Positions 1-64,000 of a DNA stretch of 64,000 nt are shown in pieces (positions within the stretch are counted from its first letter, which is position 1; each line of letters opens with the position of its first letter). The notes under the pieces are model-generated. The model was not told where the DNA came from. It saw nothing but the letters and a program-made list of their open reading frames with translations, and ran no database searches. The DNA is from Actinomyces sp. HMSC035G02 (GTDB lineage: Bacteria; Actinomycetota; Actinomycetes; Actinomycetales; Actinomycetaceae): the NCBI GenBank assembly GCA_001838165.1, contig KV835854.1, positions 75,675 through 139,674 on the forward strand, read 5' to 3'. A program made the translations under genes and the position numbers.

Positions 1-71
1 AGAGCGGCGAAGGAATCGCGCTGGCCAGCGCGCTCGCGGCCGTCGACTCGATCGTGGAGGAACTGAAATGA
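1..71 (+). CDS. glpB: Anaerobic glycerol-3-phosphate dehydrogenase subunit B, C-terminal end only
   Basis: The frame that ends at the TGA at 69-71 reads SGEGIALASALAAVDSIVEELK. This resembles the glycine- and alanine-rich C-terminal FAD-binding end of GlpB-type flavoproteins. The stop overlaps the start codon of the next gene as ATGA, so the two are translationally coupled, as expected for glpB-glpC. Only about 22 residues are inside the window, so the assignment leans on the identity of glpC next door. Confidence 0.6.
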   Translation, partial: SGEGIALASALAAVDSIVEELK

Positions 72-1351
72 CCCTGGAAATGTCAACGTTGATGGGACCG
101 GGCGTGGAGGAAGAGGACGTCTTCGCCCTGAGTGGTGACGCCGCGCTGCGCGCGAGCCTCGACTCGTGCGTCAAGTGCACGATCTGCGAGACCCAGTGCC
201 CGGTCATGCGCGTCACCGACCTGTTCGCCGGCCCCAAGTACTCCGGTCCGCAGGCCGAGCGTTTCCGCAAGGAGGGGCAGATGGTAGACAAGTCCATCGA
301 CTACTGCTCCTCGTGCGGCACCTGCTCGCTCGTGTGCCCCCAGGGTGTGAAGGTCACCGAGATCATCCACCACCGCCGCACCGCCATGAAGGAGGCGCAC
401 GGCATTCCGCTGCGAGACCGCCTCATCGGCCGCACCTCCCTGATCGGCACCATGATGACCCCGGTCGCCCCTATCGCGAACTGGGCGCTCGACGTCAAGC
501 CCATTCGCCTGGCGATGGAGGCCGTTATCGGCGTGCACCGCTCGGCGCCCATGCCGCGCGCCTACGGACGCACCTTCGAGTCCTGGTTCAAGAAGCACAA
601 GCCGCTGCCGAACTCCGGCACGCGCGGCCAGGTGATCTTCTTCCACGGATGCGCCGGCCAGTACTTCGAGGTCGAGACCTCGATCCACTCGGTCATGGTG
701 CTCGAGCACCTGGGCTACGAGGTCCTGGTTCCCAAGCACGGCTGCTGCGGCCTGGCCTTGCAGTCCAACGGCCTGTACGACGATGCGCGCAAGTACGTCT
801 CGAAGCTGACCAACGACCTGCGCAGCGTCAACCGTGACGCCCCGATCATCTCCGCGTCGGGCTCGTGCGGCGGCATGCTACGCCACGAGGCCCACGAGAT
901 CCTCGAGATGGACACCCCGGAGCTGCGCGACGTGGGTAGCCGCACGTGGGACATCAGCGAGTTCCTGCTGCACCTGTACGACAAGGGTGAACTGGACACG
1001 AACTTCCAGCGCATCGACGTCACCATCCCGTACCACGCGCCCTGCCAGGTCAAGTCCCAGGGGCTGGGCAAGCCTGCGATCGAGCTCATGAGCCTGATTC
1101 CCGGCGTGACCGTCAAGGACTCCGAGCAGCCCTGCTGCGGTATCGCGGGCACGTACGGCATGAAGAAGGAGAAGTACGCGATCGCCCAGGCCGTGGGCGC
1201 CCCCGTCTTCGACTTCATCAAGCAGGTCAACGCCGAGCTGGCCGCCTGCGACACGGAGACGTGCCGCTGGCAGCTGCGTACGGCCACGGGCGCGAACGTC
1301 GTCCACCCGATTTGGCTGATCCACAAGGCCTACGGCCTGCCCAACGGCTGA
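68..1351 (+). CDS. glpC: Anaerobic glycerol-3-phosphate dehydrogenase subunit C (iron-sulfur protein)
   Basis: Electron-transfer subunit that anchors the GlpAB catalytic dimer to the membrane and passes electrons from glycerol-3-phosphate to the quinone pool under anaerobiosis. The 427-residue protein has two ferredoxin-type clusters near the N-terminus (Cys 34/37/40/44 and 80/83/86/90) followed by two CCG domains, seen as HGCCGLALQS and PCCGIAGTYG, typical of the GlpC/heterodisulfide reductase D family. The ATG overlaps the stop of the preceding flavoprotein gene. A hairpin follows the stop, so glpC is probably the last gene of its operon. Confidence 0.9.
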   Translation: MTLEMSTLMGPGVEEEDVFALSGDAALRASLDSCVKCTICETQCPVMRVTDLFAGPKYSGPQAERFRKEGQMVDKSIDYCSSCGTCSLVCPQGVKVTEIIHHRRTAMKEAHGIPLRDRLIGRTSLIGTMMTPVAPIANWALDVKPIRLAMEAVIGVHRSAPMPRAYGRTFESWFKKHKPLPNSGTRGQVIFFHGCAGQYFEVETSIHSVMVLEHLGYEVLVPKHGCCGLALQSNGLYDDARKYVSKLTNDLRSVNRDAPIISASGSCGGMLRHEAHEILEMDTPELRDVGSRTWDISEFLLHLYDKGELDTNFQRIDVTIPYHAPCQVKSQGLGKPAIELMSLIPGVTVKDSEQPCCGIAGTYGMKKEKYAIAQAVGAPVFDFIKQVNAELAACDTETCRWQLRTATGANVVHPIWLIHKAYGLPNG

Positions 1352-1363
1352 GATATCAGCGAG

Positions 1364-1401
1364 TATCCCCGGGCGCGCACGACGGTGCGTACCTGGGGAT
1401 A
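1364..1401 (+). terminator. Hairpin terminator after glpC
   Basis: The arms TATCCCC (1364-1370) and GGGGATA (1395-1401) enclose a second stem, GCGCAC/GTGCGT, with a GACG loop. The downstream sequence is only moderately U-rich. It lies 13 bp after the glpC stop and just before the SDR start, so it may also affect access to that gene. Confidence 0.5.
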
Positions 1402-1414
1402 TTACTGTTGCCCT

Positions 1415-2170
1415 ATGAGCACTTCTCGTCGCGTCGTCGTCACTGGAGCATCCACCGGAATCGGTCAGGCTACCGCCCGCCTGTTGGCGAAGCGGGGGTG
1501 GAGGGTCGTCGCCGTGGCCAGGCGCCGTGAGCGCCTCGAGGCCCTCGCCGCCGAGATTGGCTGCGAATACTGGGCAGCCGACCTCACCGATGAGGCGCAG
1601 GTGGAGGAGATGGCCGCGCACATCCTGGAGGGTGGCCCCGTGGATGCGGTCGTCAACAACGCCGGCGGGGCCATCGGCGTGGATCGGGTTGCAGAGGGCG
1701 ATCCCGCCCGGTGGAGCGCGATGTTCGAGCGCAACGTGCTCACCGCCCTGCACTGTTCGCGCGCTTTCCTGCCGGGAATGCGCGAGCGCGGTGGAGACCT
1801 CGTCTTCCTCACCTCGACCGCCGCCCACGACACCTACCCGGGTGGCGGCGGGTACGTGGCCGCTAAGCACGCTGAGCGGATCATCGCGAACACGCTGCGC
1901 CAGGAGCTGGTGGGCGAACCCGTGCGCATCATCGAGATCGCGCCCGGCATGGTGCGCACCGAGGAGTTTTCCCTCAACCGGCTCGGCTCGAAGGCGGCCG
2001 CCGACCGCGTCTACGAGGGCGTCGCCGCCCCGCTCGTCGCCGAGGACGTCGCCGAGGCGATCGTGTGGACCCTGGAGCGCCCCTCGCACGTCAACATCGA
2101 CTCGATGACCCTGCGCCCCGTAGCTCAGGCGACGAACACCCTCGTGGCTCGGAATACCACCGCAGAGTAG
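1415..2170 (+). CDS. SDR family NAD(P)-dependent oxidoreductase
   Basis: Classical short-chain dehydrogenase of about 251 residues. The N-terminal Rossmann dinucleotide motif is GASTGIG, the NAG motif reads NNAGG, and the catalytic YxxxK is in YVAAKHAE. The substrate cannot be read from sequence; the type resembles YdfG-like serine/3-hydroxy acid dehydrogenases. I chose the ATG at 1415 rather than the GTG at 1385, because the extra residues do not belong to the fold and a TATTAC element (1400-1405) sits about 9 nt upstream, compatible with a leaderless or very short leader. It stands alone between two hairpins. Confidence 0.85.
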   Translation: MSTSRRVVVTGASTGIGQATARLLAKRGWRVVAVARRRERLEALAAEIGCEYWAADLTDEAQVEEMAAHILEGGPVDAVVNNAGGAIGVDRVAEGDPARWSAMFERNVLTALHCSRAFLPGMRERGGDLVFLTSTAAHDTYPGGGGYVAAKHAERIIANTLRQELVGEPVRIIEIAPGMVRTEEFSLNRLGSKAAADRVYEGVAAPLVAEDVAEAIVWTLERPSHVNIDSMTLRPVAQATNTLVARNTTAE

Positions 2171-2199
2171 CGCCGCCGCGCCGCTCGTATACACGGAAC

Positions 2200-2248
2200 G
2201 AGGCCGGGGCCGCACGCGCGATGGGGTGCGCGTCGCGGTCCCGGCCTC
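2200..2248. terminator. Bidirectional hairpin terminator between convergent genes
   Basis: GAGGCCGGGGCCGC (2200-2213) pairs with GCGGTCCCGGCCTC (2235-2248) with one G-U pair, and ACGCGC/GCGCGT continues the stem inside. It lies between the SDR gene (plus) and the lipoprotein gene (minus), whose 3' ends face each other. Confidence 0.65.
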
Positions 2249-2275
2249 GGGTCTGTGTGTCCGACGTGTATTGAT

Positions 2276-3384
2276 TTACTCAACCCATCCGATCACCTGG
2301 AATGCGCCCCATTGTTCTGCGGTCGGATCGGGCGTACGGTCGTTGGTACCATCGGCGTTGATGATGTGCATGGATCTGATGGGGAGCCAATCATTGCCGG
2401 TGGGATTCTTGAGGTACAGATCGAAGACGACTTGAGACCCGTAAGGGCTAGGGAACGGCCTGTACTCTCTGACGGTTTCTTCGATTTGCAGCTCTGGCTT
2501 GAAGATGACCTTCTCTCCGATGCGGTCTTCCTCGCGGCGAGGCTTGTTTTCGAGCGCGGTCGCCTGGAAAGCGACGAGTCCCTTTTCCCGGTGGAGTTGG
2601 TAGCAGATGTTGTCAACGGAGATTGTCTCGTTGGCCTTCCAGCAGAAGAGGTTGCCGTCGTTCGTATGTGTGTCGACATACTTCTTGTTCGTCGACAACT
2701 CGGTTCCCTTCAACAGATTGAAGTAGAGGTTCTTTTCGTCCTCCTGCCCGACAGTGCTGACGAGCTCGGGAGTTGTTTCTCCCGGCTTGAGTCGGTAGAT
2801 CATCGAGGTGTTGCCGTCTCGCGTGGTGTAGACGCGCTGTAGGTAGAAGTATCCGTCGGCTGAGAATGTTCCGTAGCCGTCGTTGACATCCCTGTCGTCG
2901 TCCGTCAGTGGGATCATCGCGCTGACATCCGTGAAGGTGCCCGTGGTATCGATGAAGCCCGTGTTGTATGACAGTCGTTCGTTGACAGGGTTCATTTTGC
3001 GTCTGGTCGCGTACGTGAAGTCTGGGGAGTAGCAGCTGTTATAGAAGCAGTGGTACTGAAACGGCTGTTCCGCCAGGTGTTCGACTGCGGGGAACGTGCG
3101 TGTCGCTACCGACTTGTAGGTGACTGGGTCAATTGCGCGCACGCGGTGCTGTCCGTCCAGCTCTTCTTCGATGATGATGCCGTGCATGGGCTTTCCCTCT
3201 AGCTCGGCGAAATTGCTGTCCGGTGTGGGTGAATTGGAGGGTTCTGGTGCTGGAGCTGTGCTCGTCGCGGTGTCGGGGTGGAAGTTGGGGTCTCGCTCGG
3301 CTCGGGAGTGGAGGAGCCGCAGGCGCTGAGGGCGAGTGCGCAAGTTGCGGCAAGCGTGGTGATGGTCAGAGTCTTCGTAGACAT
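2276..3384 (-). pseudogene. Secreted lipoprotein of unknown function, interrupted by a one-base frameshift
   Basis: A start at 3384 has a good ribosome site (AAGAGG) and encodes a lipoprotein signal peptide, MSTKTLTITTLAATC..., with lipobox LSAC (Cys22), then a Ser/Thr/Pro linker. That frame soon runs out of sense. The mature domain (from about NSPTPDSNFAELEGK to the end, GWVE) continues in another frame that lacks any signal peptide. Adding one base in either of two four-G tracts (3275-3278, 3287-3290, plus strand) joins both parts in the linker. The mature part, about 330 residues with several Cys, Tyr and Asp residues, matches no family I recognise. It could be a real pseudogene, a phase-variable gene or a sequence error. 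Confidence 0.6.
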
Positions 3385-3584
3385 GGGACACCTCTTCACT
3401 GGGATCGTCGGGAGGCGAACGTTGCGGAATAGATGTGAGGTGGCGCATCGCGCAAGCCAAATCAAGTGATGTGTAACACATTAGATTTCATAGTGTTTTC
3501 ACAGTATCGCCATAACGTCCGCAAAAGTGTCGTCCCTAATCTGCGAAGCAATGATGCACACATCAGCAGAAAGGAGCGTCCCCC

Positions 3585-4280
3585 ATGGCGGACGACAACA
3601 AGAACCTGTCAGGTGACACCGAGCGCACCTCGATCCTGCCCCAGTCGGAGGCGCAGGCCGCGGAGCAGACCGAGGTCCTGCCCACGCACGTGGCGCAGGC
3701 GGAAACGGCGCAGATGCCTCCCGTTACTCAGCAGGAAACCAGCAATGCGTTTGCTGGCACGCCCCTGGAGTCTGTCGCGGGGGCTTCTGCCGACAATCAG
3801 GCGGGTGACGAGGCCGTGGCGGCTAGCGACGCGACAGCCGAGCCTGCACCGAAGAAGACCTCGTGGGGTAAGCGCGCGGCCATCGCCGGTGCCGCAGCTG
3901 CGGTGCTGTCCGTCGGCTTTGGCGCGGGCATGATCACGCATGCAGCCGTCATGGGCGATGGTCAGGACTTCTATGAGCAGGGCTACGAGGACGGTGTCAG
4001 CGACCAGGGCTACGGCGACGAGGACGAGGATTTCGGCCCCGGCAATGGTCAGCAAGGTCCGGGTAACGGCCAGCAGCAGGGCCCCGGTGGCCAGCAGGGG
4101 CCTGGCGGCCAGCAAGGTCCGGGCAACGGCCAGCAGCAGGGGCCTGGCGGTGAGCAGGGCGATACCGGCAGCACCCGCCCGGGACCTCCCCCGGAGGGAG
4201 GTCGAGGCCCCGGCAGCAAGTCTGGAAGCCAGGGTAGTGCGGACACCTCCACCGAGAGCGAAGGAACGACCGCCAGCTGA
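3585..4280 (+). CDS. Single-pass membrane protein with extracellular Gly/Pro/Gln repeat tail
   Basis: 231 residues. The N-terminal half is acidic and Glu/Ala/Thr-rich, probably cytoplasmic. A membrane segment follows (about 98-120, KRAAIAGAAAAVLSVGFGAG), then a short Tyr/Asp/Glu-rich stretch (QGYEDGVSDQGYGDEDED) and a low-complexity tail of GPGNGQQ/GPGGQQ units, ending in Ser/Thr. A strong Shine-Dalgarno (AAAGGAG) precedes the ATG. No enzymatic domain is visible, and I do not recognise a named family. It is divergent from the broken lipoprotein gene and is closed by its own terminator. Confidence 0.75.
   Translation: MADDNKNLSGDTERTSILPQSEAQAAEQTEVLPTHVAQAETAQMPPVTQQETSNAFAGTPLESVAGASADNQAGDEAVAASDATAEPAPKKTSWGKRAAIAGAAAAVLSVGFGAGMITHAAVMGDGQDFYEQGYEDGVSDQGYGDEDEDFGPGNGQQGPGNGQQQGPGGQQGPGGQQGPGNGQQQGPGGEQGDTGSTRPGPPPEGGRGPGSKSGSQGSADTSTESEGTTAS
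4035..4160 (+). repeat. In-gene tandem repeat encoding GPGNGQQ / GPGGQQ units
   Basis: About six imperfect 18-24 bp units encode alternations of GPG, N/G-G and Q2-3. Neighbouring units share long identical stretches, so unit number could vary between strains by slippage. Confidence 0.7.
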
Positions 4281-4288
4281 GCGATGAG

Positions 4289-4323
4289 GGCGCGCGAGAC
4301 GACATCCGTCTCGCGCGCCTTTT
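4289..4323 (+). terminator. Rho-independent terminator
   Basis: Perfect 13-bp stem GGCGCGCGAGACG / CGTCTCGCGCGCC with an ACATC loop, followed directly by TTTT. It ends the Gly/Pro/Gln-repeat gene and overlaps the stop codon of the convergent exporter gene by two bases. Confidence 0.9.
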
Positions 4324-5122
4324 ATGCGAGTGTGGCCGCCAGGGTCGAGACTGCCACGCACACGAGGAGCGCTGCAAAGACCAGGCCGAGCACGCGGTTC
4401 GAGACTCTCTTGGTGAGCCTGGCCCCCACGATGCCGCCTCCCATCGACGCCGCGGTGAAGAGCGCGACCATGACCCCGGCCTCGGCGGTGATCGTCAGCG
4501 TGCCCGCGAGAGTGCGCGAGGCCAGCCCGAAGGCGGCGGTGATGACCATGACCAGCAGGGACGTCGCGGATGCCCGCTTCATCGGGTATCGCAGCGCCAG
4601 GTGCAGCGCGGGCACGATCGCGAACCCGCCGCCGACGCCGAAGAATCCCGTGAGGAAACCAGTCAGCGTCGCCAGAGCGACGACCCGGCACACGGTCGCG
4701 AGTGTCCAGGCCCCCTGAACGTCGGAGGTATCCCCGGCCTCGTTAGATGAGGATGCGGCAGATGGGCGCAGCTGGGAGCGCACCATGAAGACCGCGACCG
4801 CTCCCAGGAGAGCGCAGAAGGAGAGCATGAGGGCACGCGCCGAGACGAGCGGGCCGAGCGCCGATCCCGCCCACGTACCCACGAGGCCCGCGAGCGCAAA
4901 GACCGTTCCCTCGCGCCACGCGACGTTCCCGCCGCGAGCGCGCGTCGCCAGCGAGACGGCGGCCGTCAGCCCCACGATGATGAGAGAGAGTCCTGTTGCC
5001 TGGTGGGGATCCTGCCCAAGAATGTAGACGAGGATCGGCACCGATAAGATGCCGCCTCCCGCGCCGAGCGAGCCGACGACAATGCCGACGAATGCGCCGA
5101 TGAGGAGCGCTTCAACAATCAT
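4322..5122 (-). CDS. TauE/SafE family sulfite/organosulfonate exporter
   Basis: 266-residue polytopic membrane protein made of two homologous halves. Each half opens with a Gly-rich helix hairpin (VGSLGAGGGILSVPIL and TGFFGVGGGFAIVPAL), the hallmark of the TauE/SafE (DUF81) family. It starts 3 bp after the sulfatase-maturase gene ends, so it is the last gene of that operon. The context suggests export of sulfate or sulfite released by the sulfatase. The transported ion is inferred from family and neighbours. Confidence 0.85.
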   Translation of the reverse strand: MIVEALLIGAFVGIVVGSLGAGGGILSVPILVYILGQDPHQATGLSLIIVGLTAAVSLATRARGGNVAWREGTVFALAGLVGTWAGSALGPLVSARALMLSFCALLGAVAVFMVRSQLRPSAASSSNEAGDTSDVQGAWTLATVCRVVALATLTGFLTGFFGVGGGFAIVPALHLALRYPMKRASATSLLVMVITAAFGLASRTLAGTLTITAEAGVMVALFTAASMGGGIVGARLTKRVSNRVLGLVFAALLVCVAVSTLAATLA

Positions 5123-5125
5123 TGG

Positions 5126-6385
5126 TCATGTCCGAATAGGTGTGGTGAGGGATAGTCCGAGAGAGGTAGAGACCGCGGGGTCCATAATGTCCGAGGCCGG
5201 CCTGCCCGCCGCGATCAGCATGCCCATCGCGCGCAGGGCAGGGGTGGCGTGTTCGTAAAACGCCCGGTACCCCTCGCACAGGTAGTTATGCGAGGACTCG
5301 CCGCGGCGCACGAAACGGTCTTTCGGGCAGCCGCCCCAGCACAGCCGCAGGTGTGGGCACGCGCGGCACTCGTCGTCCAGGTCGGGCTTGAGGCGAGCGA
5401 AGTCACGCATTTTATCCGAGGCCGCCAGCTGCGTGAAGGACGAGGAGTTGATCGAGCCGACCAACCAATCCGGCTCCACCCAGTGATCGCAGGCGTACAC
5501 GTCCCCGTTGAATTCCATCGCCATGTTCGCCCCGCACTGGGGCGCATGCACGCACACTGTGGCCGAGCCAAACATGGCCGACAGGGTCGAATCCACGTCC
5601 TGGATGAAGACCTCGCCCACGTCGGCGGCCAGCCACTGGTCGAACACCTCGCACAGGAAACGCCCGTAGGAAGCCGGGGATGTGGAACGGCTGGTGACGC
5701 AGTCCCCGTCCTGGCGGTACAGGAGCGCCGAGGTCCCGGAGCGCCAGCCGCGCTCGGCCTGGGCCAGGTCGGCTGCGCGCACGCGCTCGACGATGGGGAT
5801 GAACTGCAGGTAGCGAGCCCCCAGGTCGTCGCGGAAGTAGCGGTACACCCGCTCCCCGTGCTCCTCGTTCGCGGCGTTGACCGTGCACAGAATGTTCGTC
5901 TCCACGCCCGCGCGGGCGAGGGCCTCCCAGCCGCGCACAACCATCGCGTGTGTGCCCCGCCCGCCACGGTTGAGCCGGTAGGCGTCGTGGAGGGGAGCGG
6001 GCCCGTCGATGGACACGCCCACGAGGAAGTTGTGGTCCGCGAAAAAGCGGGCCCACTCGTCGGTCACCAGCGTGCCATTGGTCTGTAGCGCGTGACGCAC
6101 GCGCTGGGTGGGCCGGCGGTAGCGGTCGCACAGCTCGATGAGGCGCTCAAAAAAAGGCAGGCCGCGCAGGGTCGGCTCCCCGCCCTGCCACAGCATCGTG
6201 ACCTCGCCATCGGGGCTCGACTCCAGGAACGCCTCGACGTAGCGTTCCAAGGTCTGCTCGGACATGGTCTGTGCGGCAGCGTCGTAGAGCAGTTCCTTGG
6301 ACAGGAAAAAGCAATACTGGCAGTCCAGGTTGCACGCGGCCCCCGTCGGTTTGGTGACGACGGAGAATGGGATTGAGCGCGTCAC
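5126..6385 (-). CDS. Anaerobic sulfatase-maturating enzyme (radical SAM, SPASM domain)
   Basis: Converts the active-site Cys or Ser of sulfatases to formylglycine without oxygen, using S-adenosylmethionine radical chemistry. The 419-residue protein has the radical-SAM cluster motif C18-x3-C22-x2-C25 (CNLDCQYC) and the GGEP-type motif WQGGEPTLRG. The Cys-rich C-terminal SPASM region (CGANMAMEFNGDVYACDHW, then CRACPHLRLCWGGCPKDR) holds auxiliary 4Fe-4S clusters. The start overlaps the ROK gene stop by 4 nt. Its likely client is the CTPAR-type sulfatase at 7756-9276. Confidence 0.92.
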   Translation of the reverse strand: MTRSIPFSVVTKPTGAACNLDCQYCFFLSKELLYDAAAQTMSEQTLERYVEAFLESSPDGEVTMLWQGGEPTLRGLPFFERLIELCDRYRRPTQRVRHALQTNGTLVTDEWARFFADHNFLVGVSIDGPAPLHDAYRLNRGGRGTHAMVVRGWEALARAGVETNILCTVNAANEEHGERVYRYFRDDLGARYLQFIPIVERVRAADLAQAERGWRSGTSALLYRQDGDCVTSRSTSPASYGRFLCEVFDQWLAADVGEVFIQDVDSTLSAMFGSATVCVHAPQCGANMAMEFNGDVYACDHWVEPDWLVGSINSSSFTQLAASDKMRDFARLKPDLDDECRACPHLRLCWGGCPKDRFVRRGESSHNYLCEGYRAFYEHATPALRAMGMLIAAGRPASDIMDPAVSTSLGLSLTTPIRT

Positions 6386-7599
6386 GGCCTGCCCCCGCGA
6401 TCGGTGCGCGCCTCCATCGACGAGGCCGGCCCCGCCTCCCGGGGTGAGCCTTCCTCGGGGTAGTGGGGAGACACGGCATCCTCGTCGGAGGGGTGCGCAG
6501 CAATGTGGGCGCTGGCCTGAGCGGCACCCAAAGGCCCCAGCGATGCCCCCACGACGTCAATGTCCCACTCCATGACAGGAATGAGCTCCCTATGCATGGC
6601 GGCCGCGATGTCGGATCGCAGGGAGGGAAACGCGTCGACGATTTCGCCGGCCACGATGATGGCCCGAGGGTTAATGAGGAGCGCGGCCGAACCCAAGACA
6701 TAGCCGACAGCCTGGGCAGCCTGCTCCAGGGCCTCGCGCGCACGCGTATCGCCGGACAATACGGCGCCTCGCAGCTGAGCGATATCGGCAACGCCCGCGC
6801 GCTCGCACAGCGCCGGGACGGATGCAAGTGTTTCGAGGCAACCACGCTTGCCGCAGGCGCAGGGTGACTCGTTGGCACCCACCGTCATGTGCCCCAGTTC
6901 CCCGGCAAGACCGCCCGCCCCGCCAACGAGGCGGAAATCGGAGACGACGCAGCCGCCCACGCCCCCCGACAGGCGCAGATAGATGAATGAGGACATATCC
7001 GCGCCCGCGCCCCACAGGGCCTCCGCGAGCGCCGCCATGCGCACGGTGTTGTCGACGATCGGGAGAGGAGCCCACCAGCGACGCGTGAGCTCGCTGAGCT
7101 CCTCCATGGTCGGGTACGCGTCCGAGGAGAGCCTGGCGTTACGCCCCATCGGAATGGGAACACCCACGCCCACTGCGCGCACCGTCGAAGTGTTGATTCC
7201 TTGACGGGCCGCGCTCGCGGCCAGAGCCTCGCAGGTTTGCTCGAGAGAGAGCTGGAGGGAGGGAGAGGCGGGGGAGACGATATGAACGGCGGCCAGGACG
7301 GTCCCGGCGCGTGAGAGCATGACGCCCGCGCACGACGTACGCGTGACGTTCAGGCCGACGCAGTGTGCCGCTGATGAGTTGAGTGTGAGGAGCTGGGTGG
7401 GCCGGCCTCGTCCGGGGGCGTTCGTGCGCACGGGCGTCACCGATCCCTCGTCGAGGAGGGTGGTGAGCGCGCGCCCCAGGTTCGTGCGTGAGGTGTCGAG
7501 GGCCTCGCACAGCTGGGAGCGCGTTGCGGGGGCTTTGGCCAGGTGGGCGACGATGCGGTCTTCGAGGGTGGGTAGTGGTCTGCGTGTGGGGTAGTGCAT
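6382..7599 (-). CDS. ROK family transcriptional regulator
   Basis: Sugar-responsive regulator of the NagC/XylR type. An N-terminal winged helix-turn-helix (about residues 10-60, RSQLCEALDTSRTNLGRALT) is joined to a ROK sugar-kinase-like domain with the zinc motif GHMTV...CACGKRGCLE. I chose the ATG at 7599 because AAGGAGAGG lies just upstream; the GTG at 7680 has no ribosome site. It lies between the sulfatase and its maturase genes, so it probably controls the desulfation operon in response to a sugar. The effector is unknown. Confidence 0.88.
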   Translation of the reverse strand: MHYPTRRPLPTLEDRIVAHLAKAPATRSQLCEALDTSRTNLGRALTTLLDEGSVTPVRTNAPGRGRPTQLLTLNSSAAHCVGLNVTRTSCAGVMLSRAGTVLAAVHIVSPASPSLQLSLEQTCEALAASAARQGINTSTVRAVGVGVPIPMGRNARLSSDAYPTMEELSELTRRWWAPLPIVDNTVRMAALAEALWGAGADMSSFIYLRLSGGVGGCVVSDFRLVGGAGGLAGELGHMTVGANESPCACGKRGCLETLASVPALCERAGVADIAQLRGAVLSGDTRAREALEQAAQAVGYVLGSAALLINPRAIIVAGEIVDAFPSLRSDIAAAMHRELIPVMEWDIDVVGASLGPLGAAQASAHIAAHPSDEDAVSPHYPEEGSPREAGPASSMEARTDRGGRP

Positions 7600-7708
7600 G
7601 CCTCTCCTTCCCGGCGCTTCGTCGTTGGTGTCCGCTCGGGGCGCTTCGGCCTCGTTGACAGTTTCTATGATACGCGTCACTGTGTGGGGTGTGCAGGGCG
7701 CGCGTTGG

Positions 7709-7748
7709 CCTCGGCGGCGGGATCATGCGTGTCCTCCCGCCGCCGAGG
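7709..7748 (-). terminator. Hairpin between sulfatase and ROK genes
   Basis: Perfect 14-bp inverted repeat CCTCGGCGGCGGGA / TCCCGCCGCCGAGG directly after the sulfatase stop on the minus strand. No U-run follows, so it may be a partial terminator or a mRNA 3' stabiliser that sets different levels for sulfatase and downstream genes. Confidence 0.55.
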
Positions 7749-7755
7749 CAGTGGG

Positions 7756-9276
7756 TTAGTCGCTCGTGACCTCGTCGAGGTCGGAGCGAGCCGTGTTCAC
7801 CAGCGGGATGTCGAAGTCCGTCATCGCCGCCATCCACTTGGCGAAGGAGTGATCCCCGCGCTCACGCAGCTGCAGGTACAGGTTCGTGGCCAGCTCCCTG
7901 CGGATCTTGTCGTAGACGGGCACGGTGTACACGTTGTTCATCTCGGCCGGATCCAGGCGCAGGTCGTAGAGCTCGTTGATCGACTCGGGGTTGATGACGA
8001 GCTTGAAGTCCCGCGTGCGCAGCATGCGCTGCTGGAGGGGGAAGTGGTGGCCGTGGAACTCGCACACGATGTCCTCGCGCCAGCCTTCGACGTCCTCGCC
8101 GCGCGTCAGGTCCACGATCGAGCGGCCGTCCTCCACGAGCGAGGTGTCCAGGCCCGCGATGTCGAGCACCGTGGCCGGCAGATCGATGAGGGAGACGAAC
8201 GCGTCGGATCGGCCCACGGTCGAGACGCCGGGAATGTGGGCGATGAAGGGGACGTTGTAGATGTCGTCGTACATCATCGGGCCCTTGTCGTTGAGGCGGT
8301 GTGAGCCCGTGAACTCACCGTGGTCAGCGCAGAAGAAGACCGCCGTGTCGTCCAGGATGCCCAGTTCGCGTGCCACGTCCATGATGCGCCCGATCTCGAA
8401 GTCGATCATGGCCGTGTATCCCCAGTAGACCGCGATGAGCTTCTTCCACTGCTCGTTCGTGAACGAGGACGTGGACCAGTAGGTCGCGTAGTTCTCCTGG
8501 ATTGGGGGCTTGCCGATGAGGGAGTCGCCGAAGTTTTCCGGCAGCTCGACGTCGTGCGGATCGATGAGGTCGAACCACTCGTCGGGCAGGAAGTAGGGCA
8601 GGTGGGGGCCGAAGAAGTGCACGTCGAGGCAGAAGGGCTGCTTCGAGTCCTTCCAGTCGGCCGCGTACTCACGCAGCTTCTCGATCGCGCGGTCCGCCAG
8701 GAAGCGCTCGAAGGTGGCCTCCTCGGGCTGGTCGAGGCGCGCGGCGATGATGTGGCCATCGCGCCCGCCGGGCAGCTTGCCGCGCCACAGGTCGTGCGCG
8801 CGAACCGGCGGGAGATTGTTGGCCTCGAGCCAGGCGACGTACTTCTCGTTGGCGACCGGGTTTTCGGCACCCCAGTAGGTGTCGTCGTCCGCGCCGAACT
8901 TGTCGGGCAGGTTGTAGCCGCAGTGGTACTTGCCGACGATGCCGACGTTGTATCCGGCGTCGCGCAGCTCCTGCGTGTACGTCCATGTCCCCTCGGGGAT
9001 TGAGACCTGGTAGGCGATGTTCCACTCGGGGTTGGCCAGCACCTGGTGCTTGCCCGGGCGCTTGCCGGTGAGCAGCGAGGCGCGCGCCGGCGTGCAGATA
9101 GCCGTGGGGGTGAAGCAGTGCGTGAAGGCGAAGCCCGATTCGCCCATCGCGTCGATGACGGGGGTTTGCGCGTGGGGGTTGCCCAGGCAGCCGATCGTGT
9201 CGGTGCGGTGCTGGTCGGTCATGATGACCAGGACGTTGCGCACGTTGTCGGGAATATCCCTCGGTGTATGGGCCAT
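7756..9276 (-). CDS. Cys-type sulfatase (arylsulfatase/choline-sulfatase-like)
   Basis: Hydrolyses sulfate esters. The formylglycine signature is CTPARASLLTGKRPG with Cys61 as the residue to be modified. An N-terminal TDQHR element supplies metal ligands, and a later FCADHGEFTGSH segment completes the alkaline-phosphatase-fold site. About 506 residues, with no signal peptide, so cytoplasmic. The ATG at 9276 follows AGAAGGAG by 6 nt and is preferred to the upstream start at 9327. It shares a strand with the ROK regulator, maturase and exporter. The substrate (glycan sulfate or small ester) cannot be read. Confidence 0.9.
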   Translation of the reverse strand: MAHTPRDIPDNVRNVLVIMTDQHRTDTIGCLGNPHAQTPVIDAMGESGFAFTHCFTPTAICTPARASLLTGKRPGKHQVLANPEWNIAYQVSIPEGTWTYTQELRDAGYNVGIVGKYHCGYNLPDKFGADDDTYWGAENPVANEKYVAWLEANNLPPVRAHDLWRGKLPGGRDGHIIAARLDQPEEATFERFLADRAIEKLREYAADWKDSKQPFCLDVHFFGPHLPYFLPDEWFDLIDPHDVELPENFGDSLIGKPPIQENYATYWSTSSFTNEQWKKLIAVYWGYTAMIDFEIGRIMDVARELGILDDTAVFFCADHGEFTGSHRLNDKGPMMYDDIYNVPFIAHIPGVSTVGRSDAFVSLIDLPATVLDIAGLDTSLVEDGRSIVDLTRGEDVEGWREDIVCEFHGHHFPLQQRMLRTRDFKLVINPESINELYDLRLDPAEMNNVYTVPVYDKIRRELATNLYLQLRERGDHSFAKWMAAMTDFDIPLVNTARSDLDEVTSD

Positions 9277-9404
9277 CAGTTGCTCCTTCTCCCGGTGGCG
9301 GGCGACGAACAGCGTACGCTCGCTCACACTTCACTGTACGCGCATGGTTTTGCGCCCACTGAACCGGACAAAAAGATCAAAAGTGCACCGTGTCACCAAT
9401 CGTG

Positions 9405-10268
9405 TTAGCGCGTCTGAACCACGAACTCCGGATTCGGCGTCTGTGCCGGCGTCACCGAATCAGCCTCAATAACCAGCGCCTTCCCACCGCGCACACGCAA
9501 CGTACCGCTCACATGCACCCAGCTATCCGCCGCAGGAGCAGGCCCAGCCCACCGCACCGCAAAACCAACCGGATACGCATCCGCCGCACAACACCAAATC
9601 GCCATACGCGCCACCGCAAAGCTCTCCTCATCCGTCACACGCGGAATCGACGCCTGAGCGCTCGCGGCCTCGGAACTGAGGACGAAGCCAGTGAGTTCAA
9701 CGCGCTGACCGTCGTGCGCGCGTCCGTTGGCGATCATCTCCTCCACCTGGGAGTAGAAGTTGTCGGTCGTCAGCTCCAGCTTCCCACTCGACGAGGCCTG
9801 CCCCGCACCCCCGTTCTGGCTGCCGCTCCCGGTGGCTGGGTTGGCGCCCCCGTTTGCTGCGCTGTTGGAATCCCCGGGGGTGTCCGCGGTCGAATCGTCG
9901 GTGTCCGCGTCGATGGTGGATCCGCCAGAGGTGGGGCGTGCGCCAATCGCGCCCGCGGCCAGCTCGGAGGGGGAGACGCGGAAGGGGAGGATGAGCAGGG
10001 CGGCAGCTAGGAGGGCGACGAGGCTGCGCGTTGTGGCCCGGTAGGAGGCTGCTGTGTTGGCGTTGTCGTGCTCGCCGGCGTCGATGCGCGCGGAGAGTGC
10101 GAGCGCGCAGGCGAACAGGCCGATGCTGGACGCGATGATGCCCAAGCGCGCCGACGGGGGCACGAAGGACGCGTAGCGGCCGGACATAGCGAGCCATAGC
10201 AGCACGCCGCCGAGGGATGCGAGAGAGAGCGACTCGAGGACGGGGGCGATGCGGTCGATGAGCTTCAC
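9405..10268 (-). CDS. TIGR03943 family protein (partner of UPF0718-type permease)
   Basis: About 287 residues. Three hydrophobic segments lie near the N-terminus (LASLGGVLLWLAMSG, LGIIASSIGLFACALAL, LVALLAAALLILPF). A low-complexity Ser/Gly/Asp/Asn linker then leads to a C-terminal soluble domain with the family motif MAIWCCAADAYPVGF. The GTG at 10268 overlaps the permease stop as GTGA; an upstream open extension in this frame only mirrors the permease gene. The usual partner is a permease of the YcgR/UPF0718 kind, and the pair is suspected to act in ion or metal transport, though the substrate is unproven. Confidence 0.82.
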   Translation of the reverse strand: MKLIDRIAPVLESLSLASLGGVLLWLAMSGRYASFVPPSARLGIIASSIGLFACALALSARIDAGEHDNANTAASYRATTRSLVALLAAALLILPFRVSPSELAAGAIGARPTSGGSTIDADTDDSTADTPGDSNSAANGGANPATGSGSQNGGAGQASSSGKLELTTDNFYSQVEEMIANGRAHDGQRVELTGFVLSSEAASAQASIPRVTDEESFAVARMAIWCCAADAYPVGFAVRWAGPAPAADSWVHVSGTLRVRGGKALVIEADSVTPAQTPNPEFVVQTR

Positions 10269-11275
10269 GCGAGGACCCCCATCCACCAGGCGCCACCAAT
10301 GACGGCGGCGGCGACGCTGGTGACGGTCGCAAACAGGCGAAGCACGAACGCGCCGCGGAACTGCGAGGACAGCAGGGCCACGTTCTTCACGTCCATCATC
10401 GGGCCGTAGACCATGAACCCCATGAGCGCGCCCTGCGGCGCGAGGGAGGCCAACGAACGCGCGATCACCGCGTCGGACGAGGAACACAGCGACAGGGCGA
10501 AGCCCGCCGCCATCATGAGCGCCAGCGCGCCGGGCGCGGGCAGGCCCGCGAGTAGGGAAGACACCGGCCAGAACACCTGCGCCGCTGTCGAGGCGGCCAC
10601 ACCGCCTAGCAGGTAGGGCAGGATCCGCCCGAAGGAATGGCCGGTCGCGCCAAGGACGCCAGAGAACGAGCGATCCGGCGTCTCGCAGCCGCCGTCGCAT
10701 CCGCACGAGTCCCCGTCATGGACGTGGGCTTCCTCGCGCAGGGCGCTCGGAGGAGAAGCCAGCATCGACAAGCCCACCGACAACGCGACGATGATGCTCA
10801 GGCCGATACGCGCCCCCACAATCGCCCACGAGCCGAACGCGTAATACGTCGACGCAATCACCAGGGGATTGATCGCGGGGGATGCCAGCATGAGAGTGGT
10901 CGCCGCCGACAGAGGCACGCCCTTGCGCAGCAGCGAACGGAAGATCGGCACCGCCGAACAATCACACACGGGAAGAAGAAAAGCAGCGACGAGGGCGGTC
11001 AACACGGACGCCACCGGGTTCGTCGGAAACACGCGCGCGATCAGGGCGGGGGAGATGAAAGCCTCGATGAGTTCTGCAACGAACACGCCCAACAGCAGGA
11101 AGGGAATCGCCTGCAGGGTCATGCCCACGGCGATCGTCGCCGCGCGACCAATGGGCAGGCCCGATCCAGCCAGGGTTCCCTGCGTGGCCCACACGGCAAC
11201 CAGCGCCACCAACACAAGCGCGCCGATAAGCGCACCCCAGGGACGCGCAGGGCGTTTCGTCTCCACTACACTCAC
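10265..11275 (-). CDS. UPF0718/DUF318 family permease
   Basis: 336-residue polytopic membrane protein with the paired family motifs VCDCSAVPIF and LCSSSDAVI in two repeated membrane halves. The halves are separated by a His/Asp/Cys-rich loop (HVHDGDSCGCDGGC) that could bind metal. It is translationally coupled (GTGA) to the TIGR03943 gene. The substrate is not established; the cysteines and the loop hint at a metal or thiol-reactive species. Confidence 0.82.
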   Translation of the reverse strand: MSVVETKRPARPWGALIGALVLVALVAVWATQGTLAGSGLPIGRAATIAVGMTLQAIPFLLLGVFVAELIEAFISPALIARVFPTNPVASVLTALVAAFLLPVCDCSAVPIFRSLLRKGVPLSAATTLMLASPAINPLVIASTYYAFGSWAIVGARIGLSIIVALSVGLSMLASPPSALREEAHVHDGDSCGCDGGCETPDRSFSGVLGATGHSFGRILPYLLGGVAASTAAQVFWPVSSLLAGLPAPGALALMMAAGFALSLCSSSDAVIARSLASLAPQGALMGFMVYGPMMDVKNVALLSSQFRGAFVLRLFATVTSVAAAVIGGAWWMGVLA

Positions 11276-11460
11276 CCCACAACTCTAGGACAGGAGTCCC
11301 GCGCCTCTCCGTTCACTCGCCGAACAAGGCGCACGAGACGGCGGCCCACGCGCGCGACGCCAAGCTCCCACAGGTGCGCTGTGGGCAGGCAGACGCTCCG
11401 CCCGGTGGGCGCTCGCGAGTTTCTTCGCTACACTGGTTTTTCGCTACGATCCGGCCCGCT

Positions 11461-11668
11461 GCCGCGGGGTATCACCGGGGAGCATCCGGAAGAAAGAGGA
11501 GCGCGAGCGCCGGCCACGGCCTCGTCCCCTCCAGTAGAACCGGACGGGAGGGCCCGACATAGCCCCAACGAAGCGGCCGCGCCCGGTGAGGGAGCGGCAA
11601 GCGGGGTGGTACCGCGGGTGCCGGCGACGCCGGTCCTCGTCCCTGTATAGGCGCGAGACGAGGACACT
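11461..11668 (+). promoter_or_regulatory. Translational T-box riboswitch controlling ileS
   Basis: The leader of ileS carries a T-box core at 11602-11616 (GGGTGGTACCGCG). Its TGGT bulge (11607-11610) would pair with the tRNA acceptor end and fits a tRNA-Ile discriminator A. Downstream, GTCCTCGTC (11633-11641) is fully complementary to GACGAGGAC (11657-11665), which contains the ileS Shine-Dalgarno. So the expression platform sequesters the ribosome site instead of terminating transcription. An ATC triplet at 11471-11473 in the short first stem is a candidate Ile specifier. This matches the actinobacterial ileS T-box class known from the literature. A TACACT -10 candidate lies at 11429-11434. 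Confidence 0.9.
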
Positions 11669-11669
11669 C

Positions 11670-14600
11670 ATGACGAAGCACGGCTTCTACCCCCGCCACC
11701 GGCAAGACGAGGTGGACCCCAGCCCTTCCTTCCCCACGATGGAAGAGGGCACCCTGGCGTTCTGGGCCAGCGACGACACCTTCCGCAAGTCCATTGAGAT
11801 GCGCGACGCCGGCGAGCATGGCTCCAACGAGTTCGTGTTCTACGATGGGCCGCCTTTCGCCAACGGCCTGCCCCACTACGGTCACCTGCTGACCGGCTAC
11901 GTCAAGGACGTCGTGGGCCGCTACCAGACCATGAAGGGCCACCGCGTCGAGCGCCGCTTCGGCTGGGACACGCACGGCCTGCCCGCAGAGCTCGAGGCTC
12001 AGCGCCAGCTCGGCATCGAGGACGTCACCGAGATCACCCGCGAGGGTGGCGTCGGCATCGAGGCGTTCAACGCCGCCTGCCGCTCCTCCGTCCTGCGCTA
12101 CACGAAGGAATGGGAAGAGTACGTCACCCGCCAGGCCCGCTGGGTGGACTTCGAGCACGACTACAAGACGCTCGACATGTCCTACACCGAGTCCGTGCTG
12201 TGGGCATTCAAGCAGCTCTACGACAAGGGCTTGGCCTACCAGGGCCACCGCGTCCTGCCCTACTGCTGGAATGACCGCACGCCTCTGAGCAATCACGAGC
12301 TCAAGATGGACGACGACGTGTACCAGGACCGCACCGACAATACGGTGACGGTGGGCCTGCGTCTGGAAACCAAGCTGCGTGAGGACTCGGCGCGCCCCGA
12401 GCTGGCCCTCATCTGGACGACCACGCCCTGGACGCTCCCCTCGAACTCGGCCGTCGCCGTGGGCCCGCAGATCGAGTACTCCCTCGTCGAGGTCGCCTCC
12501 GACCACGCGGGTAACCTCGCGGGCGAGCGCGTCCTCATCGCCACCGACCTGATCCCCTCCTACGCCAAGGAGCTCGGCGAGGACCCCACCGTCGTCGCGA
12601 CCTACAAGGGCCATGAGCTGGTGGGCATCCACTACCACCCGATCTACGACTACTTCGACACCCCCGAGCGTCGCGCTGAAGGCGGCGCCCCCGGCCCCAA
12701 CGGCTGGTCCATCATCGCCGCCGACTACGTGACGACCACGGACGGCACCGGCCTCGTCCACCAGGCTCCCGCATTCGGTGAAGACGACATGTGGACCTGC
12801 ATGGAGTACGGCATTGGCCTCGTCATGCCCGTCGACGAGGGCGGCGTCTTCACCTCCGAGGTTCCCGACTACGAGGGCATGCAGATCTTCGACGCGAACC
12901 GCTACGTGGTCGCCGACCTGCGCGAGCAGGGTGGCCCGATCGCGCGCCGCGCCCCGGAGATCCGCGCCGTGCTGGTGCGCGAGAAGTCCTACGTGCACTC
13001 CTACCCGCACTGCTGGCGCTGCCGCAAGCCCCTCATGTACAAGGCCGTGTCCTCGTGGTTCGTCCGCGTGACCCAGATCCGCGACCGCATGGTGGAGCTC
13101 AACCAGGAGATCACCTGGACCCCCGCTCACACCAAGGACGGCATCTTCGGCAAGTGGCTGGAGGGTGCCCGTGACTGGTCGATCTCGCGTAACCGCTTCT
13201 GGGGCGCGCCGATCCCCGTGTGGGTCTCGGACGATCCCGCCTACCCGCGCACCGACGTCTACGGCTCCATCGCGGAGCTCGAGGCCGACTTCGGCGTGAA
13301 GGTCACGGATTTCCACCGTCCGTTCATTGATCAGCTCACGCGCCCGAACCCGGACGACCCGACGGGCAAGTCGACGATGCGTCGTATCTCCGACGTGTTC
13401 GACTGCTGGTTCGAGTCCGGCTCGATGCCCTTCGCGCAGGTGCACTACCCGTTCGAGAACCAGGAGTGGTTCGAGAACCACTACCCGGGCGACTTCATCG
13501 TCGAGTACATCGGTCAGACGCGCGGCTGGTTCTACACGCTGCACGTCCTGGCGACCGCGCTCTTCGATCGCCCCGCGTTCCGCTCCTGCGTCTCCCACGG
13601 CATCGTGCTGGGTGACGACGGCCTGAAGATGAGTAAGTCGCTGCGTAACTATCCGGACGTGGCCGAGGTGTTCAACAAGTACGGCTCCGACGCCATGCGT
13701 TGGTTCCTCATGTCGAGCCCGGTCGTGCGCGGCGGCAACCTGATCGTCAAGGAGGAGTCGATCCGCGACACCGTCCGTCAGGTGCTGCTGCCCATCTGGA
13801 ACACGTACTACTTCTTCACGCTGTACGCGGGCGCCTGCAACAAGGGCGAGGGGTACGAGGCCTCGCGCATCGATCTGTCGTCGCCCGAGGCCGTGGCCGC
13901 GCTGGCGCAGATGGACCGCTACCTGCTGGCCCACACCCGCACCCTGGCTGAGGATGTGCGCGGCGCGCTCGACGGCTACGACGTGGCCGGCGCGTGCGAG
14001 GCGATCCGCGACTACCTGGATGTTCTGACGAACTGGTACGTGCGTACGCAGCGTCAGCGCTTCTGGGACGAGGATGGCGCCGCGTTCGACACGCTGTACA
14101 CGGCTCTCGTGACGCTCATGGAGCTGGCGGCGCCCCTGCTGCCGCTGCTGAGCGAGGAGATCTGGCGAGGCCTGACGGGCGGGGAGTCCGTGCACCTCGT
14201 CGACTTCCCCGTCATCGACGAGGCAGTGGACGCCCCCGAGCTGGTCGCCGCGATGGACGAGGTTCGTTCGATCGTGTCGGCAGCCCACGCGCTGCGCAAG
14301 ACGCATCAGCTGCGCGTGCGCCAGCCGCTGGCCTCCCTGCTGGTCGTGTCGGAGAACTTCGCTGCGCTGGAGCCCTTCGCGGATCTGATCGCCTCCGAGG
14401 TGAACGTGAAGTCCGTGGTGTTCTCCGCGCCGCAGGACTCGGGCCTGAGCGTCCGCACCGAGCTGGCGCTGAACCCGCGCGCCTTCGATCCGGCCGTTCG
14501 TAAGCTGACGAGCCAGCTGTTCAAGGCTCAGAAGTCCGGTGAGTGGGAGGTCGTGGATGGTGAGTGCCGTTTCGCCTCCGTCGAGCTGGATGGGGCGCCG

Positions 14601-14945
14601 CTGGTGCTCACGGGCGACATGTTCTCCGTGTCCACCTCCGTGGACGCCGCCGAGGGCCAGGTCGCGGACGTGCTCGCCTCGGGCACCTTCGTCGTGCTCG
14701 ATACGGAGCTGACCCCCGAGCTCGAGGCCGAGGGCTACGCCCGCGACGTCGTGCGTGCCGTTCAGGACGAGCGTAAGAACGCCGGCCTGCACATCGCGGA
14801 CCGCATCGACCTGTCGCTGACGGTGCCCTCCGATCACGTGGCTGACGTGGAGACCTGGCGCGACATGATCGCCGCCGAGACCCTCGCTCTGTCGCTGACG
14901 GTCGAGGCCGGCGACAAGCTCGCGGTGAGCGTCGCCAAGCACTGA
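11670..14945 (+). CDS. ileS: Isoleucyl-tRNA synthetase
   Basis: Class I synthetase that charges tRNA-Ile and edits misactivated valine. The 1091-residue protein has the HIGH-type motif GLPHYGH (66-72), the KMSKS motif at 653-657 ([10 protein letters not shown]), a CP1 editing domain between them and a long anticodon-binding C-terminal region with tRNA-contact domains. The length and motif style fit the larger, eukaryote-like IleRS type common in Actinobacteria. The ATG at 11670 is the one whose ribosome site is captured by the T-box sequester stem. Confidence 0.96.
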
Positions 14946-14959
14946 GTGCTGTTACTGAG

Positions 14960-14997
14960 GCGGGCGGGCTGCGCGAAAGCGCGGCCCGCCCGCTTCT
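14960..14997 (+). terminator. Terminator after ileS
   Basis: 15-bp stem GCGGGCGGGCTGCGC / GCGCGGCCCGCCCGC with a GAAA tetraloop and one G-U pair, followed by TTCT. It lies 15 bp after the ileS stop and faces the convergent methyltransferase gene. Confidence 0.8.
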
Positions 14998-15030
14998 CTA
15001 TCCGTGGATACCTCGGTCGAAAACGTGCGA

Positions 15031-17844
15031 TCAGCTGTCTGTCGCCGTCATCTCCTGGTAGCGCTTGAAGAGGAGCGCGAGGCGTTCCTCGTTGGTCTCC
15101 AGGGCCTTCTTTGCTCCGAATGCGCGGTCGGCCGCTCGATCGAGGACGCGGTGGGCCTTGAGCAGGCTCGGTGCCATCGCCAGCGGGTTGTACATGTCGG
15201 CCAGGCTCACCCCAGGCTGCTCGGCGCGAGCCTCCAGGACCCCCTGGCCGGCCGCGATGATTTCGGCGCGCTGCTTGTCCGATACCGCGGGTAGCGGCAG
15301 GGTGTTCCAGACGATCTTGTTCGAGAAGTTGAGATCCGACTTCATGTGTCCGCCGACAGCGCGCTGCCACGTAATGAACATCGAGGAGCTAATAATTGCG
15401 AAGAGGAAGCCATCGGGGTCAATTGCTGTATAAAGCTTGTTGCCGGCAATAACCTTTTTGTCGAGATATGCCACGGTGTAGAACTCACGTGTCTCAGCAA
15501 CAACACTTGGTATAGCAAGATAACGTTCAGAGGGCTGGCGAATCTCTTGAAAAAGATATGGAGTGTTTGCGCTTTCACGAGTTGCCTTCTTGTCCGACGC
15601 ATTTCTCTTTTTTTGGCAGGCTTGCACTCGCGCATATAGTAGTGAACTCATCTTGATGTCGCGAGGATCGAAATCGCTCTCCGCCATCCACAGACACCAA
15701 CGATCGAGTCCTTGAATCATGTCTCGGCCCATGCGGAAGGGGCGCAGATACTTCGCCGCGATCGGGTCGGCCGCGACTTGCGGATAGTCCTTCGCTTCAA
15801 CGATGAGGTTACCGCCGTCAGTAGGCTGCGATCCACGTAGTACGGGTGTGACGGAAGATGAAATTGGATGCGTTTGTGGTTCGAGGAAGATATCAGGTCC
15901 CTCGACCAGGTAGGGGTTTATGTGCTTGACCGGCAGCGCCTCGGGCTGTGCCTTGAGGCTCGAATACGTGAAGAGCACGGGACGCGCCTTCTCGTGTGGC
16001 GCTCCCCGGTCGAAGCCCGTGATCACGCAGTGGACGGCGGCGGCCCCCGGCGCCTCGGACGTCCACGCGAAGGTCTGGTGCGCGAAACGAATCCTCCAGC
16101 CCCCTTCGAGCAGGGGCCGGAAGAGGGAAGCGACGGGTGCGCCCTGCGCGATCGAGTTGGTCGAGACGAAGGCGAAGCGACCGCCCCGTGGAACTGACTG
16201 GAAGTACTGGGAGGCCTTGATGAACCAGCCGGTCACGTAGTCCAGGTATCCGTTGTAAGCCTGTCCCCACACCAAGCGGAGATCTGCTCTCTGATTTGTA
16301 GATCGTTTTGACTGCCCAATAAAGGGAGGATTTCCCACGATCCTTACAGACGGAGTAGGCGGACATAGCTTCGTCCAATCTTCACGCAGTGCATTCCCGA
16401 TCGTGATGTGGGCGGACGTGCTGAGGGGAAGGATCGAGGGGGCCTGGCCGAGGAGGCGCTCCATCTCGCGATTCGCCTGGTGGTGAGCGAGGTGCAGGGC
16501 GGTTTGCGCGATGCGGGCCGGCCACTCTTCGATCTCGATGCCGAAAAAGTGGTCGAGCTGAACAGCGATGTCGGTGTTTTCTCCGCGGTCTTCGAAGAAC
16601 ATCGTCGCCTGGAACTCGTCGTTATTCTTGCGGGCGAGCTCCAGCTCCCGGATACGTACCAGGATCTCGGTGTCTAGGTGGCGCAGCTCTCGGTAGGCGA
16701 CGACCAGGAAGTTGCCGCATCCGCAGGCGGGATCCATGATCCGTAGCTCGCCGAGCTCTTTCCGTAGGTTCTTGAGGTTGCTGAGATCGTGCGTGTGTTC
16801 TGCGAAACGTTCACGCAGGTCGTCGAGGAAGAGCGGGCCAAGGGTCTTCAGGATGTTCGTCTCGCTCGTGTAGTGCTCGCCGAGCTCGCGTCGGGCCTTG
16901 GGGGACTTGACGGCCTGGAAGAGCGATCCGAAGACGGCGGGGCTGATGCCCGACCAGTCGAAGGCGCACGCTCGCATGAGTTCCTCTCTCATTTCGAGAG
17001 AGAAGCTGGGGATGCTGAGGGGCTCCGCGAAGATTCCGCCGTTCACGTAGGGGAAACGCGCAATCAGCTCGTCCAAGGTCGACTGACGGCGCTCTACGGG
17101 GGTGTTCAGGGTCTGGTAGAGGAGCGCGAGCTGTGCGCCGAGGTCGCTGCCGTCCTCACGGGTCCTGGAGTCGAGAAAATCGGCGAACAGGTCGCGTTCC
17201 CACAGGCCCGCGTCGTCACCGTAGAGGCAAAAGAGGGTGCGGATGAGGAAGATGGAGGCCTCGTGATCGCTGTAGCCCGACCCGTCCAGGGCCTCGTAGA
17301 GGTCGGCCATGACGCGGGCGGCCCGAATCGAGGCCTCCTCCTGCTCGCGTGAACCGACCTGGACCATGCCGTAGCCGGCGAGGAACTTCAGGTCGTCGAC
17401 GTGATCAGGGAGCTTGGCGAGTTCAAACTCCGTGTGCCCTGAATCTATGCCGTCATCAGTCGTCATGTTGTGGTCGAGATCGACGATCCGGATGCGGCGG
17501 AAGTCGCTGATGATGAGGAGGCGTGGAGTCTCGACGTCTGCGAGGTCGTGGATGTAATCGAGAGCCTGTTCCTCGGCCTTGTTGAGGTCCTTCCCCGCGG
17601 ACTTCATCTCGATGAGTGCTTTGCCGGGGATGAGAGCGTCGATGTATCCCTGGCGCCCCGTCGATGCACGGTTTGAGCGCCTCTCGTAGGAAATCGCTTT
17701 GCGCTTGGTGATGCCGAAACACTTCATGAGTTCGCGCATGAACTCGTGTCCGTCCTGCTTCTCATCCCCTACACAATCGCTCCAGTCGTATGCGAACTTC
17801 ACGCACCTTTCGCGGATGGCGTTAATCGAGAGCGTTGCGGGCAC
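15031..17844 (-). CDS. MmeI-like type IIG/IIL restriction-modification enzyme
   Basis: 937-residue single-chain enzyme. An N-terminal PD-(D/E)XK nuclease has Asp69, Glu79 and Lys81 (IDALIPGKALIEMKSAG). A helical linker follows, then an N6-adenine methyltransferase with SAM motif I DPACGCGNFL and catalytic NPPF, then a target-recognition domain and a C-terminal helical part. The same polypeptide would cut and methylate DNA, so no separate methylase or specificity subunit is needed. The 3' third of the gene (about 15350-15660, recognition-domain region) is clearly richer in A/T than the rest. A TATACT -10 candidate lies upstream. Confidence 0.88.
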   Translation of the reverse strand: MPATLSINAIRERCVKFAYDWSDCVGDEKQDGHEFMRELMKCFGITKRKAISYERRSNRASTGRQGYIDALIPGKALIEMKSAGKDLNKAEEQALDYIHDLADVETPRLLIISDFRRIRIVDLDHNMTTDDGIDSGHTEFELAKLPDHVDDLKFLAGYGMVQVGSREQEEASIRAARVMADLYEALDGSGYSDHEASIFLIRTLFCLYGDDAGLWERDLFADFLDSRTREDGSDLGAQLALLYQTLNTPVERRQSTLDELIARFPYVNGGIFAEPLSIPSFSLEMREELMRACAFDWSGISPAVFGSLFQAVKSPKARRELGEHYTSETNILKTLGPLFLDDLRERFAEHTHDLSNLKNLRKELGELRIMDPACGCGNFLVVAYRELRHLDTEILVRIRELELARKNNDEFQATMFFEDRGENTDIAVQLDHFFGIEIEEWPARIAQTALHLAHHQANREMERLLGQAPSILPLSTSAHITIGNALREDWTKLCPPTPSVRIVGNPPFIGQSKRSTNQRADLRLVWGQAYNGYLDYVTGWFIKASQYFQSVPRGGRFAFVSTNSIAQGAPVASLFRPLLEGGWRIRFAHQTFAWTSEAPGAAAVHCVITGFDRGAPHEKARPVLFTYSSLKAQPEALPVKHINPYLVEGPDIFLEPQTHPISSSVTPVLRGSQPTDGGNLIVEAKDYPQVAADPIAAKYLRPFRMGRDMIQGLDRWCLWMAESDFDPRDIKMSSLLYARVQACQKKRNASDKKATRESANTPYLFQEIRQPSERYLAIPSVVAETREFYTVAYLDKKVIAGNKLYTAIDPDGFLFAIISSSMFITWQRAVGGHMKSDLNFSNKIVWNTLPLPAVSDKQRAEIIAAGQGVLEARAEQPGVSLADMYNPLAMAPSLLKAHRVLDRAADRAFGAKKALETNEERLALLFKRYQEMTATDS

Positions 17845-17905
17845 GGGCGACTCCTGGTTGTCGATTGAAAGGGCGCGAGTGGGGCTCGGGGCCGATTACT
17901 TGCTC

Positions 17906-17911
17906 AGTATA
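17906..17911 (-). promoter_or_regulatory. Candidate -10 element for the MmeI-like gene
   Basis: The minus strand reads TATACT about 62 bp upstream of the start, in an AT-rich pocket of the 290-bp spacer between this gene and the unknown four-gene operon. No convincing -35 is visible. Nothing else recognisable was seen in that spacer. Confidence 0.35.
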
Positions 17912-18134
17912 TCTAGGCTTGACAGTTCGTATGTATCCGACGCGACTAGAAGTCGCTGTTTCTGCGATCTCAGCCGACTTGCGTCGAAACGCGCGCGATA
18001 TCTCTTGTTTGAGCACATCGGTGCCCATTTAGACATGCTGAGCGTGCAGCGTATTGCCAGGACGTCTCAGGGGTGTGCCCTCCTGACGTGCCTCGTTGCT
18101 CGCCGCGTATGGAGAAGGAAAGACCAGCTCATTC

Positions 18135-18710
18135 CTAGTAGGAGTCGTCGGTCGGCAGCTTCACGCCCGCGTGGTGTAGGCGCTCCAGGTGTGGCTCGAC
18201 AGAGGAGAGATACGGAGAGAGGACAGGATTCGCGTCCGGGTCCATGAAGGACTCGAGGTAGTCCTCCAGTGGGAACTGAGTGGCGAAGAGCGTCTGACGC
18301 AGCTCGAGGCTGTTGACCGACTCGACGACCATCGTCGGGTCGGCGGCGCTCGTGTATCGCTTGACCCGCGGCCACCGCGTGTCCGTGATCGTCCACTGCT
18401 GCGCAGAGGGAGCCTCACTCGGGATCACGATGGGACGCTGGCGCAGCCGTGCCCGACGCAGCGCACCGACCTGCGTGATCAGCACGTAGCTGGCCAGCGT
18501 CTCGTTGCGCGTGTCCATGGTGAACCGTCTGCTCGGACGGCGTTCGGACCAGCTAAAGCGGTAGTAGCCCGACATCTCCCAGGCGGTGAAAAAATCGGTG
18601 TTGTAGCTCGAGAAGGAATACCCGTATCCGTACCCGTCCTGAAAGTCGGCTTTAGCGACGGAAGTATCCGAACAGATCTTGCCAATTAATTCTTCCAATT
18701 TCTCCAACAT
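18135..18710 (-). CDS. Hypothetical protein, last gene of the unknown four-gene operon (possible immunity-like protein)
   Basis: 191 residues, soluble, with no signal peptide. The N-terminus is a short helix (MLEKLEELIGKICS), then an aromatic-rich stretch (GYGYGYSFSSYNTDFF) and WSERRPSRRF. The layout of a W-E/R-R strand followed by an ETLASYVL helix loosely recalls small immunity proteins of polymorphic-toxin loci, but I cannot assign a family. The ATG at 18710 follows AAGGAG and overlaps the upstream gene by 59 bp in another frame, so the two are probably co-translated. Confidence 0.65.
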   Translation of the reverse strand: MLEKLEELIGKICSDTSVAKADFQDGYGYGYSFSSYNTDFFTAWEMSGYYRFSWSERRPSRRFTMDTRNETLASYVLITQVGALRRARLRQRPIVIPSEAPSAQQWTITDTRWPRVKRYTSAADPTMVVESVNSLELRQTLFATQFPLEDYLESFMDPDANPVLSPYLSSVEPHLERLHHAGVKLPTDDSY

Positions 18711-19362
18711 GCTCGGAGACTCCTTCGATGATGTTCTGCGTGATGAGCTCGTCGATCGTCATGGGCGCCCATCCGCCGATGAAGACCTTCTCGAGGATGC
18801 GCACCTGCGGGATTTGCCCGTGGGAACCCATGTCCTTGTCGAGCAGGCAGATCTCGATGGCGACGTCCTCAGGCAACGGGTTATCGGTGAAACGGAACTG
18901 ACGGTACAGCTCGTTGTAGTTGGCGGGTGGACCCGATCGGAACTCCGAGGGAAAGATCAACCCCTTGATGATGGGCGTCAGGTTGCGCGCCCCGACGTGC
19001 CCGATGTGGTCCAGGCCGTCGATGTCGAAGGCTTCGATGAACTCGTCCTTGTTGCGGAAATAGCGGTTGGTTCCCGGGATTTCGCCGTGGTCGCGGTCGT
19101 CGCGCCATACGGGGCAGATTGTTCCTGGCTGCGAGAAACGCGAGCGCATCCAGTCGGCCGTCGACCGAATGTACGGGTCGGTTCCTTTGGCCATCTGGAG
19201 TTCCATGGCGCCGGTTACGTCAGCTCCGCACCGGTAGCGCTCTCCGAGGCCCTGCGCCGCATTGGGCAGCACGTCGCCGGGGCCGGGTCCACGCGTGGGA
19301 AAAATGTGTGTCTGATGGACAGTGCGCTGGGCTTCGCCGGGGGAAGGAGTCTCTAGTTGCAT
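18652..19362 (-). CDS. Hypothetical protein, third gene of the unknown four-gene operon
   Basis: 236 residues, no signal peptide or membrane segment. The N-terminal 60 residues are Pro/Gly-rich and look unstructured. The rest is an alpha/beta domain with conserved-looking Trp, Asp and His positions (WRDDRDHGEIPGTNRYF, FDIDGLDHIGHVGARN). No family recognised. The start lies inside the end of the preceding gene (10-bp overlap) and has a strong ribosome site (AAAGAGGAG). Because it follows directly on a Pro-rich tail, it could once have been the C-terminal domain of that protein; this is speculation. Confidence 0.65.
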   Translation of the reverse strand: MQLETPSPGEAQRTVHQTHIFPTRGPGPGDVLPNAAQGLGERYRCGADVTGAMELQMAKGTDPYIRSTADWMRSRFSQPGTICPVWRDDRDHGEIPGTNRYFRNKDEFIEAFDIDGLDHIGHVGARNLTPIIKGLIFPSEFRSGPPANYNELYRQFRFTDNPLPEDVAIEICLLDKDMGSHGQIPQVRILEKVFIGGWAPMTIDELITQNIIEGVSEHVGEIGRINWQDLFGYFRR

Positions 19363-20123
19363 CGGAACTCACTCCTCTTTCTCGGTGCAGGCGTGGGGGA
19401 GGGGATCGGTGGGGCCGGGGCCTCGCTCGGCGGGAGAGGAATCGGTGGTTCGGCGGCCGGCGGCGGGGGAATCGGTGGTTCAGCGGACGAGGCCTCGGCT
19501 GCTTGATCCTCCTGCGCGCTCTCCGCGGTTGCGTCCTCGGGCTCACTGTCGCCGGGCGCCTCCACCTCCTCGCCGTCTCCGGTGTCTACGGTCTGCTCAC
19601 CGTTGCCGGTGTCCTCGGTCTGCTCGGCATCGTCGGTGGGGTTTGCCGCTTTCTCTCCGGTCTCCTCGGACTCCTTCTCCTCTCCGCCCTCGTCGGTTTC
19701 TTCGGAGGTTTTTTCCTTGACGGGTGCTGGCACGGGCTCCTGGTACATCGCCAGCTCGATAGCGTCGACGATCGGGCCCACGATCTTGTTGAACCCCTCG
19801 TAGTCGAGGTCGCGCAGGTCGTCGTTGCCGCACCGAATACGCAGGTTGATGAAGTGCACCTGGTTGTAGAAGATGATGAGCATCGGTTCTTTGACGACCA
19901 CGGACTCGCCGCCGATCCCGATGTTGCCAGCCTCGGGGATGGAGAGCACGTCCTCGCGCGACTTGAGCTTGATGGAGTGATCGTCCACGAAGATCGTGAT
20001 GTCCGCAAAATACTCGAAGGCGGCGTAGACCGCCTGGAGCATCATCTCCCACGAGACTCGGTTTGTGAGGGTAAAGGTGGACAGGAGCCAGCCGCCATCC
20101 TCGTGATGCCCTTCCAGGTGCAT
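19353..20123 (-). CDS. Hypothetical protein: paralogous domain plus acidic, proline-rich tail
   Basis: About 256 residues. Residues 1-130 form an alpha/beta domain clearly paralogous to the product of the upstream gene; shared landmarks are GW..S.F.LT.RV.WE, IPEA, FYNQ..FIN and DYE.FNK. From about 135 on, the tail is first Glu/Asp/Thr-rich (SEETDEGGEEKESEETGEK), then Pro-rich (PPIPPPPAAEPPIP), ending KRSEFRCN. The ATG at 20123 follows GAGAGGAA; upstream codons in this frame only mirror the neighbouring gene. No family recognised. The tail suggests a spacer or a surface for partner binding. Confidence 0.72.
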   Translation of the reverse strand: MHLEGHHEDGGWLLSTFTLTNRVSWEMMLQAVYAAFEYFADITIFVDDHSIKLKSREDVLSIPEAGNIGIGGESVVVKEPMLIIFYNQVHFINLRIRCGNDDLRDLDYEGFNKIVGPIVDAIELAMYQEPVPAPVKEKTSEETDEGGEEKESEETGEKAANPTDDAEQTEDTGNGEQTVDTGDGEEVEAPGDSEPEDATAESAQEDQAAEASSAEPPIPPPPAAEPPIPLPPSEAPAPPIPSPTPAPRKRSEFRCN

Positions 20124-20161
20124 GCCTGTGTTCCTCTCGCTTCCGGGGGTGCGTGCGGGGC

Positions 20162-20572
20162 TCAGCCCTTCGGCAGCGTGGCCGGCGGGACGTGCATCAT
20201 GATCTCGATGGAGTCCATGAACTGGCACATCGACTTGTTGAACTTCTCGTAGTCGGTGGTCTGGAATTCCTCGTTCACCCGGCCGATCGCGACGTTGATA
20301 AACGGCCTCTGGTTGAAGAAGGTCAGCATGATCGGCGCCTTGAGGATGGGCGACATACCTCGGATCATGACGCTGGAAGCCTCGGGAATGGCCAGCAGAT
20401 CCTCGGGAGCGGAGAAGTGGAGAGGCTCGCCGTCGACCTGCACCTCCGCGTCCTCGATGTAGGGGTAGACCCCGCGCACGCCCTGGATCAGTTTCTCCCA
20501 CGGCACGCGATACGTGAGGTTGAAGCTGGATCGGATCCAGCCCGGTTCTTCGGTGAGACCTGCCAGCAGCAT
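20162..20572 (-). CDS. Hypothetical protein, first gene of the unknown four-gene operon
   Basis: 136 residues, no signal peptide, one compact alpha/beta domain (RSSFNLTYRVPWEKLIQGV ... TTDYEKFNKSMCQFMDSIE). It is paralogous to the N-terminal domain of the next gene, 38 bp downstream, so a tandem duplication is likely. No named family recognised. It is the operon's leading gene; the spacer upstream (20573-20750) has no other gene and is followed by the 19-bp dyad array. Confidence 0.72.
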   Translation of the reverse strand: MLLAGLTEEPGWIRSSFNLTYRVPWEKLIQGVRGVYPYIEDAEVQVDGEPLHFSAPEDLLAIPEASSVMIRGMSPILKAPIMLTFFNQRPFINVAIGRVNEEFQTTDYEKFNKSMCQFMDSIEIMMHVPPATLPKG

Positions 20573-20750
20573 GGGGAATCCTTCGCGTCATTGAGGATGT
20601 CTGTGTGGTCGGCATCCTATCAGAGCGGGTGGCTGGCTGATCGCAAGGGAAACATCGAGGGGAACATGCGGTGTGACCAGCCCCGGCTGCGTCGTCATCG
20701 ATGAGAGGAAGGAGCGCATAACGCGGCGCAGCCGGCGGATGCCCTCACGC

Positions 20751-20866
20751 GGATAGGTTATGAGCATCTGGATAGGTTATGAGCATCTGGATAGGTTAAT
20801 AACCTATCCGGAAGTGCGTAACCTATCCGGAAGTGCGCAACCTATCCGGAAGTGCGCAACGTATCC
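20751..20866. repeat. 19-bp dyad repeat array A
   Basis: Contiguous 19-bp units: GGATAGGTTATGAGCATCT twice (20751-20769, 20770-20788). A 21-bp perfect palindrome follows (20789-20809; arms GGATAGGTTA and TAACCTATCC around one A). Three mirrored units come next (GGAAGTGCGTAACCTATCC at 20810-20828, GGAAGTGCGCAACCTATCC at 20829-20847, GGAAGTGCGCAACGTATCC at 20848-20866). The GGATAGG/CCTATCC motifs lie symmetrically about position 20799. The array sits in the only gene-free stretch over 300 bp here (20573-20894). Function unknown: operator array, RNA hairpin or replication element are all possible. Confidence 0.9.
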
Positions 20867-20894
20867 GCATGAGCGAGCGTCACCGGGAAAACGG

Positions 20895-21269
20895 TCACCT
20901 ATTTGCCGACCCTCTGCGGGCGGCGTCGATCGCTGCCTTCGCCGTCTTCAGGCCGACGCCGGTGCGGTCCCGGTAGGCCTTGACGGCGTAGAGAGTCCTG
21001 CCCTCGGCGATCATCTGGAGTTCGGCTGCGCTCAGCTCTGGGAACGAGGCCGTGGCCGGGTTGGCTGCACCGGCTGGAAAGGCGGGACCTGAAGTCTGCG
21101 GGACCGCTGCCTCGGGAGAGGGGAAGGATGATCCGGCGAGTGCCGTGACCCCCGCGTCCGCGTAGGCCGCGCGCAGGCGCGCCTCCAGGGTTGCGACCTG
21201 CTCCTTGAGCCGAGAGTTTTCGGCGCGCAGCTCTTCGATTTCGCTGGCCTGACCAAACCACTTACCCAC
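20895..21269 (-). CDS. Small coiled-coil protein with ribosomal bL12 C-terminal-like domain
   Basis: 124 residues starting at a GTG with a strong ribosome site (AGGAGG, 6 nt spacing). Residues about 8-33 form a Leu-heptad coiled coil (IEELRAENSRLKEQVATLEA). A Pro/Ala/Ser linker leads to a C-terminal segment (LYAVKAYRDRTGVGLKTAKA) that matches the helix-turn of the bL12 C-terminal domain, the part that recruits translation factors. It is not the ribosomal stalk protein itself, which is longer and has a different N-terminus. Role unknown. Longer upstream starts lack ribosome sites. Confidence 0.75.
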   Translation of the reverse strand: MGKWFGQASEIEELRAENSRLKEQVATLEARLRAAYADAGVTALAGSSFPSPEAAVPQTSGPAFPAGAANPATASFPELSAAELQMIAEGRTLYAVKAYRDRTGVGLKTAKAAIDAARRGSANR

Positions 21270-21501
21270 GTGTTGCCTCCTGAAATGGATCATCGTGAAG
21301 GCTTTCATTCTATCTGTCTGCGCCGGCGCGGTGACGGCGAGCACGCTGCGGCGAATGTGGGAGTTTGGGGGTACCCCGCCCCGGCCTCGTCGATGACGAC
21401 GCGCGACCAGTGCGCGCCAACGCGCCGTGACCGGCTGAACAAGCCGCCCGAAGCACACGGCCCGGTAAAATAGCGGAGACACTGCGAGCAGCGGAGGAAA
21501 C

Positions 21502-23172
21502 ATGGCAGGCGAATCGTTCTTCGGGCAAGACCCCACCCACGAGGACCAGCAGGGCGGCATTCCGGCCGACCTGATCCCGTACCTGGAAGCGGCCGACGAG
21601 GTTGAGGACACCGAGGCGGGGGAGAGCACTGACCCTCAGGCGCAGGAGAGCGAACGCGAGGCCGCGCTGCGTGCGCTCGTCGAGCACTCGCTGCTGCTGG
21701 GCCCCGACCCCTCAGTCCTCGCCGAGATCGAGGGCGAGGTGGACGAGGACTTCGCCGACGACGCCGCCGAGGCACGCGACGAGCGCGCCTCCCACGAGGC
21801 AGCGCTGGCGAAGGCTGAAGATGAGGTCGCGCTGGACGCGCGCGTGCAGGAGATCTACCAGTCCATCGTCGCACGCGCACCCGAGCACGACATCGACCCC
21901 ACTCTCGACCGCGTGAAGCTCGCGCTCGATATCCTGGGCGACCCGCAGAACTCCTACCCGTCGATCCATATCACGGGCACGAACGGCAAGACCTCCACGT
22001 CGCGCATGATCGACTCGCTGCTCACCGCTTTCGGCATGAAGACGGGCCGCTTCACGAGCCCGCACCTGCTCGACGTGCGCGAGCGCATCTCGCTGGAGGG
22101 CCACCCGATCACGCGCGAGGGATTCGTGCGCGCCTGGGAGGACATCGCCCCCTACGTCGGCATGGTGGACGAGCGCAGCCAGGAAGAGGGTGGCCCGCGC
22201 CTGTCCTTCTTCGAGGTGTTCACGATCATGGCGTACGCGGCCTTCGCCGACTACCCGGTCGATGCGGCCGTCGTCGAGGTCGGCATGGGCGGGCGCTGGG
22301 ACGCCACGAACGTCATCGACGCGGGCGTCTCCGTCATCACCCCGATCGCCCTGGATCACACGAAGTGGCTCGGCTCCACGATTGAGGAAATCGCGCGCGA
22401 AAAGGCCGGCATCATCAAGCCCGGCCAGGTTGTCGTCATCATGGCTCAGGAGGAGGAAGTCCTCGACATCCTGCTCGAGCAGGCGCGCTCCGTCGACGCG
22501 ATCGCGCGCGTCGAGGGCCGCGACTTCGAGGTCGTGGATCGTCAGATGGGCGTCGGCGGCCAGATGGTCACGATTCGCACGCCCTCCGCGGTCTACGAGG
22601 ATGTGTTCGTCCCGCTGTTCGGCCAGTATCAGGCGCACAACGCGGCGGCGGCCCTCGTCGCCGTCGAGGCCTTCATGGGCGGGCGCGGCCTGGACGGCCG
22701 CATCGTCGAGCAGGGCCTCATGAACGCCTCCAGCCCGGGACGCATGCAGGTCGTGCGTCATTCGCCCACGATCATCGTGGACGCCGCGCACAACCCCGCT
22801 GGCGCGGCCACCCTGCGCGAGGCCGTGGAATCCTCCTTTGGGTTCGCGCGCATCGCGGGCGTGTACGCGGCGATGGGGGACAAGGACGTCGAAGGCGTCC
22901 TGTCCGAGGTCGAACCCTTCATCGATCACCTCGTCGTCACGCAGATGCCGGGCGAGCGCGCGGCTGACATCGCGCGCCTGGCCGAGATCGCCGAGGAGGT
23001 CTTCGGTCCTGACCGGGTAGACGTGCGCGAGTCGCTGGCCGACGCGGTCGATCGTGCAGCCGAGATCGCCGAGGCCGGGGCCGAGCCCTCGGATCGCAGC
23101 GGAGTTCTCGTGTTTGGCTCGGTCATGCTGGCCGGGGAAATGCTGGCCCTCGCCGGTCACAGCCCCCGCTAG
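21502..23172 (+). CDS. folC: Folylpolyglutamate synthase / dihydrofolate synthase with acidic N-terminal extension
   Basis: Adds glutamates to folates (and may make dihydrofolate from dihydropteroate). The Mur-ligase-type ATP loop is HITGTNGKTSTSR, followed by the substrate segment FTSPHLLDVRERI, the central VVEVGMGGRWDATNV and the C-terminal domain with DAAHNPAGA. The 556-residue length exceeds the usual 430-450 because the first 110 residues are an added Glu/Asp/Ala-rich extension. The ATG follows GGAGG closely, so the extension is probably real. A TAAAAT -10 candidate lies at 21466-21471. Confidence 0.92.
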   Translation: MAGESFFGQDPTHEDQQGGIPADLIPYLEAADEVEDTEAGESTDPQAQESEREAALRALVEHSLLLGPDPSVLAEIEGEVDEDFADDAAEARDERASHEAALAKAEDEVALDARVQEIYQSIVARAPEHDIDPTLDRVKLALDILGDPQNSYPSIHITGTNGKTSTSRMIDSLLTAFGMKTGRFTSPHLLDVRERISLEGHPITREGFVRAWEDIAPYVGMVDERSQEEGGPRLSFFEVFTIMAYAAFADYPVDAAVVEVGMGGRWDATNVIDAGVSVITPIALDHTKWLGSTIEEIAREKAGIIKPGQVVVIMAQEEEVLDILLEQARSVDAIARVEGRDFEVVDRQMGVGGQMVTIRTPSAVYEDVFVPLFGQYQAHNAAAALVAVEAFMGGRGLDGRIVEQGLMNASSPGRMQVVRHSPTIIVDAAHNPAGAATLREAVESSFGFARIAGVYAAMGDKDVEGVLSEVEPFIDHLVVTQMPGERAADIARLAEIAEEVFGPDRVDVRESLADAVDRAAEIAEAGAEPSDRSGVLVFGSVMLAGEMLALAGHSPR

Positions 23173-23179
23173 GATGGAA

Positions 23180-23225
23180 CCCAACCAGAGCGGCCGCATC
23201 GTGGCGGCCGCCACGGTTGGGATTT
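23180..23225 (+). terminator. Terminator after folC
   Basis: Outer stem CCCAACC/GGTTGGG and inner stem GCGGCCGC/GCGGCCGC separated by a 3x3 internal loop, followed by ATTT. It starts 8 bp after the folC stop. Confidence 0.7.
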
Positions 23226-23291
23226 CGTGCTCAAAGGTGGCACGATTGATCACGCATACAAGTACAGATGAGCAATGTGCAAGGAGGCATC

Positions 23292-24284
23292 ATGAAGAAG
23301 CTCGTCAATGACGTCCACGCCGTCGTCCGCGAAACCCTCGAAGGTTTCGCCCTGGCCCACCCCGACCTCGTCGATGTCCATTACTCGCCCGACTTCGTGA
23401 CCCGTCACGTCCCCAAGGCTGAGGGCAAGGTCGGCCTCGTCTCTGGCGGCGGATCCGGACACGAGCCCCTGCACGCGGGCTTCGTCGGCGAAGGCATGCT
23501 GGATGCGGCCGTGCCCGGCGCGGTCTTCACGTCGCCCACCCCCGACCCGATCCTGGAGGCCACGAAGGCCGCCGATCACGGCGCGGGCGTCCTGCACATC
23601 GTCAAGAACTACACGGGCGACGTCCTCAACTTCGAGACCGCCGCCGAGCTGGCCGACATGGAGGACATCACGGTCGCTACCGTCGTCGTCAACGATGACG
23701 TGGCCGTCGAGGACTCCCTGTACACGGCGGGGCGCCGTGGCGTCGCCGGAACGATCTTCGTCGAGAAGATCGCGGGCGCGGCCGCCGAGCGCGGTGACTC
23801 CCTTGAGGAGGTCACCCGCATCGCCACCAAGGTCAACGATCAGACCCGCTCCATGGGCCTGGCCCTGGGCCCCTGTACCGTGCCCCACGCCGGCAAGCCC
23901 TCCTTCGACCTGGGCGAGGACGAGATCGAGCTGGGCATCGGCATCCACGGCGAGCCCGGATACCGCCGCGGCTCCATGGAGACGGCCGACAGCCTCGTCG
24001 CCGAGCTCTACGAGCGCGTGCGTGAAGACCTCGGCCTCACCGAAGGCGAGCGCGTCGTGGCCCTCGTCAACGGCATGGGCGGCACCCCCATCTCCGAGCT
24101 CTACATCTGCTTCCGAGCGCTCGCCGCACTCCTGAAGAAGGACGGCATCGAGATCGCTCGCCAGATGGTCGGCAACTACGTGACCAGCCTGGAGATGCCC
24201 GGCGTCTCCGTGACCCTCATGCGCGCCGACGACGAGCTCCTTGAGCTCTTCGACGCGCCCGTGAACACGGTCGCCTGGAAGTAA
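23292..24284 (+). CDS. dhaK: Dihydroxyacetone kinase subunit DhaK
   Basis: Binds dihydroxyacetone covalently as a hemiaminal on His219 (GIGIHGEPG) and hands it to DhaL for phosphorylation. Other family marks are [17 protein letters not shown] and NGMGGTP. The 331-residue length is standard. The ATG at 23292 follows AAGGAGG; an in-frame ATG at 23268 lacks a site. It leads the dhaK-dhaL-dhaM operon, which carries on into ndk. Confidence 0.96.
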
Positions 24285-24312
24285 GCAACGAGGCAGGACA
24301 AGGAGAAACACG

Positions 24313-24954
24313 ATGAGCCTAGATGCAGCGTGGGCACGCCTGTGGATCGAGCTGGCGGCGGCGGATATCGCTGAGCAGCGCGACTACCTGGTGGACCTGG
24401 ACCGAGCCATCGGGGATGGCGACCACGGCGAAAACATGGATCGCGGTTTCAAGGCCGCGGTCGAGGCCCTGGGCCAGGCCCAGCCGGGCAGCGTCGCCGA
24501 GGTCCTCAAGACGGTCGCCAAGACCCTCATGTCCACGGTCGGCGGTGCCGCCGGGCCCCTGTATGGGACCGCGTTCCTGCGCGCATCCAAGGCCGCCGGT
24601 GACGGCGACCTCGACGGCGCGGGCGTGGCAGCGTTGATCGCGGGCGCGCTCGACGGAATCCAGGCCCGAGGCAAGGCCACCACGGGCGAAAAGACCATGG
24701 TGGACGCATGGACGCCCGCCCTCGAGGCCGCCCGCGCGGCCGCCGAGGCCGGTAGCGATCCCGTGGCCGTCCTCGAGGCCGCCGCCACGGCAGCCGAGGC
24801 CGGAGCAGCAGCGACGGAACCCCTGCGGGCCACGAAGGGACGCGCCTCCTACCTGGGCGAACGCTCCATCGGGCACCTCGACCCGGGTGCCGTGTCCACC
24901 TCCCTCATCCTGCGCGCCGCCGCGCGCGCAGCGGGCGAGGCCGGCGCGGCATGA
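24313..24954 (+). CDS. dhaL: Dihydroxyacetone kinase subunit DhaL
   Basis: ADP-binding subunit that carries the phosphoryl group from DhaM to dihydroxyacetone on DhaK. The Mg-ADP ligands are in DLDRAIGDGDHGENM, and the Gly-rich lid is STVGGAAGPLYGTAFL. 213 residues, the family norm. AAGGAG precedes the ATG, and the stop overlaps dhaM as ATGA, so the two are coupled. Confidence 0.95.
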   Translation: MSLDAAWARLWIELAAADIAEQRDYLVDLDRAIGDGDHGENMDRGFKAAVEALGQAQPGSVAEVLKTVAKTLMSTVGGAAGPLYGTAFLRASKAAGDGDLDGAGVAALIAGALDGIQARGKATTGEKTMVDAWTPALEAARAAAEAGSDPVAVLEAAATAAEAGAAATEPLRATKGRASYLGERSIGHLDPGAVSTSLILRAAARAAGEAGAA

Positions 24955-25709
24955 GCGTGCGCGTCTCCTTCGTCATCGTCTCCCACTCGACCTCCCTGGC
25001 CAATGGAGTCTGCGAGCTGGCCGCCCAGATGGCCCCCGACGTGCACTTCGAGGCCGCCGGGGGCACGGACGATGGCCGCATCGGTACCTCCTACGACCTC
25101 GTCGAGATGGCCGTCGAGGCCGCCCTTGCGGCCGTGGACGGTGAGGGAAGCGGCGTCATTGTGCTGACCGACCTCGGCTCGGCCACGATGACCGTCGAAT
25201 CCGTCATCGACATGAGCGACGAGCCCGAGCGTGTGCGTTTCGTCGACACCTGCCTCGTCGAAGGGGCCGTCGCCTCCTCCGTGCGGGCCCAGCTTGGCGA
25301 AGACCTCGACCAGGTCGCCGACGTTGCAGCCGCCCTGGCCCCCCGCGTGGACGACGTGCCCGCCCAGGAGGCGCCCAGCCCCGCTCCCGCGAAGCCCAGC
25401 GGGGCAGGGGGAGGAGCCCAGGCCTCGTCGACCTGGGCGCAGGGGGACGCGGTCGTCGCGGACCCCGTCGGCCTGCACGCGCGCCCCGCCGCCGCCTTCG
25501 TGCGCCTGGCGGGCACCTTCGACGCTGAGGTCACCGTCAACGGGGCCGACGGCGGCTCGGTCCTGGAGCTCATGGCCCTGGGCATTACCCAAGGTCAGAG
25601 CGTCCACATCGAGGCCAATGGGGCCGACGCCACAGCGGCGGTCGCGGCCCTGACAGATATGCTGGAAAGCGCAACACCGCAAACGCCAGAATCAAAGGAG
25701 ACAATGTGA
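24951..25709 (+). CDS. dhaM: Phosphocarrier DhaM: EIIA-like domain fused to HPr
   Basis: Phosphoryl donor that makes dihydroxyacetone phosphorylation depend on the phosphotransferase system. The N-terminal mannose-type EIIA domain has His12 (VIVSHSTSL) and GGTDDGRIGTS. An Ala/Pro linker joins a C-terminal HPr domain with phospho-His176 (VGLHARPAAAF). The enzyme I-like part found in some long DhaM proteins is absent, so general EI must supply phosphate. It overlaps dhaL by 4 nt and ndk by 4 nt. Confidence 0.93.
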   Translation: MSVRVSFVIVSHSTSLANGVCELAAQMAPDVHFEAAGGTDDGRIGTSYDLVEMAVEAALAAVDGEGSGVIVLTDLGSATMTVESVIDMSDEPERVRFVDTCLVEGAVASSVRAQLGEDLDQVADVAAALAPRVDDVPAQEAPSPAPAKPSGAGGGAQASSTWAQGDAVVADPVGLHARPAAAFVRLAGTFDAEVTVNGADGGSVLELMALGITQGQSVHIEANGADATAAVAALTDMLESATPQTPESKETM

Positions 25710-26176
25710 GCGCTAAGAGTGTTCTGCTGGAGCCCCAGCACCTTCTCGACCCCACCCTGGAGCACACCCTCATCGTCGTGAAGCCCGACGGCTACGCCCG
25801 CGGCCTGACCGGTGAGATCCTGCGCCGCATCGAGGCCAAGGGCTACACGATCAAGGGCCTCAAGCTCATGATCGCCTCCCGCGAGCTGCTCGCCGAGCAC
25901 TACGCCGACCACAAGGACAAGCCCTTCTTCGAAGGCCTCCTGGAGTTCATGAGCTCCGGCCCGGTCGTTGCCATCATCGTCGAAGGCCAGCGCGTCGTCG
26001 AGGGCATGCGCGTCCTCATGGGCTCGACCGACCCGACGACGGCCCCCGCGGGCACGATCCGCGGCGACCTGGGTCGCGCGTGGAACAGCCCCCACATGGA
26101 GAACCTGATCCACGGCTCGGACTCTGTGGAGAACGCAACGCGCGAAATCTCCCTGTGGTTCCCGGAGATTTACTGA
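25706..26176 (+). CDS. ndk: Nucleoside diphosphate kinase
   Basis: Balances nucleoside triphosphates through a phospho-histidine (His136 in NLIHGSDS). Other family marks are TLIVVKPDGYARGL and GTIRGDLG. The GTG start follows AAAGGAG and overlaps the dhaM stop. At 156 residues it has about 17 more N-terminal residues than usual (MSAKSVLLEPQHLLDPT). The coupling to the dha operon is unusual for a housekeeping gene. Confidence 0.95.
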   Translation: MSAKSVLLEPQHLLDPTLEHTLIVVKPDGYARGLTGEILRRIEAKGYTIKGLKLMIASRELLAEHYADHKDKPFFEGLLEFMSSGPVVAIIVEGQRVVEGMRVLMGSTDPTTAPAGTIRGDLGRAWNSPHMENLIHGSDSVENATREISLWFPEIY

Positions 26177-26196
26177 CTCGCGGCTAACCTGCAAGG

Positions 26197-29100
26197 GTGT
26201 ACCTCAAGAACCTGACGCTGCGGGGCTTTAAGTCCTTCGCCAGTGCGACCACGCTCGCCCTCCAACCGGGCATCACGTGCGTCGTCGGCCCCAACGGGTC
26301 GGGTAAATCCAACGTCGTCGACGCTCTCGCCTGGGTCATGGGCGAGCAGGGTGCCCGCGCGCTGCGCGGCGGGCAAATGGCGGACGTGATTTTCGCGGGG
26401 ACATCTGGGCGCGCGGCGTTGGGGCGCGCCCAGGTGGACCTGACGATTGACAACACCGACGGGCTGCTCGACATCGAGTATTCCGAGGTGACGATCAGCC
26501 GGACCCTGTTCCGCGGGGGCGGCTCCGAATACTCCATTAACGGCACTCCGGCGAGGCTGCTGGACGTGCAGGAGCTCCTGTCCGACACGGGCATGGGCCG
26601 TCAGATGCACGTCATCGTCGGCCAGGGGCAGCTCGACGCGATTCTCTCCTCTACGCCCGAGGAGCGTCGCGGGTTCATCGAAGAGGCCGCGGGCGTCCTG
26701 AAGCATCGCCGGCGCAAGGAGCGCGCGCTCAAGAAGCTGGCCGACATGGACGCGAACCTCGTGCGCGTCCTGGACCTGACCAACGAGATTCACCGCCAGC
26801 TGGGGCCCCTGGCTCGCCAGGCGCGGGTTGCTCGTCGCGCGTCCCTCATTCAGGCGCGCGTGCGCGACGCGAAGGCCCGCCTGCTCGCCGATGATCTGGC
26901 GTCTGCGCTGTCGAAGCTGTCCGTGCTCGAGGCGTCGGACGAGTCGGCCGCCGCACGCCGGGCTTCGCTTGAGGAGCAGATTGCGGCTGCGCGCGCTGAG
27001 TTGTCACGGCTGGAGGAAGCCGAACGGGCATCCTCACCGGCACTCGATCAGGCATCCTCCGACTGGCAGTCGCTCACCACGATTACCGAGCGCCTGCGCG
27101 GCACGCTGATGGCGGCGACCCAGAAGGTGTCACTGCGCGCGACCCCCGAGCTGCCCCCGGGCGGCGAGGATCCCGACGTCCTCGACGAGCGCGCCCGCGT
27201 CGCCGGCGCCGAGGACGCTGCGCTGGTCACTCAAGTCGAAGAGGCGCGCTCTGCCCTGACGTCTGCGACTCGCGCGCGCGAGGCCGCCGAGGATGCGGAC
27301 GATTCCGCGTCCCGCGAGCTGGCCCGCGTCAACCGCGTCATTGCCGACCACCGTGAGAAGGTCGCGCGACTGACCGGAGACGCGTCCACCGCCGCGTCTC
27401 GCCTGGAGGCAGCGATCGCCGAGGCCGACCGAGCCTGGGGCGCATACCGCGCGGCTCAGGAGCGCGCCGAGGCAGCCGAGAAGGCCGTGCCTGCGTCGTC
27501 GGTGGGCACCGTTGGTGTGGGCGCTTCTGTCGCTGGGGAGTCCTCGTCCGAGGAAGAAGCCGGCGGGGGAGCGGCCCGCGCACACGCCGAGGCCTCCGCC
27601 CGCCGCGACGCCGCGCGCGCCCGCGTGGACGAGCTGCTCGGCGTTGAACGCGAGGCCCGCGCCGACCGCGCGCGCTGGGAGGCCCGCCGCGACGCGCTCG
27701 AGCAGCTGCTCGCTCCCGAGGATGGTACCGCCGAGCTGCTCGGACGCCCCGGTGTGCTCGGCCAGGTTGCGCCGCTCCTGCACGTCACACCTGGTTTCGA
27801 AGACGCCGTCGCCGCCGTGCTGGCCCCCTTCGCCGACGCGGTCGTCGTCGACTCCCTGGCCCGAGGCCTGGGTGAGCTGGACGCCGCCCGCGCGGCCGGA
27901 CGCTCGCTGCGGTTGGTCGTGGCATCGGGTTCTTCAGATGTTTCCGGTTCTTCCGATTTCCCCGCGGATGGGACCGGCAGTGCTGTCTGCGCCGATCTAC
28001 CCGAGGGTGCGACGTGGCTTGCCGACGTCGTCGCCTGCGAGGGGGCCGCCGCGCCCCTCGCGTCCCTGCTGGACGGGGTCGTCGCCTGCTCTCTCGAGAC
28101 CGCCGCTGACGTGCTGGACGTGCCCGGCGTGCGCGCCGTCGTCACGTCGGGTGGCGACGTCCTGCGCTCCTGGTCGGTGGAGGGTGGCCGCCAGGCATCC
28201 TCCGTGCTCTCCGTACGCGCAGACTACGAGGAGGCGTGCGCGCAGGCCGAGGCCGCCCAGGCCCGCATGGCCGAGGTGTCCGAGCAGCTCGGCGAGGCGA
28301 ACGCCCACCTGGACCGCTGCATTCGCGAGGCGAACGATGCCCTGAAGGCCCTGCGCGAGGAAGACGCCCAGCGCGCCAAGGAAGCCCAGGAGCTGGCCCG
28401 CGCACAGTCGGCCGCGCAGGCCGCCCGCGCCGAGGCCGATCGCGCCCACGACGTGGCCCGCCGCGCCGACGAGCAGGTCACCTGGGCCCGCGAGCAGGAT
28501 CTTGCCGCCCGCGCACGCCTCGACGGCGCCGACACCGTCGGCCCGCCCGAATCCCTCGAAGACGCTCAAGCCCGCGCCGACGCCGCATCCCGCGCCGCCC
28601 GCGAGGCCCGCGAGGCCGAAAACGAAGCGCGCCTGAGCCTGCGTGCCTTGGAAGAACAATCGCGGCGCGCCGCCTCCCGCGCCCGCTCCCTGCGCCAGGG
28701 GGCCGCCGCCGAGCGCGAGGAGCGCGCCCGCTACGCCCGGCGCGAGGCCGCGCGAAAGACGGAGCTGGCCACGGCCTCGGACGTGGAGGCAGCCGCCCGC
28801 GTCGCCCTCGAGGCCGCCGAGCGAGCCCTGTCCCAGGCTGCCGCCGAACGTGATCGCCTGAGCGAGCGGCGCTCCCAGGTCTCCCAGGAGGTCTCGGACG
28901 CCCGCCGCGCCCTAGACCGGCTGAGCGCGGAGCTGTCGGAAGCCACGGCCTCGGCCCACCAGGGGCAGATCGCGGCCGAGCAGACGCGCCTGCGCGTCGA
29001 GGATCTCCAGCGGCGCGCCCTCGAGGAGCTGTCCCTCGAACCCGAGCAGCTGCTCGCCGAGTTCGGGCCGCAGATGCTGGTGCCGATGCTGCCGCTCGAC

Positions 29101-29793
29101 CCCGACCAGGTCGAGAAGGCCGCGGCCGCCGAGCCGAGCGCGTACGTGCGCACCGAGCAGGAACGCGCGCTCGCCAAGGCGCTGAAGGACCTGGAGAAGC
29201 TGGGGCGCGTCAACCCGCTGGCGCTCGAGGAACACGAGGCGCTGGCCTCGCGGCACAAGTTCCTCGTGGATCAGGTCCAAGACCTCAAGGCGTCGAAGGC
29301 GGACCTGCTGCGCATCGTGCAGGACGTGGATCGCCTGGTGGAGGAGGCCTTCGCGTCGGCGTTCGCCGAGACGCGCGAGCAGTTCGAGCACGTATTCGGC
29401 GTGCTCTTCCCGGGCGGCCAGGGCGACCTGGTGCTCACCGACCCGGACGACATGCTCTCGACGGGCATCGAGATCGAGGCTCGGCCCGCGGGCAAGAAAG
29501 TCAAGCGCCTGTCCCTGCTGTCGGGCGGCGAGCGTTCCCTGGCCGCGATCGCGTTCCTGGTCGCGATCTTCAAGGCGCGCCCGTCCCCGTTCTACGTCAT
29601 GGACGAGGTCGAGGCCGCCCTGGACGACATGAACCTGACGCGCCTGCTCGCCATCTTCAAGGAGCTGCAGGAAACCTCGCAGCTGATCGTCATCACCCAC
29701 CAGAAGCGCACGATGGAGATCGCGGATGCCCTCTACGGCGTGACGATGCGCGACGGCGTCACGACGGTGGTGTCCCAGCGCCTCGCGGACTAG
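26197..29793 (+). CDS. smc: Chromosome segregation ATPase SMC
   Basis: Chromosome-organising ATPase that loads with ScpAB. Walker A is at 31-38 (GPNGSGKS). Two long Ala/Glu/Arg-rich coiled coils flank a hinge near residues 510-660. The C-terminal head has the ABC signature LSGGERSLAA (about 1107) and Walker B PFYVMDEVEAALDD. 1198 residues is the normal length. The GTG start lies 20 bp after ndk; TAACCT (26185-26190) six bases before it suggests a leaderless message, as well as read-through from ndk. Confidence 0.95.
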   Translation: MYLKNLTLRGFKSFASATTLALQPGITCVVGPNGSGKSNVVDALAWVMGEQGARALRGGQMADVIFAGTSGRAALGRAQVDLTIDNTDGLLDIEYSEVTISRTLFRGGGSEYSINGTPARLLDVQELLSDTGMGRQMHVIVGQGQLDAILSSTPEERRGFIEEAAGVLKHRRRKERALKKLADMDANLVRVLDLTNEIHRQLGPLARQARVARRASLIQARVRDAKARLLADDLASALSKLSVLEASDESAAARRASLEEQIAAARAELSRLEEAERASSPALDQASSDWQSLTTITERLRGTLMAATQKVSLRATPELPPGGEDPDVLDERARVAGAEDAALVTQVEEARSALTSATRAREAAEDADDSASRELARVNRVIADHREKVARLTGDASTAASRLEAAIAEADRAWGAYRAAQERAEAAEKAVPASSVGTVGVGASVAGESSSEEEAGGGAARAHAEASARRDAARARVDELLGVEREARADRARWEARRDALEQLLAPEDGTAELLGRPGVLGQVAPLLHVTPGFEDAVAAVLAPFADAVVVDSLARGLGELDAARAAGRSLRLVVASGSSDVSGSSDFPADGTGSAVCADLPEGATWLADVVACEGAAAPLASLLDGVVACSLETAADVLDVPGVRAVVTSGGDVLRSWSVEGGRQASSVLSVRADYEEACAQAEAAQARMAEVSEQLGEANAHLDRCIREANDALKALREEDAQRAKEAQELARAQSAAQAARAEADRAHDVARRADEQVTWAREQDLAARARLDGADTVGPPESLEDAQARADAASRAAREAREAENEARLSLRALEEQSRRAASRARSLRQGAAAEREERARYARREAARKTELATASDVEAAARVALEAAERALSQAAAERDRLSERRSQVSQEVSDARRALDRLSAELSEATASAHQGQIAAEQTRLRVEDLQRRALEELSLEPEQLLAEFGPQMLVPMLPLDPDQVEKAAAAEPSAYVRTEQERALAKALKDLEKLGRVNPLALEEHEALASRHKFLVDQVQDLKASKADLLRIVQDVDRLVEEAFASAFAETREQFEHVFGVLFPGGQGDLVLTDPDDMLSTGIEIEARPAGKKVKRLSLLSGGERSLAAIAFLVAIFKARPSPFYVMDEVEAALDDMNLTRLLAIFKELQETSQLIVITHQKRTMEIADALYGVTMRDGVTTVVSQRLAD

Positions 29794-29894
29794 GGGACAA
29801 CCTTCTCGTGGATGAAGCCGTTGCATCTGGTCGCGATGACTCCACCTTCAAAGAAAATGATGACCGAAATATTTGGACCTGAGAGGAGAGGGCA

Positions 29895-30050
29895 ATGAGC
29901 AAGAAACAACAGGAGACCTACCGTCTTGCGGGAGGAATCACCGTTACCGACGCCGATCTTGAAGCAGATGCGCAGCGCTTCGAAGTGGGCGAATGCGACG
30001 GAGCGTGGAAGGTTCTCCCTGGGCGTCCGCAGCTTGTCGGCGAGGAATAA
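29895..30050 (+). CDS. Small protein, N-terminal half of a split ribbon-helix-helix-type protein
   Basis: 51 residues starting MSKKQQETYRLAGGITVTD and ending GRPQLVGEE, after a good ribosome site (GGAGAGG). The pattern (a VTDADLE helix, then a K-x-L-P-GRP-x-L segment) is typical of the N-terminal part of small actinobacterial antitoxin-like regulators, whose GRPxL motif normally runs straight on into a ribbon-helix-helix domain. Here TAA intervenes, and the next codon is an ATG in the same frame that opens the RHH part. Either two genes or one gene broken by a stop codon. Confidence 0.6.
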   Translation: MSKKQQETYRLAGGITVTDADLEADAQRFEVGECDGAWKVLPGRPQLVGEE

Positions 30051-30209
30051 ATGCCGGTCGGCACGCGCCTGCCTGAATCTTTAGTCCGCGAGCTTAGCGA
30101 GGCGACAGGGGAACTCGGACAAACTCGAAGTGAGCTCGTTCGTCGCGGAGTGAGAGTGCTGCCGGGATTGCTGATTGTTGATCTGGATAGGATGCGGCCT
30201 TCTGGATAG
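30051..30209 (+). CDS. Ribbon-helix-helix (CopG/RHH-like) DNA-binding protein, running into repeat array B
   Basis: 52 residues. The segment GTRLPESLVRELSEATGELG followed by RSELVRRGVRVL has the RHH pattern: a short beta strand (TRLP), helix 1 and an RSELVRRG helix 2. It follows the preceding 51-residue frame without a gap and in the same frame. The last codons and the TAG stop lie inside the first two GGATAGG units of the 19-bp array, so the native 3' end may have been lost. No toxin gene is adjacent. If real, it is an orphan regulator. Confidence 0.55.
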   Translation: MPVGTRLPESLVRELSEATGELGQTRSELVRRGVRVLPGLLIVDLDRMRPSG

Positions 30210-30319
30210 GTTATGAGTATCTGGATAGGTTAATAAGCTATCCAGATCTGCGTTTCCTATCCAGATCTGCGTTTTCTATCCAGAACTGTGTTTCCTATCC
30301 AGAACTGTGTTTCCTATCC
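30185..30319. repeat. 19-bp dyad repeat array B
   Basis: Same geometry as the array at 20751. Two forward 19-bp units (GGATAGGATGCGGCCTTCT, GGATAGGTTATGAGTATCT; 30185-30222) precede a 21-bp near-palindrome (30223-30243, one mismatch). Four mirrored units follow (AGATCTGCGTTTCCTATCC, AGATCTGCGTTTTCTATCC, then AGAACTGTGTTTCCTATCC twice; 30244-30319). Heptamers fall at the same distances from the centre (30233) as in array A. The second half of the mirrored units differs from array A, so the fixed part is GGATAGG plus spacing. Confidence 0.9.
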
Positions 30320-30401
30320 AAAAGAATGGGGGATTCGATGGAGTGCAGGCTCACTCATGCGCATGTTGACCCGCCTGGTGGAGCAACGGCAGTTCGAGTA
30401 T

Positions 30402-30438
30402 GAAAACGCGGGCGGGGACCCGTTGGTCCCCGCCCGCG
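30402..30438 (-). terminator. Rho-independent terminator for the DUF7455 gene
   Basis: 14-bp perfect stem CGCGGGCGGGGACC / GGTCCCCGCCCGCG with a CGTT loop. Read on the minus strand, the stem is followed by GTTTTC. It begins about 40 bp after the DUF7455 stop. The rest of 30320-30478 holds nothing else I can recognise. Confidence 0.8.
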
Positions 30439-30478
30439 CCTGCAAGCCGTGCGTCCCGCCGCTGCGGGAGGCTCGCTC

Positions 30479-30694
30479 TCAGTCGTTCATGAAATGACGC
30501 TCGTCCAGGATCTGTGCGCCGCCACCCACCAGCGAAGGCAGGTGCTCGTTTGCGTGGTGGCCGCAGAAATACAGCTGGCCACCCGAAGGCATCGTCGCAC
30601 GAACCCAGGCGCGAGCGCCGCAGGCGTCGCAACGATTCGCCGCATTCAGCTGCGGCTCGTCCAGTACGGGGCGTTCAAGAGTCTGTGCGTTCAT
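30479..30694 (-). CDS. DUF7455 family protein (small Cys/His protein)
   Basis: 71 residues with CDACGARAWVRA and FCGHHANEH, giving a likely C2H2/C2C-type zinc site, and a conserved C-terminal DERHFMND. This short family is widespread in Actinomycetota and usually lies beside topoisomerase or sigma factor genes, as here next to parE. The function is not established. The ATG at 30694 marks the start of the conserved part; a longer frame upstream is antisense to the spacer and has no ribosome site. Confidence 0.8.
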   Translation of the reverse strand: MNAQTLERPVLDEPQLNAANRCDACGARAWVRATMPSGGQLYFCGHHANEHLPSLVGGGAQILDERHFMND

Positions 30695-30929
30695 GCTTCC
30701 ATCACACACCATCGTCCCGCCCCGCGCACCCCTGTTCACCCGGGGCGCAATCGACCGCCCGCACGTCGATACAGTGGAACGGGGGAGCGCACACCCTCCC
30801 GACGCAACCGCCAACACGCCCCGAAAGCGCGCCCACCAGCGCGATCTGGCCCCGGCCTCGTCAATCGTGGAAAGCGTCCCAGAACCCGCGCCACGCGCAC
30901 CGTTGGCCACAAACGAGCGCCCAGCCACA

Positions 30930-30935
30930 TATGAT
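30930..30935 (+). promoter_or_regulatory. Candidate -10 element for leaderless parE transcript
   Basis: TATGAT with seven bases to the in-frame GTG at 30943. The ATG at 30931 lies within this element and has no Shine-Dalgarno, so transcription and translation may both start at 30943. Confidence 0.45.
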
Positions 30936-33051
30936 GCACATCGTGACTCCTACCGACGCATCCGACTACAACGCACGGCACCTCTCGGTCCTCGAGGGGC
31001 TCGAGGCCGTGCGCAAGCGCCCCGGCATGTACATCGGCTCGACCGACCACCGGGGCCTCATGCACTGCCTCTGGGAGATCATCGACAACGCGGTCGACGA
31101 GGCCCTGGAAGGCCACTGCGACACGATCGACGTGCGCCTGCACCCCGACCACTCCGCCTCCGTCGCCGACAACGGCCGAGGCATCCCCGTCGACATCGTG
31201 CCCGGTCAGGGCCTGACGGGCGTCGAGGTCGTCTACACCAAGCTCCACGCCGGCGGTAAGTTCGGCGGCGGCTCCTACGCGGCCTCCGGCGGCCTCCACG
31301 GCGTCGGCGCCTCCGTCGTGAACGCCCTGTCGGCCCGCCTCGACGTGCAGGTCGACCGCGGCGGCAAGACCCACGAGATGTGCTTCCGTCGCGGCGAACC
31401 CGGCGAATTCGACGACTCCAAGCAGCGCACCCCCAACTCGCCCTTCAAGCCTTTCGTGGACGGCTCGACCCTCAAGACGGTCGGCAAGGTGAAGAAATCC
31501 CAGACCGGCACGCGCGTGCGCTTCTGGGCGGACTTCCAGATCTTCCCGTCGACCGAGGGGTTCTCGTGGGAGAACCTGCTGGCGCGCGCCCGCCAGACCG
31601 CGTTCCTCGTGCCCGGCCTGACCATCAACTGCTACGACGAGCGCGGCGAAGAGGAGCTCCACGAGAGCTTCCGCTTCGACGGCGGCGTCGTCGACTTCGC
31701 GAACTGGCTGGCCTCCGACGGCCCCGTCACCGACACGTGGCACATCACGGGGGAGGGCACCTACAACGAGACCGTGCAGGCCCTGGACTCCGAGACCGGG
31801 CACCTGCGCGCCACCGAGGTCGAGCGCACCTGCGAGGTCGACATCGCGCTGCGCTGGGGCATCGGCTACGACACGACCGTCCAGTCCTTCGTCAACATCA
31901 TCGCCACCCCCAAGGGCGGCACCCACGTCACCGGCTTCGAGCAGGCGGTCCTCAAGACCCTGCGCGCCGCGATCGACAAGAACGCGCGCAAGCTCAAGGT
32001 CGGCGCGAAGGACGGGCGCCCCGAAAAGGACGACGTCCAGGCCGGCATGACGGCCGTCATCACCGTGCGCTTCCCCGAGCCTCAGTTCGAGGGACAGACC
32101 AAGGAAACGCTGGGCACGCCTCAGATCCGCACCGTTGTGAACCGCGTCGTCTCCGACTGGCTGAAGGCCAAGTTCGCCTCCTCCAAGCGCGACGACAAAC
32201 AGCAGACTTCCCTCCTCATGGAGAAGGTCGTCGGCGAGATGAAGGCCCGTGTCTCCGCGCGCTTGCACAAGGAGATCTCGCGTAAGAAGAACGCGCTGGA
32301 AACCTCCTCGCTGCCCGCCAAGCTCGCGGACTGCCGCCTCGAGGACGTCGAGGAGACCGAGCTGTTCATCGTCGAGGGCGACTCCGCCCTGGGCACGGCC
32401 AAGGCCGCGCGCAACTCCCACTACCAGGCCCTGTTCCCGATTCGAGGCAAGATCCTCAACGTGCAGAAGGCCTCGACCGCGGACATGCTGGCCAACGCCG
32501 AGTGCGCCAACATCATCCAGGTGATCGGCGCGGGCTCGGGCCGTACATTCGACCTGTCTCAGGCGAGGTACGGCAAGGTCATCCTCATGACCGACGCCGA
32601 CGTCGACGGCGCGCACATCCGCACCCTGCTGCTGACCCTGTTCTTCCGCTACATGCGCCCCATGGTCGAGGCCGGCCGGATCTACGCCGCCGTCCCGCCC
32701 CTGCACCGCATCGAGGTCGCGGGTAAGGGACGTAAGAAGCGCGAGTACATCTACACCTACTCCGAGGACGAGCTGCATCGTAAGCTCGCCGCCCTGCGTC
32801 GCTCGGGTCGCACGTGGAAGGAACCCATCCAGCGGTACAAGGGCCTGGGTGAGATGGACGCCGACCAGCTGGCTGAGACCACGATGGACCGGGCTCACCG
32901 CTCGCTGCGTCGCATCACGCTGGCCGACGAGGAAGCCCTGCGCCAGGCGGAGGACGTGTTTGAGCTGCTCATGGGCTCGACCGTGGGTCCGCGCAAGGAG
33001 TTCATTGTCGAGGAATCCGCGGGGCTGGATCGTACGCGCATCGACGCGTAA
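30931..33051 (+). CDS. parE: DNA topoisomerase IV subunit B
   Basis: ATPase subunit of a type IIA topoisomerase. The GHKL ATP site includes EIIDNAVDEAL, DNGRGIPVD and the GGLHGVGASVVNALS loop. The Toprim domain has EGDSALG and MTDADVDGAHI, and the C-terminal IQRYKGLGEMD is present. It is called ParE rather than GyrB because a ParC-like subunit lies 8 kb away and the neighbourhood is the actinobacterial DUF7455-parE region, not dnaA-recF. The start is uncertain: ATG 30931, ATG 30934 or, most compatible with TATGAT, GTG 30943. Confidence 0.9.
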   Translation: MMHIVTPTDASDYNARHLSVLEGLEAVRKRPGMYIGSTDHRGLMHCLWEIIDNAVDEALEGHCDTIDVRLHPDHSASVADNGRGIPVDIVPGQGLTGVEVVYTKLHAGGKFGGGSYAASGGLHGVGASVVNALSARLDVQVDRGGKTHEMCFRRGEPGEFDDSKQRTPNSPFKPFVDGSTLKTVGKVKKSQTGTRVRFWADFQIFPSTEGFSWENLLARARQTAFLVPGLTINCYDERGEEELHESFRFDGGVVDFANWLASDGPVTDTWHITGEGTYNETVQALDSETGHLRATEVERTCEVDIALRWGIGYDTTVQSFVNIIATPKGGTHVTGFEQAVLKTLRAAIDKNARKLKVGAKDGRPEKDDVQAGMTAVITVRFPEPQFEGQTKETLGTPQIRTVVNRVVSDWLKAKFASSKRDDKQQTSLLMEKVVGEMKARVSARLHKEISRKKNALETSSLPAKLADCRLEDVEETELFIVEGDSALGTAKAARNSHYQALFPIRGKILNVQKASTADMLANAECANIIQVIGAGSGRTFDLSQARYGKVILMTDADVDGAHIRTLLLTLFFRYMRPMVEAGRIYAAVPPLHRIEVAGKGRKKREYIYTYSEDELHRKLAALRRSGRTWKEPIQRYKGLGEMDADQLAETTMDRAHRSLRRITLADEEALRQAEDVFELLMGSTVGPRKEFIVEESAGLDRTRIDA

Positions 33052-33142
33052 TCACGGGCAAAAATCCCCGCGCGCTGCACAAACGTTCACGCGCGTTGAC
33101 CAAATGTCAAGCGCCAGTGTGACTAAAGGCCCGAATAGCCGG

Positions 33143-33148
33143 TAGGAT
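33143..33148 (+). promoter_or_regulatory. Candidate -10 element for the first GNAT gene
   Basis: TAGGAT ends seven bases before the ATG at 33156, and there is no Shine-Dalgarno in between, so a leaderless message is likely. TTGACC at 33096-33101 is too far away for a normal -35. Confidence 0.4.
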
Positions 33149-33155
33149 ATCTGCC

Positions 33156-34175
33156 ATGACAGGACTTGCGCAGCGACTCACGCCGCCCGGGTCCGTCCCG
33201 TACCCGGGCAATCACCTCGGGTTGCGCTGGCGGCCCATGATCGGCCGCGATGCCCCCGCCGTGTATGCGCTCATCTCCCTGATCGAAGACGACGACAACG
33301 CCATTCGGCGCACCTCCGTCGACGACATCGCGGACATGATGGAGGGCGAGAACGGGCGCGACTGGGTCGACACGATCGTCGGCCTGGACGCGAAGCGAAA
33401 CATTTGCGCGGTGGCGTCCGTGCGCGTTCTGCGAGGCATTCACGAGGCCGCGACCGCCGTCGTCAGCGCCTTCATCCACCCGCACTGGCGTGGCCGAGGC
33501 GTGGGCCGGGCTCTGCTCTACTGGCAGGACGGGCGCGCCCGACAGATGCTCGTCGATGCTTTCGGTGCCGAGTCCGAGGTGCCCGCGTCGATCTCGAACC
33601 TCGTCGATGCGCACATGACCGATCGTCGTCGCCTCTACATTGCGGCCGGCTTCTTCGCTAAGCGCACGTACCAGGTCATGTATCGCGACCTGGCCGGCGG
33701 CGAGGTGCCCGTGCCCGCGCGTCACGGATACCGCGTCCTGCCGTGGAATGAGGTTCCGCAGGACCAGGTTCGCGCCATCCACATGGAGGCCTTCCAGCAG
33801 TCGTTCCGTTCGCCGCTGCGCGCGCTGTGGTGGGACGACGCGATGAACCACTTCGACCCGCGTTGGTCGTTCGTGGCCGTGGATGCTCAGGGTGAGGTCG
33901 TTGGCTACGCGATCACTGGACGTCCCGCGCAGCGCTGGGTGGCCACGGGCCGCTCCGAGGCGTACATCTACCTGCTCGGCGTCGCTGAGGCGCACCGTGG
34001 ACGCTCCATCGCGAGCGCCCTTGTCGGGCATGCCGTCGCCGCAGCGTCCGCGTCCGGCGCGTCGCGCATTGGCCTCGACGTTGACATGTCGAGCCCGGAC
34101 GGAGCGCATAAGATTTACGAACACCTGGGCTTCGTGGATGAAGCCGCCGAGGTTTACTACACGATCGACCAGTAG
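33156..34175 (+). CDS. Tandem-domain GNAT family N-acetyltransferase
   Basis: 339 residues with two GNAT folds. The N-terminal acetyl-CoA motif is IHPHWRGRGVGRALLYW; the C-terminal one is GVAEAHRGRSIASALVGHAV with the family's terminal YEHLGFVDEA. Two-domain proteins of this sort include mycothiol synthase-like enzymes, but the substrate cannot be read. A paralogue follows 18 bp later, probably in the same transcript. Confidence 0.82.
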   Translation: MTGLAQRLTPPGSVPYPGNHLGLRWRPMIGRDAPAVYALISLIEDDDNAIRRTSVDDIADMMEGENGRDWVDTIVGLDAKRNICAVASVRVLRGIHEAATAVVSAFIHPHWRGRGVGRALLYWQDGRARQMLVDAFGAESEVPASISNLVDAHMTDRRRLYIAAGFFAKRTYQVMYRDLAGGEVPVPARHGYRVLPWNEVPQDQVRAIHMEAFQQSFRSPLRALWWDDAMNHFDPRWSFVAVDAQGEVVGYAITGRPAQRWVATGRSEAYIYLLGVAEAHRGRSIASALVGHAVAAASASGASRIGLDVDMSSPDGAHKIYEHLGFVDEAAEVYYTIDQ

Positions 34176-34193
34176 GGACGGAAGGAGGCGAGC

Positions 34194-35216
34194 ATGAGCA
34201 TTCCTCTCGCACAGCGAGCAAATGCCCCCGAGTTCGTCCCCTTCCCGGGCGAACATCACGGGATCGAGTGGGAGTCGCTCACGGCTGCCCACCACGGTGG
34301 CCTGTCCGCCCTTTTCGCCCGCATGGAGGCCCGCGATAACCCGCCCTATCGCACCAGCCCGGACGAGGTCGAGGAGATGCTTTCGGGTGCCTCGCAGTGG
34401 CGAGGCCTCGTCGGGATCGCCCGCAGGGGTATCGCGGCGGGTCGCATCGTCGCCTTTGCCCAGGTGGTTCTGCGTTTCCCGGGGCGCGTGGAGTGCGTGT
34501 GCGTCGGGGGAGTGGATCCCGACTTTCGGCGCATCGGCCTCGGCAATGCGATCGTCGACTGGCAGGAGGGCACTGCTCGCCAGATGCTGGCCGAGGTTGA
34601 GGGTGACGCTCCCGCTCAGATCACCTGTCACGTTGAGACCGGCCAGGATGATCTCGAGGCGCAGCTGAAGGTTCACGGCTTCCGCTGGACGCGCACCTAC
34701 TACGAGCTGCGTGCCTCCCTGGAGGGGCTTCCGCCGGTTCCTGACCTGGGCTCGTACATGAGCATCGAGGCCTGGGGTCCCCAGTGGGAGGAACCCGCCC
34801 TGCGTGCCGCGAACCGCCTCAACGAGTCCGAGTGGGGCCGGCCTCCGCTCACCCAGGAGCAGTGGATGCAGGGGCGCACGGCCTTCGCTCCCGAATGGTC
34901 GTTCGTCGCCGTCGACCGGACGGGGGACCGCCCCCGCGTCGCCGGCTTCCTGTTGGCCTCGCGCTACGAGCAGGATTGGGCGGCTCTGGGCTGGCGCGAG
35001 GGGTACATCGACCAGCTGGGCGTCCTGTCCCAGTGGCGCGACAGCCGCGTCGCGGACGCGCTGATCCTGGCGTCGATGTGGGCGCAGAAGCGTGACGGCA
35101 TGGATCGCGCGGGCACGGGCGTGGGCTCCGCGAACCACACGGGCGCGCTCGCGATCTACGACTACCTGGGCTTCCGCACGGTCGGCCAGACGAGGCTCTA
35201 CGCGATCGAAATTTGA
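34194..35216 (+). CDS. Tandem-domain GNAT family N-acetyltransferase, paralogue of the preceding gene
   Basis: 340 residues, co-linear with the preceding protein from the N-terminal P-P/E-F-V-P-PG pattern to the final YDYLGFRTVGQ. The N-terminal acetyl-CoA loop VDPDFRRIGLGNAIVDW is intact. The C-terminal counterpart (GVLSQWRDSRVADALI) lacks the usual R-G-x-G, so only one domain may bind acetyl-CoA. AAGGAGG lies just before the ATG. The pair is probably a tandem duplication with later divergence. Confidence 0.8.
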   Translation: MSIPLAQRANAPEFVPFPGEHHGIEWESLTAAHHGGLSALFARMEARDNPPYRTSPDEVEEMLSGASQWRGLVGIARRGIAAGRIVAFAQVVLRFPGRVECVCVGGVDPDFRRIGLGNAIVDWQEGTARQMLAEVEGDAPAQITCHVETGQDDLEAQLKVHGFRWTRTYYELRASLEGLPPVPDLGSYMSIEAWGPQWEEPALRAANRLNESEWGRPPLTQEQWMQGRTAFAPEWSFVAVDRTGDRPRVAGFLLASRYEQDWAALGWREGYIDQLGVLSQWRDSRVADALILASMWAQKRDGMDRAGTGVGSANHTGALAIYDYLGFRTVGQTRLYAIEI

Positions 35217-35286
35217 TCGTCGTTTCGCATGGTGGATGTTTCCGCGCATCCTCTTGTGTTACCGTCGTTACTTTTTTCTCTCTGAT

Positions 35287-35334
35287 GGGATCATTTCTTC
35301 CCGTTTTCTTTTCAGTTTTCACATAAATGATCCC
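35287..35334. promoter_or_regulatory. Inverted repeat in the sugar-porter upstream region
   Basis: 10-bp arms GGGATCATTT (35287-35296) and AAATGATCCC (35325-35334) separated by a T-rich 28-bp loop. It could end transcription of the GNAT pair or act as an operator for the transporter gene. This 219-bp spacer is visibly AT-rich. Confidence 0.45.
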
Positions 35335-35344
35335 TAGGTCCTAA

Positions 35345-35355
35345 TTGTCTGACCA
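35345..35355 (+). promoter_or_regulatory. Putative GntR/FadR-type operator
   Basis: TTGTCTGACCA fits the FadR-subfamily GntR consensus TNGTNNNACNA and differs by one base from the classical TGGTCNGACCA. It lies 80 bp upstream of the sugar-porter start. No GntR regulator gene is present nearby, so it would act in trans. Confidence 0.45.
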
Positions 35356-35435
35356 ATTAATTTCTTAGGCTCCCAGCAGAGGCCACGAGCGGCCTCGGCG
35401 CCATGCGCGTCCCTTCACCACAGTGCGGAGCCAGC

Positions 35436-36902
35436 ATGACTACGAAGTCGTCAGCACCAACCAAGTCCATTCCGCCTCTGGTCATTCGAAGCGCCATCGT
35501 TGCCTCCCTCGGCGGCTTGCTCTTCGGCTTTGACACAGCGGTCATTTCCGGCGCGGAAGAAAAGCTCACCGAGCTCTACGCGCTCTCCTCTATGGGTGAG
35601 GGCATGATCGTTGCCATTGCAACCATTGGCACGATCTGCGGCGCTATCGTCGCCGGTAAACTCGCCGACCGCTTTGGCCGTAAACCCATCCTCTTCTGGA
35701 TCGGCATCCTCTTCGGCGTGGGTGCACTGGCCACGGCCCTGGCGCCTGTGCCCACCCTGGTGACAGCTGCTGACGGCACGGTCTCGGCCTCGTCCGCCTT
35801 CCCGATCACCTTCTTCATGGTGTTCCGCTTCCTCGGCGGCGTCGGCGTCGGCCTGTCCTCTGTGGTCGCTCCCATTTACACCGCCGAGATCGCACCCGCG
35901 CGTGTGCGCGGACGCCTGGTCGGCCTCGTCCAGTTCAACATCGTCTTCGGTATCCTCCTGGCCTACGCCTCCAACGCGGTCATCCGCGAAATTGCGCACG
36001 AAGACACCGCGTGGCGCTGGATGCTCGGCGTCATGGCCGTCCCCGCCGTCTTCTTCCTCATCTTCCTGGCCACCGTCCCCGAGACGCCGCGCTGGCTGCT
36101 GGCTCACGGACACGAGGAACGCGCCGTGAAGATTTCCGAGCGCCTCACCTCCACGCAGGAAGAAAGCAGCGAGCAGATCGCCGAGATGAAGGCGCAGATC
36201 GCCGAGGACGCCGCTGGTGGCAAGGTTGCCTTCTTCACGCGCCGCTACCGCAAGGTCATCCTCATGGCCTTCTGCATCGCGATGTTCAACCAGCTCTCGG
36301 GCATCAACGCGATCCTCTACTACGCGCCTAAGGTCATGAAGCTCGCCGGCGGCGCCGCCGTCCTGGGTGACGCCTTCCCCTACATCGGCTCTGTCATCGT
36401 CGGCCTCATGAACCTGATCGCCACCATGGCCGCCCTGACCGTCATCGACAAGCTCGGCCGCCGCCAGCTCATGATCGTTGGCTCGATCGGCTACCTGATC
36501 TCGCTCGGCTTCCTCGCCGGCATGATGTTCGCCTATGAGGGCGGTGTCTTCCAGGAAGGCAGCGCCGCCCCCGTGTGGCTCATTCTCCTCGGCCTGCTCG
36601 GCTTCATCGCCTCCCACGCCTTCGGTCAGGGATCGGTCATCTGGGTCTTCATCTCCGAGATCTTCCCGAACCGCGTGCGCGCGCGTGGCCAGTCGCTGGG
36701 CTCGCTCACGCACTGGGTGTTCGCCTTCATCACCACGTACGCCTTCCCGGTCCTCACGGATAAGCTCGGCGGCGGCTTCGCGTTCGGTATCTTCTTCCTC
36801 GCGATGGTTGGTCAGCTATTCTGGGTCCTGAAGGTGATGCCCGAAACGAAGGGCATTCCGCTCGAAGAAATGGAAGAGAAGCTGGGGTTGACGAATGACT
36901 AG
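35436..36902 (+). CDS. MFS sugar porter (GLUT/XylE-like)
   Basis: 488-residue, 12-helix proton-coupled sugar importer. The sugar-porter signatures are GGLLFGFDTAVISG near the start, DRFGRKPI after helix 2, PETPRWLL before the central loop, the FNQLSGINAILYY helix 7 motif and the C-terminal PETKGIPLEEME. The ATG at 35436 follows CGGAG; an in-frame ATG at 35403 has no site. It overlaps the downstream kinase gene by 8 bp, which implies uptake then phosphorylation of one sugar. Confidence 0.9.
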   Translation: MTTKSSAPTKSIPPLVIRSAIVASLGGLLFGFDTAVISGAEEKLTELYALSSMGEGMIVAIATIGTICGAIVAGKLADRFGRKPILFWIGILFGVGALATALAPVPTLVTAADGTVSASSAFPITFFMVFRFLGGVGVGLSSVVAPIYTAEIAPARVRGRLVGLVQFNIVFGILLAYASNAVIREIAHEDTAWRWMLGVMAVPAVFFLIFLATVPETPRWLLAHGHEERAVKISERLTSTQEESSEQIAEMKAQIAEDAAGGKVAFFTRRYRKVILMAFCIAMFNQLSGINAILYYAPKVMKLAGGAAVLGDAFPYIGSVIVGLMNLIATMAALTVIDKLGRRQLMIVGSIGYLISLGFLAGMMFAYEGGVFQEGSAAPVWLILLGLLGFIASHAFGQGSVIWVFISEIFPNRVRARGQSLGSLTHWVFAFITTYAFPVLTDKLGGGFAFGIFFLAMVGQLFWVLKVMPETKGIPLEEMEEKLGLTND

Positions 36903-37845
36903 GATCGTGAACATCGGGGAAGCTCTCATCGATGAGATCACCCGCCCAAACAGTGAACCCGTCGAAGTTGTCGGGGGATCGATGCTCAACGTCGCAGCCG
37001 GCCTCACCCGGCTGGGTCACGAATCCGAGCTGGCGACGTGGTTCGCCCGTGACGCTCGCGGCGACAAGGTGCGCGCCCATGCCGAGGCCGCCGGTGTCAC
37101 CCTGACGCCCGGTAGCGACGGCGCCGAGTTCACGACGGTCGCCCACGCGGCCGTCGACGAGAAGGGGCACGCCACCTACGAGTTCGACCTGACGTGGGAC
37201 GTTCCTGCCGTCGAGGACCCGGACACCGTTGGGCACGTCCACACCGGCTCCTACGTGGTCGTCGTCGAGCCCGGCGCCGACAAGGTCCTGGCCGCCGTCA
37301 AGCGCCAGGCCATCCGCGGCACTGTGTCCTACGACCCGAATATCCGCCCGGCTCTCCTGGGCACGCCCGACGAGGCCCGCCCACACATCGAGGCGATCGT
37401 GGCCCTCGCGGACGTCGTGAAGGCATCCGACGAGGATCTCGAGTGGCTCTACCCGGGCCGTCCCGTCGAGGACGTCATCCGCGAGTGGTCGCAGTCTGGC
37501 CCGTCGCTGATCCTGTGCACGCGCGGCCCCTGGGGCGTCTACATCAAGGCCGCTGCCGAGCGCGACATGCTCGTCGTCGACCCGCTGGACGTTGAGCTGG
37601 TGGACACTGTGGGCGCGGGCGACTCGCTCATGGCGGGCCTCATCTCCGGCCTGGTGGACGCGGGACTCCTGGGTTCCGGTGAGGCGAAGCAGCGACTGCG
37701 CGAGGCCTCGTGGGACCAGATCCTGCCCGCCATCCACCGTGGCATCATTACTTCCGGCATCACCATCTTGCACCAGGGCGCGTACTCGCCCACGCGCGAG
37801 GAGGTTGCCGGCATTCTGGCCGCCGACCCGACGCTGCGAGGCTGA
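36895..37845 (+). CDS. PfkB family carbohydrate kinase
   Basis: 316-residue ribokinase-fold kinase. The N-terminal substrate motif is GGSMLNVAAGLTRLG; the C-terminal signature is DTVGAGDSLMAGL with the catalytic Asp. The overall type resembles bacterial fructokinases. It overlaps the sugar porter gene, so the two form an uptake-phosphorylation pair. The sugar is unknown; fructose, or a keto-acid sugar if the GntR-type site is genuine. Confidence 0.88.
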   Translation: MTRIVNIGEALIDEITRPNSEPVEVVGGSMLNVAAGLTRLGHESELATWFARDARGDKVRAHAEAAGVTLTPGSDGAEFTTVAHAAVDEKGHATYEFDLTWDVPAVEDPDTVGHVHTGSYVVVVEPGADKVLAAVKRQAIRGTVSYDPNIRPALLGTPDEARPHIEAIVALADVVKASDEDLEWLYPGRPVEDVIREWSQSGPSLILCTRGPWGVYIKAAAERDMLVVDPLDVELVDTVGAGDSLMAGLISGLVDAGLLGSGEAKQRLREASWDQILPAIHRGIITSGITILHQGAYSPTREEVAGILAADPTLRG

Positions 37846-37866
37846 CGGGGGAGCGTTCCTCAACTG

Positions 37867-37906
37867 ATGGGTGTGGGCCCGGCCGTTTGGCTGGGCCCAC
37901 ACCCAT
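37867..37906 (+). terminator. Terminator after the carbohydrate kinase
   Basis: 14-bp perfect stem ATGGGTGTGGGCCC / GGGCCCACACCCAT extended by GGCC/GGCT inside, with a GTTT loop. No U-run follows, as is common in high-GC species. Confidence 0.75.
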
Positions 37907-37946
37907 ATCGGCTGGTCTGTCGTCACTGTGCGATCCTCGAACGCGC

Positions 37947-37975
37947 TTGTCAATGTGAACAAATGGTCATATGCT
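37947..37975 (+). promoter_or_regulatory. Sigma-70-type promoter of the secreted cassette
   Basis: -35 TTGTCA (37947-37952), 17-bp spacer, -10 TATGCT (37970-37975). The predicted transcript start near 37982 gives a leader of about 60 nt to the GTG at 38042, which has a perfectly placed GGAGG. This supports 38042 and argues against an upstream start. Confidence 0.65.
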
Positions 37976-38041
37976 TGCAGAGGTCTCATAGTGTTCCGTG
38001 GAACACGTCATTTTCGGTCTTGGTATTCGTGGAGGTGACGC

Positions 38042-38537
38042 GTGGCTGACGTTGGCTTTGACTCTGATAAGCACGCCCAAACAAGCGGAGATATGGAGAA
38101 AGGGGGGGCAATCGCTCACTGACTCCACTCAGGCAATCAGTCGCTTGATGGACGCTCAGAAGGCGGAGTATTGGTCTGAAGAGGAGGGCTTCCAGGCGAT
38201 GCGCCGCTCGCTGATCTCGTATCTGAGGACCGAGAAAGATGTCGTCTCCAACCAGATGGTTCGTTTCCAGAAATTTGATGGCGACGTCGATACCGCTGTT
38301 AGCGCTTTTGAAGCTGCCGAGCAGGGCAATACCGATGAGCTTGCCCGTATCCTTGCGTCGATGGACCCGCAGCCTACAGGGGCACCGTCATCCCCTGCGA
38401 CGCAGGCGCCCTCGCAGATCGTGGGCGGGGGAACAGCGTCGTCTGGAAATGCCAACGGCGCCACGGCGTCGGGTTCAGGTGGCAGCGGCTCTGGTGCCGG
38501 TACGAGTCCCACGCAGAACGCGCCGTCTGAGTTCTGA
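38042..38537 (+). pseudogene. WXG100-like helical secreted-type protein, frame broken by a G7 tract
   Basis: GTG 38042 sits 6 nt after GGAGG and reads MADVGFDSDKHAQTSGDMEK, then meets seven Gs (38102-38108) and stops soon after. With six Gs it would continue as GGQSLTDSTQAISRLM and then to the end, a roughly 165-residue protein: a helical domain with KAEYWSEEEGFQAMRR like the WXG turn of ESX-type substrates, then a Gly/Ser/Thr-rich tail. As given, only the downstream frame is open, from a GTG at 37998 that has no ribosome site. Pseudogene, phase-variable gene or sequence error; the frame logic itself is clear. Confidence 0.65.
38102..38108 (+). repeat. G7 homopolymer at the frame break
   Basis: Seven consecutive Gs at codons 21-23 of the WXG100-like gene. 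Loss of one G restores the full frame. Such tracts are classic sites of slipped-strand changes and also of sequencing errors. Confidence 0.75.
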
Positions 38538-38554
38538 GAAGGAGAGGAACCATC

Positions 38555-40102
38555 ATGGTTGATAGCCCCATGTACGACCGGCTCATGCGATTGGTTGCCG
38601 CGATTGAGAGTGCCTCTGCCCTCGACGCCTCGGACGATGAGCACAACACGATCGTGTGCGGCCTGAACGAGGCGAATAACGTCACGCACCATATGCGCTC
38701 CTACCAGGGGTTCACGGGCGAAACCGGCGATCAGATTGATGCGTGGACCGATACGACGATGAAGCAGGTCCAGGGAATCAAGGAAAACCACAACACCGCG
38801 ATGGAGTACTACGTCGAGGCGCGGCGCGCCATGACGCATATTCGTGAGGAGGCGCAGCAGCTGTCGCCCACTCTTATCGACTCCAATCTGCAGAAGCTTG
38901 CCGATATGACCCACGTGGCGGTCCCCGTGACGGAGTTCCTCGGGCCGTTCGGCGGACCGGTTAACACGCTTGCGGTGTCGGCCGATGCCTACTTCCAGGC
39001 GCTTATCGCTCAAGCCAATGCGCAGCGGGAGGTCGCGGCGACGGACATTCTGGAGCGAGCGAATAATACGATGCAGGGGCTGGCGGATGGTTTGAATACC
39101 CAGACTACTAATGTTCAGGGATTTCTTGATGGCGATGTGGACTTCCGCTCTCCTCAGAATCCTGGCCCTTCGAACTCGACGGTCCGTAGGGATATCGAGA
39201 ATGGATACCTGAACGTCTCCCCGCACGCTCCGGGCGTGTATCCCGGTGATCGCGACAGCGACTACGGGCGTTCCGACCTGCGTGGCACGGGTTCCGGGCT
39301 CTACTCGGATGGCTATGACGAGGGTGGGCCGGTGAGCGGTCGCGTGATGTCTTCGCCTCGCATCCCGAATGAGTACATCACCGAGGGAGAAGTTGGTTCG
39401 CGCCTCAATCCCATTACCGACCCGCAGGATCTCATGGGAATGGACCTGCTGCACACGCGAGTGAACGGCGATCGGCACGCCAACGGAACGGTGGGAGGAT
39501 ACACGCCCGCGCCACCCGTCGACCGATACCATCCCCTGTGGAACGTGAACGGGGGTCCTGGCAGCGAGTCCGCGCTTGCTTCCCGTATGGGTGGTGCCGG
39601 CGTTCTCGGCGCAGGTGCGCTGGGGATGGGTGCCGCTTCGCGCCTTGGTGCTGGCGGACTGAGCGCATTGGGCCGTACGGCGGCTTCTGGTGCCTCTGGC
39701 AGCGGTCTTTCGGGAGCGGCCTCCCTTCGCGCAGGATCCTACTCTGGCCCGGGATATGGAACGTACAAGGCTCCTGCGGCCGGAGGGGCAGGGACCGGTG
39801 CGAGTGGCACGACCGCCGCCCCCGGTAGCTCCGCAGCTAAGGCATCGGCCTCGGGAGGTGCCGGTCAGGGCAATGCTCGTGGTGCCGGTGGCTTCATGGG
39901 AGGAGCAGGTGCCGGCGGAGCTGGCGGTAAGGACGATAAGAAGAAGTCGGCGCGTCGCAAGTACACGCCCTTCCGCTTTGACGATGATGGAGACGAACTG
40001 CCCGAGGGCTACGTGAATCCGATGTCGCAGACCTACGGGTCGGATAAGGACTTGAGCCCTGCCCCGCGAAAGGACGACGGATGGGACCCGCGCCAATGGT
40101 AA
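38555..40102 (+). CDS. EspB/PPE-like type VII secretion substrate candidate
   Basis: 515 residues. The first 200 residues are almost entirely helical without a signal peptide (for example NNVTHHMRSYQGFTGETG, MEYYVEARRAMTHIREEA). A Pro/Gly/Asp-rich middle and a long Ala/Gly/Ser stretch follow, ending in a charged tail (KKKSARRKYTPFRFDDDG then DDGWDPRQW). That order, and the Gly-rich run followed by RRKY and an acidic tail, is typical of actinobacterial ESX-associated proteins. GGAGAGG precedes the ATG. It overlaps the subtilase gene by 22 bp. No EccB/C/D/E genes are in the window. Confidence 0.7.
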   Translation: MVDSPMYDRLMRLVAAIESASALDASDDEHNTIVCGLNEANNVTHHMRSYQGFTGETGDQIDAWTDTTMKQVQGIKENHNTAMEYYVEARRAMTHIREEAQQLSPTLIDSNLQKLADMTHVAVPVTEFLGPFGGPVNTLAVSADAYFQALIAQANAQREVAATDILERANNTMQGLADGLNTQTTNVQGFLDGDVDFRSPQNPGPSNSTVRRDIENGYLNVSPHAPGVYPGDRDSDYGRSDLRGTGSGLYSDGYDEGGPVSGRVMSSPRIPNEYITEGEVGSRLNPITDPQDLMGMDLLHTRVNGDRHANGTVGGYTPAPPVDRYHPLWNVNGGPGSESALASRMGGAGVLGAGALGMGAASRLGAGGLSALGRTAASGASGSGLSGAASLRAGSYSGPGYGTYKAPAAGGAGTGASGTTAAPGSSAAKASASGGAGQGNARGAGGFMGGAGAGGAGGKDDKKKSARRKYTPFRFDDDGDELPEGYVNPMSQTYGSDKDLSPAPRKDDGWDPRQW

Positions 40103-41298
40103 AGCCGAGACGAGCGTGTCGAAAGAGTAGGCGCGCGTGGGGAGCTTCGACTGCCGCTCTCGTCATCGCCGCTGGTCTCACCGCGCTCCCCACCACTCCA
40201 GCCCAGGCGGACAATACGATCACTGCGGCGGACCAGGCGTACTTCGCGTACTACCACTTGGATCAGGCCAGGGCAAAGGGGTATACCGGTAAGGGGGTAA
40301 CCATTGCCATCGTTGATGGGGAGGTAGATACTACTGCGCCAGAGCTGAGAGAATCGGATATTCACAACAAATCAACGTGTGAAGTTACATCTTCCGCATC
40401 TTCCAAGAGCCATGGCACTGCAGTTGCTTCGATCTTGGTGTCATCCGTCTATGGAGTGGCTCCCGAGAGTTCTCTTCTGACTTATCAGATACCCGCCCCT
40501 AGCAGGGGAGATTCTGCATCTCCTTCCTGTGCTGAAACTCAGAATGGCCTGTCTAAAGTTAGTGTCCCGTGGCTCCTCAACCAAGCGATGAACGACGGTG
40601 CGCAAATCGTGAATTTTTCTGCTTCCAGCTCACTTCAGGGCGACGAACTGAAATGGACTGTCGCGAGGGCATTAACCAAGGGCGTGATCATTACAGCTGC
40701 TGCCGGAAATGAAGCAACGGATGAAAACTCATCGTCGCTGTCCCAGTGGTCCGGAGTCGTTGGTGTTAGCGCGATTGGTGTCGATGGTAACCGTCAAGAC
40801 TATTCGTCCTGGGGGCAGGGAGTAGCAACGACAGCAGTTGGCGGTCCGGTCAAAACGCATGACTTTGCGACGAATCAGATCGTTGAGACGTCCGGTACAT
40901 CATTCTCGTCTCCCATCGTCGCCGGTGTCCTCGCGCTCGCCCGCCAGAAGTGGCCGAATGCGACAGCCAATCAGCTGCTCCAGCTCCTCGTCAAGACGGG
41001 CCTCAACCCAGACCACACCTGGAACCAGTACACCGGCTACGGCGGCATCGATCCGGGGGCAATGCTCAAGACGGATCCCACGACGCTGCCCGACGTCAAC
41101 CCGCTGGCCGACAAGGGGAATGGATCGAGCCCGACGCCCGACGAAGTTCAGCAGTACGCGGACGGCGTTGTCAACCCCCTGCAGATCGTCAACGACAACT
41201 CGTATGCCTACAGGGGCTTTGATGAATCCTTGATTGCCGATCCGATGGTCACGGTTCCTACGCACCTGGGAACCAGCCCCCGCTATCACGCGAAATAG
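40081..41298 (+). CDS. Secreted S8 family serine protease (mycosin-like)
   Basis: 405 residues with a Sec signal peptide (Arg-rich start, ALVIAAGLTALP, likely cut after AQA43). The subtilisin triad is Asp79 (AIVDGEVD), His111 (SHGTAVAS) and Ser274 (GTSFSSP), with oxyanion Asn210 (AAAGN). The opening YYHLDQARAKGYTGKGV is mycosin-like, but no C-terminal membrane anchor is seen, so it is probably released. It overlaps the preceding substrate gene and may process it. Bases about 40270-40910 are noticeably more A/T-rich than both ends of the gene. An alternative start is ATG 40096. Confidence 0.85.
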   Translation: MGPAPMVKPRRACRKSRRAWGASTAALVIAAGLTALPTTPAQADNTITAADQAYFAYYHLDQARAKGYTGKGVTIAIVDGEVDTTAPELRESDIHNKSTCEVTSSASSKSHGTAVASILVSSVYGVAPESSLLTYQIPAPSRGDSASPSCAETQNGLSKVSVPWLLNQAMNDGAQIVNFSASSSLQGDELKWTVARALTKGVIITAAAGNEATDENSSSLSQWSGVVGVSAIGVDGNRQDYSSWGQGVATTAVGGPVKTHDFATNQIVETSGTSFSSPIVAGVLALARQKWPNATANQLLQLLVKTGLNPDHTWNQYTGYGGIDPGAMLKTDPTTLPDVNPLADKGNGSSPTPDEVQQYADGVVNPLQIVNDNSYAYRGFDESLIADPMVTVPTHLGTSPRYHAK

Positions 41299-41317
41299 GT
41301 GCCACAGAGAAGCTGAT

Positions 41318-41363
41318 ATAACGGTGGGGTGGCCGGGACAATTCCCGGCCACCCCACCGTTAT
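41318..41363. terminator. Bidirectional terminator between the subtilase and parC
   Basis: A perfect 21-bp stem (41318-41338 with 41343-41363, starting ATAACGGTGGGG) with a CAAT loop. It serves the subtilase gene on plus and parC on minus. Confidence 0.88.
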
Positions 41364-41378
41364 GACGACAGGGGAGCG

Positions 41379-43856
41379 TCAGCCGATCGTCGCGATCGCG
41401 AAGGTGATCGGCACGCCCGAGCCGTCGCGGCGCTCATCCTCTGCGGGCAGCTCAACGGGTGAACCGTCCGCGGACGCGGCGCGTGCCGGCTTCGTGCCGA
41501 CCCACGCGATATCGAGCCGATCCTCGCCGCGCAGGAAGCGCTGGCAGCGCACGCCCTGACCGCCTCGGCCCTTGGACGGGTAGCACTCGAAAGGCGTCAC
41601 CTTCACCGTCGTCTGGCCCGTGCCCGGCAGCGCGCCCAGCGCCGCGGCCACAGTCACCACCACAGCATCAATGGGAGCCTCGACCACCCAGAAGCCCAGG
41701 GCCTCAGCCCCGGCGTTCAGCTTCATGCCGGCCATGCCGCCGGCCGTGCGACCCTGCGGGCGCACCTTCGCGGCGGGGGTGCGCAGCAGCTGCGCGTCCG
41801 ACGAAATAAACACCAGGTCCGCCTCGTCCGAGCACCGATCAAAGCCCACGAGACGGTCGCCGTCCTCCAGGGCGATGACCTCCCACTCGTCGCGCTGCAG
41901 CACGTCCGGTCGCAGGCGCTTGACCGTGCCGCGAGCCGTACCCATCGCGACGACGTCGGAGCCCTCGGGATCGAGCAGACCAACGGCAGGAACGTCCGTG
42001 TGCAGGAGCAGCGACGACGGCATCGCACCGGCGAGCGACAAGCCCGTCTCAAAGCGGGGGAGCGCCGGCAAGTCCACGACGTCGATGCGGTGGGCAACGC
42101 CGTCCTCCGTCACCACGGCCACCTGCGAGCGGGCCGTCGACGGCAGCTGCACGCGCCAGCCGTCCGACGCCGCGCGCGGACCGGGCTCGAGGGGATCCCC
42201 GCCCTCGACGCGGGCGAGAGCGCCCGAGGATGACAGAACCACGACGCACGGGTCGTCTGGGATCTGCAGGTCCAGGCCTTTACCGGAACGCGACACCGAC
42301 GGCAGGGCCGCCAGCGCAGCGTCGTCGGCGGCCGCGGCCGCCGCGCCCACGGGCGTGCCCGTCGAGGCCAGCAGCAGCGTGCGACGCGGCGTGCCCAGGC
42401 GATCCGAGACCTCGCGCAGCTCCTTCTTCACGAGCGCGCGCAGCAGCTCCGGATCCTCCAGAATCTCGCGCAGCGAGGCGATTGTTGCCATCAGCTCGTC
42501 GCGCTCGGTCTCCAGCTCGATGCGCGAGAACTTCGTGAGGCGACGCAGGCGCAGCTCGAGGATGTAGTTGGCCTGGGCCTCGGACAGGTCGAACGCCGTC
42601 ATGAGGCGCTCGCGCGCAATCTCCGCGTCGTCGGAGGAACGAATGATCGCGATGACGTCGTCGATGTCCAGGATCGCGATGAGTAGGCCTTCGACCAAGT
42701 GCAGGCGATCCTCGCACTTCTTCAGACGGAAGCGGCTACGACGCGTCGTGACGTCCAGGCGGTGGTCCAGGAAGACCTGGAGCATCTCCTTGAGCCCCAG
42801 CGTGCGCGGCTGGCCGCCCACGAGCGCCACGGCGTTGATCGAGAAGGAGTCCTCCAGCGGCGTGCGCTGGTAGAGCTGCTGAAGCACGGCCTCGGGATTG
42901 AATCCGTTCTTCACCTCGATGACCAGGCGTAGGCCATGGATGCGGTCGGTGAGGTTCTGGACGGAGGAAATGCCCTTGAGGCGTCCCGCGTTCGCGTTTT
43001 CCTTGATCTTTTCGATGACCTTTTCGGGGCCGACCATGTAGGGCAGCTGCGTGACGATGATGCCCATCTTGCGGGCGGTCACGCGCTCGATCTGGACCTT
43101 CGCGCGGGTCTTGAACGCGCCTCGGCCCGTCTCGTAGGCTTCCTTGATGCCCTCGAGGCCGACGATGACGCCGCCCTCGGGCAGGTCGGGACCCGGGATA
43201 TAACGCATGAGGTCGGCGACGGACGCCGACGGGTTATCCAGCAGGTGAATGGCACCAGCGATCGTCTCCGACAGGTTGTGCGGGGCGATATTCGTCGCCA
43301 TGCCCACGGCGATGCCCGAGGCGCCGTTGACCAGCAGCTGCGGGAATGCGGCCGGCAGAACGTCCGGCTGCATGAACTGGTTGTCGTAGTTGGGGACGAA
43401 ATCGACCGTGTCCTCGTCCAGGCCCGTCACCAGGTCCAGCGCGGCGGGCGCCATGCGCGCCTCGGTGTAACGCGCGGCGGCCGGGCCGTCGTCCAGAGAA
43501 CCGAAGTTACCGTGCCCATCGACCAGTGGAACGCGCAGGTTGAAGGGCTGCGCGAGGCGCACCAGGGCCTCGTAAATCGCGGAATCGCCGTGCGGGTGGA
43601 GCTTACCCATGACCTCGCCGACGACGCGCTGGGACTTCACGTGCCCCTTGTCGGGGCGCAGCCCCATCTGATCCATCTGGAACAGGATGCGGCGCTGCAC
43701 GGGCTTGAGGCCGTCGCGCGCGTCGGGGAGCGCACGCGCGTAGATCACGGAGACGGCATACTCCAGGAAGGACCCACGCATCTCATCGGACACGTCGATC
43801 TCTGTGATGTTCTCGTCCTTCTCAGGGATGTCGACGACCTGGTCCTTCTTAGCCAT
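41379..43856 (-). CDS. parC: DNA topoisomerase IV subunit A
   Basis: DNA-cleaving subunit that pairs with ParE. 825 residues with the quinolone-region segment [17 protein letters not shown] (positions 87-103), catalytic Tyr130 (AARYTEAR), the helical gate and coiled coil, and a C-terminal beta-pinwheel. The GyrA box is degenerate ([10 protein letters not shown]), which favours ParC over GyrA. It is encoded opposite to parE. The start is divergent from a DUF5998 gene across 67 bp containing a 15-bp palindrome. Confidence 0.92.
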
Positions 43857-43858
43857 AC

Positions 43859-43873
43859 GCGCAATTATTGCGC
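43859..43873. promoter_or_regulatory. 15-bp palindrome in the parC / DUF5998 divergent promoter region
   Basis: GCGCAATTATTGCGC, a perfect palindrome around one central base. It overlaps an AATAAT element 7 nt before the parC start on the minus strand, so binding of a protein here would block parC. Confidence 0.45.
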
Positions 43874-43923
43874 GGCTGGGCGCTCATTTCGACTGGCGCG
43901 CCGCTTCGGGGCACAATTGGGGC

Positions 43924-44460
43924 ATGGACACATGGACCCGTATCGAACGTGGGGGCTTCTACCCCAAGGCCGTGCAGCGTGCGCTGCGCCGCGCTCTGGG
44001 CACCGCGGAGCCGCTCGCGACGCTGTGCCAGGTGGATACGGGTTTCGACCGCGGATCGGTTTTTCGGCACCTGACGGTCGCGTCGCTGACGGACCGCGCT
44101 ATCGTCCAGCTGCACGTCGATGAGATGGACGGTGGCTCGGCAACGATCGCGACGGCCGTGCACCGCGTGGGCGACATCGCCGGGTACTCCACGATGGAGG
44201 TGTACACGGATCCCGAGAATGCGAGCGGCCTGTCCGAAATGACGATCGCGCTGGACCTGAAGGGCGCGCGCCGCCTCGAGCTTGAGCCCGCCCGCTGCGA
44301 CGACCCGAATTGCATGGCCGACCACGGCCTGACGGGCACGTCCTTCCCCGACGACATGACTTTCCGCATCTCCGCGGCCGCCGACGGGCAGGACGCCCTC
44401 GACGAGGCCATGGTCTTCGTCGATCATCTCGCGGCTCTGATGGGGACTCGCAGTGAGTGA
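43924..44460 (+). CDS. DUF5998 family protein
   Basis: 178-residue soluble actinobacterial protein with recognisable family pattern: FYPKAVQRALRRALG, FRHLTVASLTDRAIVQLHVDE and DDPNCMADHGLTG. No catalytic motif known. The ATG is preceded by CACAAT and six bases, with no Shine-Dalgarno, so the message is probably leaderless. It overlaps the next gene by 8 bp, which ties both into one operon. Confidence 0.85.
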   Translation: MDTWTRIERGGFYPKAVQRALRRALGTAEPLATLCQVDTGFDRGSVFRHLTVASLTDRAIVQLHVDEMDGGSATIATAVHRVGDIAGYSTMEVYTDPENASGLSEMTIALDLKGARRLELEPARCDDPNCMADHGLTGTSFPDDMTFRISAAADGQDALDEAMVFVDHLAALMGTRSE

Positions 44461-45601
44461 GCGCGCTCTCACGCTGGACCTGCCCGGCGCCGACCTGCCC
44501 GTCGCGGGGGATCCGGTCATCACGGACGTCATTGCGGGAGCCCTCGCATCGATCGATTCCGCCCTGCCCGGTGCTTCGTCGCAGGCGGCCGACGCCCTCG
44601 GGATCGAGGCCGGGGCTGAGCAAGTGCTCCTCATCCTCGTGGACGGGCTCGGGTACGAGCTGATCCAGGATCACCTGGGGCACACGCCGACGCTGCGCCG
44701 CGCGAGGAACGATATCCGCTCGATCCACACGGTCGTCCCCTCGACGACGGCCGCGGCCATCACGGCTTTCGGCACGGGTGCGCGCCCCGGCGCAACCAAC
44801 ATGGTGGGCTTCTCCGTTGCCTACGGCGGCGGCGTCATGAATCTTCTGGCCATGGAGGGCGGGCCTGCTCCGACCGAGTGGCAGCCCACGCCCACCTACT
44901 TTGAGCGCCTGGCCGCAGCGGACGTGTCTTCGGCCGTCATCTCGCCGGCTCGTTTCGCCGGTTCCGGACTGACGGGCGCTGCGCTGCGGGGAGCGCGCCA
45001 TGTGCCCGCAGAGTCGCTCAGCGACCGCGTGAGCGCCGCCCTGCGCGAGCTGCGCGCCGGCACGCCCGTCGTCTACCTCTACTGGTCCGAGATCGATCAC
45101 GCCGGCCACAGCTCCGGCGTCGGATCCGATGCGTGGATCGGTTGCCTCGAAGAATTCGACGCGGGGCTGTCTGCGCTGCTGTGTGGCCTGCCCGCGGGCG
45201 TGCGAACCGTTATGACCGCTGACCACGGCATGATCAACGTGGAGCACTCCGCCCTTGTCGATGTCGCTCAGACGCCCGCTCTGCGCGAGGGCGTGCGCAT
45301 CGTCGCCGGCGAGACGCGAGCCGTGCACGTGCACGCGCAGGAGGGCCATGCCGCCGACGTAGAGGCGCGCTGGCGCGATGTCCTGGGGGAGAGCGCCTGG
45401 ATCCTTTCGCGCGACCAGATGGGTGCTCTCATCGGCCCCGGAGACGGCGCCTCGGTCATCGGCGACCTGCTGGTCCTCGCCCGCGGGAACGGCGGCATCG
45501 TCGATTCGAGGATCCAGAGCGCCTCGGCGATCGCGATGCCGGGCGTCCACGGCTCGCTCACCCCGACGGAAATACGCATTCCCGTCATCGTCCTGTCGTA
45601 A
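44453..45601 (+). CDS. Nucleotide pyrophosphatase/phosphodiesterase, alkaline phosphatase superfamily
   Basis: 382 residues, cytoplasmic. Metal and nucleophile region: LLILVDGLGYELI then VVPSTTAAAITAFGTG (Thr nucleophile in the STTA turn). The second metal set is EIDHAGHSSG and TADHGM. The substrate is not evident; members cleave nucleotide or phosphate diesters. The GTG start overlaps DUF5998, with which it is typically paired in Actinobacteria. Confidence 0.85.
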   Translation: MSERALTLDLPGADLPVAGDPVITDVIAGALASIDSALPGASSQAADALGIEAGAEQVLLILVDGLGYELIQDHLGHTPTLRRARNDIRSIHTVVPSTTAAAITAFGTGARPGATNMVGFSVAYGGGVMNLLAMEGGPAPTEWQPTPTYFERLAAADVSSAVISPARFAGSGLTGAALRGARHVPAESLSDRVSAALRELRAGTPVVYLYWSEIDHAGHSSGVGSDAWIGCLEEFDAGLSALLCGLPAGVRTVMTADHGMINVEHSALVDVAQTPALREGVRIVAGETRAVHVHAQEGHAADVEARWRDVLGESAWILSRDQMGALIGPGDGASVIGDLLVLARGNGGIVDSRIQSASAIAMPGVHGSLTPTEIRIPVIVLS

Positions 45602-45614
45602 GGCGACGTCGGAA

Positions 45615-45662
45615 CATACGTCAAGCGGCCGCTCACAGATGTGAGCGGCCGCTTGACGTATG
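45615..45662. terminator. Bidirectional terminator between phosphodiesterase and sepH
   Basis: Perfect 22-bp stem (45615-45636 with 45641-45662, CATACGTCAAGCGG...) with an AGAT loop, between convergent genes. The longest perfect hairpin seen in the window. Confidence 0.88.
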
Positions 45663-45668
45663 CATGGT

Positions 45669-46916
45669 TTAGGACTTCGAGCCGAAAAGAATCTCGTCCC
45701 AGCTGGGCACCGACCGACGCGTCTTCTTCGAGGAAGAGCGCGCCATCCTCGACCCCGTCACTCCCTGAGCGGGAACGGACCCGGTCGTGCTCTCCTCGGC
45801 CTCGGCAGGAGCGGACTCAGCGGAATCGGGCGCCGACACGGCCTTCATCGGGATCGCGGGGGTCGCCTGCTCCTCGGCCTTGGGCTCTTCGCCTGTGCCC
45901 TCACCTGAAGACGCGGGGGCGTCGGAGAGCCAGGGGAGGACACCCGACGAGGCCGGGGCCTCGGTCTTGGGGGATCGGGACGCCACCGGGATGGCACCCG
46001 TTGGCGTCGGACGGGCAGACGGGATCTGACCGGTCGCGGGAAACAACGTGTCCTCGGCGGGTTCGGACGGGGCCTCCGCCTTGGTGCGCGCCGACGCAAG
46101 CGAATAGATGCGCGCGGAAATCGGGCCCGTCGACGTGTCGGGCTCCGTCGTGGGAGCCTCCTCCTCGCCGGCGATGGCCGCCAGGTACTCGGCCTCCTCG
46201 TCGACCTCATCGTCCAGGTCCAGGTCAATCTGCTGGCGCTTCCCGCGCACGGCATTGAGCTGGTCGATGATGGCCTCGCGGTTACGCAGGTCCTCAGCTC
46301 CGGGGTCGACGACGGGGGCGGGGGCGGTGCGAGGCATGGGAGTGAAGATCGAGGCCGTCGGGGAGGCGGAAACCTGCTCGGTCAGCCACTGAGCCTCCTG
46401 GTCGATCGCCTCAAGCGAGCCGGAGTTCGACAGGTGCCAGTGGGCGGCGTGCTCGGCCGCACCCTGCACGAAAGTCACGATGATCTGCCAGGGCTCCCCG
46501 GCCTCGCGCGTCGCGGTCCACTCCAGAGACGACGGGTCGACGCCTCGCGCCGCCAGCCGATCCAGGACGAGGTCGCCCATCGTGGGGCCACCGTCGCCAA
46601 TACGAACGGCGCGGGCGCGCGTCAGCGCATAATCCTTCTCGGCCTGCACGGGAGCCTCAAAACGCTCAACCGCGCTGACCTCCATACCGTGCTGCGACGC
46701 GATCTCAGCCGGAGTTGCGCCAGCGCGCAGGAGAGCCTGAATGTCGCGAGGAGCAAGCGTGGGACGAGCGGGCGCCAGCTCCACTCGCGGACGATCACGG
46801 CGCGTCGCGCCGCGGAGCTCATCGGAGATCAACACCGAATAGCGTTCACCCTGGGCATCGGTGAGCACCAGGGACTCGCCATCGGCGCTGGTCCCGAGCA
46901 ATTCGAGCTCAATCAT
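45669..46916 (-). CDS. sepH: Septation protein SepH
   Basis: Actinobacterial cell-division protein that promotes FtsZ assembly. The N-terminal DUF3071 region (about 1-165) opens IELELLGTSADGESLVL. It has an internal helix-turn-helix (RDIQALLRAGATPAEIASQH). The long C-terminal part is disordered and Ala/Pro/Glu/Ser-rich, ending in a conserved-looking RRSVPSWDEILFGSK motif. The ATG at 46916 is 5 nt after GGAGG; the GTG three bases upstream is too close to that site. Confidence 0.9.
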   Translation of the reverse strand: MIELELLGTSADGESLVLTDAQGERYSVLISDELRGATRRDRPRVELAPARPTLAPRDIQALLRAGATPAEIASQHGMEVSAVERFEAPVQAEKDYALTRARAVRIGDGGPTMGDLVLDRLAARGVDPSSLEWTATREAGEPWQIIVTFVQGAAEHAAHWHLSNSGSLEAIDQEAQWLTEQVSASPTASIFTPMPRTAPAPVVDPGAEDLRNREAIIDQLNAVRGKRQQIDLDLDDEVDEEAEYLAAIAGEEEAPTTEPDTSTGPISARIYSLASARTKAEAPSEPAEDTLFPATGQIPSARPTPTGAIPVASRSPKTEAPASSGVLPWLSDAPASSGEGTGEEPKAEEQATPAIPMKAVSAPDSAESAPAEAEESTTGSVPAQGVTGSRMARSSSKKTRRSVPSWDEILFGSKS

Positions 46917-47082
46917 CACTTCCTCCTCAAACGTCTAGGTCGAATCGTCTCAAATAATGCTCAGAATGTCGCGTAGCTGAGCGCGTGTCACACATACGAT
47001 GGCACATTACTCTCACAAGTGTTATCCTCCCTGCGCATAGACCACTCGCGCAAACCGGCTCGAGAGGCGAAAGGGGAGAACC

Positions 47083-47385
47083 ATGGCAACCGATTACGAT
47101 GCGCCGCGCAAGAACGAAGACGAGGTCGCAGAGGACTCGATCGAGGAGCTGAAGTCCCGTCGCAACGACGCCGGCTCCGCCGAGATCGAAGAAGACGAAA
47201 ACGAAGCCGCTGAGAATTTCGAGCTTCCCGGCGCGGACCTGTCAAAGGAGGAACTGACGGTCCACGTCGTTCCCCGCCAGGAAGACGAATTCACCTGCTC
47301 GCAGTGCTTCCTCGTGCACCACGCGTCGCAGCTCGACCACGTGGACGCCAACGGCGCCCCCGTGTGCACCGAGTGCGCGATGTGA
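47083..47385 (+). CDS. DUF4193 family protein
   Basis: 100 residues: an acidic N-terminal part (MATDYDAPRKNEDEVAEDS) and a C-terminal zinc-like ribbon (FTCSQCFLVHHASQL, CTECAM). The family is near-universal in Actinomycetota and lies beside sepH and DUF3710, as here. AAGGGGAG precedes the ATG. Function unproven. Confidence 0.9.
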   Translation: MATDYDAPRKNEDEVAEDSIEELKSRRNDAGSAEIEEDENEAAENFELPGADLSKEELTVHVVPRQEDEFTCSQCFLVHHASQLDHVDANGAPVCTECAM

Positions 47386-47394
47386 GGTAGGACG

Positions 47395-48027
47395 ATGTTC
47401 GGACGCAAGAAGAAGACTGTCGAAGACGAGATCGAAGAGGTCGAGGCCCTGCCTCGCCTGAGCGACGAAGATGCTGCGATTTGGAGCGAGCCCGGCCCGC
47501 GTAACTTCGGAGAGGTCGACACCACCGACGGCTACGTCGACATGGGGTCCATCCTGTTCCCCGCAGTTCAGGGCATGCAGCTGCGCACCCAGGTCGCTGA
47601 TGACGGCACGACCGTCCTGCAGATCCTCGTCGTGCTCGGAAACTCGGGCATCCAGATGAGCGTCGCAGCCGCACCCCGCTCCGGCGGTGTGTGGGAGGAG
47701 CTGCGCGAAGAAATCCGTAAGGGCTTCGAAGATCAGGGTGCCAAGGTCGCTGACTACCCGACGCGTTACGGCAACGAGCTGCTCGTCGACATGCCGATGC
47801 AGATGCCCGACGGCCGTTCCGCGACCTCGCGTATGCGCATCATCGGTCGTGAAGGCGACCGCTGGTTTGCGCGCATCGATATCCTCGGTCCGGCCGCTGC
47901 CACCGCGGAAGCCGGTGCCGACATCGAGAAGGTCATCGACCGCATCGTCGTGCGTCGCGACGATCACCCGCGTACGCGCCTGGAGCTGCTGCCCGTGCAC
48001 CTGCCCGCGGGTGCTCAGGAGGCCTGA
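47395..48027 (+). CDS. DUF3710 family protein
   Basis: 210-residue soluble actinobacterial protein starting MFGRKKK, with family pattern YVDMGSILFPAVQGMQLR, then a two-layer alpha/beta core, and GREGDRWFARIDILGPAA. It lies 9 bp after DUF4193 and is followed 1 bp after its stop by the OB-fold gene, in the order conserved across the phylum. Function unknown. Confidence 0.9.
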   Translation: MFGRKKKTVEDEIEEVEALPRLSDEDAAIWSEPGPRNFGEVDTTDGYVDMGSILFPAVQGMQLRTQVADDGTTVLQILVVLGNSGIQMSVAAAPRSGGVWEELREEIRKGFEDQGAKVADYPTRYGNELLVDMPMQMPDGRSATSRMRIIGREGDRWFARIDILGPAAATAEAGADIEKVIDRIVVRRDDHPRTRLELLPVHLPAGAQEA

Positions 48028-48028
48028 C

Positions 48029-48409
48029 ATGGCTTCGTGGTTCGCTAAGGTTGGCGCCGCGCTCGGCCTCGACAAGGACACGCGTTCCCTGGACGCTGCC
48101 CTCGACGAGGACTCGGCGCGCGCCGCCCGCGGTGTCACGCCGATTCGCGACGTGGTCGACCGCTCTCACGCACTCGTGTTCGGCACGCTGCTGGGCATGA
48201 CGTATCCGCCCGAGGAGGGCGCTCAGCGCGTCCTCGTTGCGACCCTCTACGACGGCACCGACACGCTGGAGCTGCGCTGGCCCGGACGATCCTCCATCCC
48301 CGGACTGAGCGTCGGGCAGCGCCTCGAGGTCGAAGGCACCGTTGGCCGCGTGGGCGAACGCCTCGTCATCATCAACCCGCTGTACCGCGTGATCGCGGGG
48401 GAGGGCTGA
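48029..48409 (+). CDS. OB-fold nucleic acid-binding domain protein
   Basis: 126 residues. After a charged N-terminal helix, the segment LVFGTLLGMTYPPEEGAQRV to LSVGQRLEVEGTVGRVGERL forms an OB barrel of the RecG-wedge/tRNA-binding kind. AGGAGG gives a good start at 48029, and longer upstream frames mirror DUF3710. It overlaps DUF3159 by one base (TGATG). In other Actinobacteria this partner is found in the same place. Confidence 0.85.
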   Translation: MASWFAKVGAALGLDKDTRSLDAALDEDSARAARGVTPIRDVVDRSHALVFGTLLGMTYPPEEGAQRVLVATLYDGTDTLELRWPGRSSIPGLSVGQRLEVEGTVGRVGERLVIINPLYRVIAGEG

Positions 48410-49083
48410 TGCCTACTCCTCGCTGGATGGATCAGGCCACCTCTGAGGAATTCTCCTGGTCGCGTGCCCTCGGCGGCACGCGCGGCGTCATCGAAGCCAC
48501 CGCGCCCGGTCTGCTCTTTGTCGTCGTTTTTGTGGCCACGCGTGCCCTCGTGCCGACGCTCATCGCGGCGTCGGGCGTCGCAGTTCTCGCCTGCGTCATC
48601 CGACTCATCCAGCGTCAGGGGATGGGGCAGGCCCTCTCCGGTCTCTTCGGAGTCGCCATTGGCGTCATCTTCGCGGCGGCGACCGGGCGGGGAGAAAACT
48701 ACTTCGTCTGGGGCATTGCTACGAACGTGGCCATGGCGCTTGCTTTCGCTCTGTCCGTCCTGTGTCGCCGGAGCCTTGTCGCCCAGTTCTACGGTCCGTT
48801 GACCGGCCTGGCGAAGGGATGGCAATCAGATCCCACATACGCGGACCTGCGCCGCAGCTGCGCCGCGATCACGTGGATGTGGGCGGGAATCTTTGCGCTG
48901 CGCGTCGCCGTGCAGGCACCCCTGTGGTTCACGGGCCAGGTTGCGGCTCTCGGCGTCGCCAAGTTGGCCCTCGGACTTCCGCTCTTCGCGCTGGGAGCCT
49001 GGGCCACCTGGTGGAAGCTGAAGGATTACTCCTCGTCTTCCTCATCCTCGGACTCCTCCGAGACGGGGGATTCGACCAGCTGA
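48409..49083 (+). CDS. DUF3159 family membrane protein
   Basis: 224 residues with about five membrane helices (PGLLFVVVFVATRALVPTLI, ALSGLFGVAIGVIFAAA, NVAMALAFALSVLC, MWAGIFALRVAVQAPLW, LALGLPLFALGAWATWW) and a C-terminal run of serines. Its last 58 bp overlap the 3' end of the convergent TrkA gene. Function unknown; the family always travels with DUF3710 and TrkA genes. Confidence 0.88.
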   Translation: MPTPRWMDQATSEEFSWSRALGGTRGVIEATAPGLLFVVVFVATRALVPTLIAASGVAVLACVIRLIQRQGMGQALSGLFGVAIGVIFAAATGRGENYFVWGIATNVAMALAFALSVLCRRSLVAQFYGPLTGLAKGWQSDPTYADLRRSCAAITWMWAGIFALRVAVQAPLWFTGQVAALGVAKLALGLPLFALGAWATWWKLKDYSSSSSSSDSSETGDSTS

Positions 49084-49730
49084 CGCAGGTCCTGCAGCTC
49101 GGCGGTGTCCGCATCGGGCACGAGGAGCAGGAGCTCATCGGAGGCTTCGAACACGTCGTCGGCGCTCGGCGTAATCGGACGACCGTCGCGTAGGAGCGCA
49201 GCGAGGACCGAACGGGCCGGCAGCTGCAGGGAATGGACGCGCTTGCCCACAACCGGGGATTCCTCGGGCAGGATGAGCGCGTGCATCGACACGGCGGCCG
49301 TGTTGAAGGAGAACAGGCGCACCGGAACGCCCACCGAGACCGCCTCTTCGACGAGGGAGGTCATGATGCGCGGCGTCGACACGGACACATCCACGCCCCA
49401 CGCCTGATCGAACAGCCACTCGTTCGTCGGGTTGTTCAGGCGCGCGACCACGCGGGGCACCGCGAATTCGGTCTTGGCCAGCAGGGAGATGACCAGGTTC
49501 GCCTTGTCGTCGCCGGTCGCGGCGACCATCACGTCGGCCTCGGCCACGCCCGCGTCGCGCAGCGCGTCGGGCGAGCAGGCGTCGGCGAGCACCCAGTCTG
49601 CGTCTGCCACGGATGAGATGCGCAGCTTCTCGGGCATGTTGTCGATCAGGGTGATGTCGTGTCCGTGAGCGAGCAGCTCCAGGGCGACGCTGCGGCCCAC
49701 CGATCCGGCTCCAGCAATCACAATCTTCAT
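49026..49730 (-). CDS. trkA: TrkA-N/C potassium uptake regulatory protein
   Basis: Cytoplasmic RCK protein that gates potassium transport in response to NAD(H) or ligand. The Rossmann motif is KIVIAGAGSVGRSVA. An N-terminal RCK domain (to about 130) is followed by a TrkA-C domain ending in SDELLLLVPD and a strongly acidic tail. The ATG at 49730 follows GGAGG by 7 nt; a GTG two codons earlier is too close. It lies just after the second TrkA gene, the two matching CeoC and CeoB of mycobacteria in order. Confidence 0.88.
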   Translation of the reverse strand: MKIVIAGAGSVGRSVALELLAHGHDITLIDNMPEKLRISSVADADWVLADACSPDALRDAGVAEADVMVAATGDDKANLVISLLAKTEFAVPRVVARLNNPTNEWLFDQAWGVDVSVSTPRIMTSLVEEAVSVGVPVRLFSFNTAAVSMHALILPEESPVVGKRVHSLQLPARSVLAALLRDGRPITPSADDVFEASDELLLLVPDADTAELQDLRQLVESPVSEESEDEEDEE

Positions 49731-49732
49731 GC

Positions 49733-50398
49733 TCACACCTCCGTCTTGGGCGGGTTAGCCAACTGGTCGCGCAGCTGCGTGGTCTCGGTCCCGTTGATCG
49801 CGAAGTACAGCTGATCGTGCTCCTGGACCACGAGGTCCGGCGACGCGGTGCGGATGGATCCCAAGCGTGATGTGAAGACGATGCGGCAGCCCGTGAGCTC
49901 CTCGACGACCTGGAAACTCAGGCCGTACCAGCTGGGGGAGGGCGTCGCATTGACGAGGCCGACCACGCCGGTTGGGTGGGACCAGATGAGCGACGCGTCC
50001 GGAGGGAGCAGGCGGCGCATCACCGACTCGGTGGTGCGCTGGACCGAGGCGACCGTCGGAATGCCGAGGCGCTCGTACAGATAGGCGCGCGTCGGGTCGT
50101 AGATGCGTGCGACGACGTGCTCGACGTGGAAAACCTCACGTGCGACGCGCGCGGCGATAATGTTCGAGTTATCACCCGACGAGACTGCCGCAAACGCGTA
50201 CGCGTCCTTAATGTTCGCTTGACGCAGGCAGTCGCGGTCCATGCCCACACCCGTCACGCGACGACCGGAAAAGTCCGGGGAGAGGCGAGAGAAAGCCTTG
50301 GAATCCTGGTCAATAACCGCCACGGAATGACCCGCGGCGTCCAACGTTGATGCCAGGCGAGCGCCGACGCGCCCGCAACCCATGATCACAAAGTGCAC
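49733..50398 (-). CDS. trkA: TrkA-N/C potassium uptake regulatory protein (first of pair)
   Basis: 221-residue RCK protein with motif FVIMGCGRVGARLAS and a TrkA-C domain closing in HDQLYFAING. The GTG at 50398 has AAAGTA (minus strand TACTTT) ending seven bases before it and no Shine-Dalgarno, so it is probably leaderless. It is divergent from the APC permease gene, and the pair likely controls potassium flux together with that permease. Confidence 0.88.
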   Translation of the reverse strand: MHFVIMGCGRVGARLASTLDAAGHSVAVIDQDSKAFSRLSPDFSGRRVTGVGMDRDCLRQANIKDAYAFAAVSSGDNSNIIAARVAREVFHVEHVVARIYDPTRAYLYERLGIPTVASVQRTTESVMRRLLPPDASLIWSHPTGVVGLVNATPSPSWYGLSFQVVEELTGCRIVFTSRLGSIRTASPDLVVQEHDQLYFAINGTETTQLRDQLANPPKTEV

Positions 50399-50488
50399 GA
50401 CTACCAAAGTACTCCGGTCCTCGCGTAATAGCCAAGTGTGCGCTTCGCCGCTGCCACTGTCAGGCTTAGTGGACTACGCTTAACATCC

Positions 50489-52564
50489 GTGACGAACTTG
50501 TTGGCCTACGCAAAGCGCGTGCTCATCGGGCGCCCGATGCGATCGGACGCGATGGGCCACCAGCTTCTCCCCAAACGAATCGCCCTGCCGATCTTCGCGT
50601 CGGACGCGCTATCGTCCGTCGCCTACGCGCCGGACGAAGTCCTCCTCACCCTTGCGCTCGCCGGTTCGATGGCAGCGCTTCAGTCCGTGTGGGTGGGCGT
50701 CGTCGTCGCGATCGTGCTCGCGGTCGTGGTCGCGTCGTACCGTCAGACGGTGCACGCCTACCCGTCGGGCGGTGGCGATTACGAGGTCGTCACCACGAAC
50801 CTGGGCCGTTCCTGGGGCCTGCTCGTGGCCTCGGCACTGCTGGTCGACTATATCCTGACGGTTGCCGTCTCGATCTCGTCGGGCGCCAGCTACATCACGA
50901 CCGCCGTCCCGGCTCTCCTCGGCCATGAGGTGCCGATCGCGGTTGCGCTCGTCGTCATCCTGGCGACCCTGAACCTGCGCGGCACGCGCGAGGCCGGTGG
51001 TGCATTCGCCGTGCCCACCTACCTGTACATGGCTGCCATCGGCCTGATGGTCGTCGTTGGTTTTGCGAAGATGGCGACGGGACACCTCGGGGAGTCGCCC
51101 ACGGCCGCCTACGACCTCGTGGCTGCTCCTGGCAACGCCGACGGCCTGGCGGGGCTCGCGGGAGCCTTCCTGCTCATGCGCGCCTTCTCCTCGGGGTGCG
51201 CCGCACTCACCGGTGTCGAGGCCATCTCCAACGGCGTGCCCATGTTCCGCCGCCCCAAGTCCCGCAACGCGGCGACAACGCTCGCGATGCTCGGTCTGAT
51301 TGCCGCCTCCATGATGATTTCGATTCTCGTTCTGGCGCGCGCGACCGGCGTGAAGATCGTCGACGATGCCGCAACCCAGCTGACCTACCAGGGCGCGCCC
51401 GTCCCCGAGAACACGCCGATCGATCCGGCGATCTCGCAGATCGCCTCCGCTGTGTTTGGTCAGGGTTCGATCCTCTTCATCCTCATCACCGTCGTCACCG
51501 GCTTCATCCTGGTGCTCGCGGGCAACACGGCGTTCAACGGCTTCCCGACGCTGGCATCCGTCCTGTCGCGCGATTCCTTCCTGCCCCACCAGATGGTGCG
51601 CCGTGGCGACCGACTGTCGTATTCGAACGGTATCGTCGTCCTGACGGCCGCAGCGATCGCGCTGATCGTCGGCTTCCAGGCACAGACGACGCGCCTCATC
51701 CAGCTCTACGTCGTCGGTGTCTTCATTTCCTTCACGCTCTCGCAGCTGGGCATGATCAAGCACTGGAACCGGCAGCTGCGCACGCGCCAGTCCGGCCAGG
51801 AACGCATGTCCGTCCTGCGCTCGCGCGCCGTCAACATCGTCGGCTTCATGATGACCGGCCTCGTGCTCATCATCGTCCTGGCCACGAAGTTCACGCACGG
51901 CGCGTGGATCACCCTGCTGATGATTGCGATCGTTTTCGGCCTCCAGATCTCGATCCATCACCACTACGAGACGATCCGCTCGCAGCTGCGCGTGGACGAC
52001 TGGAATGCGCGCCGTGCCCTGCCGACCCGCGTGCGTGCCCTCGTCCTCGTGTCCTCCCTATCGCGCCCCGCTATGCGAGCGATCGCGGCGGCCCGCGCGT
52101 CCTCGCCGACGTCGATCGAGCTCGTCTCCGTCGTCGCCGACGACGAGGAAGAGAACAAGATCCTGCGCCAATGGAAGGCCTCCGGCGTTCCCGTGCCGCT
52201 GACGCTCCTGTCCGCGCCCTACCGTGACATCGCCTCGGTGATCCTGCAGTACGTGCGTGGGCGCCGTCGTGCGATGCCCACCGAGATGCTCGTGGTCTAC
52301 ATGCCACAGTTCCTCGTCACCCACTGGTGGGAGAACTTCGTGCACAATCAGTCGGCCCTGCGTCTGCGCGCCGCGCTCCTCGGCGTTCCCGGCGTGGTGA
52401 TTACCGTCGTCCCGTGGCAGCTCGGCGAGGACGACGTCGTGGAGGGCCGTCAGCGCGTCAATGACCCGTTCTTGCGTGTCGCTCCGTCTTCGGTTGACTC
52501 GAAGACCCGAACCGAGCAGCCCGGCAGCACTCGCAGCGAAAGCCCCACCGAGGAGAACGAATGA
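50489..52564 (+). CDS. APC family permease, KimA-like
   Basis: 691 residues: about 12 helices of the amino acid/polyamine/organocation family (FASDALSSVAYAPDEVLLTL opening helix, GAYP replaced by AYPSGGGDYEVV) and a 190-residue cytoplasmic C-terminal domain. Members like KimA import potassium and are controlled by cyclic di-AMP; the neighbouring TrkA genes fit that. The GTG at 50489 has TACGCT (50475-50480) eight bases before it and no Shine-Dalgarno. The stop overlaps the methyltransferase start by 4 nt. Confidence 0.85.
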   Translation: MTNLLAYAKRVLIGRPMRSDAMGHQLLPKRIALPIFASDALSSVAYAPDEVLLTLALAGSMAALQSVWVGVVVAIVLAVVVASYRQTVHAYPSGGGDYEVVTTNLGRSWGLLVASALLVDYILTVAVSISSGASYITTAVPALLGHEVPIAVALVVILATLNLRGTREAGGAFAVPTYLYMAAIGLMVVVGFAKMATGHLGESPTAAYDLVAAPGNADGLAGLAGAFLLMRAFSSGCAALTGVEAISNGVPMFRRPKSRNAATTLAMLGLIAASMMISILVLARATGVKIVDDAATQLTYQGAPVPENTPIDPAISQIASAVFGQGSILFILITVVTGFILVLAGNTAFNGFPTLASVLSRDSFLPHQMVRRGDRLSYSNGIVVLTAAAIALIVGFQAQTTRLIQLYVVGVFISFTLSQLGMIKHWNRQLRTRQSGQERMSVLRSRAVNIVGFMMTGLVLIIVLATKFTHGAWITLLMIAIVFGLQISIHHHYETIRSQLRVDDWNARRALPTRVRALVLVSSLSRPAMRAIAAARASSPTSIELVSVVADDEEENKILRQWKASGVPVPLTLLSAPYRDIASVILQYVRGRRRAMPTEMLVVYMPQFLVTHWWENFVHNQSALRLRAALLGVPGVVITVVPWQLGEDDVVEGRQRVNDPFLRVAPSSVDSKTRTEQPGSTRSESPTEENE

Positions 52565-53910
52565 GTCCCCGTCCGTCGCGCCGTCGTCCCTCTCCGCGCC
52601 GTCGCACGGCATCCGCTCAGCCCCGTGAGGGGATTGGCGAGATTCTCCAGCTGAGTGTCGGCGAGCCCGCCCACGGTGGCGCGTGCGTCGCCCGCGATGA
52701 GAGCGGTCGCGTCGTCTTCGTGCGCCACGCGGCACCCGGAGAAGTCGTCCGTGCACGCGTGACCGCCGTGCAGAAGAAGCTGGCCTGGGCGGATGCCATC
52801 GAGATCGTCGAGCCTTCGCCCGACCGTGTCGATTCCCTCTGGCCCCAGGCCGGTCCGGGAGGCGTCGGTGGCGGCGAGCTCGCGCACCTGACCCCGGCCG
52901 CTCAGCGTGACTGGAAGACCCGCGTGATTGCGGGGCAGCTGCGTCGCGTGGGCGGCGAGGCCCTGGCCGAGGCCGTGGACGCCCTCGGGGGAGTGCGTGT
53001 CGCTCCCGCGCCGGGGGACGAGGACCCGGGTGATCCGCTGACCGGTCGCCGCTCGCGCATCGACGTCGTCATCGACGCGGATGGTCGTGCCGGCATGCAT
53101 GAGTTCCGCGGACGCCGCGTCATCGCGCTCGAGGACATGCCGCTTGCTGTGCCCGGGATTCGCGAGCTCGGACTGTTCGATGAGGATACCCCGTGGCGTC
53201 GCCTGTGGAAGCCGGGGGATCGCGTGCGCGTGGTGGCCCCTTCCGGTGGCGAGCCCGTTGTCCTGATCGGCGAGGACACCTACGCCGCCGACGGCGTGCG
53301 CATCGATACTGACGTGTTGCGCTGGAACGTGCCGGTTGGCTCCGGAGTCGAGTCGTACTACGTGCGCCCCTCCGGTTTCTGGCAGACGCACGTGCGCGGA
53401 GCCGAGGTCCTCGCGAACGCGGTGCTGGCTGCGGCGTTTGGCACCGACGAGGCCGTGGCTGGGCACGCGATCATGGAGCTGTACTCGGGTGCGGGTCTGT
53501 TCTCGGTGCCGCTCGCGCGCGTCGTCGGAGAGTCGGGGCGCGTCGTGACGCTTGAGGGTGACGAGGGTGCCGTGCGTGACGCCGGCGAGAATCTCGCAGC
53601 CTTCGACTGGGTGGACGCTTTCGCCGGAAACGTTGATCGCGAGGGAGTCGTCGACCTGTCGGGCCAGCTCGGTGCTGTGCCGGACGTCGTCGTGGCCGAC
53701 CCGCCGCGCGCCGGTGCGGGAGCCGAGGTGTGCGAGGCGATTGCCGCCATGGGTGCCCCTCGCGTCGTCCTGGTGTCCTGCGACCCGGCGGCGGGCGCAC
53801 GCGACTTGCGTGCCCTCACCGAGGCCGGATACTCACTCGAGTCACTGCAAGCGTGGGACCTGTTCCCGCACACCCACCACGTGGAGATGGTCTCGGTCCT
53901 TCGCCGCTAG
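52561..53910 (+). CDS. Class I SAM-dependent RNA methyltransferase (TRAM domain, RumA/TrmA-like)
   Basis: 449 residues. An Arg/Pro/Ser-rich start is followed by a TRAM domain (VGEPAHGGACVARDE, HAAPGEVVRARV) that binds RNA. The catalytic domain has SAM motif ELYSGAGLFSVPLA, DPPRAGAG, catalytic-Cys region VLVSCDPAAGARDL and DLFPHTHHVEMV. The family makes 5-methyluridine in rRNA or tRNA. It lacks the usual Cys cluster of iron-sulfur RumA. The start overlaps the permease stop (ATGA), and the 3' end overlaps the convergent ClC stop by 4 bp. Confidence 0.9.
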   Translation: MSPRPSRRRPSPRRRTASAQPREGIGEILQLSVGEPAHGGACVARDESGRVVFVRHAAPGEVVRARVTAVQKKLAWADAIEIVEPSPDRVDSLWPQAGPGGVGGGELAHLTPAAQRDWKTRVIAGQLRRVGGEALAEAVDALGGVRVAPAPGDEDPGDPLTGRRSRIDVVIDADGRAGMHEFRGRRVIALEDMPLAVPGIRELGLFDEDTPWRRLWKPGDRVRVVAPSGGEPVVLIGEDTYAADGVRIDTDVLRWNVPVGSGVESYYVRPSGFWQTHVRGAEVLANAVLAAAFGTDEAVAGHAIMELYSGAGLFSVPLARVVGESGRVVTLEGDEGAVRDAGENLAAFDWVDAFAGNVDREGVVDLSGQLGAVPDVVVADPPRAGAGAEVCEAIAAMGAPRVVLVSCDPAAGARDLRALTEAGYSLESLQAWDLFPHTHHVEMVSVLRR

Positions 53911-55748
53911 CGGCTCCTCCTGCGCTCCTGCATGCGCGAGCCCCACGACGTCTGCGTACGGGCTTCGATCGCGCGGCGCTGATCGCGGTACATGCGATCC
54001 ACCAGGTCGCGTTCGGACACCCAGCCGACGACTCGTCGATCCTCATCCACCACGGGCAGAGACTGCAAGCCCGTGCGCCGCAGCGCCCCGAGAACCTCGG
54101 ACGGGGGAGCGGAGGCTGCCACGGCCTCGTCGATGAGAGGCAAATCCGACAGGGGAGCGTCGAGCGAGCCATCCTCCTGCGTGAGCTCGGCCAGACGCAG
54201 CGACGACACGAGGCCGACGAAGCGGCGCTCCTCGTTCACGACGGGCAGCACCGTCTCCTTCGTGCGACGCAGGGCGGCGATCGCCGATGCCGCGCTCGCC
54301 CGGCACGAGAGTGTCTCGGGAGCCTCCGTCATCCACTCGGAGGCCGCGCGAGTTCCGAGCAGCGTGCCCTCAACCGGGTCGTCGAGCACGTCGCCGCGCC
54401 GGCGCAGCTTCTCCGTGTAGATCGTCGCGCGGGTCAGGAAACGCGAGGCGCCCGTCGCAATCACAACCGCGAGCATCATCGGCAGGATCAGCGAGAACTG
54501 GCCGGTCATCTCCACGATGATGAGGACCGCCGTCATGGGGGCGCGCGCAGCACCCGCGAAGGCGGCGCCCATGCCCACCACGGCAAAGACGCCGACGGGA
54601 GAATCTGACAGGGGAGAGACGAGGTCTCCGAAGGCAGCACCCGCCATCGCGCCGATAAACAGCGTGGGTGCGAAGACGCCGCCCGAACCGCCCATGCCGA
54701 TGGTGAACGAGGTAAACACAGCGCGGCCCAGCATGAGGGCAAGCAGGAAGGCGATCGAGAAGTTCCCCGCGATCGCCTCCTCCTCAAGGGGATAACCCGA
54801 GCCGTACATGTACGGGAAAGCAACGAGAGCCGCGCCGAGAGCGAGGCCGAGCACGCCCGGACGCGCCCACTCCGGCAGGCGGGTGCGCGCCCACAGCCAG
54901 TCGATCGCGTCCTCCGAGGCGTACAGGAGCTTGGAGAAACCGAGGCCGCACAGTCCCGCGACGAGGCCGAGGATCGCCACCCACGAGATGTCCGACATCG
55001 ACGTGAACGTCAGGTTGTCGGCGACGCGCACGACCATTTCGTCGCCCTGCAGGATGCGTGCGACCATCGAGGAGGTCACGGCGGAGAGTACGACAAAGCC
55101 GAAGGTCTCGGCCGTAAACTCGACGAGGATCACCTCGAGGGCGAACACCGCGCCTGCGAGGGGAGCGTGGAACGTGGCCGCGATACCGGCCGCCGACCCG
55201 CACGAGGCCAACAGGACCACACGGGAGACGGGCATGCGCAGCCACGACGCGATCGTGGATCCCAGCGACGCGCCCACCTGCACGATCGGCCCCTCGCGTC
55301 CCGCTGAGCCGCCCGAACCGATCGTCAGGGCCGAGGCCACGATTTTGACGATGGCGACGCGCCCCGGGATACGCCCGCCCTTCCGGCGTACCGCGAGCAT
55401 CACCTCGGGGATACCGTGCCCCTTCGCGGAGGGCGCGAAGCGCTGGATGAGCGGCCCGTACAGCAGGCCGGCGATCGCGGGGGAGAGCAGCAGGAAGAGC
55501 CACGGCGCCCACCCCCATACGCCGTGCGACTGGCCGATGTGGGTCGTGTACTCGTCGAAGCCGGTGGACACCCACGTCCACGCGCGAATCGCCAGGTTGA
55601 AGACGACGGCTGCCGCGCCGACAACCGCGCCAACGAGGGCGGCGGTAACGCCGAGCAGGGAACGATGCGCGGCGACCGTATGGCCGACGTGCAAGCGAGT
55701 CCCCGCAGCCGGTTCCTCTGACTGCGGGGACTGACTCAGGGGTGTCAC
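53907..55748 (-). CDS. ClC-type chloride channel/antiporter with CBS pair
   Basis: 613 residues. The selectivity motifs are GHGIPE, SGGSAGREGPIVQ (with the gating Glu) and GMGGSGGVFAPTLF. A C-terminal pair of CBS domains (about 465-590, LGALRRTGLQSLPVVDEDRRV) suggests control by nucleotide. The gating glutamate fits proton-coupled exchange. The GTG start overlaps the S9 peptidase stop as GTGA. Confidence 0.93.
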   Translation of the reverse strand: MTPLSQSPQSEEPAAGTRLHVGHTVAAHRSLLGVTAALVGAVVGAAAVVFNLAIRAWTWVSTGFDEYTTHIGQSHGVWGWAPWLFLLLSPAIAGLLYGPLIQRFAPSAKGHGIPEVMLAVRRKGGRIPGRVAIVKIVASALTIGSGGSAGREGPIVQVGASLGSTIASWLRMPVSRVVLLASCGSAAGIAATFHAPLAGAVFALEVILVEFTAETFGFVVLSAVTSSMVARILQGDEMVVRVADNLTFTSMSDISWVAILGLVAGLCGLGFSKLLYASEDAIDWLWARTRLPEWARPGVLGLALGAALVAFPYMYGSGYPLEEEAIAGNFSIAFLLALMLGRAVFTSFTIGMGGSGGVFAPTLFIGAMAGAAFGDLVSPLSDSPVGVFAVVGMGAAFAGAARAPMTAVLIIVEMTGQFSLILPMMLAVVIATGASRFLTRATIYTEKLRRRGDVLDDPVEGTLLGTRAASEWMTEAPETLSCRASAASAIAALRRTKETVLPVVNEERRFVGLVSSLRLAELTQEDGSLDAPLSDLPLIDEAVAASAPPSEVLGALRRTGLQSLPVVDEDRRVVGWVSERDLVDRMYRDQRRAIEARTQTSWGSRMQERRRSR

Positions 55749-57745
55749 AGGTTTGCGATCTCCACGTGAATGGGGGCGTCAGTCGCGATGCCCCAGACTG
55801 TCCGGTAGAAGGCCAGTTCCGACTGCCATGCATCCTTGATGTTGATGGCCGAGCGGAAGCGGTGCCCCTCTCCCTGGTAGAGCTTGAGGGCGACAGCGTT
55901 GCCGTTGGCACGCAGTGCCTCGTACATCTCCTGGGCCTGCGAGGTGGGAACGACTGGGTCGTCGGTGCCCTGCAGAAGCATGAGCGGTGCCTTAATCTCA
56001 CCGACACGGTTGATGGGCGAGCGCTGCGCCCACACCGGGTCTGAGGTGTCATCGGTGCCGAGCAGAATCGCGTCGTAGTGTGACTCGAACTTGTGGCTGG
56101 TTTCCTTCAGCTTCACCAGGTCTGCGATGCCCGAGAACGACGCGCCGGCGGTGAACACATCGGAGGACGCAAGCGCGTTGAGCACCGTGAAGCCACCGGA
56201 GGAACGGCCACGGATCGCGATACGCTTCGGATCGACGCGGCCCAGATCGATGAGGTACTGGGCGCCGTCGACGCAGTCCTGAACGTCCATGACGCCCCAG
56301 TTACCGTTGATGCGCTCACGGTAGGGACGGCCGAAGGAGGTCGACCCGCGGAAGTTCACATCAAGGACGGCAAAGCCGCGGCTGGTCCAGTACTGGAACG
56401 GAACCTGCAGGCCGGGTCGGGCAGCCTCGGTCGGTCCGCCGTGCACGTTGACGATGAGCGGGGGCAGTTCGCCCTCGGGAGCGGCGAACTCGGGGTTCAC
56501 GGGCGCGTAGTAGAAGCCGTGAGCCTCCTCTCCGTCCGAGGTCTTCCAGGTGAGCATCTCGGCCGTGGAGACGAGGGCGGTGGGCACTTCGGCCTCGGAC
56601 GAGGGACGCAGCACCTTGGTCTTGCCGCGCGACACCTCGATGATCGCGGGAGTGTGCGTCGCGGAGTCCGCGAGGAAGACGACGCGGCCATCCGCAGCGG
56701 CGACGTTGCCGATGGGCCACCAGCCGGTCGCCCACTCCTCGGCCATGCCGTTGTCGATGCGCACGGTGCCGATATGCCAGACCTGGTCCTCGGCCCACGA
56801 GCACACGAGGTAGTCGTTGTCGTAGTTGTCGTAGGAATGCAGGCCGAGCTGCCAGTGCGGGTGCGAGAATGCGCGAGGTCCCGGGTGCAGCGCGCGAGTG
56901 CGCAGACGCGAGGTCCACGCGTTCAGGTCCTCGCCCTCATGCCACACGAAGCCCTGCGTGCGGTACAGGTTTGCCCAGCCCGAGGAGTCATCCACGTGGA
57001 TGAGATCGCCGTCAAGCGTCCAGCGCGGCTCGTAGACGCACACGCCCGGGCGATCCACCAGGACGACCTCCTGATCGATGGCGCCCTCGAAGGTCAGGGA
57101 CGCGACGCGCAGCTGCGAGTACGTCCACGGCATGTTCGGGTGGTTCCAGGTGATCCAGGCAATCTTGGTGCCGTCGGGGGAGACCGTTGGTGCCTGAGCG
57201 AAGTCGGTGCCCTCGAAGACCGTGATGATCGCACTGTCGTCGCGGGCGGCGGAGCCATCGAGAGGAATCGCGACGATCTTGTTGACGGGCTCGCCCGGGG
57301 CAGAGTGGTCCTCGGCCACCGCGTACACGAGTTCGCGTACGTCGGCGATCCAGAAGTCGCCGTAGCGGACCTTCGACAGAGTCGTCAGAGGACGTACGAC
57401 GCGGCGCGGATCGGCCGTATCAAAGGTGTAGACACGGCCGTCGGTTTGATCGGAGAACACGATGACGCCATGGTGAACGGCGTATGCCTTGCCGCCGTAC
57501 TCGTGAACGCGCGTGCCGACATCGGGCAGGCGCGAACCGTCGATGAGAGGCAGGACCTCGCCCGTTTCCCCCGTACCACGCCGGCGCAGCAGCGTCGCGC
57601 GTCCGCCCTGGCGCGGATGCCCCTCGACCCAGTAGGTGTCGGGTCCGTCGACGCGAACCTGGGACAGCGAGACCGAACGAGCAGTGAAGGAATCACCCGA
57701 AATGGGGGACTTCCACAGGCCGTGGGGTGCGACGGTGACGGACAT
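55745..57745 (-). CDS. S9 family peptidase (prolyl oligopeptidase type)
   Basis: 666-residue cytoplasmic serine peptidase. The N-terminal half is a beta-propeller; the alpha/beta-hydrolase C-terminal half has catalytic Ser in RGRSSGGFTVLN, Asp in QGTDDPVVP and His in YQGEGHRFRS. It cleaves short peptides, often after proline. AAGGAGG lies 5 nt before the ATG. It is co-transcribed with ClC and divergent from dxs. Confidence 0.92.
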   Translation of the reverse strand: MSVTVAPHGLWKSPISGDSFTARSVSLSQVRVDGPDTYWVEGHPRQGGRATLLRRRGTGETGEVLPLIDGSRLPDVGTRVHEYGGKAYAVHHGVIVFSDQTDGRVYTFDTADPRRVVRPLTTLSKVRYGDFWIADVRELVYAVAEDHSAPGEPVNKIVAIPLDGSAARDDSAIITVFEGTDFAQAPTVSPDGTKIAWITWNHPNMPWTYSQLRVASLTFEGAIDQEVVLVDRPGVCVYEPRWTLDGDLIHVDDSSGWANLYRTQGFVWHEGEDLNAWTSRLRTRALHPGPRAFSHPHWQLGLHSYDNYDNDYLVCSWAEDQVWHIGTVRIDNGMAEEWATGWWPIGNVAAADGRVVFLADSATHTPAIIEVSRGKTKVLRPSSEAEVPTALVSTAEMLTWKTSDGEEAHGFYYAPVNPEFAAPEGELPPLIVNVHGGPTEAARPGLQVPFQYWTSRGFAVLDVNFRGSTSFGRPYRERINGNWGVMDVQDCVDGAQYLIDLGRVDPKRIAIRGRSSGGFTVLNALASSDVFTAGASFSGIADLVKLKETSHKFESHYDAILLGTDDTSDPVWAQRSPINRVGEIKAPLMLLQGTDDPVVPTSQAQEMYEALRANGNAVALKLYQGEGHRFRSAINIKDAWQSELAFYRTVWGIATDAPIHVEIANL

Positions 57746-57866
57746 AGTGCCTCCTTAAGCGGTACGGCGAGCCAACACCACCTATCTTAGTGCGCGCGCT
57801 TGTCGCCTGCGCGGGTCGAACGTACCTGACATGCACTTTGATCTGTAGATGAGACGCTTCGGCAAC

Positions 57867-57872
57867 TACACT
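57867..57872 (+). promoter_or_regulatory. Candidate -10 element for leaderless dxs
   Basis: TACACT ends seven bases before the dxs ATG, and no Shine-Dalgarno intervenes. A clear -35 is not visible. Confidence 0.45.
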
Positions 57873-57879
57873 GGTTCTC

Positions 57880-59781
57880 ATGTCTGGAACACGAGAGTCA
57901 CGCGATCTGCTGTCGCGCTGCAGCGCACCGCGGGAGCTGCGTCGCCTGGAACGCGAGCAGCTGGACGAATTGGCGGCGGAAATTCGCGCGTTCCTGATTG
58001 ACAACGTGTCACGCACGGGCGGGCACCTCGGACCGAATCTGGGTGTCGTCGAGCTGACGATCGGGCTGCACAGGGTGTTCCGCTCCCCGCAGGACACGAT
58101 CATTTTTGACACGGGCCACCAGGCGTACGTGCATAAGCTCCTCACCGGACGTCAGGATTTCTCCTCGCTGCGCTGCCCGGGAGGCCTGTCCGGTTACCCG
58201 TCGCGCAGTGAATCCGAGCATGACGTCGTCGAGTCTTCGCATGCGTCGTCATCGATCGCGTGGGTGGATGGCATCTCGCGCGAGAAGCATCGCCAGGGGG
58301 ATCGCACCTGGACCGTGGGTGTCATTGGTGACGGCGCGCTGACGGGTGGCCTCGCCTGGGAGGCACTCAACAACATCGCGACGGCGAAAAACCGCCGCAT
58401 CATGATCATCGTCAACGACAATGGTCGTTCCTATGCGCCGACGATCGGCGGTCTCGCGGCCCACCTGGACGCGCTGCGCACCTCCGCCAGATACGAGAAG
58501 GCCCTGGCGTGGGGCAAACAGCACCTGCTCAGCCACGGTACGCCGGGACGCGCGGCCTACGACGCGCTGCACGGCCTGAAGTCGGGCATCAAGGACGCGC
58601 TGATGCCCCAGGTCATGTTCGAGGACCTGGGTCTGAAGTACATCGGCCCCGTGAACGGTCACGACATCGCGGCGGTCGAGACCGCTCTGCGCCGCGGTCG
58701 ATCCCTCGACGAGCCGGTCCTCGTTCACATGATCACCGAAAAGGGCCGCGGCTACACGCCGGCCGAGGAAGACATCGCTGACCGCTTCCACGCGGTCGGC
58801 CCGATTCACCCCGAGACCGGGCTCCCGGTCGCCCCTGAGCGCTTCGGGTGGACGGGAGTTTTCGCCGACGAGATCTGCGCTCAGGCTGCCACACGCGACG
58901 ACATCGTTGGGATTACGGCCGCGATGATGCGTCCCGTGGGCCTTGGCCCCATGCACGAGGCGTACCCGGGTCGCGTGATCGACGTCGGCATCGCTGAGGC
59001 CGAGGCCGTCGCCTCCGCCGCCGGCATGGCCTACCAGGGCGCACACCCCGTCGTAGCGCTCTACGCGACCTTCCTCAACCGCGGCTTCGACCAGCTTCTC
59101 ATGGACGTCGGCCTCCATCGCGCGGGCGTTACTTTCGTGCTGGACCGCGCGGGCGTGACGGGCGCGGATGGTGCTTCGCATAACGGCGTGTGGGACATCG
59201 CGATGTGCTCGATGATCCCGGGCCTGCGCCTGGCGGCACCCCGTGACGAGGAGACGCTGCGTGCGCGCCTTCGCGAGGCGCTCGATGTTGATGATGCTCC
59301 CACCGTCATCCGATACCGCAAGGGGTCGCTGCCTGAGCCTATGCCGGCGCTGCGCAGCGTCGGGGGAGTGGATGTTCTTTTTGACGAGGCAGTGGATAGC
59401 TCGTCCGCTCGTGTGCTCATCGTGGGCACCGGCGCGTGCGCGCCCGATGCGATTGAGGCCGGGCGCCGCCTGTCGGAGGGCGGCGTGAGCGTCACGGTCG
59501 TGGACCCGCAGTGGATGATCCCCGTCTGCCCGGAGCTTGCAACGTTGGCCCGGGACTACGACTGCGTCGTGAGCGTCGAGGACGGCATTGTTCAGGGCGG
59601 TTTCGGTTGGTCGCTGCGAGACGCGCTAGCGGAGGCGGATGTGCCCGTGCGCTGCCTGGGCGTGCCGCAGGGATTCCCCGAGCACGGCGACCGCGGCGAG
59701 ATGATCGCGAAGTTCGGCTTCGACGCCGCCGGCATCGAGCGCGCGGCCCGCGAGCTCGTCGAGCGAGTCGGAAAACGCTAA
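57880..59781 (+). CDS. dxs: 1-deoxy-D-xylulose-5-phosphate synthase
   Basis: First enzyme of the non-mevalonate isoprenoid route (pyruvate + glyceraldehyde 3-phosphate). 633 residues with thiamine-diphosphate motif GDGALTGGLAWEALNN, GHQAYVHK, NDNGRSYAPT and the transketolase pyrimidine domain (DVGIAEAEAVASAAGMA, LDRAGVTGADGASHNG). The ATG has a TACACT box seven bases upstream. It is convergent with rnd, only 10 bp away. Confidence 0.96.
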   Translation: MSGTRESRDLLSRCSAPRELRRLEREQLDELAAEIRAFLIDNVSRTGGHLGPNLGVVELTIGLHRVFRSPQDTIIFDTGHQAYVHKLLTGRQDFSSLRCPGGLSGYPSRSESEHDVVESSHASSSIAWVDGISREKHRQGDRTWTVGVIGDGALTGGLAWEALNNIATAKNRRIMIIVNDNGRSYAPTIGGLAAHLDALRTSARYEKALAWGKQHLLSHGTPGRAAYDALHGLKSGIKDALMPQVMFEDLGLKYIGPVNGHDIAAVETALRRGRSLDEPVLVHMITEKGRGYTPAEEDIADRFHAVGPIHPETGLPVAPERFGWTGVFADEICAQAATRDDIVGITAAMMRPVGLGPMHEAYPGRVIDVGIAEAEAVASAAGMAYQGAHPVVALYATFLNRGFDQLLMDVGLHRAGVTFVLDRAGVTGADGASHNGVWDIAMCSMIPGLRLAAPRDEETLRARLREALDVDDAPTVIRYRKGSLPEPMPALRSVGGVDVLFDEAVDSSSARVLIVGTGACAPDAIEAGRRLSEGGVSVTVVDPQWMIPVCPELATLARDYDCVVSVEDGIVQGGFGWSLRDALAEADVPVRCLGVPQGFPEHGDRGEMIAKFGFDAAGIERAARELVERVGKR

Positions 59782-59791
59782 AGCGTCCGAA

Positions 59792-61036
59792 TTAGACGCC
59801 GAGAGCGTCGCAAATCGGGTCGAGCGTCAGATCGATCTGCCAGTCGCGCGCGCCACGATTGACCATGCGCTCCTCGACCTCGTCGCCCGAGGGGCGCGAT
59901 GGATCCAGGGGAGCCCACGCGAGGTAGCGCTGCACTTGGGGAGCCAACACCACCTCGGGAGCCAGCCCGAGACTCGACGCGACCGAAGCGACCGCGTGAC
60001 GTACCGTTCCCAGGCGTGCTGCCGAGGCCTCGTCAATGCGATTCCAGTGGCGCGGTTCCGGGATTGAACCCGGCTGCACGGGCTTGCGCTTGGGAGGCAG
60101 CTCGTCCTCCGTCATGGCGGCCACGCTGGCAAGGGCTCGCATCCATTCGTCCTCGTACTGGCGGGCGACGGGGGAGCGGAACTCGCTAATGCTCATGAGC
60201 GCGCGCTTGTTGCGCGGAGGATTCGATGCCGCGCGCACGAGGGCGGCGTTACGCACGAGGCGGCCGGGGCTCAAGTCGATGCGCTGAGCGATCGACTCAC
60301 GGGTCTCCCACAGGGCCTTCAAGACCGCGAGGCCGCGACGAGTTCGGATCTTGCCCGCGCCGGGCACGGAACGCCAGCGATCGGGCTTCGGGCCGGGAGC
60401 AGGCACCGACAGGGCGTAGGCGAACTCCTGCTGCGCCCACTCCCAACGACCCATCTCATCGAGCCGCTTTGAGAGGCGGTAGTAGAGCTCCGTCAGCAGT
60501 TCAACGTCAAGGGCTGCGTAGCGCAGCCACTCCTTCGGCAGGGGACGCACCGACCAATCCGACGCCTGGTGATCCTTGACGAGGCCGAGGCCAAGTACCT
60601 GCTCGGCGACGGCCGCCAGCCCGAAACGCTCCAGGCCGATGAGGCGAGCCGCAATCTCGGTGTCGAACAGGGCGGAGGGGCGCAGTCCAACCTGGCGCAG
60701 ATTCGGCAGGTCCTGCAAACAATCGTGCAGCAGCCACACGTCCTCCACGCCCGGCTGCAGCACGGAGAGGTCCGGCAGCGCGTGCGTGTCGATGAGGAAC
60801 GTGCCGACGTCCTCGCGACGAATCTGCACGAGGTAAGGATCGGAGCCGTAACGGAAGCCCTGAGCGCGCTCGACATCCAGGGCGATTGGGCTTGAGCCAG
60901 CACTCAGTGCGCGAGCCGCAGCCTGAAGATCTTTCTGAGTATCAATGACGGAGGGGGTCCCCCCACGCGGTTGCGCAATGAGCTCCGGATTATCCGTATC
61001 GCCCTGCGGCAAACCGCCGCCATTGTTGACCAGCAC
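59792..61036 (-). CDS. rnd: Ribonuclease D (DEDDy exonuclease with HRDC domain)
   Basis: 414-residue 3'-5' exoribonuclease for tRNA and structured RNA maturation. The metal ligands are in IALDVERAQG (Asp54, Glu56), LLHDCLQDL and YAALDVELL with the general Tyr; this is the DEDDy set. An HRDC domain (about 210-300) binds nucleic acid. The GTG start directly follows the DUF3000 stop, so the two are coupled. The dxs-rnd-DUF3000 order is conserved in Actinobacteria. Confidence 0.92.
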   Translation of the reverse strand: MLVNNGGGLPQGDTDNPELIAQPRGGTPSVIDTQKDLQAAARALSAGSSPIALDVERAQGFRYGSDPYLVQIRREDVGTFLIDTHALPDLSVLQPGVEDVWLLHDCLQDLPNLRQVGLRPSALFDTEIAARLIGLERFGLAAVAEQVLGLGLVKDHQASDWSVRPLPKEWLRYAALDVELLTELYYRLSKRLDEMGRWEWAQQEFAYALSVPAPGPKPDRWRSVPGAGKIRTRRGLAVLKALWETRESIAQRIDLSPGRLVRNAALVRAASNPPRNKRALMSISEFRSPVARQYEDEWMRALASVAAMTEDELPPKRKPVQPGSIPEPRHWNRIDEASAARLGTVRHAVASVASSLGLAPEVVLAPQVQRYLAWAPLDPSRPSGDEVEERMVNRGARDWQIDLTLDPICDALGV

Positions 61037-61591
61037 TCAGACTCCTTCGAGATGACGGGTCGGAACGATCCCTGCCGTCCGACGCATGACATCCGCCCAG
61101 CCGGACAGATGCTCACCAAGATACTCACTGTTGGGCGTCCACGATGCGCGTACATCGACGAACAGAGACGATCCTCGCAGTTCAAGACCACCGAAGGCCT
61201 CGCTCATTTCGCGCGTGACCGTGCCCGTGATGTCATGGAATCCGGCTCCCGCAGTCTCCAGGCAATCGAGCATCCAGCCCCACACGCCCTCCGACAGCAG
61301 CGGGTCGCCGATCATCTCGGCATCGACTTGCGCACGCAACTGACAGACGACTCGGAACGTGCCGTTCCAGCCGATCTGCTCCACGGGGTCGTGGAGGATG
61401 ACCATGCGACCAGTCGACAGGGGCTGTCCGGCCTCGTCCTCGTCCGTGGTCCGCATCGCGAGCGCCGCCGTGAAGGGTGCCAAACGACGAGGTGGGGGAA
61501 CCTCCTCGAGGAGTATGTGCGCCAGGTGGTCCGCCTGCCGCAGGGACAGCAGAGCCCGCATAAACTCCTCGGGCACCGCGTTTTCATTCAC
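61037..61591 (-). CDS. DUF3000 family protein
   Basis: 184 residues, soluble, with the family blocks GRMVILHDPVEQIGWNG and LRGSSLFVDVRASWTPN. No known enzyme motif. It abuts rnd without a gap and is probably translated with it. A role with RNase D has been suggested only by gene order. Confidence 0.88.
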   Translation of the reverse strand: MNENAVPEEFMRALLSLRQADHLAHILLEEVPPPRRLAPFTAALAMRTTDEDEAGQPLSTGRMVILHDPVEQIGWNGTFRVVCQLRAQVDAEMIGDPLLSEGVWGWMLDCLETAGAGFHDITGTVTREMSEAFGGLELRGSSLFVDVRASWTPNSEYLGEHLSGWADVMRRTAGIVPTRHLEGV

Positions 61592-61703
61592 AAATCAAAT
61601 CGTACGGGTGTCCATGCGCCTTTTGGTCTAGACGCGCCGCCAACCTTCAGGTCGATAAGTAGCGGGTACGCGTGCCTCGTCTCGGTCGATGTCGCTCCGG
61701 GGA

Positions 61704-63815
61704 CTACAGGCCGCGCGGGTTGCGCAGGATGAACGAGGTGCGCGGTCCAACGTGCACGATGTCGCCCGAGTGGTACTCGGCGCGATCATCGTCACCAGCC
61801 GTGTCGACGACGGTGTGCCAGATGTGCCCATACTTCGCGTCCGGGAGCGTGAAGTCGACCGCCTCCGGAGCCGCGTTGAGCAGCAGCAGGAAATCGTCGT
61901 CGAGGATGCGACGTCCGTTCGCGTCGGGTTCGCGGATGGCATCGCCGTTGTAGAAGACCATCGTCGAGCGCGCCCACGGCTGGTTCCATTCCTCCTCGGT
62001 CATGTGCGTACCCGCCGGCGTGAACCACTCGATCTCGCCGAGCTCGGACTCACCGCCGCGCTGCGCGGGACCCTCCAGGAAGCGCCGGCGGCGCATCACC
62101 GGGTGATCGCGTCGCAGGTGGATGAGGTGGCGGGTGAAACGCAGGAGGTTGTAGTCGTGCTCATTCAAATCCCAGTTGATCCACGAGAGCTCATTGTCCT
62201 GGCAGTACACGTTGTTGTTGCCCCGCTGGGTGCGGCCAAGCTCGTCACCGTGGGCGATCATCGGCACGCCCTGGGAAAACATGAGGGTCGTCAGGAAGTT
62301 GCGCTGCTGACGGTAGCGCAGCTCGATGATCTCCTCGTCATCCGTGTCGCCCTCGACGCCGCAGTTCCACGAACGGTTATCGTTCGCGCCGTCCGCCCCA
62401 CCCTCGAGGTTCGCCTCGTTGTGCTTCTCGTTGTAGGACACGAGGTCGCGCAGCGTGAAGCCGTCGTGAGCGATGACGAAGTTGATGGATGCCATGGGCT
62501 TGCGGCCGGTGGTCCCGTAGAGGTCGGAGGAGCCGGCCAGGCGGGAAGCGAAGTCAGGGAGCGAGGAGAACTCGCCGCGCCAGAAGTCACGCACCGTGTC
62601 GCGGTACCTGCCGTTCCATTCGGACCACAGGGGAGGGAAGCCGCCAACCTGGTAGCCGTCCGCACCCACGTCCCACGGCTCCGCGATGAGCTTGACCTGT
62701 GAGACCACGGGGTCCTGGTGGATGAGATCGAAGAAAGCGGACAGCCGGTCGACCTCGGCGAACTGGCGAGCCAGGGTGGAGGCGAGGTCGAAGCGGAAGC
62801 CGTCCACGTGCATCTCCGTCACCCAGTAGCGCAGCGAGTCCATGATGAGCTGAAGGACCTGCGGAGAGCTCATGAGGAGGGAATTGCCCGTGCCCGTCGT
62901 GTCGAAGTAGTGCTGACGATCCCCGTCGACGAGGCGGTAGTAGGAGGGATTGTCGATGCCGCGGAAAGAGAGGGTTGGGCCCATGTGGTTGCCCTCTGCC
63001 GTGTGGTTGTAGACGACGTCGAGGATGACCTCGATGTTAGCGGCGTGCAAGGCCTTCACCATTGCCTTGAACTCAGAGACCTGTGCGCCGGGGTCCTTCG
63101 TAGCCGCGTATGCGTTGTGCGGGGCGAAGTAGCCGATCGTGTTGTAGCCCCAGTAGTTCGACAATCCCTTGGCCTGCAGCGTCGTATCGTTCGTGAACTG
63201 CTGGATCGGCATGAGCTCGACCGTGGTGATGCCGAGCTTCGTCAGGTGCTCGATAATCGCCGGGTGCGCCATGCCTGCGTAGGTGCCGCGCAGCTCCTCC
63301 GGGATCTCTGGGTGGCGCATCGTCATGCCCTTGATGTGGGCCTCGTAGATGATCGACTCGGAGTAGTCGTGTCCCGGGCTGCGGTCCCCCTCCCAGTCGA
63401 AGAAGGGGTTGACGACGACGGAGTGCATCGTCGCATCGGCAGAGTCGCCGCCCTTGAGCGTGAGAGGATCGTCGGCCTGATAGGAGAGGAGGTCGAGAGA
63501 ATCCTTCAGCTGGCCCTCGATCGCCTTCGCATAGGGGTCAAGAAGGAGCTTCGAAGGGTCACAACGCAAACCGTTCTGCGGATCCCAGGGGCCGTCGATA
63601 CGGTAGCCGTAAAGCTGGCCGGCACGCACCTGTGGAACGTAGACGTGCCACACGTAGGCGTCGACCTCCGTCATGGGGATGCGCATTTCATTGAGGTCGT
63701 CGTCCAAGAGGCACAGCGTCACAGACGTTGCGACCGAGGAGTAGATCGCGAAGTTCGTTCCGGTTCCGTCAAAGGTGGCACCCAGGGGGTAGGCCTTGCC
63801 AGGTCGCGTTTCCAT
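61704..63815 (-). CDS. glgX: Glycogen debranching enzyme GlgX
   Basis: Isoamylase-type enzyme that hydrolyses alpha-1,6 branches in phosphorylase-trimmed glycogen. 703 residues: N-terminal CBM48-like domain, GH13 barrel with DGFRFDLAS (nucleophile Asp), KLIAEPWDVG (acid Glu) and AHDGFTLRDLVSYN, and a C-terminal beta domain. GGGAGG lies about 9 nt before the ATG. The spacer downstream (61592-61703) has no gene I can support. Confidence 0.95.
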   Translation of the reverse strand: METRPGKAYPLGATFDGTGTNFAIYSSVATSVTLCLLDDDLNEMRIPMTEVDAYVWHVYVPQVRAGQLYGYRIDGPWDPQNGLRCDPSKLLLDPYAKAIEGQLKDSLDLLSYQADDPLTLKGGDSADATMHSVVVNPFFDWEGDRSPGHDYSESIIYEAHIKGMTMRHPEIPEELRGTYAGMAHPAIIEHLTKLGITTVELMPIQQFTNDTTLQAKGLSNYWGYNTIGYFAPHNAYAATKDPGAQVSEFKAMVKALHAANIEVILDVVYNHTAEGNHMGPTLSFRGIDNPSYYRLVDGDRQHYFDTTGTGNSLLMSSPQVLQLIMDSLRYWVTEMHVDGFRFDLASTLARQFAEVDRLSAFFDLIHQDPVVSQVKLIAEPWDVGADGYQVGGFPPLWSEWNGRYRDTVRDFWRGEFSSLPDFASRLAGSSDLYGTTGRKPMASINFVIAHDGFTLRDLVSYNEKHNEANLEGGADGANDNRSWNCGVEGDTDDEEIIELRYRQQRNFLTTLMFSQGVPMIAHGDELGRTQRGNNNVYCQDNELSWINWDLNEHDYNLLRFTRHLIHLRRDHPVMRRRRFLEGPAQRGGESELGEIEWFTPAGTHMTEEEWNQPWARSTMVFYNGDAIREPDANGRRILDDDFLLLLNAAPEAVDFTLPDAKYGHIWHTVVDTAGDDDRAEYHSGDIVHVGPRTSFILRNPRGL

Positions 63816-63900
63816 AGCGTTAAGCCTCCCACGAATGTGTCCTTACGGGTGATAATCTGGCCGAAAATAGACGTGTGACTTGGATAACGGGGGTTTGGTT

Positions 63901-63930
63901 TTGCGTTCTCGCCGGATGTTCTGTTAAGGT
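63901..63930 (+). promoter_or_regulatory. Probable promoter of the tRNA gene
   Basis: -35 TTGCGT (63901-63906), 18-bp spacer, -10 TAAGGT (63925-63930), about 38 bp before the tRNA 5' end. The strong -35/-10 geometry fits a stable-RNA promoter. Confidence 0.5.
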
Positions 63931-63968
63931 TTTACCCGTTGCGAAGAACGGTTGACGTTCTGAGAAAC

Positions 63969-64000
63969 GCGGATGTGGCTCAGTTGGTAGAGCATCACCT
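63969..64000 (+). tRNA. tRNA, 5' part only, probably tRNA-Gly
   Basis: The 5' 32 bases begin with acceptor strand GCGGATG and a D-arm (GCTCAGTTGGTAGAGC), exactly as in actinobacterial tRNA-Gly(GCC). The anticodon lies beyond the window edge, so the isotype is inferred from the 5' half. Confidence 0.8.

What the first reader, a model, noticed from the sequence alone, without database searches (positions are those of the whole stretch)
20751..20866. Dyad array of contiguous 19-bp units, repeated with identical geometry 9.4 kb away
Array A has two forward 19-bp units, a 21-bp perfect palindrome, then three mirrored units. GGATAGG starts lie 48, 29 and 10 bp left of the centre, and CCTATCC ends lie 10, 29, 48 and 67 bp right of it. 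Array B (30185-30319) shares this spacing exactly, but the rest of its mirrored units differs, so heptamer and phase seem to be what is kept. The left and right halves could pair as one long RNA or DNA hairpin with regular internal loops. This does not fit a CRISPR array, an IS or a simple tandem repeat. It may be an operator array for an oligomerising DNA-binding protein or an unknown structured element.
Basis: seen in the sequence. Interest (0 to 1): 0.8.

Follow-up and report, generated by a model that had tools for sequence, protein, structure and literature searches.

The report
Repeat arrays with private nuclease partner
The two repeat clusters belong to a family of short DNA arrays scattered between genes of oral Schaalia bacteria, and the same arrays sit on both sides of a gene for an unstudied DNA-cutting protein, which suggests a new enzyme-and-repeat partnership resembling the known REPIN-RAYT pairs but built on an unrelated enzyme.

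Summary
The arrays are real, at the stated coordinates (small corrections), and not chance. They belong to a dispersed intergenic repeat family, 4-40 centres per genome in 10 of 35 genus genomes, the Schaalia odontolytica group, placed at gene 3' ends (24 of 32 convergent, 1 of 48 divergent gaps).

A likely partner lies outside the window: a gene for an AbiEi-like/Vsr-like (DUF559, homing-endonuclease-fold) nuclease, flanked on both sides by these arrays in 9 of 9 genomes with the close ortholog. In another species the orthologous nuclease is flanked by same-architecture arrays with a different core, dispersed in that genome.

Such nuclease genes often lie between two copies of a private repeat: 44 of 69 in the genus, 12 of 20 in other genera, 0 of 92 control genes; 9 of 17 in other families, controls 2 of 66. 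Repeat identity follows nuclease identity (34 of 35 pairs at >=70%, 0 of 832 below 55%). The organisation resembles REPIN-RAYT with an unrelated enzyme. Binding, cutting and mobilisation are inferred. Ten searches of an open-licence library showed no report of it.

The parts
20751..20788 (.). Array A, two outer forward 19-bp units
   Evidence: GGATAGGTTATGAGCATCT twice
20789..20809 (.). Array A, central 21-bp perfect palindrome (innermost forward and reverse cores)
   Evidence: GGATAGGTTAATAACCTATCC
20810..20866 (.). Array A, three further mirrored 19-bp units; outermost core is CGTATCC
20635..20911 (.). Segment holding array A that is missing (replaced by about 20 bp) at the orthologous place in G001, G029 and G013
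30185..30222 (.). Array B, two outer forward 19-bp units
30223..30243 (.). Array B, central imperfect palindrome
   Evidence: GGATAGGTTAATAAGCTATCC
30244..30319 (.). Array B, four further mirrored 19-bp units
30146..30402 (.). Segment holding array B that is absent between the conserved flanks in G001 and G029; in G001 an FtsX/ABC-transporter gene pair lies there instead
20162..20572 (-). ORF left of array A (unknown; predicted by codon use)
20895..21269 (-). ORF right of array A (no Pfam family at 0.001; predicted by codon use); array A lies downstream of it and upstream of the ORF on the left
26197..29793 (+). SMC-family protein gene left of array B
   Evidence: Pfam SMC_N and SMC_hinge
30479..30928 (-). 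ORF holding a DUF7455 domain right of array B, convergent with the SMC gene

Best explanation
Arrays A and B are two scattered members of a repeat population with a dedicated partner gene elsewhere in the chromosome: an AbiEi-like protein fused to a Vsr/EDxHD-type nuclease domain, present once as close ortholog and enclosed by two copies of the same array. SHOWN by sequence: dispersal, intergenic 3'-end placement, dyad geometry, nuclease flanked on both sides, repeat and nuclease diverging together, the same rule for many paralogs with other repeats, an intact catalytic motif. INFERRED: the protein reads the 19-bp units in both orientations around the dyad as a dimer or oligomer; its nuclease domain nicks or cuts at or beside the array; repair of these breaks copies, expands, trims or deletes arrays and sometimes duplicates the array with its flank; arrays beside the gene may also regulate it. 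In effect a REPIN-RAYT-like enzyme-plus-repeat partnership with an unrelated enzyme.
Confidence: 0.6

Rival explanations
1. Operator and sponge: the AbiEi-like protein is mainly a DNA-binding regulator; arrays at its own gene are operators, dispersed arrays are further regulatory or titration sites, and the nuclease fold is secondary.
For: AbiEi and Rv2827c bind 23-bp inverted repeats in their own promoters, AbiEi with DNA bending (PMC7319586, abstract and passages); AbiEi-like fold in residues 54-213; phased dyad sites suit cooperative binding.
Against: Arrays lie on both sides of the gene, not only at the promoter; dispersed arrays avoid divergent (promoter) gaps, 1 of 48, and favour convergent ones, 24 of 32; catalytic residues invariant in 30 of 30 proteins.
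Confidence: 0.2
2. Landing pads: the nuclease is a freestanding homing-type enzyme that opens arrays so that DNA carrying cargo and an array is built in by homologous repair, leaving array-cargo-array.
For: I-Bth0305I-like domain; array plus neighbouring flank directly repeated round a HEPN/MNT toxin-antitoxin pair (L046, copies 91-92% alike) and a NADAR-DarT1 antitoxin (L132, copies about 80% alike).
Against: Only these few cargo loci were seen; ordinary homologous recombination between repeats could make them; the G011 case (L255) may be a plain tandem duplication reaching into a tRNA-synthetase gene.
Confidence: 0.15
3. Structured 3' elements: transcribed hairpins acting in termination or mRNA stability, kept by the host, with no need for the nuclease.
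For: Strong predicted folds, z -7.7 to -10.2 for A and B on both strands; 3'-end placement; long palindromes round nuclease genes of other families.
Against: No left-right compensatory signal in 76 arrays; array presence at orthologous places is variable; does not explain the tie to the nuclease.
Confidence: 0.1
4. Coincidence or hitch-hiking: arrays are a neutral mobile repeat that collects in permissive gaps, and the nuclease gene happens to lie in one.
For: Variable presence between species; a few other accessory genes are enclosed by arrays too.
Against: 9 of 9 enclosed on both sides; enclosure with other repeats in other clades, 0 of 92 controls; identity-dependent repeat sharing.
Confidence: 0.03

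Closest known systems
REPIN-RAYT (REP-associated tyrosine transposase) systems
   Same: Dispersed intergenic palindromic repeats, mostly at gene 3' ends; each kind of repeat next to its own single-copy enzyme gene (PMC3116915 passages; PMC3733652 passages; here).
   Different: The enzyme has a Vsr/EDxHD-type nuclease fold, not an HUH/Y1 transposase; clade-1 repeats are phased 19-bp arrays round a dyad rather than 20-40-bp hairpins.
AbiE type IV toxin-antitoxin (AbiEi antitoxin)
   Same: AbiEi-like fold, AbiEi_4 domain in a relative, repeated sites at the gene.
   Different: Fused to a nuclease domain; no NTase toxin gene recognised by Pfam among ten neighbour ORFs checked at two loci; sites dispersed over the genome.
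Vsr endonuclease and EDxHD homing endonuclease I-Bth0305I
   Same: Fold of the C-terminal domain and conserved acidic/Lys residues; I-Bth0305I dimerises on a target of nearly 60 bp (PMC3943268 passages).
   Different: No intron or intein seen at the gene; flanked by its own repeat family; a profile search finds no solved relative.
MITEs / IS-derived repeats
   Same: Non-coding, dispersed, dyad-symmetric, partner encoded in trans.
   Different: The partner found is not a transposase and no target-site duplication was seen at the one place compared; one array differs by exactly one 19-bp unit.

Membership tests
REPIN-RAYT | Partner enzyme is a Y1/HUH tyrosine transposase | tested here: not met
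   The partner gene found models as AbiEi-like plus Vsr/EDxHD nuclease. Y1 genes in these genomes were not searched.
REPIN-RAYT | Repeats dispersed in intergenic space, mainly at 3' ends, with a matching copy at the enzyme gene | tested here: met
REPIN-RAYT | REP hairpin with GTAG or CGTC foot | tested here: not met
   Clade-1 core is GGATAGG with a TTA(T/C)G-type spacer; palindromes of other families were not examined for a foot
AbiE type IV toxin-antitoxin | AbiEi-like protein | tested here: inconclusive
AbiE type IV toxin-antitoxin | Adjacent AbiEii nucleotidyltransferase toxin gene | tested here: not met
   None by Pfam among ten neighbour ORFs at L048 and L050; other loci not checked
Homing endonuclease (EDxHD/Vsr-like) | Nuclease domain of the family | tested here: met
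Homing endonuclease (EDxHD/Vsr-like) | Cuts an allele lacking its gene, gene copied into the break | not testable with these tools
   Needs a cleavage and homing assay
CRISPR array | Identical repeats with unique spacers in one orientation | tested here: not met
   Units run in both orientations round a dyad; spacers share a consensus
MITE | Terminal inverted repeats, target-site duplication, transposase in trans | tested here: inconclusive
   Orthologous places without array A differ by a 277-bp segment against about 20 bp, no duplication seen

The most novel reading that the evidence does not exclude
A whole class of actinobacterial AbiEi-Vsr (DUF559/MTES_1575-type) nucleases, so far nameless in the databases searched, forms private, co-diversifying partnerships with genome-wide palindromic or phased-dyad repeats: a second, independently evolved enzyme-plus-repeat system beside REPIN-RAYT, in which a homing-endonuclease-type nuclease maintains its own repeat population. 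Several such systems can share one genome without exchanging repeats.
Probability: 0.6. Interest if true: 0.9.

Novelty: new variant of a known kind. Interest (0 to 1): 0.8.

Why it matters
As far as I recall, most short dispersed repeats outside the REPIN-RAYT group have no known partner protein; PMC3733652 says this expressly of CGTC REPs (abstract and passages). The rule found here, that a DUF559-type nuclease gene often lies between two copies of its own repeat, supplies a testable partner for repeats in these Actinomycetota and a handle on a family of unnamed proteins. It also gives a natural panel of nuclease-and-site pairs with shifted specificity (TGGATAGG at 19 bp, TGGGGCAGG at 20 bp and others) for studying how DNA recognition by this fold changes.

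Tried and rejected

Limits: 69 loci covering 70 of the 130 matches, and 20 of the 65 other-genus matches, were fetched with flanks, mostly the higher-scoring ones. Control ORFs are random predicted genes, not matched for being accessory; those come from genus genomes only, so the 12 of 20 from other genera have no control of their own. In the other-family loci the ORF was chosen mechanically and two of the nine hits are weak (L227, 20 bp; L222, 78% inverted). The match lists were cut, so per-repeat place counts come from the rows shown. Gene context rests on my own codon-use script, which misses genes, and the 105 arrays include some seen in overlapping loci.

Literature: the ten searches were in an open-licence PubMed Central library; for the 14 papers holding DUF559 I saw only the listing and abstract starts. 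Of PMC7319586, PMC3116915, PMC3943268 and PMC3733652 I saw passages. Absence from print is claimed only for these searches.

Full report
WHAT IS THERE. Both arrays are as described, with two corrections: array A's outermost right core is CGTATCC, and array B has five right-hand cores and an imperfect centre. The window holds 2 arrays of at least five phased units; 40 dinucleotide-preserving shuffles hold none. The neighbourhood is ordinary chromosome: MmeI-type enzyme, Dak1/Dak2, PTS proteins, nucleoside diphosphate kinase, an SMC-family protein and a gyrase-B-type gene. The exact 21-bp centre was found in 25 stretches of titled records: 18 are labelled Schaalia or Actinomyces, 6 are labelled Sanguibacter or Xylanimonas (probably mislabelled; the contig lengths of two, 301725 and 105509, equal those of genome G013, which the tool places in the same genus), and 1 is a lone hairpin in a low-GC record.

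A DISPERSED FAMILY. In the genus, 10 of 35 genomes carry the centre pattern: 10 (G001), 12 (G029), 26 (G011), 19 (G033), 4 (G036), 20 (G038), 40 (G012), 17 (G013), 11 (G040) and 19 (G042) times; the other 25 carry none. These ten are the genomes whose Dak2 is at least 84% identical to the window's, the next being 72%. Ten genomes of ten other families had none of the paired-heptamer pattern. In 76 unique arrays the consensus unit is GGATAGG followed by TTA(T/C)G-N2-(C/G)AT(C/G)(C/T), and 42 are 3+3. No array of 105 counted overlaps a predicted gene by more than 40 bp. Arrays fill 24 of 32 convergent, 14 of 117 co-directional and 1 of 48 divergent gaps of 100-1000 bp in the loci examined (loci were partly chosen because they hold arrays, so compare orientations, not rates).

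THE PARTNER GENE. Looking at loci where two arrays lie 1-1.5 kb apart led to a protein of about 360 aa. The close ortholog (62% or more) is in 9 of the 10 array-bearing genomes, once each, and arrays lie on both sides in all nine. At the two loci examined (G001 and G011) it lies between an alpha/beta hydrolase gene and an ECF sigma-factor gene, so it looks vertically inherited. G038 has arrays but no close ortholog.

A SECOND CASE WITH ANOTHER CORE. In G007, which lacks GGATAGG centres, the ortholog (46% identical) is enclosed by two arrays of the same architecture: 20-bp units with core TGGGGCAGG round the centre GGGGCAGGTTA-N-TAACCTGCCCC. That centre occurs 15 times in G007, 2 in G030, 1 in G036 and 0 in 32 others, and the G030 ortholog is enclosed by arrays of the same kind.

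THE GENERAL RULE. I compared the 1-kb left flank with the 1-kb right flank of each gene (blastn E<=1e-5). A shared repeat (in the genus genes, median 91 bp, 90% identical) was found round 9 of 9 clade-1 genes, 35 of 60 other genes of the genus and 12 of 20 from other genera, against 0 of 92 control genes from 20 random 20-kb regions of genus genomes (Fisher p 1.6e-18 for 35 of 60 and 2.9e-11 for 12 of 20; related genes are not independent, so these are too small). In other families of the order, 9 of 19 loci (17 distinct genes) have it against 2 of 66 controls (p 3e-6). In the loci I looked at (L216, L218, L221, L224, L229, L233) the repeats are mostly long palindromes, and in L216 the two copies differ by paired changes in both arms. 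Lags of 19 and 20 bp dominate in the non-clade-1 genus flanks (17 and 10 flanks scoring 27 or more; controls peak at 18 and 24, as coding periodicity would give).

CO-DIVERSIFICATION. Among 44 genes with a repeat pair, genes in different genomes share the repeat in 34 of 35 pairs at 70% protein identity or more, 23 of 48 at 55-70% and 0 of 832 below 55%; paralogs in one genome never do (0 of 31). The repeat therefore follows the nuclease, not the host. One search tested seven further flank repeats at once. Six are dispersed in their own genomes (for example 35 and 13 places in G109 for two repeats, counted in the rows shown, copies at the gene included); the seventh (G062) has 7 matches, all within about 2.5 kb of its gene. 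No match was found in G006 and G043, which have one weak and no nuclease match. Clade 2 gives the same picture: two flanking and five other places in G013.

DYNAMICS. Array A is present in the window, G042 and G038 (with one 19-bp unit fewer) and in G011. It is missing with about 277 bp in G001, G029 and G013, and missing in G040. Array B is present in G013 and G038 and in part in G042; six other genomes have no array between the conserved flanks, and G011 was not resolved. Array plus neighbouring flank is directly repeated round toxin-antitoxin-type cargo in L046 (copies 91-92% alike) and L132 (about 80%). Same-arm similarity suggests that arms grow by tandem duplication.

MECHANISM. Shown: association, enclosure, co-diversification, intact catalytic motif, placement. 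Inferred: sequence-specific binding of phased units, nicking or cutting, and spread or trimming of arrays by repair. A cooperative reader of repeated sites is plausible because AbiEi and Rv2827c bind repeated 23-bp sites, AbiEi with bending (PMC7319586, abstract and passages), and I-Bth0305I dimerises on a target of nearly 60 bp (PMC3943268, passages).

COMPARISON AND NOVELTY. It works like REPIN-RAYT (PMC3116915 and PMC3733652, passages) but is not a member: the enzyme fold is unrelated and the clade-1 repeats lack the REP form. The ten paper searches listed under Tried and rejected gave no report of this association; subscription papers and preprints are not covered.

Noticed in passing
L046:3596-5275 (G001) and L047 (G011): A HEPN/MNT-type toxin-antitoxin pair lies between two arrays; in L046 the 3' end of the neighbouring gene (2688-3776, +) and the array are directly repeated, 91-92% alike.
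   Followed up: partly
L132:2663-4469 (G038): A NADAR-DarT1 antitoxin gene lies between two arrays, with about 400 bp of array plus flank directly repeated, about 80% alike.
   Followed up: partly
L168:10170-10290 (G007 control region): Another 19-bp phased dyad repeat (GTCGACAACGCGCGTCC type), not assigned to any nuclease.
   Followed up: no
L219 from about 1305 (G019, another family): 20-bp tandem repeat CCTGTTCTGAGGCCCCCGGC beside a DUF559-type match.
   Followed up: no
L100 (G036:C1:1471462): A single TGGGGCAGG-type dyad array in a genome whose close nuclease belongs to the GGATAGG clade.
   Followed up: no
L021, L022, L027, L034, L037, L041: Records labelled Sanguibacter keddieii 250_SKED and Xylanimonas cellulosilytica 352_XCEL carry the centre and look like mislabelled Schaalia/Actinomyces genomes.
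   Followed up: partly
window 15031-17844, - strand: MmeI-type restriction-methyltransferase gene.
   Followed up: no
L122 (G018): Two tandem AbiEi-Vsr genes, with an identical 696-bp stretch repeated.
   Followed up: no
L256:2834-4619 (G001): FtsX/ABC-transporter gene pair at the place where the window has array B; an ORF pair of similar size lies there in G040, G036 and G033.
   Followed up: partly
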